From Actinomycetota bacterium (GTDB lineage Bacteria > Actinomycetota > Geothermincolia > Geothermincolales > RBG-13-55-18), in the NCBI GenBank assembly GCA_014360645.1, contig JACIXD010000001.1, forward strand, positions 1 to 64,000: a stretch of 64,000 nt of DNA, written 5' to 3'. The notes under the pieces were generated by a model. The model did no database searches. It was not told the DNA's origin and was given only the letters and a program-made list of their open reading frames with translations. Every line of letters starts with the position of its first letter. The stretch's first letter is position 1. The translations under genes were made by a program, and so were the position numbers. Shown piece by piece: positions 1 to 64,000 of the stretch.

Positions 1-149
1 AGGCGGTTGAGGAGGTCCCCCAGGTTCATGCCCGTGTCCGCCATCACCCCCTCCAGGGCCTCCCCCTGGATGACCATGAACTTGTCCAGCACGCCGTTGC
101 GCCAGGCGCACTGCATGACCCGAAACACCTCCTGCGGATCGAGCGGCAT
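1..149 (-). CDS. partial protein of unknown function, runs off the left edge
   Basis: The reverse strand reads an open frame from an ATG at 149 to the window edge (about 49 residues, starting MPLDPQEVFRVMQCAWRNG). A strong Shine-Dalgarno (GGAGGTGA) lies about 6 bases upstream of this ATG and itself overlaps an earlier in-frame ATG at 164, so 149 is the better start. It is in the same orientation as etfB-etfA upstream, with a gap of about 330 bases. I do not recognise the family; the visible part contains no cofactor motif. Confidence 0.6.
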   Translation of the reverse strand, partial: MPLDPQEVFRVMQCAWRNGVLDKFMVIQGEALEGVMADTGMNLGDLLNR

Positions 150-483
150 AAACCTCACCTCCATCACTCGGCCGGAACGGAGCCGGCGGTCACCGGCCCG
201 CCCATACCTTATCCGTGAACCCGGTCCTTTCCGGCTTTCGACTCGTCCCCCGTAAAAGAAGCCTTTCCGCCAGGATCTGCCAGGTGCCCGCACGCGCTCG
301 GTCATGAGCCGGCGGTCCCGCATGCTGAAATCTCTACGGCGTTCCTACCCCCGTCCTTCCGGCGGCCGCCGGTCGCCGGTCCCCATCTTTCTTCCGGCCC
401 CGGCCCGGTCCCGAGGTGGACGCGGGGAACGGCCGAGAGCCCGGGGCCCGTTCGTCGCAGCCCCGCCCCTCTTCATCAGGGCC
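150..483. other. intergenic stretch between the partial gene and etfB
   Basis: No convincing coding frame was found; long plus-strand frames here are antisense shadows of etfB extended by GC-rich sequence. It contains a perfect 14-bp palindrome, CCGGCGGCCGCCGG, at 359-372. No clear promoter or terminator was seen. Confidence 0.4.
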
Positions 484-1281
484 TCATATCACCTTGTCCT
501 CACGCAATACCGAGACCAGCTTTCGGCCCGCCTCCTCGGGAGTGTCCGCCTCCACCAGCCGGCACTTTCTCTCGCGCACTGGAGCCTCGAGAGCCACGGT
601 CTCGAGACGGCGGAGCGAGAGGGGATCGATGCCCAGGTCATCCGGTCCCAGGACCGTCTGCGGCAGGGCCTTCGCGGCCTTTATCGCCTGCAGGCTCGGA
701 TAGCGCAGGTCGCCGAGCTCCCCGGATACCGTTACCAGAACGGGCATCGGGGCCTCCACCACCTCGAACCCGTCGGGGAGGACCCGTTCAACCCTCACCC
801 TGCCGTCCCCGACCTCCACCTTCTGGGCCAGGGTGATGGCCGGTATCTCAAGGATACCCGCCAGACCCAGCCCCACCAGGCCCGCGTTGGTGTCCGCCGC
901 CTGCCTGCCGCAGAGGATCAGGTCATACGCCCCGATCCTTTGCACCGCCGCCGCCAGCAGGGAGGCGGTGGAGGACGCGTCCAGGACGGCGGGGTCGAAG
1001 GGGTCGCCCTCCACCAGCAGGGAGGCGTCCGCCCCCGCCGCCACCGCCTTGAGGATCACCGCCCGAGAGAGCGATCTCCCCAGAGAGAGAAGGGTGATGA
1101 ACGCGCCCACGCTTTCCTTGATGCGGATCGCCGCCTCCAGGGCGTTCTCGTCGAAGGGGTTGATCACCGGGGGTATCCCCCTGGGTATCACCCGGCGCTC
1201 CACCCCATCTATCTCGAATGAGGAAGGCGGCCCTTCCGGATCCGGGACCTGCTTTGCACAGACGATGATGTTGAGGCTCAT
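484..1281 (-). CDS. etfB: electron transfer flavoprotein, beta subunit
   Basis: 265 aa, the usual length for EtfB. It begins MSLNIIVCAKQVPDPEG, the classic EtfB N-terminus, and carries the AMP/nucleotide-binding region (around residues 105-135, CGRQAADTNAGLVG) and the ETF-beta signature region near residues 180-205. With EtfA it forms a FAD heterodimer that takes electrons from acyl-CoA or other dehydrogenases and passes them to a quinone oxidoreductase or, in bifurcating types, splits them between ferredoxin and a second acceptor. It starts 10 bases downstream of etfA in the same operon. No dehydrogenase partner is adjacent, so neither the electron donor nor bifurcation can be judged here. 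Confidence 0.93.
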   Translation of the reverse strand: MSLNIIVCAKQVPDPEGPPSSFEIDGVERRVIPRGIPPVINPFDENALEAAIRIKESVGAFITLLSLGRSLSRAVILKAVAAGADASLLVEGDPFDPAVLDASSTASLLAAAVQRIGAYDLILCGRQAADTNAGLVGLGLAGILEIPAITLAQKVEVGDGRVRVERVLPDGFEVVEAPMPVLVTVSGELGDLRYPSLQAIKAAKALPQTVLGPDDLGIDPLSLRRLETVALEAPVRERKCRLVEADTPEEAGRKLVSVLREDKVI

Positions 1282-1291
1282 CCCGCACCCC

Positions 1292-2281
1292 CTATTCCTT
1301 CAGCATCTCCCTGAGGGCGGCGGTGAAGGAGGGCAGGACCTGCTTCCAGTCCCCCACCACGCCGTAATCCGAGACCTTGAATATGTAGGCATCGGGGTCC
1401 TTGTTGATGGCCACGATCTTGCCCGCCTCGCTCATGCCCGAGAGGTGTTGGGTCGATCCGGAGATGGCCACGGCGATATAGAGGTCGGGGGCCACCACCT
1501 TTCCGGTTATCCCCACCTGGCAGGTGGTGGGCGCCCACCCCGCGTCCACGGGAGGGCGCGATGCCCCTACCGCCCCCCCGAGGAGAGATGCCAGCTCCCT
1601 CAACTGCGAGAAACCCTCCTCTCCTCCCATGCCTCTGCCTCCCGAGACCACCACCGGGGCCTCCTCCAGGGGACATTCCCTGTATTCCAGGGTCTCCCGG
1701 CCCGTCACCTCCAGACGTACGGGGTCCGGGAGGTCGACACCCAGGGTCCTTACCTCTCCGGCTTTCTCGGAGGGCGGCGGCGCTTCCCCTACCCGGGCCC
1801 TCACCGTGGCCATGGCCATGGCCGTGGTCACCCTTTGGGTGGCTAGGGCGTTGCCGCCGTAGACGGGACGGGTGAAGAGCACCTCGCCTCCCTCGACCCT
1901 CGCTCCCACGCAATCGGTCACCAGGCCGCAGGAGAGGGAAAAGGCGAGACGGGGAAGGAGATCCTGTCCCAGCGCGGTGTGCCCTGCCAGGAGGACGCGG
2001 GGCGGCGAGGACCGTAACATGCCCAGCATCGCCTGCTGGTAGAGCTCCGGGTGGTAGGCCTTTAGGCGGGGGTGGTGGAGACAGAGCACCTCTTCGGCTC
2101 CGTGGCGGGCCAATTCCCCGCCCGCCTCGCTCGCCTCATCGCCCATGATCACCGCGCTCAATCCGGTTCCTAGGCAGTCCGCCAGCGTGCGCCCCAGCCC
2201 CAGCAGCTCGATGGAGATGGAAGCCGCCTTTCCGTTTTCGACCATCTCCGCGAGAACCAGGATGTTTCCCGATCGCTCCAA
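1292..2281 (-). CDS. etfA: electron transfer flavoprotein, alpha subunit
   Basis: 329 aa, normal for EtfA. The C-terminal FAD-binding domain is clear: [17 protein letters not shown], then the diagnostic [20 protein letters not shown] and the [19 protein letters not shown] segment that ends all EtfA proteins. The N-terminal half is the usual variable Rossmann-like domain. It is the first gene of the etfA-etfB operon, the reverse of the common etfB-etfA order. The ATG at 2281 is preceded by GGAGGCG. It faces the coaX remnant divergently across about 740 bases. The oxidised substrate of the pathway is unknown; the CoA-linked thiolase-fold genes further right are possible clients (inference). Confidence 0.93.
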
Positions 2282-3021
2282 TTTGCATCGCCTCCCTGCC
2301 TCATGCCGCCCGTGCCCGCAAAAATGCCGGGGAACGGCGCCGTCCGACGGATATCAAGTGTCGCAGGTCATCCGGTATTCGTGACCCCCAGTGTTTCAGG
2401 TTCCGCTGCACGCCTCGTAAAGGAACCGGCACCTCGCTCATGGACCGGACGTGTGTTCTGGATGCAAGGCCGTTTTTCTGCCGCCCCCCGCTTCCTGTCC
2501 CTCGCCGGCAAGCCCGTCTCGCGGTCCCGAAGCTGCCCGCGCGCCGGCATGAGCGCCGTGGGTAGACGGCCGCCGAAAGCATGAAGCCATACCCCAGGGC
2601 ACCATCCTACGTCCAGAAATATGACTCGCTGTCACATTCTAGCATCGCGCGCCTTGCGCGTCAACGCAAAAACGACAGTATTCCGGTTTTTGTATGGCGA
2701 TGGGGTGCCGCGACGCCGACAGCGTCAAGCCGACTGTATCCGGGGCTCAGTCATGACGACGCTTCCTGCATGGAGCTGCATATGGGATGAGGAGGTCAGG
2801 ACGGGGAATCCGTATCTATGTCCGGGGTGTCTGTTTAAGAGGGGTTGTTTTATCGATGTCGCCGGCAACCAAAGGCCTTCGATAGGGAGCGAATGCATGC
2901 ATGGCCGGCCGCTATCTCTCATGCCCTCGCCTCCCGGTGCAGGTTTACGGTTCCCTCGAACTGGAAAGAACAGGGGTGCCGATCTTGTCATGAGGGTCGA
3001 CCCAAGCGGAGGTGAGGAGAC
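2282..3021. other. 740-base divergent spacer with no recognised gene
   Basis: Frames here are short, of poor composition and on both strands, and none resembles a known protein. It contains the etfA ribosome-binding site at its left edge and GGAGGTGAGGAG just before the coaX remnant at its right edge. Given that coaX is decayed, part of this spacer may be degraded coding sequence, but I could not reconstruct any. Confidence 0.35.
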
Positions 3022-3790
3022 ATGCTGCCGGCCATCGATGTCGGAAACACACACCGTGTTCGGGACTCTCTACGACGACAGGCTCGAACGTCAACGCCAG
3101 CCTGTACCCACAAAGACCGCACGGCGGACGAGATGGCCATCAAGCTCGGCGGTTTCCTGATGATCGAGGACCGTTCACTAAAGGAGGCAGAGGACGTGAT
3201 CGTCTCCTCCGTAGTGCCGGAGATGACCGGCTCCCTGGGGCGCATGGCGAGGGAGATATTGAAGCTGGAGCCCGTGGTTGCGGTCAGCGAGGCCGACACC
3301 GGCATGCCCATCCTCTATGACGACCCCAGGCAGCTGGACCCCGACAGGATAGTCAACGGGGTGACGGCGGTGGAGAAACATGGAAAGCCCCGTATCGTGA
3401 TCGACCTGGGGAACGTGAACACTCTCGGTGGATGCGGACGGCGCCTTCCTGGGGGACGCGATAACCCTGGGACTGCAGAGCACCTCGGAAGCGCTCTTCA
3501 GGGCGGTCGCGCGCCTCATCAGGGTGGAGTTGACCGCTACCCCCAGCGTCATCGGGCGCAACGCCGTCGAGTCCATTCAGTCCGGGCTGGTATACGGCTC
3601 CGCGGGGCGGATCGACAGGCTCACCCAGCTGCTCAAGGAGGAGCTCGGCCCCGGGTGCAAGGTCATCGCCACGGGCGGCCTGGCGGAAACCGTTTCCCGG
3701 TATTGCGGGAGCATCGACGCCATCGACCCCTCTCTGACGCTGTACGGCCTGAGGGTCATCTACGACCGGGTGCGCGGGAAAGGCCGGTGA
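3022..3790 (+). pseudogene. coaX: decayed type III pantothenate kinase (coaX) pseudogene
   Basis: Type III pantothenate kinase phosphorylates pantothenate, the first CoA-biosynthesis step. Here the protein must be read in several frames. The start MLPAIDVGNTH is normal, but two bases are missing from the following (CA)n run, so the expected THTVFGTLYDDR continues in another frame. HKDRTADEMA to DLGNVNTL lies in a third stretch (to about 3425). From about 3426 the frame shifts again and reads VDADGAFLGDAITLGLQS through IGRNAVESIQSGLVYG, KVIATGGLA and LTLYGLRVIYDRV. The usual DFGTATT motif is also changed to DLGNVNT. The strong Shine-Dalgarno is intact. At least two frameshifts plus a damaged motif argue for real decay rather than one assembly error. 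Confidence 0.85.
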
Positions 3791-3925
3791 ACAGGCGGCG
3801 GCAACGGGCTCGGCATGACGTTAGTCATTGAGGCTTATGGCAATAATATGGTTGATGTCCTCTCGTGGAAGCGAGGCAAGTAGGCCCCGGAAGGAAAGAC
3901 GTAGGCGGCTGAAAGGAGGTAAGCG

Positions 3926-4438
3926 ATGCTTTCGGAGAAGATGCAGGAGGCGCTCAACGACCAGATGAAGTGGGAGTTCTACTCGGAGTTCCTCTACCTG
4001 GCCATGGCGGGATATTTCAAGTCCAGGAGCCTGGACGGCTTCGCCAACTGGATGATGGTCCAGACCCAGGAGGAGCACGCCCACGCGGTGATGTTCTTCG
4101 ACTATATCGCCGAGGCGGGCGGCAGGCCCGAGGTCCGCGCCTTCGACCAGATGGAGAACGAATACGCTTCGGTGACCGACGTCTTCCGCAAGACGGTGGA
4201 GCACGAGAAGCTGGTGACCAGGCGCATCAACGACCTCATGGCCCTAGCCCTGGAGGAGAAGGACTACGCCACCGCCAAGTTCCTGGACTGGTTCGTGAAG
4301 GAGCAAGTGGAGGAGGTGGCCTCCCCCCAGAAGATCCTGGACCAGCTGGAGATGACGCAGGAGAGCGGCAACGCCCTGATGATGCTAGACCGCGAGCTGG
4401 CCCAGCGGGTCTTCAACCCGCCGGTTCCCGCCGAGTGA
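3926..4438 (+). CDS. ftnA: non-heme bacterial ferritin
   Basis: 170 aa four-helix ferritin, which oxidises Fe(II) at a di-iron centre and stores the iron in a 24-subunit shell. Ferroxidase ligands are visible in the usual places: Glu in EFYSEFLYLAMAGYF (helix A), the Glu-His pair in QEEHAHAVMFFDYI (helix B), Glu in the NEYASVTDVF segment (helix C) and FVKEQVEEV (helix D). The start at 3926 follows AAGGAGG with good spacing. The final seven codons and stop fall inside a 37-bp direct repeat (4411-4447 and 4484-4520), and a strong terminator follows. It appears monocistronic. Confidence 0.93.
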   Translation: MLSEKMQEALNDQMKWEFYSEFLYLAMAGYFKSRSLDGFANWMMVQTQEEHAHAVMFFDYIAEAGGRPEVRAFDQMENEYASVTDVFRKTVEHEKLVTRRINDLMALALEEKDYATAKFLDWFVKEQVEEVASPQKILDQLEMTQESGNALMMLDRELAQRVFNPPVPAE

Positions 4439-4520
4439 ACCGTGCGCTAGGGACTCGCGCTGCAAACCGAAAAAATGCCCCAACTTCAACCCGCCGGTTC
4501 CCGCCGAGTGAACCGTGCGC
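4411..4520. repeat. 37-bp exact direct repeat with 36-bp spacer at the ferritin 3' end
   Basis: Positions 4411-4447 and 4484-4520 are identical (37/37). The first copy is the end of the ferritin coding sequence with its stop codon; the second lies in the 3' untranslated region. The 36 bases between are unique. The geometry resembles the repeat downstream of the RuBisCO-like gene (45927-46038), but the repeat sequences differ. Confidence 0.9.
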
Positions 4521-4525
4521 GGTTG

Positions 4526-4557
4526 GGGGCGGGGCCGCATCGTGCCCCGCCCCTTTT
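4526..4557 (+). terminator. intrinsic terminator after ferritin
   Basis: A perfect 10-bp stem, GGGGCGGGGC (4526-4535) with GCCCCGCCCC (4544-4553), has an 8-base loop and is followed by TTTT. It lies just past the second copy of the 37-bp repeat. Confidence 0.85.
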
Positions 4558-5015
4558 GGCGCGGGGAGGATGCCCTTTTGCAAAACCCAATCTCTGAGCT
4601 TCCTTTTCGTTCTTTTCAGCACGCGGGGGATGCCCGGCGGGCATGGGAGGTTAAGGGATGCCGCAAATCACGTCCGACGTTGCGGGTTGAGGAGGATCGC
4701 GGGCCTGAGAGGACTCCTCCTGGTCTTCGAGGGGCGTCCCACGATAGCGATAGCGGGCATGGCGCGGTCTCACGGTCGGCCTGGACCCGCAGGAGCGCCC
4801 TCCATCGCCCGGGCTGTGCGGCCGGGAACAGGGGTCGGGAGGGAAGATAAAAGTCTTTCTGGCAGTAAAGGCGCGGGGCTGCTATAAATATGATCAGGAT
4901 ATTATGAAGGCGGCTGCCGGATCGGGGCGCCGGAGATGCAGACATCCGGTGGATGGCCTGTATGTGAGGTTCCCATAATATCCCAGGAGATGGAAGAACC
5001 AGGATTCGAGGCCTG
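4558..5015. other. intergenic stretch upstream of the radical SAM gene
   Basis: About 460 bases with no supported gene. The last 130 bases are AT-richer (TATAAATATG near 4885, CATAATATCC near 4975) and probably hold the promoter of the radical SAM gene, but no canonical -35/-10 pair is obvious. Confidence 0.35.
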
Positions 5016-6560
5016 ATGAAAGTACTCTTCGTCCACTCGGAACAGGATCCCTATTCTCACGACAAGCCCCTCGAGATACTGGAAAGGGTCCAGTTCGGCA
5101 TCTCCTACATATCGGCCCTCCTCAAAAGCGAGGGGCACGCAACGCGCCTGGTCGTGCTGTGCGGAGAGACCGTTCCCCGCATCCTGGAGGAGGTGGAGGA
5201 TTTCGACCCCGGTCTGGTGTGTTTCACCAGCGTGTATACGGAACTCGGCACCATGTCCAGGGCGGCCGCGCTGGTGAAAAGGCACCGCCCCGAGGTCTTC
5301 ACCCTCCTGGGAGGGCCCCATGCCACGCTGCGGCCGGACGAATGCCTGGCGGAAGGGGTCTTCGACGCCGTCTGCGTGGGCGAGGGAGAATACCCGACCC
5401 TCGAGCTGGTGGAGCAGTTGGAGGCCGGCCGCTTCCCCTCGCGCATCGCGAACCTCATCATCAGGCGGCCGGACGGGAGCGTGGAGAGGAACGCCGCGCG
5501 CCCCTTCCTGGAGGACCTCGACGCGCTTCCCTTCCCCGACCGGGAGATGTGGATGCCCTGGGTGGCGAACCCCACCTCGAGGCCCAGCATCCTCGTGGGC
5601 AGGGGTTGCCCCTTCAACTGCACCTACTGCTGCAACCACGCGCTGCGCAAGGCCGCGCCTGGAAAGTACGTCCGCCTGCGCAGTCCCGAGAACATCGCCA
5701 GGGAACTGGTGGAGCTCAAGGCATACGAGCCCACCTTCGCCGAGGCCTATCTCGAGGTGGAGACCCTGGGCGTCGACCTTGAATGGGCGGCGGGCCTGTG
5801 CTCGGAGCTCAAGAGGGCCAACGCAGGGTTCGCGGTGCCGGTCTCCTTCGGGGCCAACCTACGCGTCACCCCCAACGCCGACTACGAGGAGCTCTTCGCC
5901 ATGCTCGCGGAGGCCAATTTCCGTTTCGTCAACATCGGCCTGGAGTCGGGGAGCGAGCGCGTCCGCCGCGAGGTCCTCAACCGGCGCTATTCCAACCGCG
6001 ACATCGTCAACGCGGTGGAGGCGGCCCGCCGCCACGGCATGCAGGTGGGCATATACAACCTCATCGGCCTCCCCGGGGAGACGCCGCGCGACTTTCGCGA
6101 GACGGTGGAGGTGAATCGCATCTGCCAGCCGGACTGGTTCCTGCTCTCGGTCTTCTTCCCCTACCCGGGCACGGAGCTCTACGAGAGGTGCGAGAAGCTG
6201 GGGCTGCTGGAAAAGCCGGCGGATCCGTACATGGAGCGCAGGAGGCCGGTGCTGGAACTGCCGGGCTTCAGCAAGGGGCAGGTGAAGCGGAGGCGCGACT
6301 GGTTCCCGCTGCTGGTCTACCGGGGACGCCGTCCGCTCAAGGAGCTGTTGTGGCTGGTGGCCATGGCCAAGATATATTCCAACCACCGTCTTGCGGATAT
6401 GCACCGGCGGTTGATGGAGAGGTACCATGCACGGAGAGGGCGGGATTTCAGCTCCTCCCCAGAGATGGCCTTCTACGGCGTTCGCGACGTGGAGGTAGAC
6501 GGGGGCACGGAGCTGGCTGAGGCCGGGCTCGTCTCCGGCGGAGAGGGAGGGTCCGCGTGA
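5016..6560 (+). CDS. B12-binding-domain radical SAM protein
   Basis: 514 aa. The N-terminal third is a cobalamin-binding Rossmann-like domain (LLGGPHATLRPDE at about residues 97-109; VGEGEYPTLELVE follows). The radical SAM core begins near residue 195 with RGCPFNCTYCCNH, whose CxxxCxxC cysteines bind the [4Fe-4S] cluster that cleaves S-adenosylmethionine. Later core motifs include NIGLESGSERV and GLPGETPRDF. This is the layout of class B radical SAM methylases and related enzymes. The C-terminal 120 residues are basic and unassigned. The neighbouring genes do not reveal a substrate, and no hopanoid or bacteriochlorophyll genes are in view. It is probably transcribed alone or with the small gene at 6710. 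Confidence 0.85.
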   Translation: MKVLFVHSEQDPYSHDKPLEILERVQFGISYISALLKSEGHATRLVVLCGETVPRILEEVEDFDPGLVCFTSVYTELGTMSRAAALVKRHRPEVFTLLGGPHATLRPDECLAEGVFDAVCVGEGEYPTLELVEQLEAGRFPSRIANLIIRRPDGSVERNAARPFLEDLDALPFPDREMWMPWVANPTSRPSILVGRGCPFNCTYCCNHALRKAAPGKYVRLRSPENIARELVELKAYEPTFAEAYLEVETLGVDLEWAAGLCSELKRANAGFAVPVSFGANLRVTPNADYEELFAMLAEANFRFVNIGLESGSERVRREVLNRRYSNRDIVNAVEAARRHGMQVGIYNLIGLPGETPRDFRETVEVNRICQPDWFLLSVFFPYPGTELYERCEKLGLLEKPADPYMERRRPVLELPGFSKGQVKRRRDWFPLLVYRGRRPLKELLWLVAMAKIYSNHRLADMHRRLMERYHARRGRDFSSSPEMAFYGVRDVEVDGGTELAEAGLVSGGEGGSA

Positions 6561-6709
6561 GGGGCGCCGGCCTGGTCCCAAAGGGCACGTCGACCGGAGG
6601 GGGTCCCGCGCGGCCGGATGCCGCGGCGCCATTCACTCCCATTAAGGCCGCGCGCGGTTTCTCGGCCTCCTCCGCCCGCTGGGTCTCCGGATCGAGGGTG
6701 GGGTGAGAC

Positions 6710-7039
6710 ATGGCCGAGCATGTCCACCAGCCCCTGGAGGAGGAGATAAGGAGCATCGCCGGATATTATATGGTGCTCGAGGAAGGCGTGTTAGAATACA
6801 GGGACCGCCGGATACTTTATCTGGTGCAGATGGCTGCGATCGAGACATCCTGCTGCGGAAGGGGAGGGATGGGATTCATCTACGTGCCGGGATACGTCAC
6901 CGCCTTGAAGGCGAGGCGAAACCGGGACGGGCTCTGGGTCTCGGACGTGGAGAGAGTGGAGGGAGAGGAAGACCGCAGGGAGATAACCAGGCTTCTCAGG
7001 GCAAGGCATCCGGGATTCAACCAGGTCAATTTCGCCTGA
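6710..7039 (+). CDS. small protein of unknown function with a Cys-Cys motif
   Basis: 109 aa, starting MAEHVHQPLEEEIRSIAGYY. It has a compact, well-ordered composition, a central ETSCCGRGGMGF segment that could bind metal or a cofactor, and no membrane segment or signal peptide. It sits 121 bases upstream of the HMG-CoA-synthase-like gene on the same strand and may belong to that operon. Coding potential is supported by the frame being clean over its length in a region where the other frames give basic, low-complexity shadows. I do not recognise a family. Confidence 0.65.
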   Translation: MAEHVHQPLEEEIRSIAGYYMVLEEGVLEYRDRRILYLVQMAAIETSCCGRGGMGFIYVPGYVTALKARRNRDGLWVSDVERVEGEEDRREITRLLRARHPGFNQVNFA

Positions 7040-7160
7040 TCCCCCGGGGAGGTGCAAGTCCAAGAGGCCGGGATGCTTCCATAGATCACTTGATGGGCTC
7101 CGAGGCAAGACGGAAGGATCGGTGTATCCGGAAAAAGTCCGAGGGAAGGGAGGAAAGGAC

Positions 7161-8621
7161 ATGGTAGGTATCACCTCGTTCGGCGGATACGTGCCTCGCT
7201 ACCGCCTGAACCGCATGATCGTCTTCGGCAGCATGGGTTGGTTGAACCCGGTGATCATCACCAACGCCAGGGGCGAGAAAGCGGTGGCCAATTTCGACGA
7301 GGACGCCATCACCATGGCGGTGGCGGCGGGCATGGATTGCCTGAGAGGGATCGACCGCTCCGGCATCGACGCGGTGTATTTCGCCTCCACCACCGCCCCT
7401 TACAGGGAGAGGCAGAACGCCAACATCGTGGCCGGGGCCTTGGGGGCGGGCGAGCAGATCCGCACCGCGGACTTCTCGGCCTCGCTTAAGGCGGGCACCA
7501 CGGCGCTGCTCTCGGCCCTGGAGTTCGCGGCGGCGAACCCCGGGAGCAGGGCGGTGGTATGCGCCGCCGACTGCCGGCTGGGCAAGATGGCCTCCACCCA
7601 GGAGATGGTCTTCGGGGACGGGGGCGGCGCCGTGGCGGTGGGCGACGACGACGTCATCGCCGAGTACAAGGGCTGCTATTCGGTGTCCTACGATTTCGTG
7701 GACCACCTGCGGGGAGCCAACACCAAATACGACCGCATGTGGGAGGAGCGCTGGATTCGCGACCTCGGCTACCAGAGCTTCATCCCCGAGGCGGTCAACG
7801 GGCTGTGCGCCAAGTACGGCCTGAGCCCCACCGACTTCGACAAGGTCGTCTACCCGTGCTACTACGGCGGCGCGCGTAAGAAGATCAATACCATGTTCGG
7901 GGAGGACCCCTCGAAGGTTCAGGACGACATGCTGGCCACGGTGGGAGACACCGGCACCGCCCATCCCCTGCTCATGCTGGCGGCGGCCCTGGAGACCGCG
8001 CAGCCGGGACAGAAGATACTGCTGGTATCCTTCGGGAGCGGCTGCGACGCCATGTGGTTCGAGGTCACCGAGGCCATCGCCAAGATGCAGGACGGACGCG
8101 GCGTCTCGCGCTGGCTGGCCCGCCGCGCCGACCTCGACAACTACCAGAAGTACCTGGTGTGGAGGGGCATGGCGCCTCCGGAGCTGGGCCTGAGGGGCGA
8201 GGTGGACAAGGAGACCCGCTGGTCGCTGGTGTGGAGAGACCGCAAGTCCATCCTCGGCCTGTGGGGAGGGAAGTGCAAGGCCTGCGGCACCCAGCAGTGG
8301 CCAGCAAAGCGCATGTGTGTGAACCCGGACTGCGGGGCCATCGACCAGTTCGAGCCCGTCTACCTCGCCGACAAGGGCGGCACCATCTTCTCCTATACCG
8401 GGGACATGCTGGCCGCCTCCCTCAACCCGCCGGCGGTGTACGGGACCGTCTCCTTCAACGGCGGCGGACGCACGGTGCTCGACTTCACCGACTGCACGGT
8501 GGAAGACCTGGCGGTGGGCAACCCGGTGGATTTCAGCTTCCGCATCAAGTTCTACGATCCCAAGCGGGACATCACCAACTACTTCTGGAAGGCGATACCC
8601 GCGGTCGAGGAGGTGAAGTGA
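7161..8621 (+). CDS. HMG-CoA-synthase-like protein fused to a DUF35 Zn-ribbon/OB-fold domain
   Basis: 486 aa from the ATG at 7161, chosen because GGGAGGAAAGG precedes it; an in-frame start at 7122 lacks a good site. Residues 1-330 have the thiolase-fold layout of archaeal HMG-CoA synthases (ITSFGGYVPRYRL at the N-terminus, FGDGGGAVAVGDDDVIAEYKG near 155). The position of the acyl-accepting Cys reads SASLKAGT (Leu109), and the usual catalytic His after VV reads Tyr-Pro (VVYPCYYGG). Residues about 365-486 are a DUF35 domain: a zinc ribbon (CKACG, then CVNPDC) and an OB-fold. The downstream thiolase starts one base after the stop, so the two are translationally linked. The missing residues argue against standard HMG-CoA synthesis. 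Confidence 0.85.
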   Translation: MVGITSFGGYVPRYRLNRMIVFGSMGWLNPVIITNARGEKAVANFDEDAITMAVAAGMDCLRGIDRSGIDAVYFASTTAPYRERQNANIVAGALGAGEQIRTADFSASLKAGTTALLSALEFAAANPGSRAVVCAADCRLGKMASTQEMVFGDGGGAVAVGDDDVIAEYKGCYSVSYDFVDHLRGANTKYDRMWEERWIRDLGYQSFIPEAVNGLCAKYGLSPTDFDKVVYPCYYGGARKKINTMFGEDPSKVQDDMLATVGDTGTAHPLLMLAAALETAQPGQKILLVSFGSGCDAMWFEVTEAIAKMQDGRGVSRWLARRADLDNYQKYLVWRGMAPPELGLRGEVDKETRWSLVWRDRKSILGLWGGKCKACGTQQWPAKRMCVNPDCGAIDQFEPVYLADKGGTIFSYTGDMLAASLNPPAVYGTVSFNGGGRTVLDFTDCTVEDLAVGNPVDFSFRIKFYDPKRDITNYFWKAIPAVEEVK

Positions 8622-8622
8622 G

Positions 8623-9828
8623 ATGGCCGAGGGCATCAGGGACAAGGTGGTCATCCTGGGCATGGGATGCACCAAGTTCGGGGAGCGCTGGGACAAGAGC
8701 GGCGGCGACCTCCTGGTGGACGCGCTCACCGAGGCCTTGGAGGACGCGGGCATCGAGAAGAAGGACCTGCAGGCGGCCTGGCTGGGAGTGCACATCGACG
8801 AGATCAACATCGGCAAGGGAGGTACCTACGCCTCCAACGCCATGCACCTGCCCTTCATCCCCGTGACCAGGCTGGACAACTTCTGCGCCTCGGGCACGGA
8901 GGCCTTCCGCGGCGCCGCCTACGGCGTGGCCTCGGGAGCCTACGACATCGCCCTGGCCATAGGGGTGGAGAAGCTCAAGGACACCGGCTACGGCGGGCTG
9001 CCCGACTCCCCGGCCTTCGGGCAGGAGATGGTCATGGTGGGGCCAAACGCCACCGCCCCGGGCATGTTTGCCCAGCTGGCCACGGCTTATGCTGCCAAGC
9101 ACAAGATCCCCATGGAGAGGGTCAAGGAGGCCATGACCCACGTGTCCTGGAAGAGCCACCAGAACGGGGCCAAGAACCCCCGCGCGCACCTGCGCAAGGC
9201 GGTCAGCAAAGAGCAGATCGCGGGCGCGCCCATGGTGGCCTATCCCCTGGGGCTCTTCGACTGCTGTGGGGTATCGGATGGCGCGGCCGCGGCCGTGGTG
9301 TGTACCCCGGAGGTGTTCAAGAAGCTCAAGCCCAACGAGCCCATGGTCAAGGTGAAGGCGCTGCAGATCGCGGTGAGCTCCGGCGAGGAGGCCGCCTATG
9401 ACAGGTGGGACGGCGCGAGCATCCTCACCACCCGCGCGGCGTCCAAGCGCGCCTACGAGGAGGCGGGCATAAAGGATCCCCGCAAGGAGATCTCCATGAT
9501 GGAGGTGCACGACTGCTTCTCCATAACCGAGCTCTGCACCATGGAGGACCTTTGGATATCGCCCGACGGCGGCGCGCCCGACGACATCCTCAACGGCTTC
9601 TTCGACCTCGACGGCCAGATACCGTGCCAGCCCGACGGGGGCCTGAAGTGCTTCGGGCACCCCATCGGCGCCTCGGGGATCCGCATGATCTTCGAGATGT
9701 ACAACCAGCTCCTGGGCCGCTGGCCGGAGGACCGGGCGGTGAAGAATCCCAAGTTCGGGCTCACCCACAACCTGGGCGGGGTGCCCAACAACAACGTCTG
9801 CTCCATCGCCATCTTCGGCGTGGATTAG
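8623..9828 (+). CDS. thiolase (acetyl-CoA C-acyltransferase family) with intact catalytic residues
   Basis: 401 aa of the SCP2/archaeal thiolase type. The nucleophilic Cys is present (DNFCASGTEAF, Cys88), as are the VHDCF motif, the GHPIGASG catalytic His and a Cys in the final NNNVCSIAIFG strand. It should therefore be able to condense or cleave acyl-CoAs. The start overlaps the end of the HMG-CoA-synthase-like/DUF35 gene (TGAGATGG). In archaea, acetoacetyl-CoA thiolase, HMG-CoA synthase and a DUF35 protein form one complex that channels the intermediate; this gene pair has the same three modules, two of them fused. A hairpin terminator follows at 9849. Confidence 0.9.
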   Translation: MAEGIRDKVVILGMGCTKFGERWDKSGGDLLVDALTEALEDAGIEKKDLQAAWLGVHIDEINIGKGGTYASNAMHLPFIPVTRLDNFCASGTEAFRGAAYGVASGAYDIALAIGVEKLKDTGYGGLPDSPAFGQEMVMVGPNATAPGMFAQLATAYAAKHKIPMERVKEAMTHVSWKSHQNGAKNPRAHLRKAVSKEQIAGAPMVAYPLGLFDCCGVSDGAAAAVVCTPEVFKKLKPNEPMVKVKALQIAVSSGEEAAYDRWDGASILTTRAASKRAYEEAGIKDPRKEISMMEVHDCFSITELCTMEDLWISPDGGAPDDILNGFFDLDGQIPCQPDGGLKCFGHPIGASGIRMIFEMYNQLLGRWPEDRAVKNPKFGLTHNLGGVPNNNVCSIAIFGVD

Positions 9829-9848
9829 AAGAAGGCCGGAAAGAGACG

Positions 9849-9875
9849 GGGGCGCGGCATGGCCCGCGCCCCTTT
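9849..9875 (+). terminator. intrinsic terminator after the thiolase
   Basis: A 9-bp stem, GGGGCGCGG (9849-9857) with CCGCGCCCC (9864-9872), has a 6-base loop and is followed by TTTATATA. Confidence 0.8.
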
Positions 9876-9885
9876 ATATACGAAA

Positions 9886-9933
9886 CATCACATCGTCCTT
9901 GCCGCCGGGCATCACATCGTCCTTGTCGCCGGG
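9886..9933. repeat. two tandem 24-bp repeats
   Basis: CATCACATCGTCCTTG followed by C or T and CGCCGGG is repeated back-to-back at 9886-9909 and 9910-9933, with a single C/T difference. It lies in the 400-base gap between the thiolase and a convergent methyltransferase. The rest of that gap (to 10231) shows no gene. Confidence 0.85.
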
Positions 9934-10231
9934 GCGGGTGTAGCCGCGGCACTACAGGGCCGCGCAGGCGGGCAGGGCGCCGGGCTCCCGGCGCCGATTC
10001 CTGCTGTCGGACGCCGAGGGCACCCCCCCGGGATCGCGCAGTAGACCGTCATCGCCATTGGCGGCCAAAGGGCATACCCAGCCCGAGGGGCGCACGTTCG
10101 ACGTGGCGGCTCGTGCGGGTTTACGGAGGCCGCGGACCGGGTATGGAGAGCGCTGCCGGCGAGCCATGCCCTTCAACGATGCGGGTTACCTCTGGGGGAT
10201 ATGCCGAAAGCGCGCCTCCATCGCCCCGTTT

Positions 10232-10876
10232 TCAGGATGGTTTTTTGGCGAGGGCGAGGAGCTTGTTGCGGCAGGGGATCACCCGTACCTCCTCGAATCC
10301 CGCTCGCTCCAGCAGGGAGGCCAGCCCGATGGTGTCGAAGGGGCCGTGCGCGTTCTCGCCGTGTCCGTGCCTCATGATCAGCCCGGTGAGGCGCGTGGCG
10401 CGGTAATCGGAGATGGCGATGCGTCCGCCGGGCTTGAGCAGGCGCATCCACTCCGTCACGGCGGTCGCCGGCTCGCGCAGTTCATGCAGGAGGTTGTTGG
10501 AGACCAAGATGTCCACCGAGCCCTTCTCCAGGCCGGTGGAGTCCACTGCCGCCCTCACGGTCTCTATGCGGCCCTCCACCGCCCTCGCGCGCGCCCGTCT
10601 GGCGAGCACCGCCAGCATCTCCTGCGAGAGGTCCACGCAGATCACCCTGCCGGTCGCCAGCCTGGCGGCGATGGGCAGGCTGAGGTACCCCGAGCCGCAT
10701 CCGGCGTCCAGCACCGTGGCTCCATGGTCGAGATAGGAGAAAACGTGCCCGAGGAGCCGCGCGCTGCTGCGGCCCAGCAGCGCCTCCTCGAGCCTGCGCA
10801 CCGGGCTCACCATCAGCAGGGCCCCCAACCAGCCCCGCCGGCCCGACCATTCCGTGGCCCGCTCGACCTCGGCCAT
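10232..10876 (-). CDS. class I SAM-dependent methyltransferase (first of three)
   Basis: 214 aa from the ATG at 10876, preceded by GAGGAGGTG; longer in-frame starts lack a site. Motif I is VLDAGCGSGYLSLPIAARL, motif II ICVDLSQEML, then VSNNLLHEL and LKPGGRIAISDY, the order of a class I Rossmann methyltransferase of the UbiE/Methyltransf_11 type. The first 35 residues are helical and could cap the active site. It is convergent with the thiolase operon and divergent from the methyltransferase at 11255. The substrate cannot be told from sequence. A TATAAT-like hexamer lies about 60 bases upstream (10936-10941), read on either strand. Confidence 0.85.
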   Translation of the reverse strand: MAEVERATEWSGRRGWLGALLMVSPVRRLEEALLGRSSARLLGHVFSYLDHGATVLDAGCGSGYLSLPIAARLATGRVICVDLSQEMLAVLARRARARAVEGRIETVRAAVDSTGLEKGSVDILVSNNLLHELREPATAVTEWMRLLKPGGRIAISDYRATRLTGLIMRHGHGENAHGPFDTIGLASLLERAGFEEVRVIPCRNKLLALAKKPS

Positions 10877-11254
10877 CCGGCACCTCCTCGGGGCAAGCGC
10901 TCCCTTCGCGGATGCGGCCTTCGACGACAGGGTCTTATAATATGGTCTTCCGCGCGAGGGGGCAACCGCCCTTCCGAAGCCCCTCCTCTTAGGAGACCGC
11001 CTGAGGCCTCCGGCTGCCATGGTGAAGGGGATCCCCGGGATCGCCGACCGGCCGGAGATGATGGAGGGCGGAGCCCTCTCGTGACCGCATATATCCCGCG
11101 CTTATCGGAGAACGGACGTTTTTTCCGGGCCTGCTCCCCGTGGCGGTGATATGATCGTGCCGTCCCCGATATCGTCTGTCCGTTCGGCGGGAAGGGCCGG
11201 GGATTCCCCGCTTAAAGGTTCCCGCCGCACGGTCTCGCCGGGAAAGGAGGAGGA
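10877..11254. other. divergent spacer between two methyltransferase genes
   Basis: 378 bases without a supported gene. It contains TATAAT at 10936-10941 and a TATGAT at about 11150, plausible -10 elements for the two flanking genes, but no matching -35 is convincing. Confidence 0.35.
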
Positions 11255-11974
11255 ATGGGCCCCTCGAGATGGGAGGAGGTGGCGGAGGACTACAACCGCA
11301 TCTTCCGCAACGACAGACCTTACTGGGAGGTCCTGGAAACCCTTGCGGAAAGCGCCGCCCTACAGGCGGGCGAGGTCGTCCTGGACGTCGGTTGCGGCAC
11401 CGGTAACGTGACCGCTCTTCTGCGCGAGAGGTTTCCCGGAGCGAGGGTATGCGGCGTGGACCCCTCGAGCAACATGGTCCGCCTGGCTGAGGACCGCTTC
11501 CGGGCCGATCCCATGGTGGAGATAAGGGAGGGCGAGGGGATCGGGATACCCTATCCCGACGGCTATTTCGACTGCGTGGTATCCAACCTGGCCCTGCACC
11601 ACGTGCCGCCGCCGCAGAGGTGCCTGTGCGCCTCGGAGTTGGCGCGGGTGACCATGCCGGGCGGTCGCCTGGTCTACTCGGACCTCTTCTGGGACGTGGC
11701 GGGCGAACGCGATGACCCGGCGCGGATGAGGGAGGTGATAGAGGAGATCGCAGCCTACGCCCTCCACTGCCTGGATATTGGCGCGCCGGAGATGACCGTA
11801 TTCCTGTGTCAGCAGCTGCCGCTTCACCTTGAGGAGAAGAACGAATACGTGGCCACCGTGAACGACTGGATCGGACCCCTTGAGGAAGCCGGCTTCGAGG
11901 GGCTCGAGATCGTCCTGCCCCCGCCGCCGCACTTCTCCTTCAAGATCATCCGCGGCACCAGGAGCGGGTTATAA
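11255..11974 (+). CDS. class I SAM-dependent methyltransferase (second of three)
   Basis: 239 aa, start ATG 11255 after GGAAAGGAGGAGG. SAM-binding motif I is VVLDVGCGTGNVTALL, motif II VCGVDPSSNMVRLA, then DCVVSNLALHHVPPP and MPGGRLVYSDLFWD, a Methyltransf_11/25 arrangement. The last 90 residues form a substrate domain with no recognised signature. The cysteine-rich C_GCAxxG_C_C protein starts 47 bases downstream, so the two are probably co-transcribed; methyltransferase and redox-cysteine protein may act on the same small molecule (inference). Confidence 0.85.
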   Translation: MGPSRWEEVAEDYNRIFRNDRPYWEVLETLAESAALQAGEVVLDVGCGTGNVTALLRERFPGARVCGVDPSSNMVRLAEDRFRADPMVEIREGEGIGIPYPDGYFDCVVSNLALHHVPPPQRCLCASELARVTMPGGRLVYSDLFWDVAGERDDPARMREVIEEIAAYALHCLDIGAPEMTVFLCQQLPLHLEEKNEYVATVNDWIGPLEEAGFEGLEIVLPPPPHFSFKIIRGTRSGL

Positions 11975-12020
11975 TAACCCTGACTTCTCCTGTCCGGGAG
12001 GCGAGTTGAGGGGGTCGGTC

Positions 12021-12998
12021 ATGGATGAGATGGTCAACCGGGGCGTAGCGGCCTTCGCGCGCCTGCGTATCCTCACCTACCTGAACTGTATGCAGGCGAC
12101 CTACAGTACCCTGGCAGGGTACCTGGGAGTGAGCGAGAGGACGGCGGTGCGGGCGGGGTGCCCGCTCGAGGGCGGCGGAGCAAGCGAGGGCTCCACCTGC
12201 GGGGTGGTCTCGGGAGGCTGTATGGCCGTGGTCCTCGCCCACCTCGGGGACATCCTGGAGGGCGAGGCGGGCAAGGGGGAGGCTCTGTACGGGCGCCTGC
12301 GCGAGTACACGGCCTGGTTCGAGGAGAGCTTCGGCAGCACCCTCTGCAGGGAGCGCAGCGGCCTGGACCTCAACGAGCTGCTCAGCTTCATGGACTACCT
12401 GTTCACCGGCAAGGTGTTCACGCGCTGCGTCAACCACATCGGCAGGGCGGTATCCCATCTCATCGAGCTCATGAACCGTCCCTTGGAGGGAGGGGGCGAG
12501 GCGAGCGCGATCGACCTCAGGCTGGCGTCAGGAGGCGGATACTGCGCGGCGGAGGTGCTGAAGGGCCTGCGCGAGGAGACCGGCCTGGGGAGCCTCTTCC
12601 TGGAGCGGATGTCCGTGGCCCTGGACGGCGGCGTGGGGCTCTCGGGCGGCCTCTGCGGCGCCCTGGGGGCTGCCCTGCTCGCCATGGGGCTGGTGTGGGG
12701 CATAGACCCCAGGAAGGAGGGCCTGGTGGGCACCCTGGTCCCCTTCGTAAGGGGCCACGTAAACCTCTACGCGGGACGCAGCGAACCGGAGCTCTGGGCG
12801 GTGGCCAACCCCTTCATGCGGGAGTTCAGAAAAAGATACGGCTCCCTGGAATGCCGTGACCTTACGGGATGCCGCTTCGGGAGCGGGTCCGAGCTGGCCG
12901 AGCACGTGGAGTCCTCGGAGTCGTGCGCGCAGATGAAGGAATGGTGCCGCACGCGGGCGGCGGAGCTCATCTCCTCCCACACCGTGTTCGCCACGTGA
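12021..12998 (+). CDS. protein with two C_GCAxxG_C_C-type domains
   Basis: 325 aa from the ATG at 12021 (GAGGGGGT upstream). Two related halves are seen. The first has NCMQATYS, GCPLEGGG and TCGVVSGG; the second has GGYCAAEVL, MSVALDGGVGLSGGLCGALGAALLAMGL and CRDLTGC. This matches the C_GCAxxG_C_C family, small redox or metal-binding proteins defined by spaced cysteines and a Gly-Cys-(Gly/Ala) core, often found near radical SAM or methyltransferase genes in anaerobes. A tandem duplication in one chain is longer than the usual single domain. The biochemical role of the family is unknown. It lies between a methyltransferase and a small coiled-coil gene on the same strand. Confidence 0.75.
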   Translation: MDEMVNRGVAAFARLRILTYLNCMQATYSTLAGYLGVSERTAVRAGCPLEGGGASEGSTCGVVSGGCMAVVLAHLGDILEGEAGKGEALYGRLREYTAWFEESFGSTLCRERSGLDLNELLSFMDYLFTGKVFTRCVNHIGRAVSHLIELMNRPLEGGGEASAIDLRLASGGGYCAAEVLKGLREETGLGSLFLERMSVALDGGVGLSGGLCGALGAALLAMGLVWGIDPRKEGLVGTLVPFVRGHVNLYAGRSEPELWAVANPFMREFRKRYGSLECRDLTGCRFGSGSELAEHVESSESCAQMKEWCRTRAAELISSHTVFAT

Positions 12999-13076
12999 GC
13001 GGCGCAAAGAGGTCGGAGGGACGGCAACCCGCGCCGTCTGGAGGGATGGCGGGCGGCGCCGGAGGAGATGAGGCGC

Positions 13077-13253
13077 ATGGAACTGCGCGCGGCCTACCTC
13101 GGCGGCTCCGCGGCAGCGCTGAGAGCGGGCGGTGAGATGGAGCGAAAGGCCGCGGAGCTGGAGGAGATGGAGCGCGAGATAGAGGAACTGCGTTCGCGCA
13201 TCCTCGCCAAAAATGAGGAGATACGCGGCATGGATGTAAAGAGACGGGAGTAG
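13077..13253 (+). CDS. small coiled-coil protein
   Basis: 58 aa from the ATG at 13077, chosen over 13068 because GGAGGAG ends 9 bases before it. The C-terminal two thirds are heptad-rich and charged (ERKAAELEEMEREIEELRSR), predicting one long coiled coil. It lies tightly between the C_GCAxxG_C_C gene and the FabK-like gene on the same strand. Function unknown; it could be an adaptor. Its small size and biased composition keep confidence moderate. Confidence 0.5.
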   Translation: MELRAAYLGGSAAALRAGGEMERKAAELEEMEREIEELRSRILAKNEEIRGMDVKRRE

Positions 13254-13267
13254 CGAGGAGGGCGAAG

Positions 13268-14203
13268 GTGAAGAGTCGGGTTCCCGGGATACTGGGCATC
13301 GAGTACCCCATCCTCCAGGGCGGGATGATCTGGGTATCGGACGCGCGGCTGGCGGCGACCGTGTCCGAGGCGGGTGGCCTGGGGGTCATCGGCGCCGGAG
13401 GCATGCCGCCGGAGACGGTGGAGGAGGAGATAAGGAAGGCGAGGGAGCTCACCTCGAAGCCCTTCGGGGTGAACATCCCCATCCTCAGCCCCTTCGGGGA
13501 GGGAGTCTTCGAGACGGCGGCGCGCCTGGGCGTTCCCGTGCTCACCACCTCGGCGGGAAACCCCATGGCCTTCACCGCGCGGGCCAAGGAGGCGGGGATG
13601 AAGGTGGTGCACGTGGTGTCCAACGTGCGCATGGCCCGCAAGGCCCAGGAGGCGGGGGTGGACGTCATCGTGGCCGAGGGCTACGAGGCGGGCGGGCACA
13701 ACGGCTTCGACGAGCTCACCACCATGGCCCTGGTCCCCCAGGTGGTGGACGCGGTGGAGGTCCCGGTGGTGGCGGCGGGCGGCATCGCCGACGCGCGCGG
13801 CATGGTGGCGGCCTTCGCCCTGGGCGCAGAGGGGGTGCAGTTGGGGACCCGCTTCCTGGCCTCCACGGAAAGCCCCGCCCATCCCCGCTACAAGGAGCTC
13901 ATCCTCTCTGCGGGGGACTGCTCCACGGTGATCACGGGGCGCGCCTTCGGCCCCGTGCGCGTGCTGCGCAACAAGCTGGCGGAGATGATCCTGCAGGCGG
14001 AGAGGGAGGGCATGCCACCGGAGAAGGTGCAGGAGATGATCGGCTCCGGGCGTTCCGTGAAGGCCTGCCTGGAGGGGGACCTGGACGAGGGCTCCTTTAT
14101 GAGCGGGCAGGTGGCGGGGATGATCCGGGAGCTGAAGAGCGTCCGCGAGATCATCGCGGAGCTGGTGGAGGGCTACGTGCGCATAGTGGAAGGCCTTCGT
14201 TGA
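13268..14203 (+). CDS. FabK-like enoyl reductase / nitronate monooxygenase family flavoprotein
   Basis: 311 aa FMN-dependent TIM barrel starting with GTG after GAGGAGGGCG. Signature segments are PILQGGMIWVS, GGLGVIGAGGM, EGYEAGGHNG, VVAAGGIADARGM and GAEGVQLGTRFLAS. The EAGGHNG and GTRFLA stretches are typical of FabK (enoyl-ACP reductase II), as is the C-terminal LEGDLDEGSFMSGQVAG segment; nitronate monooxygenases share the fold but usually lack the latter. It probably reduces a C=C bond in an acyl-ACP or acyl-CoA using NAD(P)H. No other fatty-acid synthesis genes are nearby, so it may instead serve the CoA-linked genes around it (inference). Confidence 0.8.
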   Translation: MKSRVPGILGIEYPILQGGMIWVSDARLAATVSEAGGLGVIGAGGMPPETVEEEIRKARELTSKPFGVNIPILSPFGEGVFETAARLGVPVLTTSAGNPMAFTARAKEAGMKVVHVVSNVRMARKAQEAGVDVIVAEGYEAGGHNGFDELTTMALVPQVVDAVEVPVVAAGGIADARGMVAAFALGAEGVQLGTRFLASTESPAHPRYKELILSAGDCSTVITGRAFGPVRVLRNKLAEMILQAEREGMPPEKVQEMIGSGRSVKACLEGDLDEGSFMSGQVAGMIRELKSVREIIAELVEGYVRIVEGLR

Positions 14204-14300
14204 GGACGGGGGAGTAGAACCGGAATGCGTTGGAACCGGGGTTGAGAAGGGAGGCGTGGCGGAGGAAGCCAGACGTACGTCGGGGACGCGGAAGGAGAGA

Positions 14301-14326
14301 TGTCCCATGTCCGGGGCTGACCCCAT
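14301..14326 (+). repeat. 26-bp dispersed repeat, copy 1
   Basis: These 26 bases (start TGTCCCATGTCC, end CTGACCCCAT) recur exactly, in inverted orientation, at 22624-22649. This copy ends six bases before the start codon of the methyltransferase gene and supplies most of its 5' leader. Confidence 0.9.
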
Positions 14327-14331
14327 GAGAG

Positions 14332-15069
14332 ATGAAGCTGGAGAAACAGGCCTATAGGAGCATCTACGAAAAAGAGGACGAGCACTGGTGGTTCCTGGGC
14401 CGCCGCAGGGTGCTGGGCGCGCTCCTCGACGCCCTGGACCCGCCCGGCGACTGGAGGGTGCTCGACGTGGGGTGCGGCACGGGGGGCAACTTCCCCTTCC
14501 TCTCCCGCTACGGCGAGGTCGAGGGATGCGACTATTCGGAGGAGGCGGTGCGTTTCTGTCGGCTGCGGGGGGATGTCCCCGTGCGGGAGGCGAGCATCTA
14601 CGAGCTTCCCTACGCCGACTGCTCCTTCGACCTCGTGACCTGCCTCGACGTCATCGAGCACCTGCGCCTGGACCTGCCCGCCTTCCTGGAGCTCAGGAGG
14701 GTGGCCAGGAAAGGCGGTCGCGTGCTCGTGACCCTCCCCGCGGGGCCGGGGATCTACAGCGACTTCGACTGCCTGGCGGGGCACCTGCGTCGCTACACCC
14801 TGCCGGAGGTAAGGCTTCTCATGCGGGAAAGCGGCCTGGAGATAGAGAGGCTCACCGGCTATACCGTGCTCGTACACCCACTCATACGTTATTACCGCCG
14901 CCGCGGGAGTATAAGCAGCGGAGACGGCAGGTACACCCAGGCCATGGAGACCATCCACCGACCCACCAACCATATTCTGGTAAGAGCCCTGGAGCTCGAG
15001 GCACGGCTCATATCGCGGTGGGACCTGCGTGGCGGCTCCTCCCTGGCCGCCCTGGCCCGCAGGCCCTGA
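14332..15069 (+). CDS. class I SAM-dependent methyltransferase (third of three)
   Basis: 245 aa. It starts MKLEKQAYRSIYEKEDEHWW, the Tyr-x-x-Glu-Glu-His-Trp-Trp opening common in methyltransferases of glycan and lipid-modifying clusters. SAM motifs are VLDVGCGTGGNFPFL and VEGCDYSEEAVRF, then LVTCLDVIEHL and ARKGGRVLVTLPAG. The HLRRYTLPEV segment is also typical. The leader is unusual: the 26-bp dispersed repeat ends six bases upstream and no strong Shine-Dalgarno is visible. The substrate is unknown. Confidence 0.85.
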   Translation: MKLEKQAYRSIYEKEDEHWWFLGRRRVLGALLDALDPPGDWRVLDVGCGTGGNFPFLSRYGEVEGCDYSEEAVRFCRLRGDVPVREASIYELPYADCSFDLVTCLDVIEHLRLDLPAFLELRRVARKGGRVLVTLPAGPGIYSDFDCLAGHLRRYTLPEVRLLMRESGLEIERLTGYTVLVHPLIRYYRRRGSISSGDGRYTQAMETIHRPTNHILVRALELEARLISRWDLRGGSSLAALARRP

Positions 15070-15206
15070 GGTCGGATACGCACCGGAAAAGCGTTCCGCC
15101 CCCTCCCGAAGGACGAGGCTTCGGACAAGATGCCCGTGGGGAAAGCGCCCCCGGACGGCTTGGGCTACGACCTTATCATAAAAAGTATTAAGCGCCAGTT
15201 AAGATA

Positions 15207-15235
15207 TTTACAAGCCGGCGATAAAATTATAGGAT
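15207..15235 (+). promoter_or_regulatory. candidate sigma-70-type promoter for the DUF35/thiolase-like operon
   Basis: TTTACA (15207-15212), a 17-base spacer and TAGGAT (15230-15235) lie in an AT-rich patch that stands out from the GC-rich surroundings, about 85 bases before the first operon gene. Confidence 0.5.
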
Positions 15236-15320
15236 GGTATAGCCGGGCGTTCGTTCGGGGCTTCAAAGGCTTCAACATACCCTTAAGAAGCGGGATGGCG
15301 GATCGACCGAGGAGGGAGAG

Positions 15321-15776
15321 ATGGAGGAGATCAAGGACACCTTTCTGCACCCCGTCGTGCCCCTGGATTTCCAGAACAACTATCGAGTAGGCGCTTACCT
15401 GCAGCGCTACCTCGATGGGTTCAGGGAGAAAAAGATCCTGGGGGCGAAATGCTCGCAGTGCGGCAGGGTGGTTGTGCCGCCGCGCAAGTACTGCGGGGCC
15501 TGCAACCTGGTCATGGAGGAGTTCGTGGAGCTCCCCCAGGAGGGGACGCTGGAGAACTTCACCGTTGGCCACGTCACCCTGGAGAAGGGCCAGCTCAACA
15601 GGGCCGACGCCCCCTACGTCATCGGCATGGTGAGGCTGGAGGGCGCATCCAACTCGCTGCTCGCCAAGCTGGACGTGGCTCCCGCCGACGTAAAGACGGG
15701 CATGAAGGTCAAGGCGGTCTGGAAGGACCAGGTCGAGGGGGAATATACAGACCTCGACTGTTTCCAGCCGGCATAG
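15321..15776 (+). CDS. DUF35 Zn-ribbon/OB-fold protein (first)
   Basis: 151 aa. After a helical N-terminus comes a rubredoxin-like zinc ribbon (Cys44, Cys47, Cys58, Cys61 in KCSQCG and YCGACN) and then an OB-fold with the GTLENFTVGHVT strand. DUF35 proteins bind acyl-CoA and partner thiolase-fold enzymes: ChsH2 with the Ltp2 aldolase in steroid side-chain breakdown, BbsA with BbsB in toluene degradation, and the archaeal thiolase/HMG-CoA synthase complex. It is the first gene of a four-gene operon, 12 bases before the first thiolase-like gene. The start at 15321 follows GGAGGGAG. Confidence 0.88.
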   Translation: MEEIKDTFLHPVVPLDFQNNYRVGAYLQRYLDGFREKKILGAKCSQCGRVVVPPRKYCGACNLVMEEFVELPQEGTLENFTVGHVTLEKGQLNRADAPYVIGMVRLEGASNSLLAKLDVAPADVKTGMKVKAVWKDQVEGEYTDLDCFQPA

Positions 15777-15788
15777 GGGGTGAAACGC

Positions 15789-16934
15789 ATGGATAGAAAA
15801 GTAGCGATCGCAGGGTTCCGGATGGCCGCCGCCCCCGACCTGGAGACCACGCGCGAGCGGCTGGTCTTCGAGCTCTCCAAGGGGCTCCTGGACGACCTCG
15901 GCATAGACCGCGACGCCGTGGACAACTTCGTCCTCTGCTCCAACGACTTCTTGGACGGCAGGACCATCTCCCACGTCTTCCTCGGACCCCCGGCGGGCGG
16001 GTATATGAAGGACCAGACAAAGGTGGAGATGGACGGCCTCAACGCCTTCATCTACGCCAGCATGGGCATCATCTCGGGACAGTATGACGTTACCATGGTC
16101 CTGGCCATGAGCCTCACCGGATCCCAGGTCAGTCCCTACCTCTATTTCGACTACTCGCTGGACCCCACCTATGACCGCCAGCTCAAGCTGCTCAACGAGC
16201 TCTCAGCGGCGGCCCTGGAGGCCAGGAGCTACCTGGCGGCCAACGGCTATCCCGAGGAACTCCTGGACGCGGTGGCGGTCCAGAACCTGAAGAACGCCGC
16301 CGCCAATCCCGGCCAGGCGCGGCGCATCGAGGGAGTCAGCAGGGAGAAGGTAAAGGGATCGCCGTATTATTACGAGCCCCTGCGGGAGCTGCACTGCTAC
16401 CCGCCCACCGACGGGGGCTGCGCCATGCTCCTGGTATCAGAACGGAAGGCGGAGGAGCTCACCGATAAGCCGGTCTGGCTCCTGGGCATGGGCCGCAGCA
16501 CCGACATCTATTTCATCGGGGACCGCGACCTCTCCACCTCCCTCTCCGCCGCCCAGGCCGCGCAGAGGGCTTATGCCATGGCGGGCATAAAAGACCCCGC
16601 GGCCGAGCTGGGTTTCGCGGAGATATCGTCACCCTTCGCCCACCAGGAGCCCCTGCTGGCGGAGTCCATGGGACTGCTGGAGAAGGGAAAGGCCGCCGCG
16701 GCCTACGAGGCGGGCGATACCGCGGTCGACGGCGGCATGCCCCTCAATCCCTCCGGGGGGCCCCTGGGAGGCAATCCTCTCTGCGCCGCCGGCCTTATAC
16801 GTGTGGCCGAGGCGGCGCGCCAGCTCAGGGGCGAGGCGGGCGAGAACCAGGTGAAGAAGGCGGACAAGGCGCTGGTGCACGGGCAGGACGGGTTGTGCGC
16901 CCAGCAGAGCGCCGTGGTCATCCTGGGGACCTGA
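15789..16934 (+). CDS. thiolase-like protein lacking the catalytic cysteine (first)
   Basis: 381 aa from the ATG at 15789, which has AGGGGGTG upstream. The thiolase/SCP-x fold is clear (KVAIAGFRMA opening; SGQYDVTMVLAMS; closing QQSAVVILG strand). The nucleophile elbow that reads Cys-Ala-Ser-Gly in active thiolases here reads EMDG (Glu80), and the usual GHPxGxTG reads GGNPLCAAG, so both the Cys and a catalytic His are replaced. A His remains in SSPFAHQE. In Ltp2-type enzymes loss of these residues goes with aldolase chemistry carried out together with a DUF35 partner, which flanks this gene. A carbon-carbon lyase or scaffold role is inferred. Confidence 0.85.
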   Translation: MDRKVAIAGFRMAAAPDLETTRERLVFELSKGLLDDLGIDRDAVDNFVLCSNDFLDGRTISHVFLGPPAGGYMKDQTKVEMDGLNAFIYASMGIISGQYDVTMVLAMSLTGSQVSPYLYFDYSLDPTYDRQLKLLNELSAAALEARSYLAANGYPEELLDAVAVQNLKNAAANPGQARRIEGVSREKVKGSPYYYEPLRELHCYPPTDGGCAMLLVSERKAEELTDKPVWLLGMGRSTDIYFIGDRDLSTSLSAAQAAQRAYAMAGIKDPAAELGFAEISSPFAHQEPLLAESMGLLEKGKAAAAYEAGDTAVDGGMPLNPSGGPLGGNPLCAAGLIRVAEAARQLRGEAGENQVKKADKALVHGQDGLCAQQSAVVILGT

Positions 16935-16950
16935 GGAGGTGGTGGAATTG

Positions 16951-18183
16951 ATGCGCAACGTGGGCATCATCGGCATCGGGTACACGCCCGTCTTCGTGAG
17001 CAAGAGAAAGGACGTGAGCATAGCGGAGATGATCTCCGAGGCGGTGGACGCCGGGCTCAAGAACACCGGGCTCAAGCCGGAGGACATCGACGCCTACGTG
17101 TTCGGGAACATGGCCACCTTCGAGGGCGTGAACTTGCCCCACCTCTGGGCGGCCGAGCACATGCGGGCCGTCGGCAAGCCCATCATGCGCTTCGCCACCG
17201 GGGGGACCATCGGCATGGCCGCCTTCCACGGCGCCTATTACCACGTGGCCTCGGGGATGGCGGACATCGCCATGGCGGTGACCTACGAGAAGCATTCCGA
17301 GGGCGACGCCCAGGTGGGGCTGATGGGCATCATCACCCCCGAGGTCATGGCCATGCTGGCGTCGGGCATCGACGTTACCGGTCAGAGCGGCATGGGGGCC
17401 ATCGGGGGAGGGAGCGCGGGCGGCATCTCCTTCCAGGCCTCTTCCTACCTGCACCGCTCGGGTGCGGGCATCGAGCACATCGACGCCATCGCGGCCATGG
17501 AGAGGCGTAACGCCGCCAAGAACCCCTACGCCCACCTCAAGGACCCCGAGGCCACGGCGGAGAAGATCGCCCAGACCCCCATGGTCTCCTGGCCCATCCG
17601 CTTCGGGCACATCTGCCCCACCACCGACGGGGCTACGGTGTGCATCGTGGCCTCGGAGGAAAAGGCGGCGAAGATAGCCGACAAGGTGGCCTGGGTGCTG
17701 GGGGTGGCCAACTGCGCCTCAGACGCCACCACCGCCAACCTCATCGAGAGCCAGATCACCGACCCCGCCGAGCAGCTCCCCGCGATCATCGCCTCCAAGA
17801 AGGCCTGCGAGCGGGCGGGCATCGAGGACCCCAAAAAGGAGATCGACTACGTGGAGATCTACAACGGTTTCGCCCACCAGACCCTCATGTACCTGGAGAA
17901 AATCGGCATGTGCGAGGTGGGCGAGGCCCACAAGCTGCTGGAGGCGGGGGAGCTGGAGATGAGCGGCCGCTGCCCGGTCAACGCCTCGGGGGGCGTGGTG
18001 AGCACCAACTCCATCGGCACCTCCGCCCTCAACCGCGTCACGGAGTGCGCCCTGCAGATCATGGGTCAGGCGGGGGAGCACCAGGTGGAGAAAGAGGTGC
18101 ACAAGGCCATGGCCCACGGCTGGGGCGGCCTCATGCAGTACTGCACCATCACCATCCTGGGCGACAAGCCCAAGAAGCTGTGA
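16951..18183 (+). CDS. thiolase-like protein lacking the catalytic cysteine (second)
   Basis: 410 aa from the ATG at 16951 (GAGGAGGT 10 bases upstream; an in-frame TTG at 16948 is also possible). Thiolase-fold motifs include the NVGIIGIGYTPVF opening, HVASGMADIAMAVTYEKH and the closing MQYCTITILG. At the nucleophile site the sequence is FATGGT (Ala82 in place of Cys), and the GHPxG motif is TNSIGTS. The EIYNGFAHQT segment keeps a His as in its neighbour. Pairing of two different Cys-less thiolase-like chains suggests a heteromeric enzyme with the DUF35 proteins on either side. The gene ends 10 bases before the second DUF35 gene. Confidence 0.85.
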   Translation: MRNVGIIGIGYTPVFVSKRKDVSIAEMISEAVDAGLKNTGLKPEDIDAYVFGNMATFEGVNLPHLWAAEHMRAVGKPIMRFATGGTIGMAAFHGAYYHVASGMADIAMAVTYEKHSEGDAQVGLMGIITPEVMAMLASGIDVTGQSGMGAIGGGSAGGISFQASSYLHRSGAGIEHIDAIAAMERRNAAKNPYAHLKDPEATAEKIAQTPMVSWPIRFGHICPTTDGATVCIVASEEKAAKIADKVAWVLGVANCASDATTANLIESQITDPAEQLPAIIASKKACERAGIEDPKKEIDYVEIYNGFAHQTLMYLEKIGMCEVGEAHKLLEAGELEMSGRCPVNASGGVVSTNSIGTSALNRVTECALQIMGQAGEHQVEKEVHKAMAHGWGGLMQYCTITILGDKPKKL

Positions 18184-18193
18184 GGAGGGGAAG

Positions 18194-18637
18194 ATGGAAG
18201 AGACCAAGGTAGTCACCGGCGCGTGGGAGCTCTCCACCTTCAAGTTCAACGTGGAGGGCCGGGGCCTGCAGCTCATGCTCAAGCACATGAAGGACCGCAA
18301 GCTCATGGGGATAAAATGCCACCAGTGCGGGACCGTCTATCTCCCCGGGCCCTTCTACTGCCGTAAGTGCCACATAAAGATAGACGAGCCCGCGGAGGTC
18401 AGCGACCACGGGCAGGTCATGACCTTCACCATCGGCTACGCCGACGTGCGCGGCAATCCCCTGGACGAGCCGCGCATCGCCCCCATCGTGAAGCTGGACG
18501 GATGCGACTCCTGGATCATGGGCGTGATGCAGGGATGCGCCCCCGAGGACGTGCACGTGGGGATGCGGGTGAAGGTGCAATGGGCCGAGGAGACCACCGG
18601 CTCGCTGCAGGACATGCAGTACTTCGTGCCGGAGTGA
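18194..18637 (+). CDS. DUF35 Zn-ribbon/OB-fold protein (second)
   Basis: 147 aa. Zinc ligands Cys42, Cys45, Cys56 and Cys59 (KCHQCG, YCRKCH) precede an OB-fold (GQVMTFTIGYADV; IAPIVKLDGCDSWIMG). It resembles the first DUF35 protein of the operon in layout but not closely in sequence, so it is not a recent copy. As last gene before a very strong hairpin it closes the operon. It is expected to bind the CoA moiety and hand substrate to a thiolase-like chain, by analogy with ChsH2 and BbsA. Confidence 0.88.
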   Translation: MEETKVVTGAWELSTFKFNVEGRGLQLMLKHMKDRKLMGIKCHQCGTVYLPGPFYCRKCHIKIDEPAEVSDHGQVMTFTIGYADVRGNPLDEPRIAPIVKLDGCDSWIMGVMQGCAPEDVHVGMRVKVQWAEETTGSLQDMQYFVPE

Positions 18638-18663
18638 GACGCTCTCGGTAGAGTTCCACGGGT

Positions 18664-18697
18664 ATAACGGCCCGGGCCTCTCGGCCCGGGCCGTTAT
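18664..18697 (+). terminator. strong hairpin closing the DUF35/thiolase-like operon
   Basis: A perfect 15-bp inverted repeat (18664-18678 and 18683-18697; core AACGGCCCGGGCC) with a TCTC loop. No long T-run follows, and it is symmetric, so it may also stop transcription of the convergent cysteine desulfurase gene. Confidence 0.8.
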
Positions 18698-18833
18698 CTG
18701 CACATGCGGGCACGGGGTCTGGCCGGCATCGCCCCGCGGCCTTAGGGCCCGGCGGACTTCCGCATCGCCGCGAGGGGATGCCCGCAAAGAGCGCGGCAGG
18801 GGAGAGGGGGTAAATGTCCCCCCGGAGGGTGGT

Positions 18834-20003
18834 TCAGAGGGCGGCGAGGATCTCCCGCAGAGCGGCCAGGAGGCAGTCGACGTCCTCTGTGCGGTTGAGG
18901 TAGCTGAAGCCCGCGCGGACCACGCCGCTCTCCAGGGTCCCCAGGGTACGGTGGGCGAGGGGGGAGCAGTGCAGGCCGGAGCGCACGCGGATGCCGTAGG
19001 CCTGGTCCAGGCGGGAGGCCACCTCCGAGGAGGTGAGCCCGTCCAGGTTGAAGGACACGATGCCCACCCGGCGTTCCCACTCGCGAGGCCCGTAGACCCT
19101 CACCCCGTCCATTTCGGCAAGGCCTTCCAGGAGACGGAGAGTGAGCTCCTCCTCGTGGCGGCGGATGCGGTCCACGCCCTGTTCCAGCACGAACTCCACT
19201 CCCGCCCGCAAGCCCGCCAGGCCGAAGGCGTTGAGGGTGCCGCTCTCGTACCGGTCGGGGAGGAACTCGGGCTGGGAGGAGCTCTCGGAGAGGCTGCCCG
19301 TGCCCCCGAAGGTGAGGGGCTCGACCTCGTGACCGGGGGCTATATATAGCGCACCCGTGCCCTGGGGGCCGAAGAGCTCCTTGTGTCCCGAGAAAGCCAG
19401 GTACTGCAGGCCCATGTCCTGGGGGTCGAGGGGAAAGCGGCCGGCGCTCTGCGCCGCGTCCACGAGCACCGGCACGCCACGGTCGCGCGCCGCCTCGGCG
19501 ATGTCCGCCACCGGCAGGAGGGTTCCGCTGACGTTGGAGGCATGGGCGCAGGCGACGAGGCGCGTCTCGGCGGTGATGGCCGCCGCGACCGCGGCGGGGT
19601 CGAGGGTCCCGTCGCTCCCGCACCTCACGATGGTATAGGTTACGGAACCGGCCCGCGCCAGGGCCTCCAGGGGCCTCCAAACCGAGTTGTGCTCCAGGGA
19701 GGTGATCACCGCGTGCCCGCCCTCCCGCATGACCCCCTGGATGACGGTGTTCAGCGCCTCGGTGGCGTTCTTGGTGAATACGATGCGCGAGGGATCTCCC
19801 ACGCCCAGGAGGCGCGCCACCGCCTCCCGCGCACGCAGCACCTCGCGTCCCGCCTCCAGGGAACGCGCGTGCCCGCTGCGACCCGGGTTGCCTCCCACCT
19901 CGCGGGCGAAGCGGTCCATGGCCAGGTAGACCGCCTCCGGCTTGGGATAGGTGGTGGCCGCGTTGTCCAAGTATATCTCGCGCAAGTTGACCTCCGTTTT
20001 CAT
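18834..20003 (-). CDS. cysteine desulfurase family protein (class V aminotransferase fold)
   Basis: 389 aa PLP enzyme. Motifs: IYLDNAATTYPKPEAVYLAM, LEHNSVWRPLEAL, HASNVSGTLLPV, VDAAQSAGRFPLD, the PLP lysine in FSGHKELFGPQGTG, and the active-site loop Cys in RSGLHCSPLAHRTLGT. The last is diagnostic of the short cysteine desulfurase-like subfamily rather than NifS/IscS housekeeping types. It mobilises sulfur from cysteine as persulfide, or acts on a related substrate such as selenocysteine. Start: ATG 20003; a TTG at 19985, directly behind GGAGGT and just before the conserved IYLDNAAT, is a serious alternative. No scaffold (iscU/sufBC) genes are adjacent. Confidence 0.88.
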   Translation of the reverse strand: MKTEVNLREIYLDNAATTYPKPEAVYLAMDRFAREVGGNPGRSGHARSLEAGREVLRAREAVARLLGVGDPSRIVFTKNATEALNTVIQGVMREGGHAVITSLEHNSVWRPLEALARAGSVTYTIVRCGSDGTLDPAAVAAAITAETRLVACAHASNVSGTLLPVADIAEAARDRGVPVLVDAAQSAGRFPLDPQDMGLQYLAFSGHKELFGPQGTGALYIAPGHEVEPLTFGGTGSLSESSSQPEFLPDRYESGTLNAFGLAGLRAGVEFVLEQGVDRIRRHEEELTLRLLEGLAEMDGVRVYGPREWERRVGIVSFNLDGLTSSEVASRLDQAYGIRVRSGLHCSPLAHRTLGTLESGVVRAGFSYLNRTEDVDCLLAALREILAAL

Positions 20004-20216
20004 GTGCCGGGCCAGACGCGCTCCGTCGCCGCCGGGTTCAATGATACCATCTGCTCCCCGCCGGCAGCGCACAGCGATGGAGTCTCGGGTCTGACCCCGG
20101 AAGCTCGGGACAAGAAGCGGAGCAAGAACGGCCTTCCTCCTGACAGTCGGCGTCGGGTAAAGGAAGGAGCGGAGGCCGTCGATGCATAGGGAGAGCGGAG
20201 GAGACGAGGGAATCGC

Positions 20217-22619
20217 ATGGAAAACGCATCCAGGAAACAAAGGAGCACACCGCGCCGCGCGGCGGTGCTGGCCGCGGTCGCGCTGGCGGTCGCCTGCCTC
20301 GTGCACCCGCCGGGCGCTCTCCGCACCGCTGCCGCCCAGGCGAGCTTCAACGACATCGCGGACCAGCCGGCGGAGATCCAGCAGGCTGTCGCCTATGCCG
20401 TGGAGAAGGGATACATGCAGGGGTACGACGACGGCGGCTTCCATCCCGCACAGGCCACCTCGCGCATCGAATGCGCCCGCGCGCTGGTGACCGTCTTCGG
20501 AAAGGCCGGGGAAGGCACCGATCCCTCCATCACCTTCACCGACCTGCCCGCGAGCGACCCCTCCTTCAAGTGGGCCAACCTGGCGGTGAAGCATGGCTAC
20601 CTGGAGCGCCTGCCGGACGGCTCGTTCGCCCCCAACCAGGGCGTGCTCTTCGAGCGGGTCGCCCAGGCGGCGGCGGTGGGGATGGAGCTGAGCGACGTGG
20701 CCGCGAACGTAAACCAGCTCACAGGGGGCGCTCCTCCCTACGGGGGCGCCATGACCGTGTTCATGGACCTGCGCCTGAAATACCGCTACAGCAAAGTGTG
20801 GCCGGGGCAGCCCTATCCCCGGGGAGAAATGGCCTTCACCCTCTACCGCATGGACAACGTGGAGAGCTGGCGGCCCTGGTACGTGCGCGCCTCGTTCACC
20901 CCCGCCAACTGCAGGCTGCCGGAGGCCACCGCGGAGCAGTTCCAGGCGGTGAGCTTCGGCTTCGAGCGCCTGGGGTGCCCCTATGTGTACGGCGGGGAGA
21001 GGGAATCGGAGGGAGGTTTCGACTGCTCGGGCTTCGTCTACAACACCCTGAGCATACGCCTCGGCTACCCCATGATGCGCGTGGCCGACGACCAGGCCCG
21101 CGACAACCGCTACCTCTACGTCAGCCGCGAGGCCCTGGAGCCCGGGGACGCCATCTTCTTCTACGAGGAGGCCGACGCCACCCCCTCCAGCTATATCGGC
21201 CATGCCGGCATGTACGTGGGCAACGGCCTCTTTATCCACTCCACCGGGTCCAACGGCGGGGTGAGCATCGACTGCCTGGACAACAACGACTACTGGGGCA
21301 CGCATTTCGCCTGGGGGAGGAGGGTGGTGGGCGGCCCCTACAACGACCGCTTCGACACCTGGCTCCTGCTCTACAACCCCTCGGAAGGGGAGCTGCCGGT
21401 GGAGGTGGAATACATGCTCCCGCGGGGTGAGCCCTGGGTGCAGGAATACACCGTGGCCCCGCACAGCCGCTACAATGTGCCCGTGGACAGCCTGCTCCCC
21501 TGGGACGAATTCTCCATGCGGGTCAGCGCCCCCGAGCCCGGGGTGGTGGCGGAGCGCGCCATGTACTTCGATTACCTCGACTGGGCGGACGGCGGCCATG
21601 CCTCGGTGGGCGACGAGGAGGCGGGGCTGCAGGGATACTTCGCCGAGGGCTACACCGGCAGGGGCTTCCATACCTGGCTTCTTCTCGCCAACCCCGGGGA
21701 GGAAGAAGCCCTGGTCGAGGTGTCCTATCTCCTGGAGGGGAGCGATGCGGTGAGGGAGGAATACCGCGTCGCCCCCCACACCCGCTTCACCGTCAAGGTC
21801 AACGACGTGAAGGGGGTGGGACAGGGCGGCGTGGGCATTGCCTACCGCTCGCTGAACGGCGTTCCCGTGGCGGCGGAGAGGGCGGTGTATTTCGACTATC
21901 ACGGCATCATCGACGGGCACTGCTCCCAGGCGGTGGAGGACACCTCCACCCGCCTCTACCTCGCCGAGGGCTATACGGGGAAGGATTTCGACACCTGGAT
22001 ACTCCTCGCCAATCCCAACCCCGACCCCGCCGAGGTGGAGGTGTGCTGCCTGGTGCAAGGGGGCGAGAAGGTGAGCGCGGTCAGGTCGGTGCCGCCCTTC
22101 TCGCGTCTCACCGTCAACGCCCGCGAGCTGGTGGACGGCGTTTCCTTCGGCATCGTCATCAGCTCACGCAACGGGGTGGGCATCGTCGCCGAACGCGCCA
22201 TGTACTTCAGGTATCACGGCAGGATAGCGGGAGGCCACTGCTCCGCCGCGGTGGGCGATCCATCGCAGACCATGTACCTTGCCGAGGGGTACACCGGCGG
22301 CGATTTCGACACCTGGATACTGCTCGCCAACCCCAACGGCGGGACCGCCCACGCCAGGGTGACCTTCGCCCGCGAGGACGGCGGTGAGGTGGTGCGGCAG
22401 ATGGACATCCCCGGCGGCTCGCGATGCAGCATCCTGGCCGACGAGGTCAGAGGCCTGGAGGGCTGCTCCTTCTCTACCCGCGTGGACTCCGACCTTCCCC
22501 TTTTCGTGGAACGCTCCATGTACTTTTTCTACCAGGACCGCGCGGGAGGGACCAACTGCCCCGCGCTGGAAAGACCTTCCACCCAACGCTTCTTCGCCGA
22601 GGGCTACACCGGCGGCTGA
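20217..22619 (+). CDS. S-layer-anchored NlpC/P60 cell-wall hydrolase with AEGYTG modules, probably C-terminally truncated
   Basis: 800 aa exported protein. Residues 1-42 are a signal peptide (basic start, AVLAAVALAVACLV core). SLH-like domains follow (SFNDIADQPAEIQQAVAYAV, GYMQGYDDGGFHP, GYLERLPDGSFAPNQ), which would anchor it to wall polymer. The NlpC/P60 peptidoglycan endopeptidase domain has Cys270 in GGFDCSGFVY, His329 in SYIGHAGMYVG and His341 in FIHSTGS. From about residue 370 there are four modules of about 105 residues with the recurring AEGYTGxxFDTWxLLxNP start and VAERAMYF end. A fifth module begins (FFAEGYTGG) and stops at once; the 26-bp dispersed repeat begins five bases after the stop codon. 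Confidence 0.88.
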   Translation: MENASRKQRSTPRRAAVLAAVALAVACLVHPPGALRTAAAQASFNDIADQPAEIQQAVAYAVEKGYMQGYDDGGFHPAQATSRIECARALVTVFGKAGEGTDPSITFTDLPASDPSFKWANLAVKHGYLERLPDGSFAPNQGVLFERVAQAAAVGMELSDVAANVNQLTGGAPPYGGAMTVFMDLRLKYRYSKVWPGQPYPRGEMAFTLYRMDNVESWRPWYVRASFTPANCRLPEATAEQFQAVSFGFERLGCPYVYGGERESEGGFDCSGFVYNTLSIRLGYPMMRVADDQARDNRYLYVSREALEPGDAIFFYEEADATPSSYIGHAGMYVGNGLFIHSTGSNGGVSIDCLDNNDYWGTHFAWGRRVVGGPYNDRFDTWLLLYNPSEGELPVEVEYMLPRGEPWVQEYTVAPHSRYNVPVDSLLPWDEFSMRVSAPEPGVVAERAMYFDYLDWADGGHASVGDEEAGLQGYFAEGYTGRGFHTWLLLANPGEEEALVEVSYLLEGSDAVREEYRVAPHTRFTVKVNDVKGVGQGGVGIAYRSLNGVPVAAERAVYFDYHGIIDGHCSQAVEDTSTRLYLAEGYTGKDFDTWILLANPNPDPAEVEVCCLVQGGEKVSAVRSVPPFSRLTVNARELVDGVSFGIVISSRNGVGIVAERAMYFRYHGRIAGGHCSAAVGDPSQTMYLAEGYTGGDFDTWILLANPNGGTAHARVTFAREDGGEVVRQMDIPGGSRCSILADEVRGLEGCSFSTRVDSDLPLFVERSMYFFYQDRAGGTNCPALERPSTQRFFAEGYTGG

Positions 22620-22623
22620 ACCG

Positions 22624-22649
22624 ATGGGGTCAGCCCCGGACATGGGACA
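22624..22649 (-). repeat. 26-bp dispersed repeat, copy 2
   Basis: Exact inverted copy of 14301-14326. It lies immediately downstream of the abrupt stop of the S-layer hydrolase gene. About 190 bases of unassigned sequence follow before the zincin gene. Confidence 0.9.
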
Positions 22650-22842
22650 AACCCCCGCATAGCAAGGCACCGTCGTTCGCCGCCGGATGCTTGGGTAGAA
22701 TGGGATCGAGGTAGCGGGCCGCGGGCGGAAATCAGGGCGCGGAGTGACGGACGGCGGATGCATGCGAACGAAAAGGAGAAGGCAGCGGCGGCGGGGATGA
22801 CGGAGCCGGAAGAGAGCCGGGCGGGGAGGGGAAGCGAGAGCG

Positions 22843-23226
22843 ATGGTGAAGATGCCGGGACGGGAGGAGTTCGAGGAACTGGTGGTGGAGGCCTTGGAGG
22901 GGTTCCCGGAGGAGTTCCGCCGCCTGGTCTTCGACAACCTCGCTGTGGTGGTGGAGGACTTGGCCTCGCCCGAGGAGGCGCGCAGGGCCGGAGTGCGCGA
23001 TCCCATGATGCTCATGGGACTCTACACGGGCGTGCCCTTCACGGAGTGGGGAAGGGGCTATTACATGGGCCCCCCCGACGTGATCAGGATCTACCGCCTG
23101 CCCATACTGGCGGAGGTGGGGAGGGGTGGGGACGTACGCGAGAAGGTGCGCCAGGTGGTGCTGCACGAGCTTGGCCACCGCGCGGGTCTGGACGAGGAAC
23201 GCCTGCGTGAACTCGGCGTGTACTGA
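22843..23226 (+). CDS. zincin-like metallopeptidase family protein
   Basis: 127 aa, the usual length for the minimal zincin family (PF06262-like). The HELGH zinc motif lies near the C-terminus (VVLHELGHRAGLDEERL; His108, Glu109, His112, with Asp116 as likely third ligand). The rest (EFEELVVEALEGFPEEFRR at the N-terminus) matches the family's helical start. It is cytoplasmic, with no signal or membrane segment. Family members are poorly characterised and substrates are unknown. The start at 22843 follows GGGGAGGGG; an upstream frame from 22758 is a shadow. Confidence 0.85.
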   Translation: MVKMPGREEFEELVVEALEGFPEEFRRLVFDNLAVVVEDLASPEEARRAGVRDPMMLMGLYTGVPFTEWGRGYYMGPPDVIRIYRLPILAEVGRGGDVREKVRQVVLHELGHRAGLDEERLRELGVY

Positions 23227-23339
23227 TCCCCGGAACTTCCGCTCCGGGGCGAATTACCATGTAATACCATACGATTCCGTGAGAAGAGCGCTTAGCCGCG
23301 ATCTCCCCGCGGGCGGTTTGTCTCGTTCCCGTACTCGAC

Positions 23340-24083
23340 CTACTGCAGGGCGGACAGCGCCGCGCCCATGGCCCCCACGAGCTGCGGGTCCTCGGGGATG
23401 AGCAGGGGCACCTTGAGGCGTCTCTCCAGCAGGGCCCTCAGGCAGGGGTTTCTCGCCACCCCGCCCGCGAAGACCACCTCGCGCTCCACCCCCACCCGCT
23501 TGAGCAGGGACACCGCGCGGTCACAGATGGCCTCGTGCAGGCCGCGGGCGATCTCCGGCCGGGGGGTGCCGCGGGCGATGAGTCCGGTGACCTCGGACTC
23601 CGCGAACACCGTGCACATGCTGGAGATCTTCACCTCCGCCTCCGTCTCCAGCGCGATGCGGCCCATCTCGTCGATGGTGAGTCCCATGGCCGCTGCCATG
23701 ACCTCCAGGAACTTCCCCGTCCCCGCCGCGCAGCGGTCGTTCATCTGGAAGTCGGCCACCCTGCCGTCGGGGGCCAGGGAGATGGCCTTGGTGTCCTGTC
23801 CCCCGATGTCCAGGATGGTGCGGCATTCGGGAAAGAGGCGGTGGCACCCCAGGGCGAAGGCCTTGATCTCGGTGATGGTACGGTCGGCGAAGTTGGCCTG
23901 GGCGAGGTGTCTTCCGTAACCCGTGGCCACCAGAACCTCGAAGCTGCGGTCCGCGAGTAACTGGCGGCACTGCTCCAGGGGGTCGAAGGTGGTGGCGACC
24001 ACCTTTCCCCAGCGCAGCTCGCCGTCCTCCACCTCCACCAGGGCGATGGTACGGGATCCGATGTCCAGTCCACCTATGGCCAT
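23340..24083 (-). CDS. BadF/HgdC-type ATPase activator with [4Fe-4S] cysteines
   Basis: 247 aa from ATG 24083 (AAGGAGGAAGG upstream). It is an ASKHA-fold ATPase: GGLDIGSRTIALVEV (phosphate 1), LDIGGQDTKAISL (phosphate 2) and VVFAGGVARNPCL (adenosine). Cys118 (NDRCAAGTGKFLE) and Cys157 (SSMCTVFAESEV) bridge one [4Fe-4S] cluster between two subunits. Such proteins couple ATP hydrolysis to low-potential electron transfer into 2-hydroxyacyl-CoA dehydratases, benzoyl-CoA reductases or double-cubane cluster proteins. The presumed partner is the gene at 24344 upstream on the same strand. A strong hairpin (24264-24288) separates them, so it may have its own promoter or depend on read-through. Confidence 0.92.
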   Translation of the reverse strand: MAIGGLDIGSRTIALVEVEDGELRWGKVVATTFDPLEQCRQLLADRSFEVLVATGYGRHLAQANFADRTITEIKAFALGCHRLFPECRTILDIGGQDTKAISLAPDGRVADFQMNDRCAAGTGKFLEVMAAAMGLTIDEMGRIALETEAEVKISSMCTVFAESEVTGLIARGTPRPEIARGLHEAICDRAVSLLKRVGVEREVVFAGGVARNPCLRALLERRLKVPLLIPEDPQLVGAMGAALSALQ

Positions 24084-24263
24084 TCCTTCCTCCTTGCGGT
24101 TCCCGGGCAGGGGGTTGGTATCCGTCAACATCGCGGGCCGTCACTGCGCCCGATCAACCAAAAAAGCATACCTCATGGCCGGCCGGCTGCGCCACGGTCC
24201 AGGATGTTTCGCGCCGCGGAGTCGAGGGTCCCGCCTACTTCCGGAGCGATAGGAAAAGGCGAG

Positions 24264-24288
24264 CCGCCGGCCGCATGGCGGCCGGCGG
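24264..24288 (-). terminator. hairpin terminator after the dehydratase-like gene
   Basis: A perfect 11-bp stem, CCGCCGGCCGC (24264-24274) with GCGGCCGGCGG (24278-24288), has a 3-base loop. Read on the minus strand it is followed by CTCGCCTTTTCC. It sits between the dehydratase-like gene and its likely activator. Confidence 0.7.
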
Positions 24289-24343
24289 AAAAGCGCTTGG
24301 CTGACCGACGGTCCGGCGGGTCTCCGGACCCCATGGTCACATG

Positions 24344-25630
24344 TCAGGCCTTGTCCTCGCTGCCCACCATCTCGATGAGGGCCTGCACGCGGGTTGAGAG
24401 CTGCTCCACGTCCTCGGCGCTGTAGTCGGTCTCCAGGTAGAGGAAGGGGATGCCCAGCTTCTCCAGCTCGCGCTGCACCCCGAAGGCCTCCACGGTGTAG
24501 GGGTCGCAGAACTGCAGGGCATAATAGACCACCGCGTCGATGCGGTAATCCCTCACCAGCTCCTTGATGTGCTCCACGCGTTCCCCGTTGGGGGTGAAGA
24601 TGGCGCAGTGGATCTTCAGGTAGCGGTCGGCGATGCTGTCGAGCAGAGCCTCCATGTCCGCGGCGTCCTCGTCCACCAGGTTGTCGAAGTAACGGATGCC
24701 CGTGCACATCTCGTCCATGGCCACCACCGCCCCTGAGGTCTCGATGATGGTGGCCACCTTCCAGTTAGGAAGGGCCATGGGGCACCCCGAGAGGAGGATG
24801 CGGGGACGGTGTGCGCCGCCGATGGATTCTCCCCTCGCCTTTCTCTCCTCCAGCTCGTCGCAGAGGGCATTGACCTTGTCGGTCAGGCGCGCGGGGTCGT
24901 CGTAGAAGGCGATCTGGCTGACCAGCAGGGCATCCCGGCCGGAGATGACGGGGGGATCGCTCTTGCGCAGTTCCTCCAGGCGCAGCAGCGCCCTGCGCTT
25001 TTCGTTTATCAGGCGCACCGCATCGCGCAGTTCCTCCAACCCCACCTTTTTCCCCGTGAGCTCCTCCAGGCGGGCGAGCAGCCTCCGGACCTCCAGCCTC
25101 CACAGGTCGCGGTCGTGCTCCAGTTTCATCTGGGGGACCTCCATGACGTACACAGGCTGGAGCTCACCCAGGACCTCGAAGTATTTCTTCTTCCCGTCGC
25201 AGGTGGTCTCCCCCACCAGCAGGTCGCAGGACTCTATATAGGGGCAGACCTTGGCCAGCTTGAAGCCCAGGGAGGATTTGATAAGGGCGCAGATGTTGCG
25301 GGGGAGATGCTTCTCCGCCTCCTCGGGAGCCACCTGGGCCCCCGCGCACAAGCCCACGCAGATACCACCCGCGGCCACGATGAGTTCCTCGGACACGTAA
25401 GTGCAGAAGGTTCCCACCACCACGCCGCCCCCCTCGCGGTGCTCCACCAGCTCCTTGACGCGCAGCCCGTGCACCTCCGAGAACACGAAGTCGAAATACT
25501 CCATGCCCCGGGGGCGGTTCTCCTGGCTCAGGATATTCTCCTGGTACATGGGGGGCAGCACCTCCAGGAGCCCGGCATGGGCCTCCAGGTCTATGCCCAG
25601 CCCCTCCCACATGACATCGTACTCGGACAT
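24344..25630 (-). CDS. 2-hydroxyacyl-CoA dehydratase / double-cubane cluster protein family
   Basis: 428 aa from ATG 25630 (GAAGGAGGAGAAAGG upstream). It belongs to the HgdB/BcrC/FldC family (DUF2229/HGD-D). Conserved cysteines are in GTFCTY (Cys76), GGICVGLC (91, 95), NICALIKSS (114), KVCPYIESCD (129, 135), GETTCDGKKKYFE (144), then SGCPM, MDEMCTG and FCDPY. Dehydratases and benzoyl-CoA reductases need two such subunits, but only one is encoded here, with one activator and a DUF3343 gene. That set matches the single-subunit double-cubane cluster proteins (YjiM/YjiL type), which hold an [8Fe-9S] cluster and reduce small molecules of unsettled identity. Substrate unknown. Confidence 0.88.
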   Translation of the reverse strand: MSEYDVMWEGLGIDLEAHAGLLEVLPPMYQENILSQENRPRGMEYFDFVFSEVHGLRVKELVEHREGGGVVVGTFCTYVSEELIVAAGGICVGLCAGAQVAPEEAEKHLPRNICALIKSSLGFKLAKVCPYIESCDLLVGETTCDGKKKYFEVLGELQPVYVMEVPQMKLEHDRDLWRLEVRRLLARLEELTGKKVGLEELRDAVRLINEKRRALLRLEELRKSDPPVISGRDALLVSQIAFYDDPARLTDKVNALCDELEERKARGESIGGAHRPRILLSGCPMALPNWKVATIIETSGAVVAMDEMCTGIRYFDNLVDEDAADMEALLDSIADRYLKIHCAIFTPNGERVEHIKELVRDYRIDAVVYYALQFCDPYTVEAFGVQRELEKLGIPFLYLETDYSAEDVEQLSTRVQALIEMVGSEDKA

Positions 25631-25656
25631 CCTTTCTCCTCCTTCCTCTCGCGAAC

Positions 25657-25899
25657 TCACACCCAGCGCGAACGGTAGGGCTCCACTCCCGCGTAGACCA
25701 CCCCTCTCTCATCCAGGGCCGCCACGGCCGCGTCCCTCAGCTCCACGGCGATGCGCAGGGAGATGCCGCAGTTGACGGTGAACTCCCTGGGCGTGTTGAT
25801 CACCGCATGCCTGACCCCGGCGCTCCTGAGCGCGGACTCGGCGCTCATGGCCTGATGCGTGGAATCGAACAGGATCACATAGCAGTTAGGGCCTTCCAT
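25657..25899 (-). CDS. DUF3343 protein (putative Se/S carrier-like)
   Basis: 80 aa. CYVILFDSTHQAMSAESAL and AVINTPREFTVNCGISLRI are the hallmark segments of DUF3343, small proteins often encoded beside dehydratase-like/activator pairs or sulfur-transfer proteins. The single conserved Cys in VNCGISLRI is the candidate carrier residue. It ends 26 bases before the dehydratase-like gene and is the likely first gene of the operon. It has no clear Shine-Dalgarno; TATA-rich stretches occur 20-45 bases upstream, so a very short or leaderless transcript is possible. Confidence 0.85.
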   Translation of the reverse strand: MEGPNCYVILFDSTHQAMSAESALRSAGVRHAVINTPREFTVNCGISLRIAVELRDAAVAALDERGVVYAGVEPYRSRWV

Positions 25900-26178
25900 A
25901 AGCCAATCTTATAAATATACCGACCGTTCCTTATATAGGACGTCTAACATCATAACCGCGAGTAACGGCGCTGGCAATGAGGATTATGCGGGGACTTTAC
26001 GGGGTCAGCCGTAACGCGGGCGCGGGTCGCCTTTTCCCGGGAAAGCGGGCGCCCTATGCGGTCGTAAAGGTGCGTGAACGGAGGTCAGGGTCTGAGCGAG
26101 CCGACTCGCGAAATGGAACCCCGTCGCCCGGGGCCGCGCGTTGGGACGGTAATAAGCGATGACGCACTCAGGAGAGGC
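25900..26178. other. spacer upstream of the DUF3343 operon
   Basis: About 280 bases with no recognised gene. AT-rich patches near 25908-25940 (ATAAATATACC, CTTATATAGG) probably belong to the promoter of the DUF3343 operon. A 9-bp inverted repeat (AGGAGAGGC ... GCCTCTCCT, about 26171-26195) lies at the right edge and overlaps the end of the next small frame. Confidence 0.35.
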
Positions 26179-26382
26179 CTAGACCGCCTCTCTCCTATAT
26201 GTTGAATGCCGGTCCCAGGCGACGGGCGTTGCTTCCGACTGTGATGCATCGGGTGGTTGCGGATAGCACAGGCAGCAGGCGATGTGCATGGGAAGGTCTC
26301 TGCCGTAACGGGAGAGATACGGGTACCGCTTCTCCGCCGCGTGACGCAGATCCGCGTCTCTCGTGCTGTTGATCACCCGCAT
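26179..26382 (-). CDS. possible small protein of unknown function
   Basis: 67 aa, start MRVINSTRDADLRHAAEKRY, with CCLC mid-way. ATG 26382 is preceded by GGAGAGGA at good spacing and by an AT-rich, promoter-like stretch (26383-26470). Composition is balanced, unlike the Arg/Pro/Gly-rich shadow frames elsewhere. No family recognised. It is divergent from the second small frame at 26696. Confidence 0.4.
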   Translation of the reverse strand: MRVINSTRDADLRHAAEKRYPYLSRYGRDLPMHIACCLCYPQPPDASQSEATPVAWDRHSTYRREAV

Positions 26383-26695
26383 GATCGTCCTCTCCGATGT
26401 TTCACATTAATCTAAATATTCCCGACATGAACATTATAATTAGCTATCACCAGGCTTGAAATAATACTATAGTATGAATATGCAGCGCCGATAACCCTTC
26501 TGCATTACCGTTGCGGCGCCTGCAGCCCGACGGGCAAGCGCCGGCAAAGCCCGGTACGGGGACGGAATCCAGGGTTCGGCACGGAAGAATAGCGTATAAT
26601 CGTATATCGCATGTTATACTTATTGACAACATAGAAACATGATAGTAGTTTAATTATAGTAATTGTACTTGTATTAAGAAACGGTGGTGAAGGAG
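26383..26695. promoter_or_regulatory. AT-rich divergent control region
   Basis: About 310 bases, far richer in A and T than the rest of this part of the window. It contains TATAAT (26595-26600), TTGACA (26623-26628) and several TAATTATA-type tracts, consistent with promoters firing toward the small frames on either side. Confidence 0.5.
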
Positions 26696-26860
26696 ATGCG
26701 CGGAGAGATGTACGGAGACGCCGAGGTCGAGAGGTGGTACCTGGGGCTGCCCTTCGAGGACGAGGCGGCGAACGACACCGCTGAGACGTTCGCCTTTCCT
26801 CGCTTGAACCACGACGAGGTGGAGCGGATCTATCTCGGCTTGCCGCTCATGGCGGCCTGA
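26696..26860 (+). CDS. possible 54-residue protein with an internal YLGLP repeat
   Basis: The frame ATG 26696 to TGA 26860 encodes 54 residues, or 50 if the ATG at 26708 is used. The motif E-V-E-R-x-Y-L-G-L-P occurs twice (EVERWYLGLPFEDEA near the N-terminus; EVERIYLGLPLMAA at the end), joined by an acidic linker. AAGGAG abuts the first ATG, and the AT-rich control region lies just upstream. The stop codon sits within the first of three 21-bp tandem repeats. No family recognised. Confidence 0.5.
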   Translation: MRGEMYGDAEVERWYLGLPFEDEAANDTAETFAFPRLNHDEVERIYLGLPLMAA

Positions 26861-26918
26861 AGGCACGCAGGAGCTGCCTGAAGGCACGCAGGAGCTGCCT
26901 GAAGGTACGCAGGAGCTC
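26856..26918. repeat. three tandem 21-bp repeats
   Basis: CCTGAAGGCACGCAGGAGCT followed by G is repeated at 26856-26876 and 26877-26897, with a third copy at 26898-26918 differing at two bases. The array begins at the stop codon of the 54-residue frame. The following 430 bases (to 27356) show no supported gene until an AT-rich promoter-like stretch just before the regulator. Confidence 0.9.
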
Positions 26919-27356
26919 ATATGCCCCGATTCCCGCCGCAACCTCTCGCCTCGGGATGATTAGCACCCCATCGCATATGTGGCGAGGGACAGACGCAGGC
27001 ACGGAGAAGCAGGGCGGCGGAAGGACCGCTTTCCGGCGAGGGTCGGCATGATGCATTGGAGGCGCAGGGCGGCATGTCCGCCCGCTCGGGTCACGCCTGA
27101 TGGCCGTCCCTGCCTGCTTGCCGCGACGCCCGTAGCCGCTGTGTTCTGAAGGATTGCGGGCAAATGCCCCATGGCCATGGCGAGGCATATTGGGCGACAA
27201 CGAAAACATGAACGATGGTCACATGATCGTTCCGGCTACATGATTTCCATGCATTGTCTTATAGCGGTCGTGGATGAGCTCCGTGATCCTGAATAGTGCC
27301 TATATCAACAGGCATATGTTATATAATAATATAAAATCTTTCGCGATGGGGGGAAG

Positions 27357-27893
27357 ATGGAAGACATCGGCGAGAGGCTGCGAGAACTCCGGAAGAGCAA
27401 GAAGCTCTCCATCCGCAGGGTCTCCGAGGAGACCGGATTCTCCGTGTCCTTCCTCAGCAAGCTGGAGACGGGCAAGAGCAGCATCACGGTGAAGAACCTC
27501 ATCAAGCTGCTCAACTTCTACGGCGTCACCCTGGCGGATATCTTCTCGGGGACGGCGGGGAGAAAGACCACCTACCGGCGCGAGGAGAGGCGGAGGATCG
27601 ACAGCCCGGAGGACGTGACCCTGGAGCTTCTGGTGGACGATCCCGAGGTGGAGATGGAGAGCCTGCTGGGCACCTTCAAGCCTCACGCCAGGTATAGCGA
27701 CCCCGTCGAGCACGGCGGGGAGGAGTTCGCCCTGGTGCTGAAGGGGGAGTTTCGTTTCGAGGTGGGCGGAGCGGCCCATCATCTGCGGGAGGGCGACTGC
27801 GCCTATTTCAAGGGGGAGCAGCCGCATGGCTGGGAGAACCTCTCGGACGGCGAAGGGGTCCTGCTGATGGTCATCACCCCGCCCGGGGTGTAG
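27357..27893 (+). CDS. XRE-family transcriptional regulator with cupin sensor domain
   Basis: 178 aa. Residues 5-60 are a helix-turn-helix of the lambda-repressor type (IGERLRELRKSKKLSIRRVS, VSFLSKLETGKSSITVKNL). Residues about 105-175 are a cupin barrel (EFALVLKGEFRFEVGG, LREGDCAYFKGEQPHGWEN). This is the layout of small-ligand-responsive repressors such as those for polyamine, amino acid or aldehyde metabolism. It follows an AT-rich leader (27300-27345, with TATATAATAATATAAA) that could include its own operator. The heliorhodopsin gene lies 237 bases downstream on the same strand; control of that gene is possible but unproven. Confidence 0.9.
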   Translation: MEDIGERLRELRKSKKLSIRRVSEETGFSVSFLSKLETGKSSITVKNLIKLLNFYGVTLADIFSGTAGRKTTYRREERRRIDSPEDVTLELLVDDPEVEMESLLGTFKPHARYSDPVEHGGEEFALVLKGEFRFEVGGAAHHLREGDCAYFKGEQPHGWENLSDGEGVLLMVITPPGV

Positions 27894-28130
27894 GGCGGGG
27901 ACAGGGGATGGCCGCCTTCCTCGGACCCCTCGAACGGAAGCCGTGCCTCCTCACCTGCCCCGCCCCGCTCGCCGTGCCGGCGGCGACCCGCGCCCGGGGA
28001 AACAGGACCGGAAGGTTTAATCCCCGCAACCGGAGGCAAGAATACCTGCCGTAAGGGGATTTTTTACCTTACCGGGATAAGGATCGGCAGAGACGGCCGG
28101 GGTCCATCCGGCCCGGGAACGGGAAAGGAG

Positions 28131-28958
28131 ATGGCCGTGGATGAGAAAAAGCCTGCCGGCGCCCCGGACAGCGGGGCCGCGGGAGCCGAGCCCGGGGAGG
28201 AGAGGTTCGGGAAGCTGCGCCGTTTCAACGGCATCGTGGGAGCCGTCCTGATCCTGCAGGGCATCCTCATGCTCGTCCTCAGCAACGACCGCACCCTGCC
28301 TCTCACCACCAACTACCTGAAGAGCGACCCCTTCACCGACGGGACCCTGCCCCCTCCCTCCCTGGTGGGGAACGTGCGGCTGGGTCCCCTGGTGGCGGCC
28401 TTCCTGCTCTTGAGCGGCATCGCCCTCCTCCTGCTCACCCTGCCGCGCATCTACGAGTGGTACGTCGGGAACCTGAAAAAGGGCGCCAACTACGCGCGCT
28501 GGATGGAGTATTCCATCACCGCGTCGCTGATGATCGTGGTCATCGCCATGCTCTCGGGCGTCTTCGACCTCAACGCCCTCATCCTCATCTTCTTCCTCAA
28601 CATGATGATGATCCTCTTCGGCTGGATGATGGAGCTGCACAACCAGACCACGCCGAAGACGGACTGGACCGCTTTCTGGTTCGGGTGCCTGGCGGGCATC
28701 GTGCCCTGGGTGGTGATCGCCCTTTACTTCTTCTCGGCGGTGGCGAACCCCGACGCGGAGGTGCCCACGTTCGTATATTTCATCCTCCCCATCCTCTTCG
28801 TCTTCTTCAACATCTTCGCCGTCAACATGGTCCTGCAGTACAAGAAGGTGGGGAAGTGGGCCGACTACCTCTACGGCGAGAGGGTATACATCATCCTGAG
28901 CCTGCTGGCCAAGTCCGCGCTGGCCTGGCAGGTCTTCGCCGGCACCCTGCGCGGGTAG
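28131..28958 (+). CDS. heliorhodopsin
   Basis: 275 aa with seven membrane segments after a hydrophilic N-terminus of about 27 residues. The retinal lysine is in the last helix, in ERVYIILSLLAKSALAWQVF (Lys261). Helix 3 contains ARWMEYSITASLMIVVIAML, and helix 4 NALILIFFLNMMMILFGWMM, both characteristic of heliorhodopsins, which sit in the membrane with inverted orientation compared with type 1 rhodopsins. Heliorhodopsins are light-responsive proteins of debated function with a slow photocycle. AAAGGAG abuts the ATG; GTG at 28137 would have better spacing. No retinal-synthesis gene is visible in the window. Confidence 0.9.
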   Translation: MAVDEKKPAGAPDSGAAGAEPGEERFGKLRRFNGIVGAVLILQGILMLVLSNDRTLPLTTNYLKSDPFTDGTLPPPSLVGNVRLGPLVAAFLLLSGIALLLLTLPRIYEWYVGNLKKGANYARWMEYSITASLMIVVIAMLSGVFDLNALILIFFLNMMMILFGWMMELHNQTTPKTDWTAFWFGCLAGIVPWVVIALYFFSAVANPDAEVPTFVYFILPILFVFFNIFAVNMVLQYKKVGKWADYLYGERVYIILSLLAKSALAWQVFAGTLRG

Positions 28959-28960
28959 CC

Positions 28961-29707
28961 TCAGTGAGAATTTATAAACTCCACGCAGCGCCGGATGATG
29001 AGGTCCTTATCGTGGTCGAGGGTGGCCACGTGGTAGGAGTTCTCCAGCCACACCAGTTCCTTGTCCTTGGAGCTCACGCGCTCCAGGATGAAGGGCCCGT
29101 TGGTGGTGGGGACCACGTGGTCCTCCCGCGAGGCGAAGATGAGGATGGGAGCCGTGATCCTGGACAGGTCCCGCCTGGTCGCCTTCATCAGCGCGTGCAG
29201 CTCGGCCGCCGCGGCCACGGGGACCTTGTCGTAGCAGGCCTCCTTGGCAGAGGGGTCCTTGATGTCGCTTCCCACCCCCGGGATGGTCTTGAGCACGTAC
29301 TTGGCGTAAGGCGTCAGGGGCATGAGGGGGTTTAGCTTCGCCACCGCCGCGTTGATGGGCATGAGGCCGACGATGTCGTCCGGGTAGCGCTCCCCCAGGT
29401 AGCAGGTGATGGTGCCGCCCATGGAGAGGCCGGTGACGAAGACCCTGTCGCAGCGCTCCATCAGCTCGCGCAGGCCCTTCTCCGCCTCCCCCGTCCATTC
29501 CGTCCACTTGCGGGTGGCCATGTCCCCGACGCTGGTGCCGTGTCCGGGCAGGCGCGGACCCAGCACGGTGAACCCCGCCTCCGCCAGTCCTTTCCCCAGG
29601 GGGAGCATGCTCTGGGTGCAGCCGGTGAAACCGTGCACCACCAGCACCCCGGTCTTCCCTCCCTCGAAGAAAAAGGGCTCAGCGTCCGGCCAGACTTCCT
29701 CCGACAT
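28961..29707 (-). CDS. alpha/beta hydrolase, carboxylesterase / monoacylglycerol lipase type
   Basis: 248 aa. Catalytic triad candidates: Ser in GLSMGG, Asp in FASREDHVVP, His in SYHVATLDHDKD. The oxyanion region is VVHGFTGCTQSM, and LPGHGTS follows. This is the compact Est30/bacterial monoglyceride lipase pattern. It probably hydrolyses short acyl esters or monoglycerides in the cytoplasm. It is downstream of glycerol kinase on the same strand (gap about 95 bases), so it could feed glycerol to it (inference). ATG 29707 follows AAAAGGAGGG. It is convergent with heliorhodopsin, with stops two bases apart. Confidence 0.9.
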   Translation of the reverse strand: MSEEVWPDAEPFFFEGGKTGVLVVHGFTGCTQSMLPLGKGLAEAGFTVLGPRLPGHGTSVGDMATRKWTEWTGEAEKGLRELMERCDRVFVTGLSMGGTITCYLGERYPDDIVGLMPINAAVAKLNPLMPLTPYAKYVLKTIPGVGSDIKDPSAKEACYDKVPVAAAAELHALMKATRRDLSRITAPILIFASREDHVVPTTNGPFILERVSSKDKELVWLENSYHVATLDHDKDLIIRRCVEFINSH

Positions 29708-29803
29708 GGTATCCCTCCTTTTCCCCCATGTGCGCTCCGCCGCTCGGCCTACCGCCCGCGTTCCGAAGAGCCGCGCTTGCCTCGCGGCGCGGGAAGCCCC
29801 CGT

Positions 29804-31318
29804 TCACTCCGCGTCGCGGGCCATGTCCTCGCGTGCCCAGTCCAGGCTCCGCTCCACCGCCCGCTTCCAGTCCCGGCGCATGACGCGCACCCGCTCGGCG
29901 CAGGCGGGGTCGGGGAGGGCCTCGCGGTCCACCTTCCAGCGTTCCTCGATCTCTTCCAGGTCCTTCCAGAAACCCGTGGCCAGGCCGGCCAACAGCGCCG
30001 CGCCCAGGGAGGTGGTCTCGGAGACCACCGGGCGCCGCACCGGCACCCCCAGCAGGTCAGCCTGGTACTGCAGGAGCATGTCCATCACGCTGGCGCCCCC
30101 GTCCACGCGCAGCTCCCTCAGGGGGATGCCCGATTCCTCGCGCATCAGCTCCACCACCTCGGCGGTCTGCAGGGCCATGGACTCGATCACCGCCCGCGCC
30201 ACGTGCGCGCGCCCGGTGCCGCGGGTCATGCCGATGAGGAGGGCGCGGGCGTTGGGGTCCCAGTGCGGCGCCCCCAAGCCCACGAAGGCAGGCACGAAAT
30301 ATACCCCTCCCGTGTCCTCCACCTGCGCTGCCAGCTCGTCGACCTCCGAGACCTCGTAGATGATGCCCAGCCCGTCGCGCAGCCAGTTCACCGCCGCCCC
30401 GGTGATGAAGATGGCCCCCTCCAGGGCGTAGGTCGCCTCGCCGCCCAGGGACCAGGCGACGGTGGTGAGGAGCCCCTTTTCCGACAGGCGCGGCTCGGGC
30501 CCGATGTTCATGAGCACGAAGCTGCCGGTGCCGTAGGTGTTCTTGGTCATGCCGGGGCGGAAGCAGGCCTGGCCGAAAAGGGCCGCCTGCTGGTCGCCCG
30601 CTATTCCGGCGATGGGAGCGGATATCCCCAGGAAGGAGGAGGGGTCCGTCCCCCCGAAAAGTCCGCAGGACTCCCTGACCTCGGGCAATACGGAGGCGGG
30701 CACCCCGCACATGTCGGTCAGCCAGCCGTCCCAGGCGAGGTCGTGGATGTTGAAGAGCAGGGTACGGCTGGCGTTGGAGACGTCGGTGGCGTGGACGCGG
30801 CCGCCGGTGAGGCGCCACAGCAGCCAGGAATCGACGGTGCCGAAGCACACCTCGCCCGCCTCGGCGCGGCGCGCGATCTCGGGCTCGTTCTCCATCACCC
30901 AGGTGAGCTTGGTACCCGAGAAGTAGGGGTCCAGCACCAGGCCGGTCCTGCGTCTCACCTCGTCCTCATGGCCGGCCGCCCGGCAGCGCCCGCAGATCTC
31001 CGCGCTGCGGCGGCACTGCCAGACGATGGCCCTGCGCAGCGGCTCGCCGGTGGCGCGGTCCCAGAGCACGGTGGTCTCGCGCTGGTTGGTGATGCCCACC
31101 GCCGCCACCTCTGAGGGCGCGGCGCCGGCCTCGTCCAGGGCGCGGCGGGCCGCCTCGAGGGTGGCCTCCCAGATCTCATCGGCGTCGTGCTCCACCCAGC
31201 CCGGTTGGGGGTAGTGCTGGGTGAACTCCAGGCTGGCGCTGGAGACGGGGCGCTGGTCGCGGTCATAGCAGATGCACCGCGTTCCCGTGGTCCCCTCGTC
31301 GATGGCCAGGACGATCAT
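29804..31318 (-). CDS. glpK: glycerol kinase
   Basis: 504 aa, the standard GlpK length. FGGY-kinase motifs: IDEGTTGTRCICYD (phosphate loop), TNQRETTVLWD, IVWQCRR, GTVDSWLLWRLTGG, GDQQAALFGQACF, NTYGTGSFVLMN, and the C-terminal signature with VDGGASVMDMLLQYQADLLG. It phosphorylates glycerol to sn-glycerol 3-phosphate. It starts 14 bases after the acyl-CoA-ligase-like gene. No glycerol facilitator or glycerol 3-phosphate dehydrogenase is adjacent. Confidence 0.95.
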   Translation of the reverse strand: MIVLAIDEGTTGTRCICYDRDQRPVSSASLEFTQHYPQPGWVEHDADEIWEATLEAARRALDEAGAAPSEVAAVGITNQRETTVLWDRATGEPLRRAIVWQCRRSAEICGRCRAAGHEDEVRRRTGLVLDPYFSGTKLTWVMENEPEIARRAEAGEVCFGTVDSWLLWRLTGGRVHATDVSNASRTLLFNIHDLAWDGWLTDMCGVPASVLPEVRESCGLFGGTDPSSFLGISAPIAGIAGDQQAALFGQACFRPGMTKNTYGTGSFVLMNIGPEPRLSEKGLLTTVAWSLGGEATYALEGAIFITGAAVNWLRDGLGIIYEVSEVDELAAQVEDTGGVYFVPAFVGLGAPHWDPNARALLIGMTRGTGRAHVARAVIESMALQTAEVVELMREESGIPLRELRVDGGASVMDMLLQYQADLLGVPVRRPVVSETTSLGAALLAGLATGFWKDLEEIEERWKVDREALPDPACAERVRVMRRDWKRAVERSLDWAREDMARDAE

Positions 31319-31332
31319 GACCGCCGCCTTGC

Positions 31333-32955
31333 CTAATCCCGTTCCCCTTCGTGGGGGTATCCGTCCACGTCCGTGTCCGGGAGGCCCTCCCCCTCCTCCG
31401 CGACGCCATCCTCGAAATCCATGCGCTCCTGGGGCTCGGGCTCACCGGCCTCGGCCTGCGCCTCTCTTCCCGCCATGGACCTCAGGTCCAGAAAGCGCTT
31501 CTCGCGTCCCTTGGTATCCAGCCCCAGGCGCTGCAGCAGCCGCGGGAGGCTGTGGAAAACGATGCGCGTGGGGGCGATCTCGACCTCCCGCAGCATCAGT
31601 TCACGGAGCTCCTGTTCCAGGTATTTCTTGGACATCCCCTCGGCGGGTGCGATGTGCAGGTAGAGCTCGTCGAGGTCGTAGGGGTCGTCGTTGCGCTTGC
31701 GGATCTCGAGCTGCCACTCCAGCACGTCCTTGTGGCCCGAGAGCAGGGGATAGAAGGCGTTGAGGTCCACCAGGGTTCCCTTGAGCTTGGTGAGCTCGAA
31801 CTCCTTGTACTCCGAGGTACGCGTGATCTCCACTCCCAGGCGGGGCAGGGAGCGTCGGCAGTAGGGGCAGGGATCGTACTCTATGCCCCCCTTGACCAGA
31901 TCGCCGGTGCGGAAACGCAGGAGAACGCTGCCGCGCCAGTCCAGGGTGGTATAGACCACCTCGCCGTCCTCGCCCTCGCCCCGGCGCGTGCCGCTCTCGG
32001 GGTCGATGATCTCGATGACCTCCATGTCCGGGAAGAGGTGGTATCCGGAGCTCTTTTCCCTGGAGGCGGCGGAGGGCCTGCATTCGCTCCACGCCACCCT
32101 GCCCTCGGTGAAGCCGTAGGTGGACGCCACCACCGCTTTCTCCGCCCCCACCCTGGCGAGGAGTTCGCGCATCTTGTCCTTGAGCCCGGCGGGCAGCCCG
32201 TCGCCACCCAGCACCAGGGTGTGCAGGCGCGAGAGGTCCCGGCCCTCGCGCGCCGAGGCGCGCAGGAGGTGGTAGGCGTAGCTGGGGGTGGCGGTGAGCA
32301 CCGTGCCGCCGAGCCTTTCCAGAGCCTCGAGCACGCGGTGGGTGCCGAGGATGCGTCCGCCGCCGGTATGCAGCGCCGGTATCCCGCAGGCCTCGGTGGC
32401 GAAATAGGTCATCCAGAAGGCCAGGTGGGGGGCGAAGGGGAAGGCGTTGACGACCAGATCGTCACGTTTCAGCTCCAGGAGTTCGAAGACCCTCCTTCCC
32501 GCCTCCCGCATGCGGGCCAGGTCGTAGGCTGTGTAGAGGATGGGGGTGGGCAGGGCGGTGCGGCCTATGGTGAAGTGGTAGTGCACGGGGAGGAACTCGC
32601 GGTCCATGAGCCGAGCGTATCCCTCTGCACCGTGGGTGAGGCGCAGCCAGCGTTGCTTCAGGCGCAGCGAGGCCTTCGCCTCGCGCGCGCGCTCCGGGGT
32701 GGGGCTGAGCACGAGGTTGAAGGGGATGGCGGGGTCCTCGGGCAGGGGAGCGATGTCCGCCTTGGTGGTGAAGGGGATACAGGAGAGGTCCTTGAGGGCC
32801 TTGATGACCCCGGGCTTGATGCGGTTGTAGTCGAGGAGCTCACGGTAATAGGGGCTGTAAGGATATACCAGCTCCCTGATGTAGCGCACGAGGTGCTGTT
32901 CCTGGGCGGCAAGGTACTGCCTGGCCGGCAGACTGTCCCAAAGCGTCTTGCGCAT
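31333..32955 (-). CDS. phenylacetate-CoA-ligase-like AMP-forming enzyme
   Basis: 540 aa from ATG 32955 (GGGGAGGAAG upstream). It shows the PaaK-type adenylate-forming layout: YSPYYRELLDY near the N-terminus, ASTYGFTEGRVAWSEC where the substrate/AMP site is expected, RGSVLLRFRTGDLV and the C-terminal domain around SEYKEFELTKLKG. CPYCRRSLPR is a typical PaaK-like CxxC. It is longer than PaaK (about 430-440 aa) and has an acidic tail of about 60 residues (EDGVAEEGEGLPD). The usual Ser/Thr/Gly-rich P-loop near the N-terminus is not obvious, so the acid it activates, or whether it is active, is uncertain. It is first in an operon with glpK. Confidence 0.78.
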   Translation of the reverse strand: MRKTLWDSLPARQYLAAQEQHLVRYIRELVYPYSPYYRELLDYNRIKPGVIKALKDLSCIPFTTKADIAPLPEDPAIPFNLVLSPTPERAREAKASLRLKQRWLRLTHGAEGYARLMDREFLPVHYHFTIGRTALPTPILYTAYDLARMREAGRRVFELLELKRDDLVVNAFPFAPHLAFWMTYFATEACGIPALHTGGGRILGTHRVLEALERLGGTVLTATPSYAYHLLRASAREGRDLSRLHTLVLGGDGLPAGLKDKMRELLARVGAEKAVVASTYGFTEGRVAWSECRPSAASREKSSGYHLFPDMEVIEIIDPESGTRRGEGEDGEVVYTTLDWRGSVLLRFRTGDLVKGGIEYDPCPYCRRSLPRLGVEITRTSEYKEFELTKLKGTLVDLNAFYPLLSGHKDVLEWQLEIRKRNDDPYDLDELYLHIAPAEGMSKKYLEQELRELMLREVEIAPTRIVFHSLPRLLQRLGLDTKGREKRFLDLRSMAGREAQAEAGEPEPQERMDFEDGVAEEGEGLPDTDVDGYPHEGERD

Positions 32956-33070
32956 CTCGCATCTTCCTCCCCTTGACGCGCCGCCGGGGGTTGGTGGCGG
33001 CATCGCTTCCCGCGGTCCCTGTCAACCGATACTAACACGGATACTATCACGAAAAGCCGCACGCTATAAA

Positions 33071-33102
33071 CAAAAGATAGGGAGGCGGCTCATGCCGCCT
33101 CC
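33071..33102 (-). terminator. terminator of the small minus-strand unit
   Basis: A perfect 9-bp stem (GGAGGCGGC 33081-33089, GCCGCCTCC 33094-33102) has a 4-base loop. On the minus strand it is followed by CTATCTTTTG. It separates the micro-frame at 33137-33211 from the acyl-CoA-ligase-like gene. Confidence 0.75.
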
Positions 33103-33136
33103 GGGTCAACTGAAAGCACTGTACGTTCCGCTGGCT

Positions 33137-33211
33137 TCAGGCCCCTTGACGGGGCCCGGGTAAGCAACCCTCCGAGCAGTGCGCAACGCGCGGTACCATG
33201 AAGCGCTTCAT
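33137..33211 (-). CDS. possible 24-residue peptide or part of a structured RNA
   Basis: An ATG at 33211 with a strong Shine-Dalgarno (GGGGAGGTGTGAG) opens a frame starting MKRFMVPRVAHCSEGCLPGP and ending at 33137. The same region folds: GCACTG/CAGTGC closes a segment containing a GGGT-ACCC hairpin and a GGCCCC-GGGGCC hairpin. A terminator follows. It could be a leader peptide with attenuation before the ligase/glpK genes, a small peptide gene, or a non-coding RNA; I cannot decide. Confidence 0.35.
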   Translation of the reverse strand: MKRFMVPRVAHCSEGCLPGPRQGA

Positions 33212-33349
33212 CTCACACCTCCCCTTCCGTTCTTTTCTTCCCGTTCGCCTTTCTCCGTCGCCGTCGCTCGATCGCCTCTGCCTTCAGGGCTTCGGCAAGT
33301 AGATTCTACCATGCGGTATGCGCGGCCGCCTTGCGAAAGACGGCTCGTC

Positions 33350-33781
33350 CTACTCCGTGACGTAGCATATCTCGCATTCACCCACCACGCCGTTCTTGCG
33401 CACCTCGCGCAGGCTAGCCCTGCGCCCCGCCACGCGGGATATGGAGAAAAGGCCGGTGGGGACGATGGGGCAGAGCGCCGGTTGGCCTTCCGCCTTCAGC
33501 AGCTCATTGCCGTGGCAGATATGGCAGCCCTTGACGGCGATGCTCAACTCCTCACCCTCTCCCCTGACCTCCGCTTCCTCGCAGAATCTCAGCTCGTTTT
33601 CGAGGTAGTCCTCCAGCGCGCGGTTGAACTCCTCGCCCTCCAGTCTGCCTCCGGCCCTGGCGCGGAACTCCTCCGCCCACTCCGAGCCGATCTTCGCCTT
33701 TACCTTCTCTACCTCTCCGGCGTTCGCCTTGACCACCGCGCGGTGGTACCTCTTGAAGAACTCGCGCTCCACCTCTCCCAT
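33350..33781 (-). CDS. cysteine-rich protein of unknown function
   Basis: 143 aa from ATG 33781 (GGAGGAG upstream; longer frames are shadows of the ferredoxin gene). The N-terminal half is helical and charged; the C-terminal half has GCHICHGNELL (Cys86, Cys89), ALCPIVP (Cys104) and GECEICYVTE (Cys136, Cys139). The pattern recalls the metal-binding end of V4R/hydrocarbon-binding domains or of ATC-hydrolase-like proteins, but I cannot assign either with confidence. It begins 14 bases after the ferredoxin gene, so it may receive electrons or a cluster from it. Confidence 0.7.
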   Translation of the reverse strand: MGEVEREFFKRYHRAVVKANAGEVEKVKAKIGSEWAEEFRARAGGRLEGEEFNRALEDYLENELRFCEEAEVRGEGEELSIAVKGCHICHGNELLKAEGQPALCPIVPTGLFSISRVAGRRASLREVRKNGVVGECEICYVTE

Positions 33782-33795
33782 TTCTCCTCCTTGTC

Positions 33796-34017
33796 TCATA
33801 CCATCTTCACGGCGCCGAGGTCGCATGCGTGCGAGCACTCTCCGCACAACCGGCATTTCTCGAAATCGATGGCCACGCGGCATGTCGCCCCGGATCCGTT
33901 CTCGCTCCTGATCACCTGGAAGGCACCGTGGCGGCAGAAGCGCGCCGCCTTGCATTCCTCGCAGCGTTCCGCCACGTCGCACCTCTCCACGTCGATCCAG
34001 GGCATCTTGCTCCTCAT
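33796..34017 (-). CDS. small ferredoxin-like iron-sulfur protein
   Basis: 73 aa from ATG 34017 (GAGGAGGTGG upstream). The C-terminal half has a textbook CxxCxxCxxxC (CRLCGECSHAC; Cys55, 58, 61, 65). The N-terminal half has Cys13, 19, 22, 28 with irregular spacing (RCDVAERCEECKAARFC), plus Cys46. One normal [4Fe-4S] cluster is certain in pattern; a second, atypical one is likely. It is first of a two-gene operon with the cysteine-rich gene and precedes no obvious oxidoreductase. Confidence 0.8.
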   Translation of the reverse strand: MRSKMPWIDVERCDVAERCEECKAARFCRHGAFQVIRSENGSGATCRVAIDFEKCRLCGECSHACDLGAVKMV

Positions 34018-34722
34018 GGCCACCTCCTCATATACCTATAGGGGTATGATAGCCCCCGGATGTCCCCTCCTCGATGATGTAGATCAATGGGGTCACATCT
34101 ATAGCTGTGTCATATGACATTATCTTCGATCTTCGATGCCATGGGGCCTCAGATCTTCGATGTCCGGCCGGGGATGACGGGTCATAACGGTCTCCGATCC
34201 TCCGCTTCATGCCGGGGCCGTGGATCAGGTATCCGGCGCCGGGGGGCGTGACCCGTGGACGGCGTCCTTTCCGAAATCCGGGGGGCCAAAAGGCTTCCCG
34301 CAGCGGAAAAAGCCATGCATCCCCGGTCTCCGGCGCCGGGGGGCGTGACCCGCGGACGGCGTCGGCGTGAGGTCCGGCGGCACCGAGGCTGTCCGGGTCG
34401 GCGCCGTCAAGGACGATGACGTGACCGTTCGGCAGGCGCCTGGGGGTGAGGTTTAGAGAAGCGGAACCCCCCATCCTTCCGAACCATGCGAGTTCGGAGG
34501 GGATACCGGGGTGAACCCCGTTTCGGAGAAGCGGCAGGAAGAGGTTTAAGGAGGGAGGAAATGTGGTAAAGTAGAGTCAGTGGCGCTGTTTTACAGCTCC
34601 CGGGGATAAGCGAGATTGCGGGGATCTCCGCGGCATAGGCAGAGATAGGCTTTTTCCGGGAGCTGTCCTTTTTGAGCCGCAGCCGCCGTCCGAGGGGCGG
34701 CAAGCAGCTGCGGCCCGAGCCG
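34018..34722. other. 700-base spacer with repeats and a long-range hairpin
   Basis: No supported gene. It holds a 35-bp near-exact direct repeat (34232-34266 and 34329-34363, one mismatch) and a potential structured element: ACAGCTCCCGG (34593-34603) pairs perfectly with CCGGGAGCTGT (34656-34666), enclosing 52 bases and followed by CCTTTTT on the plus strand. No plus-strand gene lies downstream for a leader to control, so the element may be a free-standing RNA or a terminator. Confidence 0.45.
34232..34363. repeat. 35-bp direct repeat, one mismatch
   Basis: 34232-34266 and 34329-34363 match at 34 of 35 positions (GCGCCGGGGGGCGTGACCCG core), separated by 62 bases. They lie in non-coding sequence. 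Confidence 0.85.
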
Positions 34723-35877
34723 TCACAGCGCCGCCCGCAGCACCTCCACCAGGTCCTCGAGCACGGTTTCGCGGGGGTTAGAGGAGCGCAGCCTGGTGTT
34801 GAGGAACGCCTCGGCGGCCACGCTCTCGACGCTCGTCTCCACCACCCCCGCTTCCTTGAGCCCGGAAGGGATGGGCAGCGCATCCACCAGCTCTCTCACC
34901 GCGTCGGCGGCCGCCTCAGCGGCACGGCGCGCCGGCACCCCGGACACCTCGAGCCCCAGGGCCGCCGCTAGTTCACGGTAGAGTTCCGGGCAGGAGGGGA
35001 GGTTGAAACGCATCACGTGCGGGAGGAGGATGGCGTTGGCGGTGCCGTGCGCCATCCCGCAGTGCGAGCCAAGGGCATGGGCGAGGGCATGGGCGAGCCC
35101 CAGGCCGGAGGCGGTAAAGGCCATGCCCGCCAGGAAAGAGCCCATGGAGAGATTGCGCCTCGCCTCCGCATCCGAGCCGTCGCAGCACGCTCTCTCCAGG
35201 TTGGAGAAGATGAGCTGCGCCGCCTTCAGCGCCAGGGCGCGCGTGGGCTCCCAGGCGCGTCGGGCCACGTAGGATTCCACGGCGTGGGTCAGCGCGTCCA
35301 TGCCCGTGGAGGCGGTGAGGCCCGGGGGCATGGAGTAGGTGAGCTCGGGATCTATGGCAGCGAGCATGGGGTAGAGGTGATGGCTGACGATGGACATCTT
35401 CTGGCGCCGCTTTCCGCCCGTGATCACCGCTATCGAGGTGACCTCGCTGCCGGTGCCCGCCGTGGTGGGGATACAGACAAGGGGACCGGGACGGCGGGGA
35501 ACGCGCCCCACCCCCTCCCAGGAGGCCGGGTCGCCGTCGTTGGTGAGCAGCGCGGCGATGATCTTAGCGGCGTCCATGGGGCTGCCGCCTCCCAGCCCGA
35601 TGACGAAATCGCAGCCCCGTTCCCTGGCGAAGGCGGCCCCGCGTTCCACGGTCTCGATGTCGGGGTCGGGCCTGACCTCGGAGAACCGGGAGAGGGCGAT
35701 CCCTTTCCCCTCCAGCGCCTCGCTCAAGAGGTCCACCGCCGGGCTACGCGAGGTAGGGCCTCCGCCGGTGACCAGCAGGGCGTGCTTTCCGAAGCTCTGC
35801 AGCGGGGAGGCAAGCTCCCTGACGCAGCCTTCCCCGAAGACCACCTGTACCGGAAAGCGGTAGATATTCGCCGTCAT
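34723..35877 (-). CDS. iron-containing alcohol dehydrogenase
   Basis: 384 aa from ATG 35877, where AGGGGGG lies six bases upstream; the earlier ATG at 35883 has no room for a site. Group III metal-dependent alcohol dehydrogenase: FVIGLGGGSPMDAAKI (nucleotide binding), CIPTTAGTGSEVT, then metal ligands in GMDALTHAVESYV and HALAHALGSHCGMAHGTANA. It oxidises or reduces a small alcohol/aldehyde with NAD(P). Substrate is not predictable; 1,3-propanediol, butanol or 4-hydroxybutyrate dehydrogenases all share this layout. It stands alone. Confidence 0.92.
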   Translation of the reverse strand: MTANIYRFPVQVVFGEGCVRELASPLQSFGKHALLVTGGGPTSRSPAVDLLSEALEGKGIALSRFSEVRPDPDIETVERGAAFARERGCDFVIGLGGGSPMDAAKIIAALLTNDGDPASWEGVGRVPRRPGPLVCIPTTAGTGSEVTSIAVITGGKRRQKMSIVSHHLYPMLAAIDPELTYSMPPGLTASTGMDALTHAVESYVARRAWEPTRALALKAAQLIFSNLERACCDGSDAEARRNLSMGSFLAGMAFTASGLGLAHALAHALGSHCGMAHGTANAILLPHVMRFNLPSCPELYRELAAALGLEVSGVPARRAAEAAADAVRELVDALPIPSGLKEAGVVETSVESVAAEAFLNTRLRSSNPRETVLEDLVEVLRAAL

Positions 35878-36251
35878 CTCCATCCCCCCTGGAACAGTCG
35901 GGTTTTTTATCGACCCGAGGGCGGGAGAAGTTTAACCGCGCCCCTTCGCTGGTGCGGGGACGCCGGTCCTGGCATACCCCCTTCCCCCCGGCATCCGGAG
36001 GGAACGGCGCCATGCGCGCCGGGTTCCCCGCGCAAGCGCCCCGAGAACGCCTTTGTAAGCATGCGTCAGGCCGGGTGCGGGAAGGGCGGCGGCGCGGAGC
36101 CCTCGAATAATCTATCCAGGGAAAGAAGCATGCGGAAAAGCCCGGAGTTGATTGCGCGACGACCGGGATCACCTGGGGGATGACGGTGCAGCATCCCCTG
36201 GTGCGGTCGGAGCGGGTCCGGAGAAAGGTGACCGAAAGGAGGAGGATTTCC
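35878..36251. other. divergent spacer between alcohol dehydrogenase and kinase genes
   Basis: About 370 bases. The last 72 are an in-frame extension of the kinase from an ATG at 36180 that I consider untranslated. No promoter elements were recognised. Confidence 0.3.
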
Positions 36252-38720
36252 TTGGAGGCCAGGGAAGGAGGAGTGGGCCTCAACGCGTCTTTCCTCCTCG
36301 ACGGGGAGGACAGGATCCTCGAGGGCAACCGGGATGCCGAGGTGTTCTTAGAAAAACCCCTGGAAGAGGTGCGCAAGGTCCCCCTCCAGAAGGCCAACCC
36401 CGCCCTTTACGGCGCCCTGAAGGAGCTCCTCGCCAAGACCAGGCGCGGGCGCGGGGTCGAGGATTACGCCATGGCCTACAAAGTGGGGAAGCGGCTCCTC
36501 CGCCTGGAGATCGACATGTCCCCCTATCCCCTAGAGGCCTTGGGAGAGACGGGGATCCTGGTGAGCATGAGGAGCGCCGGTCTCCGCCCGCTGCCGGCTC
36601 GGCGGGCGGCGGAGGAGCCCCCGCCCGGAGAGGAGGCGGAAGCCCATGAGCCCGCGGACCTGAAGGGGTTCCTGGACTCTCTGGTGGAGCCGGCTTTCAT
36701 CCTCGACCTGGACGCCAATTTCTCCTACGTCAACCCGGCGATGAGCCGGGCGCTGGGGCGGGAGCGGGAGGATCTAGAGGGGCGCCCCCTGTCCTTCTTC
36801 CTGCGCAGCGAGGAGGCCAAGAGGTCCCTGGGCCGCCTGGTGGAGGCGGTCCACAAGGCCCCGTGGAGGGGGGAGCTGGAATTCTCGCGCCGGGACGGCG
36901 GTGCCGCCTGCATCGCGGTCACGGTGAGCGAGATCAAGGGCAAAGGCGGCAGGAAGAAGGCCCTGCTCTGTCTGGGCCGGGAAAACACCACCGAGTGCCG
37001 GCTGCGCCGCGAGAGAGAGGAGGAACTGCGCAGGGTGTGGAGCATGCTGGAGCGGGTGGGAGTCGCCGTGGCCAGCTTCACCCCGGACCTGCGCGTGACC
37101 ATGCTCTCCCGCTCCGCGGAGGAGCTTCTCGGTACCAGCAGCGACCGGGCGGTGGGAGCCCCTCTCCCCGAGGTCCTCCCCCCGGGGATGGCGGAGAGGA
37201 TAGCCCCCCTCCTGGAGAGGGCGGTCAGGGGCGAGGAGCTGGAGGATGAAAGGGTGGAGGCGGGCGTCGCCGGGGAAAAAGGGTTCTTTTACTTCAGCGT
37301 GCGCTCGGCCTACGCCGCCAACGGTGTGACCCGGGAGTACCTGGCCGTTTTTCGCACGCCGGGGCGAGAGGTCTCGCAGGCGGAGGAGGCCGCGACCCTG
37401 CGGGAGGCCGCGTCGCGCGCCGCAGCCATCCTGGAAACGGCCGTCGCCAGCCGGGACGAGGAGGATTTCCTGCGCGGATGCCTGGAGAGGTTGCGGGACG
37501 AGTTCGCCTGCGAGGCGGCGGCAGCCTTCGCGGTGGAGCGGGGGCAGGCCCTGCTCCGCGGCTCCCTGGGCCTGGAGGAAGGGGAGGCGGAGGCGCTGGA
37601 GGCTTTGCGCCTACGGCCCGGCCACGCGCGGCGGTGCGCGGTCATCGACGTCCTGAAGGTGGAGATACACGGGGGCATACCCAGGAGGGGCTGGGATGAG
37701 GTGCATTCCCTCATCGAGAAAGCGGATACGCTGCTGCCCCTGCTCAGGGAGAGGAGATGGAAGAATATGGTGATTATTCCCCTGCGCGTGGAGGGCGGGA
37801 CGGCGGGGTCGCTGGTCCTGGCGGACTGCGAGGCGGACAGGCTGGACCTCGCCGGCACGCTCGCCCTGGCGGCGGTGGGGGATGCGGCGGCCTCCGCCCT
37901 GGCGGCGCTGAGAAGACGGCCGCCTGCCGTGGAGGAATGCGGCGGTGCGCGAGGGGGCGTCGAGGATGACGGCGGCGGGGAACGCCGGAGTGAGGGCCCG
38001 CCGCAACGCGGCATCATGCCGGTGATCACCCGCAAGGCGAGGGAAGGCGGGGGCGCGGCGCTGGAGGTCGCGGACGTGGAGGCGGCGGGCGGGTATCTTT
38101 CCGCGCGCGACGCCGATCCGGCGGCGTGCGTGCGCGCCGGGCACCAGGAGCACGATCACGACTACTTCGAGATAGCACGGGAGGCGAAGGGTAAGGAAGA
38201 CGCGGACAACCTGGTGCTCTTCGCGGAGCATGCCGGGGAGCGAGCGGTCCCTTCCGCGCGGGGCATAGACCTCGGGGAGCTGCTCTGGGAGCTGAAGGAA
38301 TATTATGCCAGGAGACTCCCGCGGGGGGAGATCTTCCTCGAGTTGGAGGAGGACCTCCCGCGCCTGCACTGCGACCGCCGGATGCTGCGCGAGTCGCTCG
38401 ACCACCTTCTGGACAACGCCTTCCGGCATTCCCCGCCCGGTGCTCCGGTGGTCCTGGGGGCGGAGCGCTGGGGCGACGAGGTGCTCCTGCGGGTGGAGGA
38501 CCAGGGTCCCGGCATACCCGCCGAGGTGGCGGAGGAGGTCATGAGCGGAGAACCCGGACGCGGTACCGGGAACGGGAAAGAGTGCATGGGCGGCCTCTAT
38601 CTCTGCCGCAGGTACGTGTCCTCCATGGGCGGGACGCTCTCCATCAAGGGGAGGCCGGGGGAGGGGACCACGGTCTTCATGAGGCTCCGGGTGCTGCCCT
38701 TCGTGGGGGAGGGGACATGA
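36252..38720 (+). CDS. PAS/GAF sensor protein with histidine-kinase ATPase domain but no clear phosphoacceptor box
   Basis: 822 aa from the TTG at 36252, chosen because AAAGGAGGAGG precedes it; ATG 36180 is the alternative. PAS-like domains lie near residues 10-110, 150-260 (EPAFILDLDANFSYVNPAMS) and 275-375 (VAVASFTPDLRVTMLSRSAEELL). A GAF-like segment spans about 405-585. A HATPase domain closes the protein: N box RESLDHLLDNAFRHSP, G1 VEDQGPGIP, G2 GLYLCRRYVSSMGG. No HisKA box (SHExRTPL) is seen; a His-rich stretch GHQEHDHDYFE occupies the place. No membrane segment, so it senses a cytoplasmic signal. It overlaps the next gene by ATGA. Confidence 0.82.
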   Translation: MEAREGGVGLNASFLLDGEDRILEGNRDAEVFLEKPLEEVRKVPLQKANPALYGALKELLAKTRRGRGVEDYAMAYKVGKRLLRLEIDMSPYPLEALGETGILVSMRSAGLRPLPARRAAEEPPPGEEAEAHEPADLKGFLDSLVEPAFILDLDANFSYVNPAMSRALGREREDLEGRPLSFFLRSEEAKRSLGRLVEAVHKAPWRGELEFSRRDGGAACIAVTVSEIKGKGGRKKALLCLGRENTTECRLRREREEELRRVWSMLERVGVAVASFTPDLRVTMLSRSAEELLGTSSDRAVGAPLPEVLPPGMAERIAPLLERAVRGEELEDERVEAGVAGEKGFFYFSVRSAYAANGVTREYLAVFRTPGREVSQAEEAATLREAASRAAAILETAVASRDEEDFLRGCLERLRDEFACEAAAAFAVERGQALLRGSLGLEEGEAEALEALRLRPGHARRCAVIDVLKVEIHGGIPRRGWDEVHSLIEKADTLLPLLRERRWKNMVIIPLRVEGGTAGSLVLADCEADRLDLAGTLALAAVGDAAASALAALRRRPPAVEECGGARGGVEDDGGGERRSEGPPQRGIMPVITRKAREGGGAALEVADVEAAGGYLSARDADPAACVRAGHQEHDHDYFEIAREAKGKEDADNLVLFAEHAGERAVPSARGIDLGELLWELKEYYARRLPRGEIFLELEEDLPRLHCDRRMLRESLDHLLDNAFRHSPPGAPVVLGAERWGDEVLLRVEDQGPGIPAEVAEEVMSGEPGRGTGNGKECMGGLYLCRRYVSSMGGTLSIKGRPGEGTTVFMRLRVLPFVGEGT

Positions 38721-39385
38721 TCCCGGAGGTGAGGGTGCTCGCGGTCTGCGGAAGCCCGGTGCACGGCGGCAACGTCGAAGCCCTGCTGGAGCGGGTCCTG
38801 GAGAGCCTGGATGGCTCGCCGGGGGTGAGCCATGAGCTGGTCTCCCTGGCGCGCTACGAGGTGGAGGACTGCCGGCACTGCAACTGGTGCCTGCGCAGGC
38901 AGTCGGAGGGGAAGAGATGCGCGGTGGAGGACGGCATGGCGGAGCTCTATCCCCGAGTCGAGGAAGCGGACGCCCTCATCCTCGCCACCCCGGTCTATTT
39001 CGGCCGGCTCTCCGGTTACCTGGCCGCCTTCATCGACCGCATGCGCCCCTACGTGCACGGCAACGAGAGCGCCGGCATGCTGCGGAACAAGGTGGGGGGC
39101 TCGGTGGCCGTGGCCTGGTTCCGTATGGCGGGGCTGGAGATGGCGCTGCTCACCATCAACCAGTTCTTCCACGCCGTGAACATGGTGGTGGCCGCCCCGG
39201 ATCTCGGGCTGCAGGGCGGCTCCGCCTACTCGTCCCTGGGCGGCACGGGCGGGAGGGAGGGCGACGACAGACTGCTGGTGCTGAAGGACGAGCTGGGAGT
39301 GGCCAGCGCCGCCTCCACCGTGGCGCGCGCCGTGGAGCTGGCTCGCCTCATCAAGGCCGGGACCCGGGCCATGGAGAGCTCCTGA
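38717..39385 (+). CDS. iron-sulfur flavoprotein (NADPH-dependent FMN reductase fold)
   Basis: 222 aa from ATG 38717, overlapping the kinase stop (ATGA). Flavodoxin-like: VLAVCGSPVHGGNVEALLE binds FMN phosphate, and ALILATPVYFGRLSGYLAAF binds the flavin ring. The compact cysteine motif DCRHCNWCLRRQSEGKRC is that of the archaeal-type Isf proteins, which hold a [4Fe-4S] cluster beside FMN and reduce O2 or H2O2 or pass electrons from ferredoxin. Translational coupling to a soluble PAS/GAF kinase suggests a redox-sensing pair. Confidence 0.88.
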   Translation: MIPEVRVLAVCGSPVHGGNVEALLERVLESLDGSPGVSHELVSLARYEVEDCRHCNWCLRRQSEGKRCAVEDGMAELYPRVEEADALILATPVYFGRLSGYLAAFIDRMRPYVHGNESAGMLRNKVGGSVAVAWFRMAGLEMALLTINQFFHAVNMVVAAPDLGLQGGSAYSSLGGTGGREGDDRLLVLKDELGVASAASTVARAVELARLIKAGTRAMESS

Positions 39386-39723
39386 GGGGCGTGCGGGCGG
39401 AGCTCGGCCCTGTGTATATACCGGAACCGGCCGGTCTTTCCGCGGCTACCCTTCGCGGCTACCCTTTCTGGTGCCGTGCGGGTTTGCGGGGGTAATACGT
39501 AGCCCCGGGAGCATGCTGGGCGCTTACGCGACGCTTTCCTGGGACATATGGAATATACTGGAAGGAACGGAATGTGCCTCCCCCGCGGGTTTCGTGACGG
39601 AGCAGCACCGGCCGCAGGCGGCCGTCCCGCCCCCTTGTCGCTACGGCGCTGAGGACCACGGGGCGCCGGATGAAAGGGTCGCGTAAAAGGAAGAAGAGCG
39701 ACCCCGAAGAGAGGCGGCTCGGC
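39386..39723. other. convergent spacer
   Basis: About 340 bases between the flavoprotein and the Dph6-like gene. A 13-base unit (CGCGGCTACCCTT) is repeated in tandem at about 39439-39465. No gene supported. Confidence 0.35.
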
Positions 39724-40371
39724 TCAGGCGGGGCGCAGCTCCAGCCACAGGTAGCCGTTGTGTTCCGTCGTCACCCCGGCATGGAATCCCACGGGATGGC
39801 TGAAAAGAGGGCCATCATAGACGAAGGTATGGAGCTCTCCCGCCTCGCCGGAGGGATCGATGCCCGCTTCCTCCAGCTCGTCGATGCAGCGCCGGTCGAA
39901 GTCCCTGCCCAGCCATTCCTCCCCCAGCAGGTCTTTCCTCACCGAGATGACCACGGCCCTGAAGCCGAGATCGGCGAACTCGCGCGCAAGCCCGGCCCGG
40001 TCGCCTTCCCACAGGGGGAGGATGGGGGTGATTCCCAGCTCACCGCACACCCTTTCCACCCAGTCGCGGTGCTCCTGTAGATCGATGTCCCCGAAGACCC
40101 CCGCCTCGATGCCCGTGCCCCTGAGCCTCGATATCTCCTCTTTGAACGCCGCTTCATAGCCCTCCCAGGTCGCGCTCCCGAAATGGATGGGGAGCCCCAG
40201 GGCCTCGGCTTGGCGTTCCAGGATTATGCGCGAGGTGCCGTGCGAGCGGCAGAAAGAGCCGCTCTCGTGGAGCATGGTGAAGAGCGCCCTCACCACATGG
40301 CCTTCCCGCAGCGAGCGGTAAAGGGCGTGGCAGGAGTCCTTGCCTCCGCTCCAGGATGAAAAGGCGTTCAT
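39724..40371 (-). CDS. Dph6-like PP-loop ATPase (diphthine-ammonia ligase family)
   Basis: 215 aa from the ATG at 40371, with GGGAGGGAG upstream; further in-frame ATGs have weaker sites. The PP-loop SSWSGGKDSCHALYRS lies at the N-terminus, followed by GVFGDIDLQEHRDWVERVC, PILPLWEGDR and ISVRKDLLGEEWLGRDFD, the archaeal MJ0570/Dph6 layout. In eukaryotes and archaea Dph6 amidates diphthine on EF-2. Bacteria lack diphthamide, so this homologue must amidate or adenylate something else. It lacks the C-terminal RidA-like domains of the eukaryotic protein. No neighbour indicates the substrate. Confidence 0.85.
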   Translation of the reverse strand: MNAFSSWSGGKDSCHALYRSLREGHVVRALFTMLHESGSFCRSHGTSRIILERQAEALGLPIHFGSATWEGYEAAFKEEISRLRGTGIEAGVFGDIDLQEHRDWVERVCGELGITPILPLWEGDRAGLAREFADLGFRAVVISVRKDLLGEEWLGRDFDRRCIDELEEAGIDPSGEAGELHTFVYDGPLFSHPVGFHAGVTTEHNGYLWLELRPA

Positions 40372-40648
40372 GTACGTCGATCTCCCTCCCTTCATTATCG
40401 ATACAGACCCCATCGCAAGGGACTTCCATCATCTGCCGCTCGAGACCCCCGGTCTCCTTTCCTCCATCACCGACATGCGCTCACAGGCAGGGACTTCCTT
40501 CGCTCAACCCTAGAGGCCCCCGGTCTCCTTCCCTGGTCATCGATACCGAGACCCGCGAGGGCGGCGCGGCGAGCTGCTCGCAGTGCGATTCTACTCCCCG
40601 GCCGGTCGCGTTGTACACCGGCGGCGCAAAGGCCGGCGCGAGGCGGAC
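40372..40648. other. divergent spacer upstream of the TetR promoter
   Basis: About 280 bases. Two similar short hairpin-forming stretches (GAGACCCCCGGTCTC near 40442, GAGGCCCCCGGTCTCC near 40512) occur 70 bases apart. No gene supported. Confidence 0.35.
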
Positions 40649-40696
40649 TTGACGGGGTAAGGCTCGAGTGGTAGTTTAAGACTGACCGGTTGGTCT
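40649..40696 (+). promoter_or_regulatory. TetR-gene promoter with overlapping palindromic operator
   Basis: TTGACG (40649-40654), a 17-base spacer and TAGTTT (40672-40677) form a promoter. Starting two bases later is an 18-base imperfect palindrome, AGACTGACC-GGTTGGTCT (40679-40696), matching in 14 of 18 positions, the shape and place of a TetR-family operator at the +1 site. It implies autorepression, lifted by a ligand. Confidence 0.65.
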
Positions 40697-40712
40697 AAGG
40701 GAGGAAAAGGAG

Positions 40713-41375
40713 ATGGCCAGGACCCTGGGGCTGAGGAAAAACCCCGTCAAGGACGAGAGGGAACAGGCCTTCAAGCAGGCGGCCCTCAGGCTCTTCTCCA
40801 CCAGGGGCTACCACAAGACCACCATGCAGGAGATCGCCCTCGAGGCGGGCTTCGGAAAGGGCACCCTCTACTGGTACTGGAGATCCAAGGAGGAGCTCTA
40901 TTTCGCCCTTGTGCAGGAGTCCCACGACCATTTCGTGGGCCTGGTGAGGCAGGCCGCGGACATGGAGGGGACCGCCATGGAAAAGCTTGCCTGGCTGGGC
41001 AGGGAGACGGCGGAACTCCACTACAGGGAACGCGATTACACCAAGCTCTCCTGGAAGATGAGGGCGGAGGAGCTGGAGACGTTCTCGCCGGAGTACGTGG
41101 AGAGGATGCGCGCGAACAACGCCCAGACCAAGCGGGAGCTGCAGAGGATCATCGAACAGGGCATCGAGGAGGGGGTCCTGCCCCCGGTCGATCCCTATTA
41201 CCTGGCCTGCATGCTGCTGGGACTGGTCGAGGGCATGGAGATCCAGTGGCTGGAGGAACCCGATTCATTCGACCTGCGCGAGGCCATGGAGATGGTGCTC
41301 TCGCTGGGCGCGAGGGCGCAGCCCTTCCTCAAGGAGATGTACGTTGGGGATGAGGCGGTAAGGGACGGGCGCTAA
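40713..41375 (+). CDS. TetR-family transcriptional regulator
   Basis: 220 aa. The DNA-binding domain is residues 15-62: FKQAALRLFSTRGYHKTTMQ and IALEAGFGKGTLYWYWRSKEE are a classic TetR helix-turn-helix. The remaining 150 residues form the helical ligand-binding and dimerisation domain (TetR_C type near YLACMLLGLVEGMEIQW). Its own promoter carries a palindromic operator. The next three genes on the same strand (oxidoreductase, kinase, RuBisCO-like protein) are the likely regulon, although no second operator copy was seen before them. Confidence 0.92.
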   Translation: MARTLGLRKNPVKDEREQAFKQAALRLFSTRGYHKTTMQEIALEAGFGKGTLYWYWRSKEELYFALVQESHDHFVGLVRQAADMEGTAMEKLAWLGRETAELHYRERDYTKLSWKMRAEELETFSPEYVERMRANNAQTKRELQRIIEQGIEEGVLPPVDPYYLACMLLGLVEGMEIQWLEEPDSFDLREAMEMVLSLGARAQPFLKEMYVGDEAVRDGR

Positions 41376-41523
41376 GGGATGAGACGGCAGGGTCACGAGG
41401 CGGCGGCCGTGGCGCGGTCTTCCGGCGTGGGGGAACGCCTCGCGGCGGGAAAGGGGACGAGGCGGGCAAGGAGACCTTTCATCTATCGGGCATTCCGTAT
41501 CGGCGATGGACAGGAGGTAAGAG

Positions 41524-42744
41524 ATGTCAAAGCTGGTGATCATGGGCGGTTGCGGCGCGGTGGGGAGCACCGCGGTGCGCAGCCTGGCGGGCACGGATTA
41601 TTATGACGAATACGTGATCGCGGACCGCGATATCGCGGCCGCGCGCAAGCTCTCCTCGGAGCTGGGGCCCGATAGGGTCAAGGCCTTCGAGCTCGACGCC
41701 GACGATCCGGCGAACCTGCGCGAGGCCATGCAGGGCGCTTCGGTGGTCCTCAACTGCGTGGGGCCCTTCTACAGGTACGGACCCCCCATCCTCGAAGCGG
41801 CCATAGCGGCGGGCGTCGATTACGTGGACATCTGCGACGACATGGACGCCACCGAGGTCATGCTGGACATGGACGGCAAGGCGAAGGAGGCGGGCATCTC
41901 CGCCCTGGTGGGGATGGGCAGCTCGCCGGGCATGGCCAACCTGCTGGTGAAGTTCACGGCCGAGACCCTGCTCGACCAGGTGGACTCCGTGGACATCTAC
42001 CACGCCCACGGCGGCGAGCCGGTGGAGGGCCCGGCGGTGATCAAGCACCGCTTCCACTCCATGGAGATCGACATCCCCATGTTCCTGGACGGGGAGTACA
42101 AGACGGTGCGGCTCTTCGAGGAGAGCGGCAGAGCCCTGGAGGAGGAGACGGATTTTCGCGACGTGGGCACCTATCCCGTCTATGCCTACCCCCATCCCGA
42201 GACCATCACCCTCCCCAAGTACATCAAGGGCGTGAAGAGGGTCACCAACCTGGGCCTGGTGATACCCGTTTCCTACGCCAACCTCATCAAGGACATGGTC
42301 AGGCTGGGCCTCACCTCCGACGAGCCTCTGGAGGTGCAGGGGCAGATGGTCATCCCGCGGGAGTTCGCGGTGGCCTTCGTCATCTCCCGCCGCGACGGCC
42401 TGCTCAAGGAGGCGGGGATCGATACCCCGCGCGGCTGCCTGAAGATCGTGGTCAAGGGGGCCAAGGGCGGCGAGCCCCATACCTATGTCTTCCAGATGTC
42501 CTCCAGCGGCATGGGCATGGGCGAGGGCACCGGGATCCCGGCGGCGCTGGGGGCCATCGTCATGGGGCAGGGCAAGGTGACCCTCAAGGGCGTCTTCCCG
42601 CCCGAGGCCGCGGTCAACCCCCTGGACATGATCCAGCTGGCGGGAGAGGTCATCAAGTCCTCCGGAAAGGGGGACAGTGCCCCCATATACATCGAGCACA
42701 TCGACAAGGACGGCAAGGTGGAGGTCGTCGACCTCAAGCTCTGA
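41524..42744 (+). CDS. saccharopine-dehydrogenase-family NAD(P)-dependent oxidoreductase
   Basis: 406 aa. The N-terminal Rossmann fold begins KLVIMGGCGAVGSTAVRSLA, then VIADRDIAAARKL, ASVVLNCVGPFYRYG and AGVDYVDICDD, the signatures of the saccharopine dehydrogenase/LYS9-type family; MGSSPGMANLLVK opens the second domain. True saccharopine dehydrogenases belong to lysine metabolism; most bacterial relatives of this size have unknown substrates. ATG 41524 follows CAGGAGG. The gene is 150 bases after the TetR gene and 80 bases before the FGGY kinase. Oxidation of a polyol or amino-acid-like intermediate in the kinase/RuBisCO-like pathway is a guess from context. Confidence 0.85.
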   Translation: MSKLVIMGGCGAVGSTAVRSLAGTDYYDEYVIADRDIAAARKLSSELGPDRVKAFELDADDPANLREAMQGASVVLNCVGPFYRYGPPILEAAIAAGVDYVDICDDMDATEVMLDMDGKAKEAGISALVGMGSSPGMANLLVKFTAETLLDQVDSVDIYHAHGGEPVEGPAVIKHRFHSMEIDIPMFLDGEYKTVRLFEESGRALEEETDFRDVGTYPVYAYPHPETITLPKYIKGVKRVTNLGLVIPVSYANLIKDMVRLGLTSDEPLEVQGQMVIPREFAVAFVISRRDGLLKEAGIDTPRGCLKIVVKGAKGGEPHTYVFQMSSSGMGMGEGTGIPAALGAIVMGQGKVTLKGVFPPEAAVNPLDMIQLAGEVIKSSGKGDSAPIYIEHIDKDGKVEVVDLKL

Positions 42745-42825
42745 CCCCGTGTCCGGAACCGTAGATGGAGACGTCCTGGGAAAGATGCGGTGGAGGGAAG
42801 CGCGCGAGATTCGAGGGGGTAGAGG

Positions 42826-44412
42826 ATGGGCGAGAGGTTCATCGTGAGCCATGACGTGGGCACGGGAGGCAGCAAGGCGGTGCTCACCGACCTGGCGGGG
42901 AACATCATAGCCTCCAGCTTCGAGCCGTATGGAGTATCCTACCCGCATCCTCACTGGGCGGAACAGGACCCGCGCGACTGGTGGAAGGCGGTGACCGCGA
43001 GCACCCGGAGGGTGGTCAAGGAGAGCAGGATAAGCCCGAAGCAGGTGATCGGCACCGGGTTCGCCACCCAGATGCTGGGGGTGCTGCCGGTGGACGCCTC
43101 GGGCACACCCCTGCGGCCCGCCATCATCTGGATAGACAGCCGCGCCGACGAGCAGGCGCAGCGCCTGGTGCGGCGCCTGGGCGGGCCGAGGGTGATCATG
43201 GCGGTGGCGGGTGCGGTCCCCTCGGGCAAGGATGTCATCTGCAAGATCCTCTGGCTCAAGGAAAAGGAGCCCCAGGTCTTCCGGGAGACCCATAAGATCC
43301 TGGACGTCAACGGCTACCTGGTGTGCCGGGCCACCGGCAACATGATCATCGACCATACCGGCGCCGGCGTGACCGGGTTCCTCAAGAACAAGACCCGCGA
43401 ATGGGACCCTCTTTTCGCGCGCCTGCTGGGCATCCCCCTGGAGAAGATGCCCGAGGTCAAGAGCTCCATCGAGGTGGTGGGCCTGCTCACGCGGGAGGCG
43501 GCCGAGGAGATGGGCCTGGAGCCCGGCACGCCGGTCATCGGGGGCATGGGCGACGTCCCGGCGGCAGCCACCGGGTCCGGAGCCCTGGAGAACGGGGACG
43601 CCCACGTCTACCTGGGCACCTCGGGGTGGCTGGTGATCACGGTGGCCAGGCCGAAGAACCTGGGCAGGAACGGCATCGTGTCCGTGGTCTCCGCGGACCC
43701 GGAGATGTTCATGATGATAGGGGAGACGGAGACGGCGGGCGCCTGCCTGAAGTGGTTCGCGGAGAACTTCGCCACCGCGGAGGAGAGGGAGAGGGCGCGG
43801 GTCGTGGGCGGCGAGATGGCCATCTTCTCCGTGCTCGACGAGACGGCGTCCCGAGTGGAGCCCGGCGCCTCGCGCCTCCTCTTCACCCCCTGGATGTTCG
43901 GGGAACGTGCCCCCATCACCGATACCACCCTGCGCGCCGCCTTCGTCAACCTCTCTTTGGAGCACCGGCGCGAGCACCTGCTGCGCTCCATATACGAGGG
44001 GGTGGCCTACAACTTCCGCTGGCTGGTGGATGCCGTGGGACGCGCTGGCCTGCCCTGCTCCACCCTGCGCGCCATCGGGGGAGGAGCGCGCTCCGACCTC
44101 TGGATGCAGATCCTCGCCGACGTCACCCGCCGCGAGGTGGAGGCGGTGAGGGACCCCCAGGAGGCGGGGGCGGTGGGTTGCGCGCTGGCCGTGGCTGTGG
44201 CCTTGAAGGAATACGGCGGCTACCGTGAGCTGAAGAAGGTGGTGGGGGTGCGCAAGAGCTTCGCGCCCGACCCCGGATGCTGCGACGAGTACGAGGAGCT
44301 CTACGGTATCTTCCGACGGCTCTATGGCAACCTCACGGGGGTCTGCCGCATGCTCAACGAGGGGGAGGAGGCGTGTGGATCGGGATGTACGGCGCAGCCG
44401 CTGAAGGAGTGA
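42826..44412 (+). CDS. FGGY-family carbohydrate kinase (xylulokinase-like)
   Basis: 528 aa. FGGY motifs: SHDVGTGGSKAVLTDLAG (phosphate loop), IWIDSRADEQAQRLV, VNGYLVCRATGN, GGMGDVPAAATGSGAL, YLGTSGWLVIT, and the C-terminal signature with GVAYNFRWLVDAV and AIGGGARSDLWMQILADV. These fit the xylulokinase/ribulokinase/erythritol kinase branch, not glycerol kinase. It should phosphorylate a sugar, polyol or keto-acid. The next gene is a RuBisCO-like protein whose known relatives act on phosphorylated keto sugars or sugar acids, so the kinase probably makes its substrate. It ends with a Cys-containing tail (CGSGC). Confidence 0.88.
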   Translation: MGERFIVSHDVGTGGSKAVLTDLAGNIIASSFEPYGVSYPHPHWAEQDPRDWWKAVTASTRRVVKESRISPKQVIGTGFATQMLGVLPVDASGTPLRPAIIWIDSRADEQAQRLVRRLGGPRVIMAVAGAVPSGKDVICKILWLKEKEPQVFRETHKILDVNGYLVCRATGNMIIDHTGAGVTGFLKNKTREWDPLFARLLGIPLEKMPEVKSSIEVVGLLTREAAEEMGLEPGTPVIGGMGDVPAAATGSGALENGDAHVYLGTSGWLVITVARPKNLGRNGIVSVVSADPEMFMMIGETETAGACLKWFAENFATAEERERARVVGGEMAIFSVLDETASRVEPGASRLLFTPWMFGERAPITDTTLRAAFVNLSLEHRREHLLRSIYEGVAYNFRWLVDAVGRAGLPCSTLRAIGGGARSDLWMQILADVTRREVEAVRDPQEAGAVGCALAVAVALKEYGGYRELKKVVGVRKSFAPDPGCCDEYEELYGIFRRLYGNLTGVCRMLNEGEEACGSGCTAQPLKE

Positions 44413-44553
44413 ACGGGAGGAGTTGACAGGGCAGGATCAAGGATGTCGGACAGTAGAGAAGACGGCTTCCGGACCCGGCGGTCTCCGCTTACCCGAGGTC
44501 CGGGACGGGAGCGGATCCCTGAAGAGCAAGTGGAGTAAAAGGAGGAGAGGAGA

Positions 44554-45900
44554 ATGCTGCATTACGAGGCGCAGCCGAAGGCATTGCCGGAGGGCGTAGA
44601 GAACGACGACTTCATCATCGCCACCTATTACGCCGCCCTGCCTCGGGACATGATAATGTACTACCTGGCGCCCTTCCTGGCCATCGAGCAATCCACGGGT
44701 ACCTGGACAGCGGTGCCGGGCGAGACGCCGGAGGTCAGGGCTAAGCACGTGGCCAAAGTCATCGCCATCCACGAGGTGCCCTTCTTCGAGTTCGAGGTGC
44801 CCAGGGAGGTGGAGGAGCGGACCTATGTGGTGCAGGTGGCCTTTCCCGTGCGTAACATCGAGCACCAGATCCCCATGCTGCTGACCGCGGTGGTGGGGAA
44901 CATCTCCATGGGGGGGAAGATAAAGCTCATCGACCTCTGGTTCCCCAAGAGCTACACCGACGGCTTCCAGGGGCCCAAGTTCGGCATCGACGGCATCTAC
45001 GAGGCGCTGGGGATGAAGGAGCGCCGGCCGCTGCTGAACAACATGATCAAGCCCTGCACCGGCTATTCCTGCGAGATTGGCGAGAAGCTCTTCTACGAGG
45101 CCGCGCTGGGCGGCTGCGACGTCATCAAGGACGACGAGCTCATCGCGGACATGGCCTTCAACCGCTGCGAGGACCGCGTGAAGGCATACATGGCCATGGA
45201 GAAGCGCGTGTACGAGGAGACGGGCGAACATACCCTTTACACCGTGAACATATCGGACAGCATACCCAAGATGTTCGAGACCGCCAAGCGTGTGGTGGAT
45301 GCCGGGGCCAACGCCATCATGGTCAACTACCTGGCGGTGGGGCTCCCGGCCCTCCAGGCCCTGGCCGAGGACCCGGACATCAACGTGCCCATCCTCGCTC
45401 ACATGGACTGCGCGGGCGCCCTCTACGAGTCGCCCATCTCCGGCATCGCCTCGCACTTGGTGCTGGCCAAGCTCCCCCGCCTGGCGGGTGCGGACGCCAT
45501 CGTCTTCCCCGCCCCCTATGGCAAGGCGCCATACCTCAAGGACCGCTTCGTCTTCACCGCAGATGTCATGCACTACCCGCTGCACGCACTCAAGCCCACC
45601 ATGCCCATGCCCTCGGGGGGCATCACCCCGGACATGGTGCCGGTGTGCGTGGCGGACATCGGCCGGGAGATCATGATCGGCTCCGGCGGCGGCATCCACG
45701 CCCACCCCATGGGGCCGACGGCGGGCGCGAGGGCCTTCCGCCAGGCCATAGATGCCGCCATGTGCGGCATCCCCATCCACGAGTATGCCCAGGACCACCA
45801 GGAGCTGGCGGTGGCGCTGGGGATGTGGGAAGGTGCCTTCAAGGAGACCACCGCCTCGTGTGGGCTGGAAGGCACCATCGAATCCCTTGCCGACCGTTGA
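44554..45900 (+). CDS. RuBisCO-like protein (form IV)
   Basis: 448 aa. The RuBisCO large-subunit fold is clear: AIEQSTGTWTAV (Glu45 = Glu60 of spinach RuBisCO), GFQGPKFGIDGI, NMIKPCTGYS and the metal loop GGCDVIKDDE, where Lys192, Asp194 and Glu195 correspond to Lys201, Asp203 and Glu204. The phosphate sites MPSGGITPD and GSGGGIHAHPMGP are kept, and the loop-6 Lys (YGK, Lys324) is present. But the equivalents of Lys177, Arg295 and His327 read Cys168, Met284 and Val, so carboxylation of ribulose bisphosphate is unlikely. Form IV relatives act as enolases, isomerases or decarboxylases on related keto-phosphates. Confidence 0.92.
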   Translation: MLHYEAQPKALPEGVENDDFIIATYYAALPRDMIMYYLAPFLAIEQSTGTWTAVPGETPEVRAKHVAKVIAIHEVPFFEFEVPREVEERTYVVQVAFPVRNIEHQIPMLLTAVVGNISMGGKIKLIDLWFPKSYTDGFQGPKFGIDGIYEALGMKERRPLLNNMIKPCTGYSCEIGEKLFYEAALGGCDVIKDDELIADMAFNRCEDRVKAYMAMEKRVYEETGEHTLYTVNISDSIPKMFETAKRVVDAGANAIMVNYLAVGLPALQALAEDPDINVPILAHMDCAGALYESPISGIASHLVLAKLPRLAGADAIVFPAPYGKAPYLKDRFVFTADVMHYPLHALKPTMPMPSGGITPDMVPVCVADIGREIMIGSGGGIHAHPMGPTAGARAFRQAIDAAMCGIPIHEYAQDHQELAVALGMWEGAFKETTASCGLEGTIESLADR

Positions 45901-45926
45901 GGGCGGCGAGCCGGTATCGTATTCAG

Positions 45927-46038
45927 GGCAAGATATGAGCGGCGGACATCCCTCGCGGATCAGGTCGCGCTACTGATATAGAATGCTACCGACCCATGTA
46001 GGCAAGATATGAGCGGCGGACATCCCTCGCGGATCAGG
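45927..46038. repeat. 38-bp exact direct repeat with 36-bp spacer after the RuBisCO-like gene
   Basis: 45927-45964 and 46001-46038 are identical (38/38; core GCGGCGGACATCCCTCGCGG) and separated by 36 unique bases. A CCCTTGA ... TCAAGGG stem (46040-46087) follows the second copy and may terminate both this operon and the convergent mscL gene. Confidence 0.9.
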
Positions 46039-46080
46039 GCCCTTGACCGGCCCGGCCGCGGGGGTGTCCGCCGCCGGCTT

Positions 46081-46410
46081 TCAAGGGGAGGTCAGTCCTC
46101 TTCCTCCTCCAGGGTCGAGCCTCTCCGGCCGCAGTACCTTGAAGACCAGATAGACCATGACGAGGATAATCGCTAAGTTGATGAGCACCCCTATGAAGTA
46201 TTCATAGTCGAACACTTCGTCGCCGATGTGAAAGGTGAGGGTGTCCAGACTCCCCTGTCCGACCACGGCGCCTATGATAGGGTTTATGAGGTTGGTGACC
46301 AGGGAGCTCACCACCACGCCGGTGTCGCCGCCCACGATGAAGCCGATGGCCAGGCCTACCAAGCCCTGTTTGCGGATGAACTCGATGAAACCCTTAGTTC
46401 TCTCACCCAC
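46081..46410 (-). CDS. mscL: large-conductance mechanosensitive channel
   Basis: 109 aa, slightly shorter than typical MscL (about 120-150). The first transmembrane helix, KQGLVGLAIGFIVGGDTGVV, carries the conserved small-residue gate region; VTNLINPIIGAVVG continues it, and the second helix is FIGVLINLAIILVMVYLVFKV. MscL is an inner-membrane pore that releases solutes on hypo-osmotic shock. The stop lies inside a hairpin shared with the RuBisCO-like operon. A copy of its first coding 36 bases is found again, same orientation, at 60254-60289, marking the other edge of a low-GC island. Confidence 0.88.
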   Translation of the reverse strand: MGERTKGFIEFIRKQGLVGLAIGFIVGGDTGVVVSSLVTNLINPIIGAVVGQGSLDTLTFHIGDEVFDYEYFIGVLINLAIILVMVYLVFKVLRPERLDPGGGRGLTSP

Positions 46411-46446
46411 CAGCTCCGCACGTATGGCTCATAAATTCCAGTGAAT

Positions 46447-46530
46447 GAACCGCCCCCGGTTTCCTGGACATAACTTTGGGCTAAACTTCACCACCGATTA
46501 TAACTCATTCCACCTCACTCTCGTACCCAG
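46447..46530. mobile_element. remnant of an IS3-type element end
   Basis: About 75 bases from 46449 (CCCGGTTTCCTGGACATAAC onward) match the left end of the IS3-type element at 58809-58885, including the last codons of its transposase on the minus strand (Tyr-Glu-Ser-Glu then stop). The rest of the element is missing. The stretch to 46866 has no supported gene; TATAAT at 46777-46782 may be a -10 for the response regulator. Confidence 0.75.
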
Positions 46531-46866
46531 GTCTTTCCTTCATGTTCCATCTCGACATAGTAGAGGATTATGAGGCTATGCTTCACCAGATCCCACTCCA
46601 AATTGCCCTCGGTTCTGTACTTCAGCTCGCATATGGTGGGGCAGCCAGGATAGAGACAAAGATACGCCCTAGGAGGTAGGAATCAAATGATGGTAGATGG
46701 GCCGGGCCTAAAGCCGGGAGCGACCTGGCAGCAGAACTAGATCAGTATTTTGAGGCTTCCTTGAGCTGACTTTAGGTATAATCCCCCAGCTCAGGGCTTT
46801 AATCTGTTTCTAATCTTTTGTCCTTACTATTACTATAGAGTTATCGATACGGAATCGGGAGCGCTC

Positions 46867-47541
46867 ATGAGAATTCTAGTTGTCGAAGATGATGAGAAAA
46901 TAGCGCGTTTTATCAGGAAAGGACTGACCGAGGAGGGTTATGCGGTCGACGTAGCCCGTAACGGGGAGGAAGCCCTGTCCTTTGCAACCTCAGCTCCTTA
47001 TGACCTCATAATCCTCGATCTACTGATCCCCCGGATCGATGGCATCACTGTCTGCCGCAGATTGCGGGAGTCGAACCTCTCCGTCTCAATCCTCATACTG
47101 ACGGCGAAAGATTCGATAGAGGACAGGGTGACCGGCCTCGACGCCGGTGCCGACGATTATCTGGTCAAACCCTTCGCCTTCGCGGAACTTCTGGCACGCA
47201 TCCGGGCTCTAATGCGCCGACCTCAAAGTGCGACTTCAAACATCTTGCAAATATCGGATTTGGTGCTCGACTTAAATAAGCATAGGGCAGAGCGGAGCGG
47301 TGCCCTGATAGAACTGACGTCTACCGAATATGCGCTACTCGAGTACCTGATGCGCAATCCCTGCCAGGTTCTGACCCGCACCCAGATCATGCAACACGTC
47401 TGGGACTACGATTTCTACGGAGGATCCAATATCGTGGATGTATATATCTGCTACCTTAGAAAAAAGATAGATGAAGCACACGACAAGAAATTAATAAAAA
47501 CGATAAGGGGAACAGGTTATACCTTATGCGAAGATTCCTGA
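46867..47541 (+). CDS. OmpR/PhoB-family response regulator
   Basis: 224 aa. The receiver domain has MRILVVEDDEKIARF, the phospho-acceptor Asp in DLIILDLLIPRIDG, Thr in ILTAKD and Lys in DDYLVKPF. The C-terminal winged helix has ELTSTEYALLEYLMRNPCQV and YDFYGGSNIVDVYICYLRKK. It overlaps the sensor kinase gene by 16 bases. Base composition is clearly more AT-rich than the genes to the left. Likely targets are the adjacent PepSY gene and the ion pumps of the island (inference). Confidence 0.95.
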   Translation: MRILVVEDDEKIARFIRKGLTEEGYAVDVARNGEEALSFATSAPYDLIILDLLIPRIDGITVCRRLRESNLSVSILILTAKDSIEDRVTGLDAGADDYLVKPFAFAELLARIRALMRRPQSATSNILQISDLVLDLNKHRAERSGALIELTSTEYALLEYLMRNPCQVLTRTQIMQHVWDYDFYGGSNIVDVYICYLRKKIDEAHDKKLIKTIRGTGYTLCEDS

Positions 47542-48914
47542 TGTTTTCAAGGCATATTAAAGTCCGACTTACCCTCTGGTACGTATTCCTGCTTGCCGTC
47601 GTCCTTATCATATTCAGCGTAGTGTTATATATGAGCTTGAGAGGAAGCCTGATCAACGAAATAGAATCATCGCTTCTCACCATGAGTGAACAAATCGCTT
47701 CAAGTCTGGATTACGAGAACGGCCGCCTTTCTTTCCAAAACGAAGGAGAGCCCGACAACCCCCTGGACAGGCTCGCATCGCAGGGATACGTGATGAGGTT
47801 GACCGACGCTACCGGAGAGACTATCGAGGGCGTCGGTCCATACCGCGATGTGCTCGATAAGGGCATGGAATTCAAGAAAGGTTTTCAGGCCTCGGATGCT
47901 TTGGGGAATAGGTGGCAAGTTTATACCCTTATGATCTCAACCGGTCCGGAGCATTATTATCTCCAGGTAGGACAGTCCTTAGGCAGAGTAGATTCCACGC
48001 TCTCAAAACTTCTTTTCTTTGAATTGATCACCGTTCCCCTAGTGCTTGTTCTCGCGATCGCAATGGGTATTTTTTTGGCAGGGCGAGCTTTGAGGCCGGT
48101 GGAGAAAATCACGCAAATTGCGGGAAGCATAGAAGCGGTCGACCTGAACAGGAGGCTCGATCTCGATCTGCCCGACGACGAATTAGGCAGATTGGCGAAG
48201 ACCTTTGATGACATGCTCGCACGACTCGAGGAAGGCTTCTCTTCCCAAAAGAGGTTTGTCTCGGAAGCCGCGCACGAGTTGAGGACACCGCTCACCGTTA
48301 TGAAAGGAACCACGGAGGTATGCCTCAAGCGGGAGCGGGAGTGCGGCGAGTACGAGGAGACGCTCAAAGAGCTTGAGGGCGAGATAGACCATCTCATCGC
48401 CATTGCGGAGGATCTGCTCACCCTTTCCAGCGCCAATTCCGAAAGACCAACAATGGATGTAAAGGACCTGGATCTTCACGAGATAGTTCGATCTGCCGTT
48501 GAGCTTATCGGTCCACTCGCGGAAAGCAAGGGAATGAACATCCGGTTCAAAGCGAAAGGCTCCATCCCTTTTCGAGGCGACAGGAACAAGCTGATTCGCA
48601 TGTTCCTGAACCTGCTGGACAACGCGGTTAAATATTCTCCTCCCGGCAGCGCCGTCTCAGTCTCCATATCTCATGAAGGTCAAACGATAACCGTTGCCAT
48701 AAAAGACAGCGGACACGGAATAGGGCGCGATGAAATAGACAGCATTTTTCAATCCTTCCACCGCCTTGATCAGGCACGCGAAGCGAATCCCTCCGGCGCA
48801 GGACTCGGGCTTTCCATAGCGCTCTGGCTAGCCAGAGCTCACAATGGGGACATTCGGGTGGAAAGCGATTTAGGCAAGGGGTCTACGTTCAAAGTGATCT
48901 TGCCCCATAGTTAG
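47526..48914 (+). CDS. membrane sensor histidine kinase
   Basis: 462 aa. Two membrane helices (about residues 12-35 and 155-180) bracket an extracellular sensor of about 120 residues. HAMP follows (AGRALRPVEKITQIAGSIEA). HisKA has the H box SEAAHELRTPLTVMKG; the HATPase has N box MFLNLLDNAVKYSPPG, G1 KDSGHGIG and G2 GAGLGLSIALWLARAHNG. It resembles BaeS/CusS-type envelope or metal-stress sensors. ATG 47526 overlaps the regulator; an in-frame ATG at 47541 is also possible. Confidence 0.94.
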   Translation: MRRFLMFSRHIKVRLTLWYVFLLAVVLIIFSVVLYMSLRGSLINEIESSLLTMSEQIASSLDYENGRLSFQNEGEPDNPLDRLASQGYVMRLTDATGETIEGVGPYRDVLDKGMEFKKGFQASDALGNRWQVYTLMISTGPEHYYLQVGQSLGRVDSTLSKLLFFELITVPLVLVLAIAMGIFLAGRALRPVEKITQIAGSIEAVDLNRRLDLDLPDDELGRLAKTFDDMLARLEEGFSSQKRFVSEAAHELRTPLTVMKGTTEVCLKRERECGEYEETLKELEGEIDHLIAIAEDLLTLSSANSERPTMDVKDLDLHEIVRSAVELIGPLAESKGMNIRFKAKGSIPFRGDRNKLIRMFLNLLDNAVKYSPPGSAVSVSISHEGQTITVAIKDSGHGIGRDEIDSIFQSFHRLDQAREANPSGAGLGLSIALWLARAHNGDIRVESDLGKGSTFKVILPHS

Positions 48915-49112
48915 CAGGCCTTTCTCAGATTAAGATACTCTAATTGTCCGCTCATCCCGGTTTAATCTCTGCGCATTAACCTTGCCATTGAGACGGTAAA
49001 TTTCGGAAGTGTAAAGCATTGGATTGAGTGTGAGCAATATGAACGCTCTCTTCATCACAAGGAGTCAGGGAGATTTTTTTGGAAAATCATGAGGAAAGGA
49101 GGTGTAACTATC

Positions 49113-49580
49113 ATGAAGAAATGGTGGATTGCCCCTGTCTCGGCCGTATTGGCCATCGGCATGGTTGCCGGTATCAGCGTGGCGGCGGCGAGCGGAAGCT
49201 CGAGCCAAGGGACCGCTCAGGTCCAGGAGCAGGATGTTCAGGAGCCCTCCTACCAAACCAGCATCCAGGTTCCTGATCCGGAGCCGAAGGACCTCAACGG
49301 TCTGGCAAAGGTCACGGCGGAGCAGGCGAAAGAAGCCGCTCTCTCGGCAAACCCGGGGTCTACGATAACTAAGGTAGAGCTCGACAACGAGAACGGCAGC
49401 CTGGTCTGGGGCGTCGAGCTTTCGAACGGAGCAGATGTCAAGGTCGACGCCGGTAATGGTCAGGTAGTGCATACCGAGCAGCCCGATCTTGAGGAAGCTG
49501 GAGAGGAGAGGGGCGAGACCGAGACAAGCGAAGTAGAGGCTGGGACTTCTGAAATCCAGGGAAGCCCGGCAGGCAAGTAA
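49113..49580 (+). CDS. exported PepSY-domain protein
   Basis: 155 aa from ATG 49113 (GGAAAGGAGGTG upstream). A signal peptide or membrane anchor spans residues 1-27 (WWIAPVSAVLAIGMVAGISV). A PepSY domain covers about 65-120 (KVTAEQAKEAALSANPGSTI, TKVELDNENGSLVWGVEL, GADVKVDAGNGQVVH), followed by an acidic tail. PepSY proteins act outside the membrane as inhibitors or sensors and commonly pair with two-component systems, as here. A hairpin terminator follows. Confidence 0.85.
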   Translation: MKKWWIAPVSAVLAIGMVAGISVAAASGSSSQGTAQVQEQDVQEPSYQTSIQVPDPEPKDLNGLAKVTAEQAKEAALSANPGSTITKVELDNENGSLVWGVELSNGADVKVDAGNGQVVHTEQPDLEEAGEERGETETSEVEAGTSEIQGSPAGK

Positions 49581-49643
49581 GGGGTGAAACGCCGGTTCAT
49601 CGGCGCATACGAGTAGAATGTAATCGTCACCCCCCGAAGAATC

Positions 49644-49669
49644 GAAGGGCGCCGGAAACGGCGCCCTTC
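49644..49669 (+). terminator. hairpin after the PepSY gene
   Basis: A perfect 10-bp stem, GAAGGGCGCC (49644-49653) with GGCGCCCTTC (49660-49669), has a 6-base loop and is followed by ACATTATG. The 400 bases beyond, to about 50090, hold no supported gene. Confidence 0.7.
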
Positions 49670-50089
49670 ACATTATGTATAGTCGGGTATCTTATTCCGT
49701 GTAAAATTGCAGACGCGCTTCCTGTATTAACCTGGGCTTGAACACATCCACCGCGAATGTGAACAGCGAGTCTAGCTGGTCCAATACGGCCAAAGGCGAT
49801 GTATCTACCTATGTGGAAGATAAGCTAAAGGGACAGGCACATGTGAACTCTACTCAGCCTGGCTTTTTCCCACACCGTATTGTCGTGAGTTGGGTCAAGT
49901 CCCAGAACGTCTGCAGACGCAATCCGGTCCATACCGTATCGGTTATCTCCCTTGCCATCATATGTTAAACACGGTTAAGGGTGGCCTTCTTTATATGTCG
50001 CGATGTCAAGACCGACATTTCACCCCAGGCGAAACCATTGGCGGAGCAGACCCGACCACTCCTGAGCCCTCTCGGGAACTCGGCCCTGT

Positions 50090-51482
50090 TGACGATGTTT
50101 CGCGGCTCAGGCGGAGCCAGCGAGATCGGCGCCCTCGGCCCTCCCTCCTTGCTCCTCTTCCTCTTCATCTCGATATGCCTATCGAGGTGCCTGCGCTCGA
50201 TATCTGTAAAGCGCACCCTCTGCCAGCGCTCGGACGCCCGCCAGAGCACCGAAAAGACCAGCTTCAAACATTCCCTCATCCCCGGAAGCGCGGGATGACC
50301 TTGGCCCGCCTGCGTTCCTCCAAAAAGCTGCGCTAAACGAGATTGGTGGTGCGGATATGCTTGCGGTGCACGGAGGGGAGCTTTAGGTGGGCAAGGGAAG
50401 CCTCCAGGTCCTCTGAGGAGCTCTTCATGGCGGAGGGGTAGGCACGGGAGAACCTCTCGACTGTGGCCTGGGCCATCATCTTCCCGGTCTCGTATGTGGG
50501 GGCGTCACGCACCGCCTCCAGCCGGGGCTTGAGGAGGGGCCGGACGTCGTCCGGCGCCTTGTCCAAGACGTTTCTCATCTTGTGCGCCCAGCGACGTCCC
50601 GCCCGAAGCTGTCGAGCGCTATGGAGGTTGTATCCGGGGCCGGACGTCGTCCGGCGCCTTGTCCAAGACGTTTCTCGTCTTGTGCGTCCAGCAGCTTATC
50701 CTCTCCGCCTTCGGCCACATGGTCTCCGCCGCCTTGGTGAGGCCGGGAGCGCCGTCTCCGGTTACGGTCAGCGGGGGCTTGAGGCCCCGGGAAACCATGT
50801 CCCGGTAGTGGGAGAGCCAATCCTCGCACGGTTCCTTGTTGCCCAGGGTCATGGAGAGGAGGACCTTGGCGCCCGAGGAGAGGATGGCCCAGGAGACCGG
50901 GATCCCCTCCTTTAGGCCCGCCTGGGCCCGGAGCGATTCGTAGACGGCTCAGGAGAACAGATAGACGATATCGAAGCCGGAGAGGTCCCGCCCCTGAGAT
51001 GCCTCGTATTCCTCCCAGAGAACCTCGGTCAGGCGGCTCACACTGGAGCGGGAGAGAAGCGCTTGCCCGTCCTTTATATCTCTGAGAGGGCGTCCTCGAT
51101 GTCCCGGGTGGAGAGCCCTGAGGCGTACATCTCGACCACCGGCCTCTCCAGGACGTCGGTGCGCCGCTTGAGCGCCTCCCAGAGCTCCAGGCGGAAGGGC
51201 TCCTCTGTCCCTAGCCTGGGGCAGGTCTATCTCGAGCCTTCCTCGGCGCAGTCTATGCGCCTCTGCTTGTAGCCGTTGCGCCAGCCGGGCGATTCCCCGC
51301 AAGCGCGCTGGCAGCGCTCCCTGCCCAGCCTTTCCGAAACCTCGGCCTCCAACGCCTCCTGGACGAGCTTTCTCGCCCCCAGCCTTAAAAGCTCGCTCGT
51401 CAGATCCTCCGCCTTGGCATCTCCCGCGAGTTCCCTTGCCTTCTGCCCCAACAGCTCGCTCGGTGGTATTCTCTTCATAGGT
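50090..51482 (-). pseudogene. degenerate IS256 (mutator)-family transposase
   Basis: The protein is recognisable only in pieces and several frames. The N-terminus MKRIPPSELLGQKARELAGD starts at 51482, followed by RDIKDGQALLSRSSVSRLTE, then TGDGAPGLTKAAETMWP and CWTHKTRNVLDKAPDDVRP. The C-terminal part with VERFSRAYPSAM and HRKHIRTTNLV is followed by an in-frame TAG, then RSFLEERRRAKVIPRFRG and, after another shift, RECLKLVFSVLWRASERW. A 57-bp segment is duplicated 100 bases apart inside it. The element is dead. Its right end could not be fixed. Confidence 0.85.
50536..50692. repeat. 57-bp repeat, 100-bp period, inside the dead transposase
   Basis: 50536-50592 and 50636-50692 match at 55 of 57 positions. 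Both encode (minus strand) the HKxRNVLDKAPDDVRP segment, so a 100-bp tandem duplication interrupted the transposase frame. Confidence 0.85.
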
Positions 51483-51728
51483 CTGGACTCCTTTCCATCG
51501 GTTGTACTGCTGAAACCTACGACCGATATGGTAGTCCAGACCGCTATCAATTCGCAGACAGTTTAAGGCGTGGCTCGAGTAGAGCTGGTTTCTTATCCTT
51601 AAATATCAGCATAACGAGTAGTTTTCAAAGGAACAATGCTCTTCCGCGGATGATAATCGCTTGGAAAGGGTAATAATATAGCAGAAGGACCCGTTTGCAG
51701 AGAATGTCGTCGGATATGTTCTCGTGTG

Positions 51729-54176
51729 ATGGATATGCAGGACACCATGGATAGTATAAGTACCGCCGAGGCAAAAGAGCTACCCGTAGCGTCCCTTTTC
51801 GCAAAGCTAGACTCAAGTGAAAGGGGGCTCACCAGCGCCGCAGCAAAGGCGCGGCAGGATGCATACGGGCCCAACGAGATCTCCGAACAAAAGCGAAACC
51901 CGGTGCTCAAGTTCCTTGGATACTTCTGGGGGCCTATCGCCTGGATGGTTGAAGCCGCGCTGGTGCTCAGCGCGGTAATAGGACACTGGGACGACTTTTT
52001 CATAATCCTGGCCATGCTGTTGATCAACGCGGCGGTAGGATTTTACCAGGAACACAAGGCGGACGATGCCATAGATATGTTAAAGCAGCGGCTGGCACTT
52101 AAGGCGAGGGTGTTGCGGGACGGACGGTGGGAAGAATTAACGGCGCGGGAGCTTGTGCCCGGAGACATGGTGAGGGTGCGCCTGGGCGATATCATCCCAG
52201 CCGACTTAAAGCTGATGCAGGGCGATGACCTGCTGCTCGACGAATCGGCCCTCACGGGGGAATCGCTACCAGTGGAGAAACACGTTTTCGATGTGGCGTA
52301 TTCCGGCTCGGTCGTTCGTCAAGGCGAGATGAAGGCGATGGTCATCGCCACGGGCATGCAGACCTATTTCGGCAAGACCGCCCGGCTGGTGGAGGAGGCT
52401 AAAACGCGCAGCCATTTTCAGAGAGCGGTCATCAAGATCGGGGATTTTCTCATCGTCATCGCCGCCGTGCTCATCGGGATCACCTTAATCGTGGCCCTCA
52501 TCAGGCATAATCCTCTTCTAGAGCAACTTCAATTCGCGCTGGTGCTCACCATAGCGGCTATCCCAGTAGCCATGCCGGCGGTTTTAACGGTGACCATGGC
52601 TGTGGGGGCGAGCGCTCTGGCCAAGAAAGAAGCCATCGTCAGCAGGCTTACCGCGATAGAGGAGATGGCCGGCATGGATGTGCTCTGCTCGGACAAGACC
52701 GGCACCATCACCAAGAACGAGATCCGCGTCGCTGAGGTGCAAGCGTTGGAGGGTTTCGAGACCTCGGACGTGCTGACCGCAGGGATGCTGGCATCGCGGG
52801 AAGACGACCGCGACCCCATCGATAACGCTATCATCGCTAAGGTACACGAAACCCCTGAGATTAGGGAGGGGATGTCATCTTATGAAGTCGGCGACTTCAA
52901 ACCCTTCGATCCGGTGATAAAGCGTACCGAGGTGAGCGTGCGGGATGTTGATGAGGGCACGGCATTCAAGGTCGCTAAGGGGGCTCCGCAGGTGATCCTG
53001 GAATTGCTCGGCGAGGAAGGGGGGTCCACAATATCCGGCGAGGTCTCGCGCTACGTTGACGAGTATGCCACCAGGGGGCACCGGGCACTGGGGGTCGCCC
53101 GCACCGACGATGGCGGAACCTGGCGGTACATCGGCCTCATCGCTCTTAATGACCCACCCCGCGATGATTCGGCCGAGACCATCGCCATGGCACAGGAGAT
53201 GGGGATAGAAGTGAAGATGGTAACCGGTGACCACATTGCTATCGCCAGGGAGATAGCCCGTGAGGTAAACCTGCGCCCAGAAATACAGCCCGCCTCCGCT
53301 TTTATCGATGCCCCAGACGAGGAGGCGGGCGACATTGTAGAGGCGGCGGATGGTTTCGCCCAGGTATTTCCGGAGCACAAGTACCGCATCGTCGAGCTGC
53401 TGCAATCCAGGAATCACATCGTCGGCATGACTGGGGACGGGGTCAACGACGCGCCAGCCCTGAAAAAGGCGGACGCGGGCATCGCGGTGGCCGGAGCCAC
53501 CGATGCAGCAAAGTCCGCCGCGGCCATCGTGCTGACCCTGCCCGGTTTGTCGGTGATCATCGATGCCATCAGGGAGAGTCGCAAAATCTTCCAGCGCATG
53601 ACCAGTTATGCCGTCTACCGCATCGCTGAGACCATCCGGGTGCTCTTCTTCATAACCTTAGCCATCCTCATCTTCAACTTCTACCCTCTGACCCCCATCA
53701 TGATTGTACTGCTCGCCCTGCTTAACGATATCCCTATCATGATGATCGCCTACGACAACGCCAAGGTATACCCGCAGCCTGAGCGCTGGAACATGCGTGA
53801 TGTTCTCTCAATCGCCACTTTCATCGGGTTTATAGGGCTTATATTCAGCTTCGGCCTGTATCTCGCAGCGAAACAGTGGTTACATCTGGACGGGGATACC
53901 ATTCAGACCCTCATGTTCCTGAAGTTGGCAGTGGGGGGTCACTTCACCATCTATCTCACCCGCTCCGGCAAGCTGCCGTTCTGGGCAAAGCCCTATCCCT
54001 CATGGCGGCTCATCCTGGCCGCTGAGTCAACTCAAGTAGTCGCCACTTTCTTTGCGGTTTACGGCATCCTGATGTATCCTGTCGGCTGGAGCAAAGCGTT
54101 GCTGGTCTGGGCTTACGTCATTGTGGCGTTTTTCATCACCAATTTCGTCAAGGAACGGTTCTACCGTTGGCTTTAG
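51729..54176 (+). CDS. P-type ATPase of the plasma-membrane H+-ATPase (P3A) class
   Basis: 815 aa. P-type motifs: LTGESLPVEK (actuator), CSDKTGTITKN (phosphorylated Asp), KGAPQVI (nucleotide domain) and MTGDGVNDAPALKKADAGIAV. The N-terminal GLTSAAAKARQDAYGPNEI, PIPVAMPAV-like helix 4 (AAIPVAMPAVLTVTMAVG) and the DIPIMMIAYDN segment of the C-terminal membrane part are typical of P3A proton pumps rather than Ca2+ or Mg2+ pumps. Such bacterial pumps export protons, often in acid-stress settings. Starts: ATG 51729, or GTG 51726; no strong Shine-Dalgarno. Convergent with the APC transporter. Confidence 0.92.
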   Translation: MDMQDTMDSISTAEAKELPVASLFAKLDSSERGLTSAAAKARQDAYGPNEISEQKRNPVLKFLGYFWGPIAWMVEAALVLSAVIGHWDDFFIILAMLLINAAVGFYQEHKADDAIDMLKQRLALKARVLRDGRWEELTARELVPGDMVRVRLGDIIPADLKLMQGDDLLLDESALTGESLPVEKHVFDVAYSGSVVRQGEMKAMVIATGMQTYFGKTARLVEEAKTRSHFQRAVIKIGDFLIVIAAVLIGITLIVALIRHNPLLEQLQFALVLTIAAIPVAMPAVLTVTMAVGASALAKKEAIVSRLTAIEEMAGMDVLCSDKTGTITKNEIRVAEVQALEGFETSDVLTAGMLASREDDRDPIDNAIIAKVHETPEIREGMSSYEVGDFKPFDPVIKRTEVSVRDVDEGTAFKVAKGAPQVILELLGEEGGSTISGEVSRYVDEYATRGHRALGVARTDDGGTWRYIGLIALNDPPRDDSAETIAMAQEMGIEVKMVTGDHIAIAREIAREVNLRPEIQPASAFIDAPDEEAGDIVEAADGFAQVFPEHKYRIVELLQSRNHIVGMTGDGVNDAPALKKADAGIAVAGATDAAKSAAAIVLTLPGLSVIIDAIRESRKIFQRMTSYAVYRIAETIRVLFFITLAILIFNFYPLTPIMIVLLALLNDIPIMMIAYDNAKVYPQPERWNMRDVLSIATFIGFIGLIFSFGLYLAAKQWLHLDGDTIQTLMFLKLAVGGHFTIYLTRSGKLPFWAKPYPSWRLILAAESTQVVATFFAVYGILMYPVGWSKALLVWAYVIVAFFITNFVKERFYRWL

Positions 54177-54283
54177 TCCTGAAAGGCATGCCAGAAAAGC
54201 CTCCCTCGATTTACGGGAACACGTTTTTCTGTATTCCGGTCAGTGATCTCAAGCCGATCTTGCAGCTTACATTCCGGTCTCCG

Positions 54284-55624
54284 CTAGCCTGCAACCTTCT
54301 TCCGTCTTTTTCTGTACTGCTCGTATACCGATTCGATGGTAAGGGCCATCACGAACATCCCTGCTAGGAAGAAGACACCGCTCAAGTTATGCAGGATCGA
54401 ATACACCAGGACAGTGATGAAGCTACCCGCGCACCCGACGAATCCCAGAAAGGATATCCAGGCCTTCGCCCCGGTATCTTTGCGCAACTTCATGTTGGCC
54501 AGGTTGACCGCCGCAAAGATCACCAGGAAAGAGGAGCTGGCCATGGTGGATATGTTGGTCAGGTTGACCACGTTGGCGATGACCAGGGTTGCCCCCCCGG
54601 TGATGAGCAGGCCCTCGATAGGCCTGTCCCAGACCAGCCGCTCCAACTCCTTGGGTAGCTCTTTCTCTTTGGCCATAACATAGGCGTTCTTAGCTGCACC
54701 GTAGAGGGTCGCGTTAATAGCGGAAGCGGTCGAGATGATCGCCGCAGCGGCGACGAGCACGAAACCCGCCTGTCCGAGGAAAGGCTTGGCTGCGGCCGCC
54801 AGGGCGAACTCGGCATCCGCGGTCAATTGCTGCGTGGAGAGGTTGCCCACCGCGACCAGGGCTACCAGTATATATAGTGCTGTGACGACACCGATGGAGA
54901 TATATAACGCCCGGGGCAGGTTCTTCTCGGGTTCCCGCAGATCGGCAGCTGAGTTCGCCACCAGTTCGAAACCCTCGTAAGCCACGTAGATGATAGCTCC
55001 CGCAAGGACTACCGACGATAATTCCCCCTTGGTTGGTACCAGGGAGCCGGTCTTGAGGCTGATTAGTCCGGCGACACCGAAAAACGTCAGTATGAGCAAT
55101 TTGGTGTATACCATGATGTCTTCCGCACCGCCTACTATGGCAGCACCCATGACGTTCAAGCCTGTAAAGGAGATGATCACTAGACTGGTGAAAACGTGCC
55201 TCCACAAGCCGAAGGCCCCCGGCATCAGGGCGGCCGCGTAGGACCCGAAGCTGAAGGCGTAGAGCGATAGGGTCACGATATATCCCACCCAGAGCAGCAT
55301 GTTGAGCATCCCGGAGATAATGCCGGTGCCGAAAGCCCGGTTGAGATACTCCACCGTGCCGCCCTTGAAAGGGAACCTGACTGCCAGCTTGGCGTAGGAA
55401 TAGCCGGTCAGGAAAGAGATGATGCCGCCGAGCATGAAGGAGATATATGCGCCAGGTCCCGAGATCTGCACCGAGAGGCCGAGAACCGAGAAGATGCCTC
55501 CGCCTACCATGCCCCCGATACCGATTGCAATAGCTTCCCGCAGGCCTATGCTGTCTTTGCCGCGTGTTTTCTTCCCCGTACCTACTACCGAGGCTTTGGG
55601 AGTCACCACATATACCCTTTCCAT
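54284..55624 (-). CDS. APC-superfamily amino acid/cation permease
   Basis: 446 aa with about 12 membrane helices. Helix 1 carries IGIGGMVGGGIFSVLGLSV, the unwound Gly-rich segment of APC transporters; helix 6 has IIYVAYEGFELVANSAADL, and REPEKNLPRALYISI follows, as in the family. It would import an amino acid or similar small amine or acid with protons. Paired with the H+-ATPase and UspA in the island, it could belong to a pH or amino-acid stress response (inference). It has a short positively charged C-terminus. Confidence 0.9.
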   Translation of the reverse strand: MERVYVVTPKASVVGTGKKTRGKDSIGLREAIAIGIGGMVGGGIFSVLGLSVQISGPGAYISFMLGGIISFLTGYSYAKLAVRFPFKGGTVEYLNRAFGTGIISGMLNMLLWVGYIVTLSLYAFSFGSYAAALMPGAFGLWRHVFTSLVIISFTGLNVMGAAIVGGAEDIMVYTKLLILTFFGVAGLISLKTGSLVPTKGELSSVVLAGAIIYVAYEGFELVANSAADLREPEKNLPRALYISIGVVTALYILVALVAVGNLSTQQLTADAEFALAAAAKPFLGQAGFVLVAAAAIISTASAINATLYGAAKNAYVMAKEKELPKELERLVWDRPIEGLLITGGATLVIANVVNLTNISTMASSSFLVIFAAVNLANMKLRKDTGAKAWISFLGFVGCAGSFITVLVYSILHNLSGVFFLAGMFVMALTIESVYEQYRKRRKKVAG

Positions 55625-55708
55625 AAACTGCTTATAGCAGTCATGCGTACCCCTTCAATCTACCCATTCCCAGATTATTACATTCGGAGTGGGCGCCCAG
55701 GCCATGAC

Positions 55709-56158
55709 TCAGCGCACGATGAGGACGGGACATTTCGCGTGGTGGCTAATACGGTAGCTCACCGAACCGAGCTGGACCTCCCCAAAAACACCGTGACCGT
55801 GGCTGCCCATGATGATCATTTCGTACCCGCCCTCTTCCAGCTCGCCGAGTATCTCAGCCGCCGGGTGGCCGAAGCGGACCTTCGTCTCCACTTCCACACC
55901 GGCCTTGAGCAGCGGCGCCTGGGCATCGTTCAGCAAGGCCTCCGCGTCGTCGAGAAACGCCTCGTGTATATCCTCGTAGGGAGGGATGGCCTCAAGGGGA
56001 GGCGTTATCTCATCATGTGGCATGGGATAGACGGGCTCCTCGAAGACGGTGAGCAAAATAAGCTTGCAGGGAGTGTTTCCCAGCAGCCTGGCCGCGAAGG
56101 AGGCCGCCTTGTCCGAGTACTGTGAGCCGTCCGTTGCCAATAAGACCTTTTCTAACAT
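55709..56158 (-). CDS. universal stress protein UspA family
   Basis: 149 aa, the usual single-domain length. KVLLATDGSQYSDKAASFAA is the N-terminal nucleotide-binding strand; GSHGHGVFGEVQLGSVSYRI matches the G-2x-G-9x-G-(S/T) ATP motif, so it is an ATP-binding type. CPVLIVR closes the fold. It lies between the APC permease and the MgtA-like ATPase, same strand. AAGGAAGGG precedes the ATG. Confidence 0.93.
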   Translation of the reverse strand: MLEKVLLATDGSQYSDKAASFAARLLGNTPCKLILLTVFEEPVYPMPHDEITPPLEAIPPYEDIHEAFLDDAEALLNDAQAPLLKAGVEVETKVRFGHPAAEILGELEEGGYEMIIMGSHGHGVFGEVQLGSVSYRISHHAKCPVLIVR

Positions 56159-56262
56159 TTTCCATCCCTTCCTTCCTCGTGCGCATGCCCCTCATTCCTC
56201 GCGTTTCCCCCCGCGGATGCGCTGTAAAGCGTTTTCCTCTCTTGCAGCAATATACCCACGAA

Positions 56263-58794
56263 TCACCCCGATCTATCGATCCAGGCATAGAACACCTTCT
56301 TCGCCACCTCGGCGGAAGCGATATATAAGACCATGATACCCACTATGTAGATATAAAAATATGCTGGCAAGGCCTCAAAGCCGATCATCTCGGCCAGGGG
56401 GGTGTAGGGCAGGGCAAGAGTGGCGATAACGACCAGGATGGTGGCGACCAGCAGTGCCTTCCCCGGCATGCTGCGCCAGAAGGGTCTCCTGGTACGGATT
56501 ACCAGGACGATCACCGCTGCGGAGACCACGGACTCTACGAACCATCCGGTGCGGAACTGGTTCGTGGAAGCGTTCAGGATGAGCAGGAGCACTCCAAAGG
56601 TAACGTAGTCGAAAACGGAGCTCAAGGCGCCGAAGACCAGCATGAACCTGCTGATGAAATGTATATCCCAGCGCCGCGGCCTCTCCACCAGCTCGCTGTC
56701 CACCCGGTCGGTGGCGATGTTCATCTCCGGGAAATCGGTCATTAGGTTGGTGAGCAGGACCTGTCCTGGAAGCAAGGGGAGGTAGGAGAGGAAGAGGGAG
56801 GCGCCTGCCATACTGAACATGTTGCCGAAATTGGCACTGGTGGCCATGAAGACGTACTTAAGGGTGTTTGCGAAGGTGGTCCTGCCCTCCCGTACACCGT
56901 TTGCCAGTACCCCCAGGTCCTTCTCGAGCAGGACGATGTCCGCGGCCTCCTTGGCCACGTCCACGGCGCTGTCCACGGATATGCCCACATCGGAAGCGTG
57001 CAGGGCGGGCGCGTCGTTGATACCGTCGCCAAGGTAGCCCACCACGTTGCCGGATTTCCTGAGCGCCAGGATGACCCGCTCCTTCTGGTTGGGTTCCACC
57101 TCAGCGAAAACGTCCGTGTCGGGCGCCCGCGCCTGCAGGGCTGTATCGCTCATGCCGCGTAGGTCCGAACCGGTGATGATGCGCGGGTTATCTTTCCCGA
57201 CCTTCCGGCTCACGCTGGCGGCTACTATGGCGTTGTCCCCGGTGATCACCTTGAGCGATACGCCTAACCTCTCCAGGCTCCCTATGGTCTCAGCGATGTC
57301 CGGCTTCGGAGGATCGGAGAAGGACAGGAATCCCAGAAAGGTCATCTCCCTTTCGTCGTCCTTGCTGATCGCAGGCGTATCCTGCAGGTTGCGATAGGCG
57401 ACCCCCAGGACGCGCAAACCTTCGTTGCTCAGCGTAAGAAAATCTTCCTTTATACGGTCCCGGACCTCGGCGATGGGCACGCTCTCTCCCTCGGACATCT
57501 CCGCCTGCGAACAGATCTCCAGCACGTTTTCCATGGCGCCCTTGGTTATCATGATCTTTCTCCCCTCGGAGCCAACGGCCACGCTCAGACGCTTACGGAT
57601 AAAGTCGTACGGCACCTCCCCCAACTTCGCATAACCGGAGATATCAAAGCTGCCTCTGCCGCGGATGACCTCGTCCAGGGGATCAGTGAACCCGCTCTCG
57701 AAGACCGCGTTCAGGTATGCATAACGCAATACTTTCTCACTATCTTTGCCCTGGATATCAGTCGCGGAATGCAGCTCGACCCGGCCCGTGGTGAGGGTGC
57801 CGGTCTTGTCGGAACAGAGTATGTTCATGCTCCCGAAGTTCTCGATGGAGGAGAGCTTCTTTACGATGACCTTCCTGGCGGCCATGTTCCGGGAGCCCTT
57901 GGAGAGGTTGACGCTGATAATCGCTGGAAGGAGCTGCGGCGTGAGCCCGACCGCCAGGGCCAGCGAGAAGAGGAAGGAGTCGAGGACCGGCCGGTGCAGG
58001 GCGACGTTGATGGCGAAGATTGCGATAACCAGGCTGAGGGTCACCTCGATGAGTAGGTATCCGAACCGGCGGACTCCGCGTTCGAACTCCGTCTCCTCCG
58101 GCTTCATCTCCAGGTGTTTGGAGATCTCGCCGAACTCGGTATTGCGGCCGGTGTTAACGATGACGGCTTCGGCCTCGCCGCTGACCACATGGGTCCCCAT
58201 GAACAGGGAGTTGGTGCGAGCCGCCAGCATCGTATCCGCGGGGAGCTCCCCTTCCTTCTTCTCCACCGGATAGCTCTCGCCAGTGAGAGCCGACTCGTCG
58301 ACGTAGAGGTAATCGGAGCTCAAGACAAGGCCATCCGCCGGGATGATGTCCCCCGCATTGAGAACCACGATGTCTCCGGGCACAACGTCCTCCAGCTCCA
58401 CCTCAATCACGGCGCCATCGCGCTTCACCTTGACACTGGTCCTGATCATGCCGAGGAGACCCTCCACCGCGTTCACCGCGCCCCGTTCCTGGCAGAATCC
58501 CAGCACAGCACTGAAGAGGATGATGGTAAGGATGATGATGGCGTCGGTGAGATCTGCCGTGAAGGCCGCTAGAACAGCAGCGAAGATGAGGATAATTATA
58601 ATGGGGCTCTTGAACTGGCCCAAAAGGAGGCCGAGCGTAGTGGCTCTCTTCTTGGGCTTCAACGAGTTGAGGCCATAAGTCTTTATCCTGGCCTCCGCCT
58701 CGCCTGGTGAAAGGCCATCGCGACTCGTACGCAAGGCCTCGAGCAGTCGTTGTGCAGGAAAATTCCAGAATGCATCAAGGTCGGCGTTCTGCAT
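56263..58794 (-). CDS. MgtA-like P-type Mg2+-importing ATPase
   Basis: 843 aa from ATG 58794. The frame stays open further into the IS3-type element, but those upstream residues are IS sequence. Motifs: LTGESYPVEKKEGELPAD, CSDKTGTLTTGRVEL, MITKGAMENVLEIC, YLGDGINDAPALHASDVGISV. The N-terminal GLSPGEAEARIKTYGLNSLK and MTDFPEMNIATDRVDSE are MgtA/MgtB-specific. It would import Mg2+. The IS3-type element's left end lies only about 15 bases upstream of the start codon, so the native leader, which in MgtA genes often holds the Mg2+-sensing control, has been removed or displaced. Confidence 0.92.
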   Translation of the reverse strand: MQNADLDAFWNFPAQRLLEALRTSRDGLSPGEAEARIKTYGLNSLKPKKRATTLGLLLGQFKSPIIIILIFAAVLAAFTADLTDAIIILTIILFSAVLGFCQERGAVNAVEGLLGMIRTSVKVKRDGAVIEVELEDVVPGDIVVLNAGDIIPADGLVLSSDYLYVDESALTGESYPVEKKEGELPADTMLAARTNSLFMGTHVVSGEAEAVIVNTGRNTEFGEISKHLEMKPEETEFERGVRRFGYLLIEVTLSLVIAIFAINVALHRPVLDSFLFSLALAVGLTPQLLPAIISVNLSKGSRNMAARKVIVKKLSSIENFGSMNILCSDKTGTLTTGRVELHSATDIQGKDSEKVLRYAYLNAVFESGFTDPLDEVIRGRGSFDISGYAKLGEVPYDFIRKRLSVAVGSEGRKIMITKGAMENVLEICSQAEMSEGESVPIAEVRDRIKEDFLTLSNEGLRVLGVAYRNLQDTPAISKDDEREMTFLGFLSFSDPPKPDIAETIGSLERLGVSLKVITGDNAIVAASVSRKVGKDNPRIITGSDLRGMSDTALQARAPDTDVFAEVEPNQKERVILALRKSGNVVGYLGDGINDAPALHASDVGISVDSAVDVAKEAADIVLLEKDLGVLANGVREGRTTFANTLKYVFMATSANFGNMFSMAGASLFLSYLPLLPGQVLLTNLMTDFPEMNIATDRVDSELVERPRRWDIHFISRFMLVFGALSSVFDYVTFGVLLLILNASTNQFRTGWFVESVVSAAVIVLVIRTRRPFWRSMPGKALLVATILVVIATLALPYTPLAEMIGFEALPAYFYIYIVGIMVLYIASAEVAKKVFYAWIDRSG

Positions 58795-58806
58795 ATGAAC
58801 ATCCCG

Positions 58807-60231
58807 CCCCCCGGTTTCCTGGACACAACTTTGAGTTAAGTCACGCCGCCGATTATAACTCATACCGCCTCGCTCTCGTAGTAAGCCCTCCTCGCGTCTG
58901 TGGGGCTTAGGTAGCCGTTCTTCTCGATGGGCCACTGGCTGTTGTAGATATCCGCGAAGGCGGAGACGGCCTGCCTTACCTCCTCCAGGTTCCTGTATAC
59001 CCTGCCGTAGATGACCTGCTCCTTTAAGGTGCGGAAGAATCTCTCCACCATCCCGTTGGTCTGGGACTGCTCCAAGAAGGCGAAACTGGGGGCGATCCCC
59101 CAGGCACGGATCTGCTTCTGGAAATGGTCAGAGAGGTACTGGCCGCCGTGGTCGGTGCGCAGGCTGAGGCCGCACGCCGAGCCCGCCTCCACCGACCCGA
59201 ACTCAGACAAAATACCTGGAGCCACCGGCTCCAGGACGGCGAAACGGTCGCCGCGCTTGGTGACATGGTGCCCTATGCACTCCGAGTTCCAGTGCTCCAC
59301 GCAGGCGAATATCCATCCCCAGCCGTCATCCAGAGTGAATACCTTGGCGCCGTTTCCTCCCCACATCTCGTTGGGGGAATCGGTCACGATCCTTCCGGTA
59401 TGTTCTCTGGGAGGCTTCTGGGGCACGCGGTGGGGAGAGAGGGGGTTCGCCTCCCGCATGATGCGCAGCACCCGTTTTCTCGATGCCGGGATGCCTCTCA
59501 CGTAGCGCAGGCGTGCCCACACCTTGCGGTGGCCCTCGCCGGTGAAGGATGAGGAGGCCAGATCGTCATGGATGAGGGAGAGAAGCTCGGCGTCGGATAG
59601 CTCCGTCTTGGGACCGGTCTTTCCTTCCAGCGACACAGACATTTCATCGTCCGGGCAGGTTCCGGGGCATGTCTTTGAGTAGAAGGAGGAACGCGGTATG
59701 CCCCAGGCGGCGCAGGTGCCCAGAACGCCGTACGGCTTCCCGGTCGATGGTGACGTACAGGCGCTCATCTCCTGAGGCCTCCTTTGCCGTAAAGACTCCT
59801 TGGCCTCGCAGCTCTCGCGCAACAGCTCGCTCTCCATTGAGAGCTCGCAGATCTTCTTCGTCGCGCAGTCGAGCTGCTCCTGGATGGGGTCACCCTCTCT
59901 TCTTGAAAGCCTCGCCTCCATGGAAGCCAGGGCCTTGCCCCGCCACTCCTCCAGGCGCCAGATCACCACCCCCAGCTCACGTGAGAGGGCATCCAGCGGT
60001 TCGCCCCCGAGCATGCGGATGACCACCTCCGCCTTCCTCTTCTTGCTCCAGCGGCCCTTCGGCCCTACGGGGCCCCGGTGCAGTTCCCCGGCTATGGGGG
60101 TGGGTTACCTTGCCCAGCCTGGATCCCGTCTCCTGCTCTCCCTGCGTCTCCCTGTCGTCTTCAGCATTCGGAATTTTCCCACCTCCTTGGACATAAGGTT
60201 ATCCTTATTCGTTGTCCAAGGAAATCGGGTG
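58807..60231 (-). mobile_element. IS3-type insertion sequence
   Basis: Imperfect terminal inverted repeats: left CCCCGGTTTCCTGGACACAA (from about 58809), right (complement of 60211-60231) CACCCGATTTCCTTGGACAA. The transposase fills most of the space. The right end also holds a 10-bp inverted repeat (TCCTTGGACA 60184-60193, TGTCCAAGGA 60213-60222). No clear target-site duplication was seen. The left end has a 75-base relative at 46449. Confidence 0.8.
58860..60026 (-). CDS. IS3-family transposase with a catalytic Asp replaced
   Basis: 388 aa single-frame protein combining OrfA-like (EPLDALSRELGVVIWRLEEW) and OrfB-like parts. The DDE integrase core shows the second Asp in RTDHGGQYLSDHF and the Glu in NGMVERFFRTLKE. 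The first acidic position, which in close relatives reads Trp-Gly-Thr-Asp-Gly, here reads WGGNG, an Asn. Upstream of the GTG at 60026 the frame continues with RWSKKRKAEV but offers no start codon, so the N-terminus may also be damaged. Probably inactive in the chemistry step. Confidence 0.85.
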   Translation of the reverse strand: MVIRMLGGEPLDALSRELGVVIWRLEEWRGKALASMEARLSRREGDPIQEQLDCATKKICELSMESELLRESCEAKESLRQRRPQEMSACTSPSTGKPYGVLGTCAAWGIPRSSFYSKTCPGTCPDDEMSVSLEGKTGPKTELSDAELLSLIHDDLASSSFTGEGHRKVWARLRYVRGIPASRKRVLRIMREANPLSPHRVPQKPPREHTGRIVTDSPNEMWGGNGAKVFTLDDGWGWIFACVEHWNSECIGHHVTKRGDRFAVLEPVAPGILSEFGSVEAGSACGLSLRTDHGGQYLSDHFQKQIRAWGIAPSFAFLEQSQTNGMVERFFRTLKEQVIYGRVYRNLEEVRQAVSAFADIYNSQWPIEKNGYLSPTDARRAYYESEAV

Positions 60232-60251
60232 CGCATTACAAATTCCAGTGA

Positions 60252-60290
60252 GGCGGATGAACTCGATGAAACCCTTCATTCTCTCGCCCC
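60252..60290 (-). pseudogene. mscL: fragment of the mscL 5' end
   Basis: 60254-60289 matches 46373-46408, the start of mscL, at 33 of 36 positions and in the same orientation, encoding GERMKGFIEFIR. The frame then runs into IS-flanking sequence. A shared 12 bases (AAATTCCAGTGA) lies nearby at both loci (46433 region and 60239 region). Confidence 0.65.
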
Positions 60291-60435
60291 TTTCCACTAG
60301 CATCTTCGTCATTGCGGTGGAAAAACCTTGCGGGGAAGCAGAGACGGCAGGCGGGAGCGGAAACCGCTCTGACGTGCCTGCGTCCGGGGTGGTATAAAAG
60401 ATAGAAAAGCGGCTCGGGGATTGGAGGTGAGGATG

Positions 60436-62007
60436 ATGTCCGCAGGTGCGCGGGACCGCAGCGGAGGAGAAAAGACGATGCGCGCGATACCCGGGACCAT
60501 GGCCACGCAACATCCGGACAACGCCGCCCCGGCCTTCTGGCTCGGCAAGAGCTTCATCGACAGCCGGGACGAGGTCAGGGAGTGTGTGGTGGCCTTCAAG
60601 GAACTCGGCTGCCGCGAGTTCATGTGGGACTGGGAGGGCAAGTACGTGGACGAGGCGGTCATCGAGCGCATCTGCGAGGAGGACCTCGCCTTTTTCAGGA
60701 GGAAGCCGCTGGGCAGGGAGATATTCCTCACCTACCGCCTTCCCAACATCTGGGTGGAAAAGGGCAGCTACCGCATCCTGCGCGCCTTCGCCAACATCCT
60801 GGCCGCCCACGACATCGCGAAGGACATCGGCCTGCACAACCCGCCGGTGTTCGAGGTCATCCTCCCCATGACCACCGCGGCGGAGCAGCTGGTGTACCTG
60901 CAGGGAGTTTACGGGGACTTCGCGCAGTTGATCAGGAAAGACCCCGAGCGCAAGATCGGGAGCGGCAATCCGCCTCTTATCGAGATAATCCCCCTGGTGG
61001 AAGACATCCCGGACATGATGCGCCTGGGCGACCTCATCCGGAGATACGTCGCCCTCTACCGGAAAAAGGGCCTGAACAGGATAAGGGATATCGAGTACGT
61101 GCGCCCGTTCATCGCCCGCTCGGACCCCGCCCTCAACTACGGCCTGGTGCCCGCGGTGCTGGGGGCCAAGATCGGCCTTTCCATGGCTTACCGGGCGGCG
61201 GAGGACTGCGGGATAGAGGTGTATCCCATCATCGGCTGCGGCAGCGTGCCCTTCCGCGGCAACCTCTCCCCTCTCTCCGTGAAGCGCTTCCTGGCGGAAT
61301 ATCCCGGCGTGCGCACCGCCACCGTGCAGTCCTCCTTTCGCTACGACCATCCCGCCGGTGAGGTCAAGGCGGCGGTCAAGGCGTTGAACCGGGGGCTGGC
61401 GAGGGCGGCGAGGGCTCCGGAGATGAGCCCCCGGGAGGTGGGGGAGGCGGAAAAGCTCATCGCCCTCTTCAAGCGGCATTACCGCGCCACCATCATCGAG
61501 ATCGCACCCCTGATCATCGAGATGTCCAGGCACATCCCGCGGCGGAGGGAGAGAAGGCTGCACACCGGCCTCTTCGGGTATTCCAGGGAGCTGACCAAGG
61601 GCGTGTGCCTGCCCCGCGCCATCACCTTCACCGCTTCCCTGTACTCCCTGGGACTCCCTCCCGAGATCATCGGCACCGGCAGGGCTTTGAGGGAGGCCTT
61701 CGACAGGGGGTTGAGCGAGCCGCTGAGCCGTCTTTACCTGCACCTCAAGCAGGATCTGCAGGGAGCCTGCGCCTTCGTGAACCGGGAGAACATCTCGCGC
61801 CTGAAGGACAGGTTCCCGGCCCTCTCCGGGGTGGAGGAGGACCTGAAGTGGCTGGAGGGCGTGCTCGGTATACCCACGGAGCCCGGCCTCAACCGGCACC
61901 TCATCCACAGAAACATGACCTCCAACATCCTGCTGCTCCTCGAAGAGGGCGAAAAGGTGATGGAGATGGTGGAGGAGGCCGCGATGCTGAGGGGTTTCAT
62001 GGGATGA
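60436..62007 (+). CDS. ppcA: archaeal-type phosphoenolpyruvate carboxylase
   Basis: 523 aa from the ATG at 60436 (GGAGGTGAGG upstream; an internal start at 60478 is possible). RAIPGTMATQHPDNA is the hallmark opening of the archaeal PpcA family, which is shorter than and unrelated in length to the 850-950 aa bacterial enzyme. Other family stretches: REFMWDWEGKYVDEAVIERI, EVILPMTTAAEQL, GCGSVPFRGNLSP and YPGVRTATVQSSFRYD. It converts PEP and bicarbonate to oxaloacetate, an anaplerotic step. The stop overlaps the start of a gamma-carbonic anhydrase gene (ATGA). Confidence 0.92.
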   Translation: MSAGARDRSGGEKTMRAIPGTMATQHPDNAAPAFWLGKSFIDSRDEVRECVVAFKELGCREFMWDWEGKYVDEAVIERICEEDLAFFRRKPLGREIFLTYRLPNIWVEKGSYRILRAFANILAAHDIAKDIGLHNPPVFEVILPMTTAAEQLVYLQGVYGDFAQLIRKDPERKIGSGNPPLIEIIPLVEDIPDMMRLGDLIRRYVALYRKKGLNRIRDIEYVRPFIARSDPALNYGLVPAVLGAKIGLSMAYRAAEDCGIEVYPIIGCGSVPFRGNLSPLSVKRFLAEYPGVRTATVQSSFRYDHPAGEVKAAVKALNRGLARAARAPEMSPREVGEAEKLIALFKRHYRATIIEIAPLIIEMSRHIPRRRERRLHTGLFGYSRELTKGVCLPRAITFTASLYSLGLPPEIIGTGRALREAFDRGLSEPLSRLYLHLKQDLQGACAFVNRENISRLKDRFPALSGVEEDLKWLEGVLGIPTEPGLNRHLIHRNMTSNILLLLEEGEKVMEMVEEAAMLRGFMG

Positions 62008-62561
62008 AGAGGGGAGAGAACATCAGGCCGAACCAGCGCGGGGAGTTCCCGCGCGTCCATGGCAGTGCTTTCGTTGACCCGTCCGCGCTGATCATAGGCG
62101 ATGTCTTCGTGGGGCGGGATGTCTTCGTCGGACCGGGCGCGGTGATCAGGGCGGACGAGCCGCGGAGCTCTATAGAGATAGGGGATGGCAGCAACGTCCA
62201 GGATGGCGTGATCGTTCACGCCCTCGAGGGCTCCCGCGTGCTCATAGGGAAAAGGACCTCCCTCACGCACGGATGCATAATCCACGGGCCGTGCAGGATA
62301 GGGGACGGCTGCTTCGTGGGATTCGGCTCCGTGGTCTTTGGCGCCTCGGTCGGGGACGGGACACTGGTCAGGCATCTCGCCGTGGTCGAGGGGGTGGAGG
62401 TGGGAGCGGGGAAACGGGTGGAATCAGGCGGCGTCGTCGATACCCATGCCAAGGCCCAGGAGCTGGAGGAACTCGGCGAGGGGGACCGGGATCTCGCGAA
62501 CAGGGTGGCGGCCATGAACCTCTCACTCGCAAGGGCTTACAGGGAGATGCTCGGGGATTGA
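62004..62561 (+). CDS. gamma-class carbonic anhydrase family protein
   Basis: 185 aa from ATG 62004, overlapping the PEP carboxylase stop. A left-handed beta-helix of hexapeptide repeats (PSALIIGDVFVGRDVFVGPG, then IGDGSNVQDGVIVHAL, IGKRTSLTHGCIIHGPCRIG). The three zinc His candidates are in VIVHALEG and SLTHGCIIHGP, spaced as in Cam. Asp/Arg residues near IRADEPRS occupy the usual interface. A C-terminal helix of about 35 residues ends it. Being coupled to PEP carboxylase, it probably hydrates CO2 to supply the bicarbonate substrate. Confidence 0.88.
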   Translation: MKRGENIRPNQRGEFPRVHGSAFVDPSALIIGDVFVGRDVFVGPGAVIRADEPRSSIEIGDGSNVQDGVIVHALEGSRVLIGKRTSLTHGCIIHGPCRIGDGCFVGFGSVVFGASVGDGTLVRHLAVVEGVEVGAGKRVESGGVVDTHAKAQELEELGEGDRDLANRVAAMNLSLARAYREMLGD

Positions 62562-62760
62562 CGGCACGTCGTGCCTGCCGTGACCGGGCGAGAACCCGGG
62601 CGCCGGCGCTGTGATTCGGACTGAACGGATAAAACGATCATGATCTCTACTCAGGAACACGCTGAATGTAGGTGTTTTAGGCCCATGACGCAACCTCATG
62701 TTGTGTCGGAGCCATCCCTTCCTGGACTAACGGGCTAATCGTTTGGATAATGGCCGGGCT

Positions 62761-62804
62761 CGCAAGAGGAACGCAAGAGGAACATAAGAGGAACGCAAGA
62801 GGAA
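62761..62804. repeat. four 11-bp tandem repeats before purC
   Basis: The unit CGCAAGAGGAA occurs at 62761-62771, 62772-62782 and 62794-62804, with a variant (CATAAGAGGAA) at 62783-62793. Each copy holds an AGAGGA resembling a ribosome-binding site. The array ends 9 bases before the purC start codon. The rest of the spacer (62562-62760) shows no gene. Confidence 0.9.
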
Positions 62805-62813
62805 GGAAAGGAA

Positions 62814-63836
62814 ATGGGGAGCGTTAAGGACCTGGAGATACTGGAGGAGCCCTCCGAGGAGCGGCCGGGAAGGGGCAGGTTCCGTTTCTCGGACCGCTAT
62901 TCCGTCTTCGACTGGGGGGAGATGCCGGACCACATAGAGGGCAAGGGAGCGGCGCTCTGCCTCATGGGGGCCTTTTTCTTCGAGAGGCTCGAGGAGATGG
63001 GCATGGCCACGCATTACCTCGGGGTGGTGGGAGAGGACGGCGTGGCGCGCCGTCTGGGCGAGATCGAAGCCCCGGCCGACACCATGGAGGTGCGGCTGGT
63101 GCGTGTGCTGGAGCCCCGTGCGGCAGGGGATACCTACGATTACTCCGCCTACCGAGGGCTGAGGGGGAACTTCCTCATCCCCCTGGAGGTGATCTACCGC
63201 AACTCGCTCCCTGAGGGGTCCAGCGTCTTCAAGCGCCTGGAGGAGGGCAGCTTGCGCCTGGAGGACCTTGGTCTGGAAAGACCTCCCATCCCCGGCGAGA
63301 GGCTCGAACGCCCCGTCCTCGACGTCTCCACCAAGCTGGAGGCGACCGACAGGTACCTGGGGTGGGAGGAGGCCGGGGAGATCTCGGGACTCTCCCGTGA
63401 AGAGATGGAGGGGCTAAGGGAAGCCGTCCTGCACATCGACGACCTCATCTCGCGGGCCGTTGCGCCCCTGGGCTTGGTCAACCAGGACGGCAAGGTGGAG
63501 TTCGCCTTCGACGAGGAGCGGAGGCTGATGTTGGTGGATGTCCTAGGCACGCCGGACGAATGCCGTTTCGAGTACGGGGGGATGCCGGTGAGCAAGGAGG
63601 TGGCCAGGATATTCTACCGCCGCACGGAGTGGAGCCGGGAGGTGGAGAAGGCGAAGAGGAAAGACCGGCTGAACTGGAAAAACCTGGTCGGCTCCGCGCC
63701 GCCGCCCCTCCCCGCCAGGATGAGGGAACTGGTCTCCCTCCTCTACCAGGGCTGCTGCGACGGCATAACCGGCAGGCCGTTCTTCGCGGCGCCGCCGCTG
63801 GAAGAGGTCCTCGCCGAGCTGAAGGAGCTGCTCTAG
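62814..63836 (+). CDS. purC: phosphoribosylaminoimidazole-succinocarboxamide synthase
   Basis: 340 aa, the long archaeal-like form of SAICAR synthetase. GRFRFSDRYSVFDWGEMPDH and GKGAALCLMGAFFFERLEE give the N-terminal ATP domain; LIPLEVIYRNSLPEGSSVFK is the family signature around the substrate site; VNQDGKVEFAFD and LMLVDVLGTPDE lie in the second domain. It joins CAIR with aspartate in purine synthesis. GGAAAGG precedes the ATG. No other pur gene is in the window. The sequence beyond 63836 to the edge has no supported gene, though ATG 63985 could open one. Confidence 0.92.
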   Translation: MGSVKDLEILEEPSEERPGRGRFRFSDRYSVFDWGEMPDHIEGKGAALCLMGAFFFERLEEMGMATHYLGVVGEDGVARRLGEIEAPADTMEVRLVRVLEPRAAGDTYDYSAYRGLRGNFLIPLEVIYRNSLPEGSSVFKRLEEGSLRLEDLGLERPPIPGERLERPVLDVSTKLEATDRYLGWEEAGEISGLSREEMEGLREAVLHIDDLISRAVAPLGLVNQDGKVEFAFDEERRLMLVDVLGTPDECRFEYGGMPVSKEVARIFYRRTEWSREVEKAKRKDRLNWKNLVGSAPPPLPARMRELVSLLYQGCCDGITGRPFFAAPPLEEVLAELKELL

Positions 63837-64000
63837 GGGGACCGGTGCGGGCGGCGCTGTAGTGAATATTTCCTCGCGCATGGACCGCGATGACCGTCGC
63901 GTTAAGGCATGTATTCTTATTAATGATAAAGGAAGGTAAGGACGGTGTCGCGGGGGTAAGATCCGGTCGGGAGGTCGGCTAGGAGATGCTTGAGAGGGGG

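Follow-up and report, generated by a model that had tools for sequence, protein, structure and literature searches.

A predicted TetR-repressed operon linking an FGGY-family kinase with a form IV RuBisCO-like protein of a separate clade: a candidate pathway of deep-branching Actinomycetota

A RuBisCO-like protein (RLP) encoded behind an FGGY-family carbohydrate kinase and a saccharopine-dehydrogenase-like oxidoreductase (SDH) raises the question of which reaction it catalyzes and on which substrate. The genes are found in the window analyzed here, a stretch of 64,000 nucleotides (contig JACIXD010000001.1 of assembly GCA_014360645.1, positions 1 to 64,000), which derives from a deep-branching, uncultured actinobacterium of the Ca. 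Solincola/Geothermincola group. The locus comprises four open reading frames, all on the plus strand, each preceded by a purine-rich stretch resembling a ribosome binding site and each with a third-position GC content within 0.90–0.92. The gene order given in a preliminary description of this DNA (tetR, dehydrogenase, FGGY kinase, RLP) is in accordance with the open reading frames and their Pfam matches. The features are as follows:

40649..40654, plus strand: -35 box TTGACG of a predicted promoter, read from the sequence, TTGAC being kept in most of 13 aligned loci
40672..40677, plus strand: -10 box TAGTTT, likewise predicted, separated from the -35 box by 17 bases and directly adjoining the operator
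40677..40698, plus strand: predicted palindromic TetR-type operator TAAGACTGACCGGTTGGTCTAA, 22 bp, recognized by its conservation upstream of tetR
40713-41375, plus strand: tetR, TetR/AcrR-family regulator, 220 aa (P0004), Pfam TetR_N 1.5e-19
41524-42744, plus strand: SDH, saccharopine/carboxyspermidine-dehydrogenase-fold oxidoreductase, 406 aa (P0003), Pfam PF03435 Sacchrp_dh_NADP 2.1e-19
42826-44412, plus strand: FGGY-family carbohydrate kinase with QML and GKD signature, 528 aa (P0002), Pfam FGGY_N 1.9e-56 and FGGY_C 1.6e-34
44554-45900, plus strand: RLP, form IV, separate clade, 448 aa (P0001), Pfam RuBisCO_large 7.2e-46

The first base of the -35 box is also the position from which the preliminary description counted the cluster, while the palindrome at 40677-40698 had been missed there. 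At the place of the -10 box, the locus alignment shows TATACT, TATATT or TAGAAT in relatives. The palindrome ends about 14 bp before the tetR start and was found 5' of the regulator gene in almost every tetR-bearing locus examined (families f1-f3); its location between promoter and regulator gene is that of a TetR-operon operator, and tetR is predicted from the sequence to be autoregulated. The operator is a single site in the genome when up to three mismatches are allowed, its pattern did not occur in shuffles of the window, and a control pattern gave no hits in ten genomes. Moreover, the same operator precedes an unlinked SDH-SDH-FGGY cluster in the relative G015 and, in two further loci (L024 and L025), stands 90 bp upstream of a class II aldolase gene; it was not found before the aldolase gene in the window's own genome. 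In families f4-f5, no convincing palindrome common to the SDH and RLP promoters was detected. The view that the genes form one TetR-controlled unit was supported by these observations. A pattern scan 3' of the RLP gene revealed no rho-independent terminator. Genes for an Fe-alcohol dehydrogenase and a PAS kinase lie 3-6 kb upstream, and this order is kept in family f1; both were left out of the proposed set because no operator stands before them.

The RLP carries the RuBisCO_large domains (PF00016, 157 bits; PF02788, 43 bits) with K177, R295, H298 and H327 of RuBisCO replaced, as in form IV proteins, and no further PF00016 protein was found in the genome (3.38 Mb). The residues named in the preliminary description proved exact: K192, D194, E195, K324 and S354 are kept, whereas C168, M284 and V317 stand in place of K177, R295 and H327 of RuBisCO; H298 is also lost (A287). 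Retained as well are E60, T65, W66, N123, K175, H294, G380, G381, G403 and G404, and K334, the carbamate/metal site and the C1-phosphate site are likewise preserved (AlphaFold model pLDDT 88.7). This pattern is nearly fixed: all core clade members keep the metal/carbamate and C1-phosphate residues and have lost the C5-phosphate residues R295, H298 and H327, and all clade members have Asn116, the equivalent of RuBisCO N123, at the column of the catalytic lysine of MtnW.

In a tree whose rows include MtnW, OiaX and RuBisCO forms I/II, the RLP groups with proteins from Actinomycetota and Thermodesulfobacteriota in a clade of good support that is distinct from those of MtnW and OiaX. Assignment as a carboxylating RuBisCO (forms I-III) was rejected, since the catalytic residues are replaced; the protein also lies outside the form I/II rows, and the form III model scored 265 bits where 497 are required. 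Equally, the NCBIfam equivalog scores remained below both MtnW cut-offs (357 vs 409 and 311 vs 514 bits) and far below that for OiaX (187 vs 700 bits). The nearest characterized family is MtnW (form IV-YkrW; PDB 2oek/2oej/2zvi), the 2,3-diketo-5-methylthiopentyl-1-phosphate (DK-MTP-1-P) enolase, with about 35-37% identity and a model TM-score of 0.83-0.85. Both proteins keep the metal/carbamate site and the C1-phosphate side and have lost the C5-phosphate side; however, the RLP has Asn instead of Lys98, which is catalytic in MtnW (G. kaustophilus numbering), keeps E60 and K334, both lost in MtnW, and is accompanied by FGGY, SDH or aminotransferase genes instead of mtn genes. With OiaX (3-oxo-isoapionate-4-phosphate decarboxylase) and other DUF1537-paired RLPs it shares the location behind a dedicated kinase and a similar E60/K334 side, but the kinase belongs to the FGGY and not the DUF1537 family, R295 is lost and the clade is another. 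Another form IV protein without a described function, likewise from deep-branching Wood-Ljungdahl actinobacteria, is that of Ca. Hakubanella; its reported neighbors are a DeoR regulator and an epimerase-domain gene (PMC7325909). Its neighborhood as described there resembles that of the f11 clade observed here (XI-like barrel, DeoR), whose RLPs have lost E60 and K334 and form a clade different from that of the window's RLP. Taken together, residues, tree and cut-offs bear out the earlier reading of this protein as neither a RuBisCO nor any of the form IV enzymes compared here; the clade represents a form IV variant not yet described, which is unlikely to serve methionine salvage or to fix CO2.

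P0002 possesses both FGGY domains, a full-length FGGY fold and the catalytic Asp in the GD motif, as do E. coli XylB (2itm, its best PDB match) and other FGGY kinases. Nevertheless, it is not a xylulokinase by the XylB model (329 vs 380 bits cut-off): QMHG at the substrate site is replaced by QMLG or QMIG, and GFTAPK by (S/T)GKD. The RLP-linked and SDH-linked FGGY kinases of the host's class group together in one clade, and the clade containing P0002 comprises 28 rows of the kinase tree. The SDH model (pLDDT 92.7) showed a TM-score of 0.78-0.80 to its best match, carboxyspermidine dehydrogenase 8deb, which places it in the carboxynorspermidine synthase/saccharopine dehydrogenase fold, and the fold and NAD(P)-binding domain are shared with 8h4z, 4ina and 3abi (lysine dehydrogenase) too. 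By contrast, it scored 50 bits against the 800 required of the equivalog, is only about 20% identical to the family and has motifs of its own (HGGE, HRxH, YPHPET, GEGTGIP).

An FGGY kinase accompanies the RLP clade nearly everywhere, adjoining the RLP in the Geothermincolia loci examined and lying within about 5 kb of it in all nine core Thermodesulfobacteriota members, whose kinases are 32-35% identical to P0002 and have the GKD signature in common with it. The SDH is adjacent in family f1, in the actinobacterial family f17 (RLP-SDH-FGGY in L048) and in a thermodesulfobacterium (FGGY-RLP-SDH in L161, SDH 62% identical); in most loci away from the RLP, its neighbor is an FGGY paralogue. Several RLP carriers have no SDH in their genomes, and SDHs of about 50% identity occur without an RLP. 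Corrinoid/URO-D methyltransferase genes were seen at three of twelve unlinked SDH loci, which could be chance. A class III aminotransferase (68-75% identical) stands beside FGGY-RLP in both phyla, and Aldolase_II genes adjoin the pair in L067 and are located in its vicinity in L158 and L160. Two class members without the RLP, G018 (99% complete) and G028, also have no SDH, no FGGY kinase of the P0002 type and no aminotransferase. While no linked sugar transporter was seen in the window's RLP clade, a sister-clade RLP (L068) neighbors genes for a sugar ABC transporter, an SDR, a metallo-beta-lactamase-fold protein and an enolase-superfamily protein. Much of the co-occurrence within the one class is vertical inheritance, and family f1 keeps gene order generally over about 10 kb; yet the pair stays together in two phyla despite altered gene order and different FGGY paralogues, and the operator marks unlinked members, making it scarcely credible that unrelated genes lie together by chance or through vertical descent alone. 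Since the kinase-RLP pair recurs in two phyla, it looks like a pathway not yet assigned. A literature search for RuBisCO-like proteins together with FGGY kinases or xylulokinase returned no paper.

That the RLP is MtnW or another enzyme of methylthioadenosine/5'-deoxyadenosine salvage is very unlikely, although its best NCBIfam and PDB matches are MtnW, the genome encodes MtnA, and an MtnX-like phosphatase lies between FGGY and RLP in one relative (L162). That phosphatase scored less than half of the MtnX cut-off and was the only exception to the absence of linked methionine-salvage genes beside the RLP in the two phyla. MtnA was present in all 22 genomes tested, the RLP-less G018 included, and is not adjacent to the RLP but adjoins a class II aldolase gene elsewhere in several class members, which argues against a link between the two; FGGY kinases are not known from salvage routes. 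Close clustering with MtnW and salvage genes nearby in relatives, looked for in the tree and the neighborhoods, did not occur. The earlier claim that the usual methionine-salvage and apionate partners are lacking thus holds for the cluster and the surroundings of most orthologues but not genome-wide, as MtnA is encoded elsewhere.

The sugar-acid pathway proposed in the preliminary description is retained in part: the operon and the placement of the RLP outside the compared families stand, whereas a sugar acid, possible as substrate, is no better placed than an amino-bearing polyol or a keto/deoxy-sugar. The latter are at least as likely, because an aminotransferase or an amino-acid-type dehydrogenase fold recurs beside the kinase, the regulators are TetR/AraC and not LacI-type, and the window's clade has no linked sugar transporter. 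By analogy to D-apionate/tetronate catabolism, the dehydrogenase would yield an oxo-acid, the FGGY enzyme would take the place of the DUF1537 kinase, and decarboxylation of the phosphorylated oxo-acid would fall to either the RLP or the class II 'aldolase', a tentative reading that we consider rather doubtful. It would be in line with E60 and K334, kept in most OiaX-type RLPs, with the neighbors of the sister-clade RLP, which are often seen in sugar-acid catabolism, and with the invariant Lys-Asp pair of the kinase (GKD), which has no counterpart in the XylB segment and could bind a carboxylate. What keeps the idea alive is the class II aldolase of the regulon, from the fuculose-phosphate-aldolase/oxo-tetronate-phosphate-decarboxylase superfamily, whose best score was obtained for 3-oxo-tetronate 4-phosphate decarboxylase (138 bits, below the cut-off of 250). 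Contrarily, the RLP lacks R295, which the whole OiaX clade retains, and H327, which several OiaX-clade members retain; the separation from that clade is strongly supported, and an aminotransferase would not be expected. Alternatively, the genes might work in the biosynthetic direction, RLP and kinase shaping a phosphorylated keto-polyol which the SDH (by reductive amination) or the aminotransferase would convert to an amino-polyol, e.g., part of a lipid or cofactor. The fold of the reductively working carboxyspermidine dehydrogenase, the aminotransferase in both phyla and the lack of a linked transporter in the core clade are compatible with this. However, control by a TetR repressor and its operator points to an inducible function, class II aldolases such as that of the regulon are typically catabolic, and the patchy distribution inside the class argues against an essential product, so that we regard this direction as unlikely.

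We favor, as moderately probable, one TetR-repressed operon of the four genes serving a pathway that runs from SDH/aminotransferase through the FGGY kinase and an RLP with a mono-phosphate substrate to a class II aldolase. We infer the order of these steps, in which the SDH, replaced or joined in relatives by the class III aminotransferase, would form a keto compound, to be phosphorylated by the kinase, probably at the carbon beside the keto group (ketose-1-phosphate-like). The RLP would bind this mono-phosphate at RuBisCO's C1-phosphate site, remove the proton alpha to the keto group by means of carbamylated K192 and Mg2+, and release an isomerized or epimerized product without CO2 fixation. 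This product would be cleaved by the class II aldolase-family enzyme whose gene the operator precedes in two relatives, probably yielding a small fragment besides dihydroxyacetone phosphate. The retained E60 and K334 would fit a carboxylate substrate and its decarboxylation just as well. None of the pathway enzymes could be assigned at the substrate level; kinase, RLP and aldolase all score below equivalog cut-offs.

A reaction is known for only a few RuBisCO-like proteins, and those assigned revealed new pathways and new enolase-type chemistry relevant to how CO2 fixation arose. We hold it to be an evenly balanced proposition that this clade catalyzes a reaction new to the RuBisCO superfamily, an enolization-driven isomerization, epimerization or decarboxylation of an FGGY-made keto-phosphate, perhaps from an amino-bearing polyol, in a new pathway common to deep-branching Actinomycetota and Thermodesulfobacteriota. 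The link between an RLP clade of near-fixed active-site pattern and one specific kinase subfamily, together with a class II aldolase and either an aminotransferase or a dehydrogenase, holds across two phyla and narrows the substrate search to a small, testable set.

The window (contig handle G000:C1) sits within a 3.38 Mb genome; among named relatives, those closest to this genome are Actinomycetota assembled from metagenomes, of the Candidatus Solincola/Geothermincola group. The window carries the following features:

40677-40698, predicted operator, 22-bp palindrome TAAGACTGACCGGTTGGTCTAA, abutting the predicted -10 box
40713-41375, + strand, tetR
41524-42744, + strand, saccharopine/carboxyspermidine-dehydrogenase-like dehydrogenase (SDH)
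42826-44412, + strand, FGGY carbohydrate kinase
44554-45900, + strand, RuBisCO-like protein (RLP)

The four genes are separated, in order, by 148, 81 and 141 bp, each is preceded by a purine-rich sequence resembling a ribosome binding site, and their GC3 values lie at 0.90-0.92. The unit stops at the RLP, since the lower-GC stretch 3' of it opens with an mscL-like ORF on the opposite strand and a two-component system. This stretch (46081-54176; GC 0.50-0.57 as compared to 0.63-0.70 in the preceding genes) encodes, besides the mscL-like ORF and the two-component system of heavy-metal type, a proton P-type ATPase, and is possibly acquired DNA.

The operator was the only site in the genome at up to three mismatches; no match was found in shuffled windows, and a control pattern gave 0 matches in ten genomes. 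In G015, a relative with SDH unlinked from RLP, an SDH-SDH-FGGY cluster is preceded at 57 bp by a second site (3 mismatches), and at the related loci L024 and L025 second sites with 0 and 3 mismatches, respectively, stand 90 bp ahead of the gene for a class II aldolase. The encoded aldolase is closest, under the cut-offs, to 3-oxo-tetronate 4-phosphate decarboxylase and sugar-phosphate aldolases, with fuculose-phosphate aldolase 6btd as best PDB match. Class II aldolase genes are also found beside or near FGGY-RLP in L067, L158 and L160, the last being assigned via clustering with the L158 copy. From these sites and gene positions, the predicted regulon very likely comprises tetR, SDH, FGGY and RLP, plus the aldolase in some relatives. 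The genome itself has two class II aldolase copies at the ends of contigs C11 and C18 (L134:2602-3240 and L135:2892-3539); one, near its contig end, appears cut short and fused to the start of a transposase-like ORF, which looks like an insertion or assembly variant, and the intact copy on the other contig is 97.7% identical to it.

RLPs of deep-branching actinobacteria, function unknown, were reported earlier (PMC7325909), and their neighbourhood of epimerase-domain and DeoR genes fits another RLP clade seen here and not that of the window. No paper on an RLP with an FGGY kinase or xylulokinase was found among the open-access papers searched, an absence that is weak evidence. The NCBIfam scores of the RLP were under every equivalog cut-off. 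In the phylogenetic tree it fell into a clade of 14 rows (support 100/99) containing every Geothermincolia member tested, a single genome from a different actinobacterial lineage (G040) and one Syntrophaceae genome, with a three-row clade of family f11 as sister; 2,3-diketo-5-methylthiopentyl-1-phosphate enolase (MtnW) and 3-oxo-isoapionate-4-phosphate decarboxylase (OiaX) formed separate clades. With Thermodesulfobacteriota added, the clade grew to 23 rows from two phyla (SH-aLRT 100). An AlphaFold model searched with Foldseek was closest in fold to MtnW structures, which is consistent with the tree and uninformative on function. A nine-member f11 clade (including L070-L074), in which E60 and K334 are lost, probably performs a different reaction; genes for a UPF0261/PEP-hydrolase-like pair, a DeoR regulator, a xylose-isomerase-like barrel and an MFS transporter are present at several loci of this clade. 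At L081:1295-11554, an RLP of another clade adjoins two URO-D proteins, a corrinoid protein, a xylose-isomerase-like barrel and an FGGY kinase, and at G008:C106 3364-3626, near L014, the C-terminal ~44 residues of the RLP are matched twice more, in tandem, 3' of the gene.

In RuBisCO, R295 and H327 hold the C5 phosphate, and the residues for the C1-phosphate side are T65, W66, K334, G381, G403 and G404. In a 49-row alignment (spinach numbering), the RLP of the window retains E60, T65, W66, N123, K175, K201, D203, E204, H294, K334, S379, G380, G381, G403 and G404, and carries K177 -> C168, R295 -> M284, H298 -> A287 and H327 -> V317; the preliminary description, which had named the kept metal and phosphate sites and the replacements of K177, R295 and H327, was correct in its residues. 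Replacement of the C5-phosphate residues together with retention of those on the C1-phosphate side suggests a substrate bearing one phosphate. Tabulated members of the 23-row clade have the pattern E T W N K C K D E H M A/G V K S G G G G in common, except for L034, which departs from it at four columns (F, Q, A and G), and L162, with N in place of C168; in the 49-row alignment, rows of families f4-f7 differ slightly in alignment at the H327 column and have G or S for H298.

The constant partner of the RLP is the FGGY kinase. At the Geothermincolia loci inspected the two genes are adjacent, and at the nine core Thermodesulfobacteriota loci (L155-L163) they lie within ~5 kb of each other. The kinases of these nine loci show 32-35% identity to that of the window and have the GKD motif in common with it; this motif is not present in the Geothermincolia paralogues resembling E. 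coli xylulokinase XylB. A distant FGGY subfamily adjoins the Syntrophaceae RLP and, likewise, that of L067 from the sister clade. In the FGGY tree, the kinases from these genomes that are linked to RLP or to SDH fell together into one clade, where the kinase of the window clusters with the SDH-linked ones (99/94). Two further genes were observed at Thermodesulfobacteriota loci: a protein of ~358 aa immediately 3' of the RLP at five of them (L156:7911-8987, L157, L159, L160 and L163), with no Pfam match for the L156 copy, and an MtnX-like HAD phosphatase between FGGY and RLP (L162:10265-10921; 126-142 bits against cut-offs of 292-303).

SDH adjoins FGGY and RLP in family f1 and also in L048 (order RLP-SDH-FGGY) and L161 (order FGGY-RLP-SDH, SDH 62% identical), and in families f2-f7 a close orthologue lies at another site, mostly beside another FGGY. 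Among 397 Actinomycetota, the close SDH was found in 26 of 30 genomes with this RLP as compared to 2 of 367 lacking it (Fisher 2.6e-34, not corrected for phylogeny), and the RLP-less genomes G018 and G028 of the same class also have neither SDH, this FGGY nor the aminotransferase described below. SDHs of ~50% identity occur also without RLP in Thermodesulfobacteriota, which marks SDH as accessory and not as a core member. SDH-FGGY modules at L095, L097 and L103 lie near genes for a URO-D-type methyltransferase, a B12-binding corrinoid protein, a DUF1638-like protein and an M24 peptidase, which suggests a possibly methylated substrate. The cluster of L161 (5693-15447) has genes of sulfatase type and a gene for a family 5 solute-binding protein on its flanks, a hint that the substrate of this organism is sulfated.

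Between FGGY and RLP, loci L155-L160 carry a class III aminotransferase similar to glutamate-1-semialdehyde aminomutase; in L033, L038 and L040 it adjoins FGGY-RLP in divergent orientation, with 68-75% identity across the two phyla. It was present in 10/10 RLP-bearing f3-f6 genomes tested and not found in the f1 genomes tested, G015 or G040. Together with the carboxyspermidine/lysine dehydrogenase fold of SDH, this enzyme suggests, without proving, that the starting compound carries an amino group.

We propose that oxidation or deamination would yield a keto compound, which would be phosphorylated by the FGGY kinase and then converted by the RLP to an isomer or epimer via Mg2+/carbamate-assisted enolisation, the product being cleaved by the aldolase. 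The catalytic Lys98 of MtnW corresponds to Asn116 in the RLP of the window, which, unlike MtnW, retains E60 and K334. Retention of these two residues makes decarboxylation of a phosphorylated oxo-acid the strongest competing reading. As to the order of steps, FGGY occurs with SDH without RLP in G301 and G326, and with RLP without SDH in G397. Thus, the kinase probably takes the middle step of a route in which SDH, FGGY and RLP would act in turn, the same order in which their genes lie in the window.
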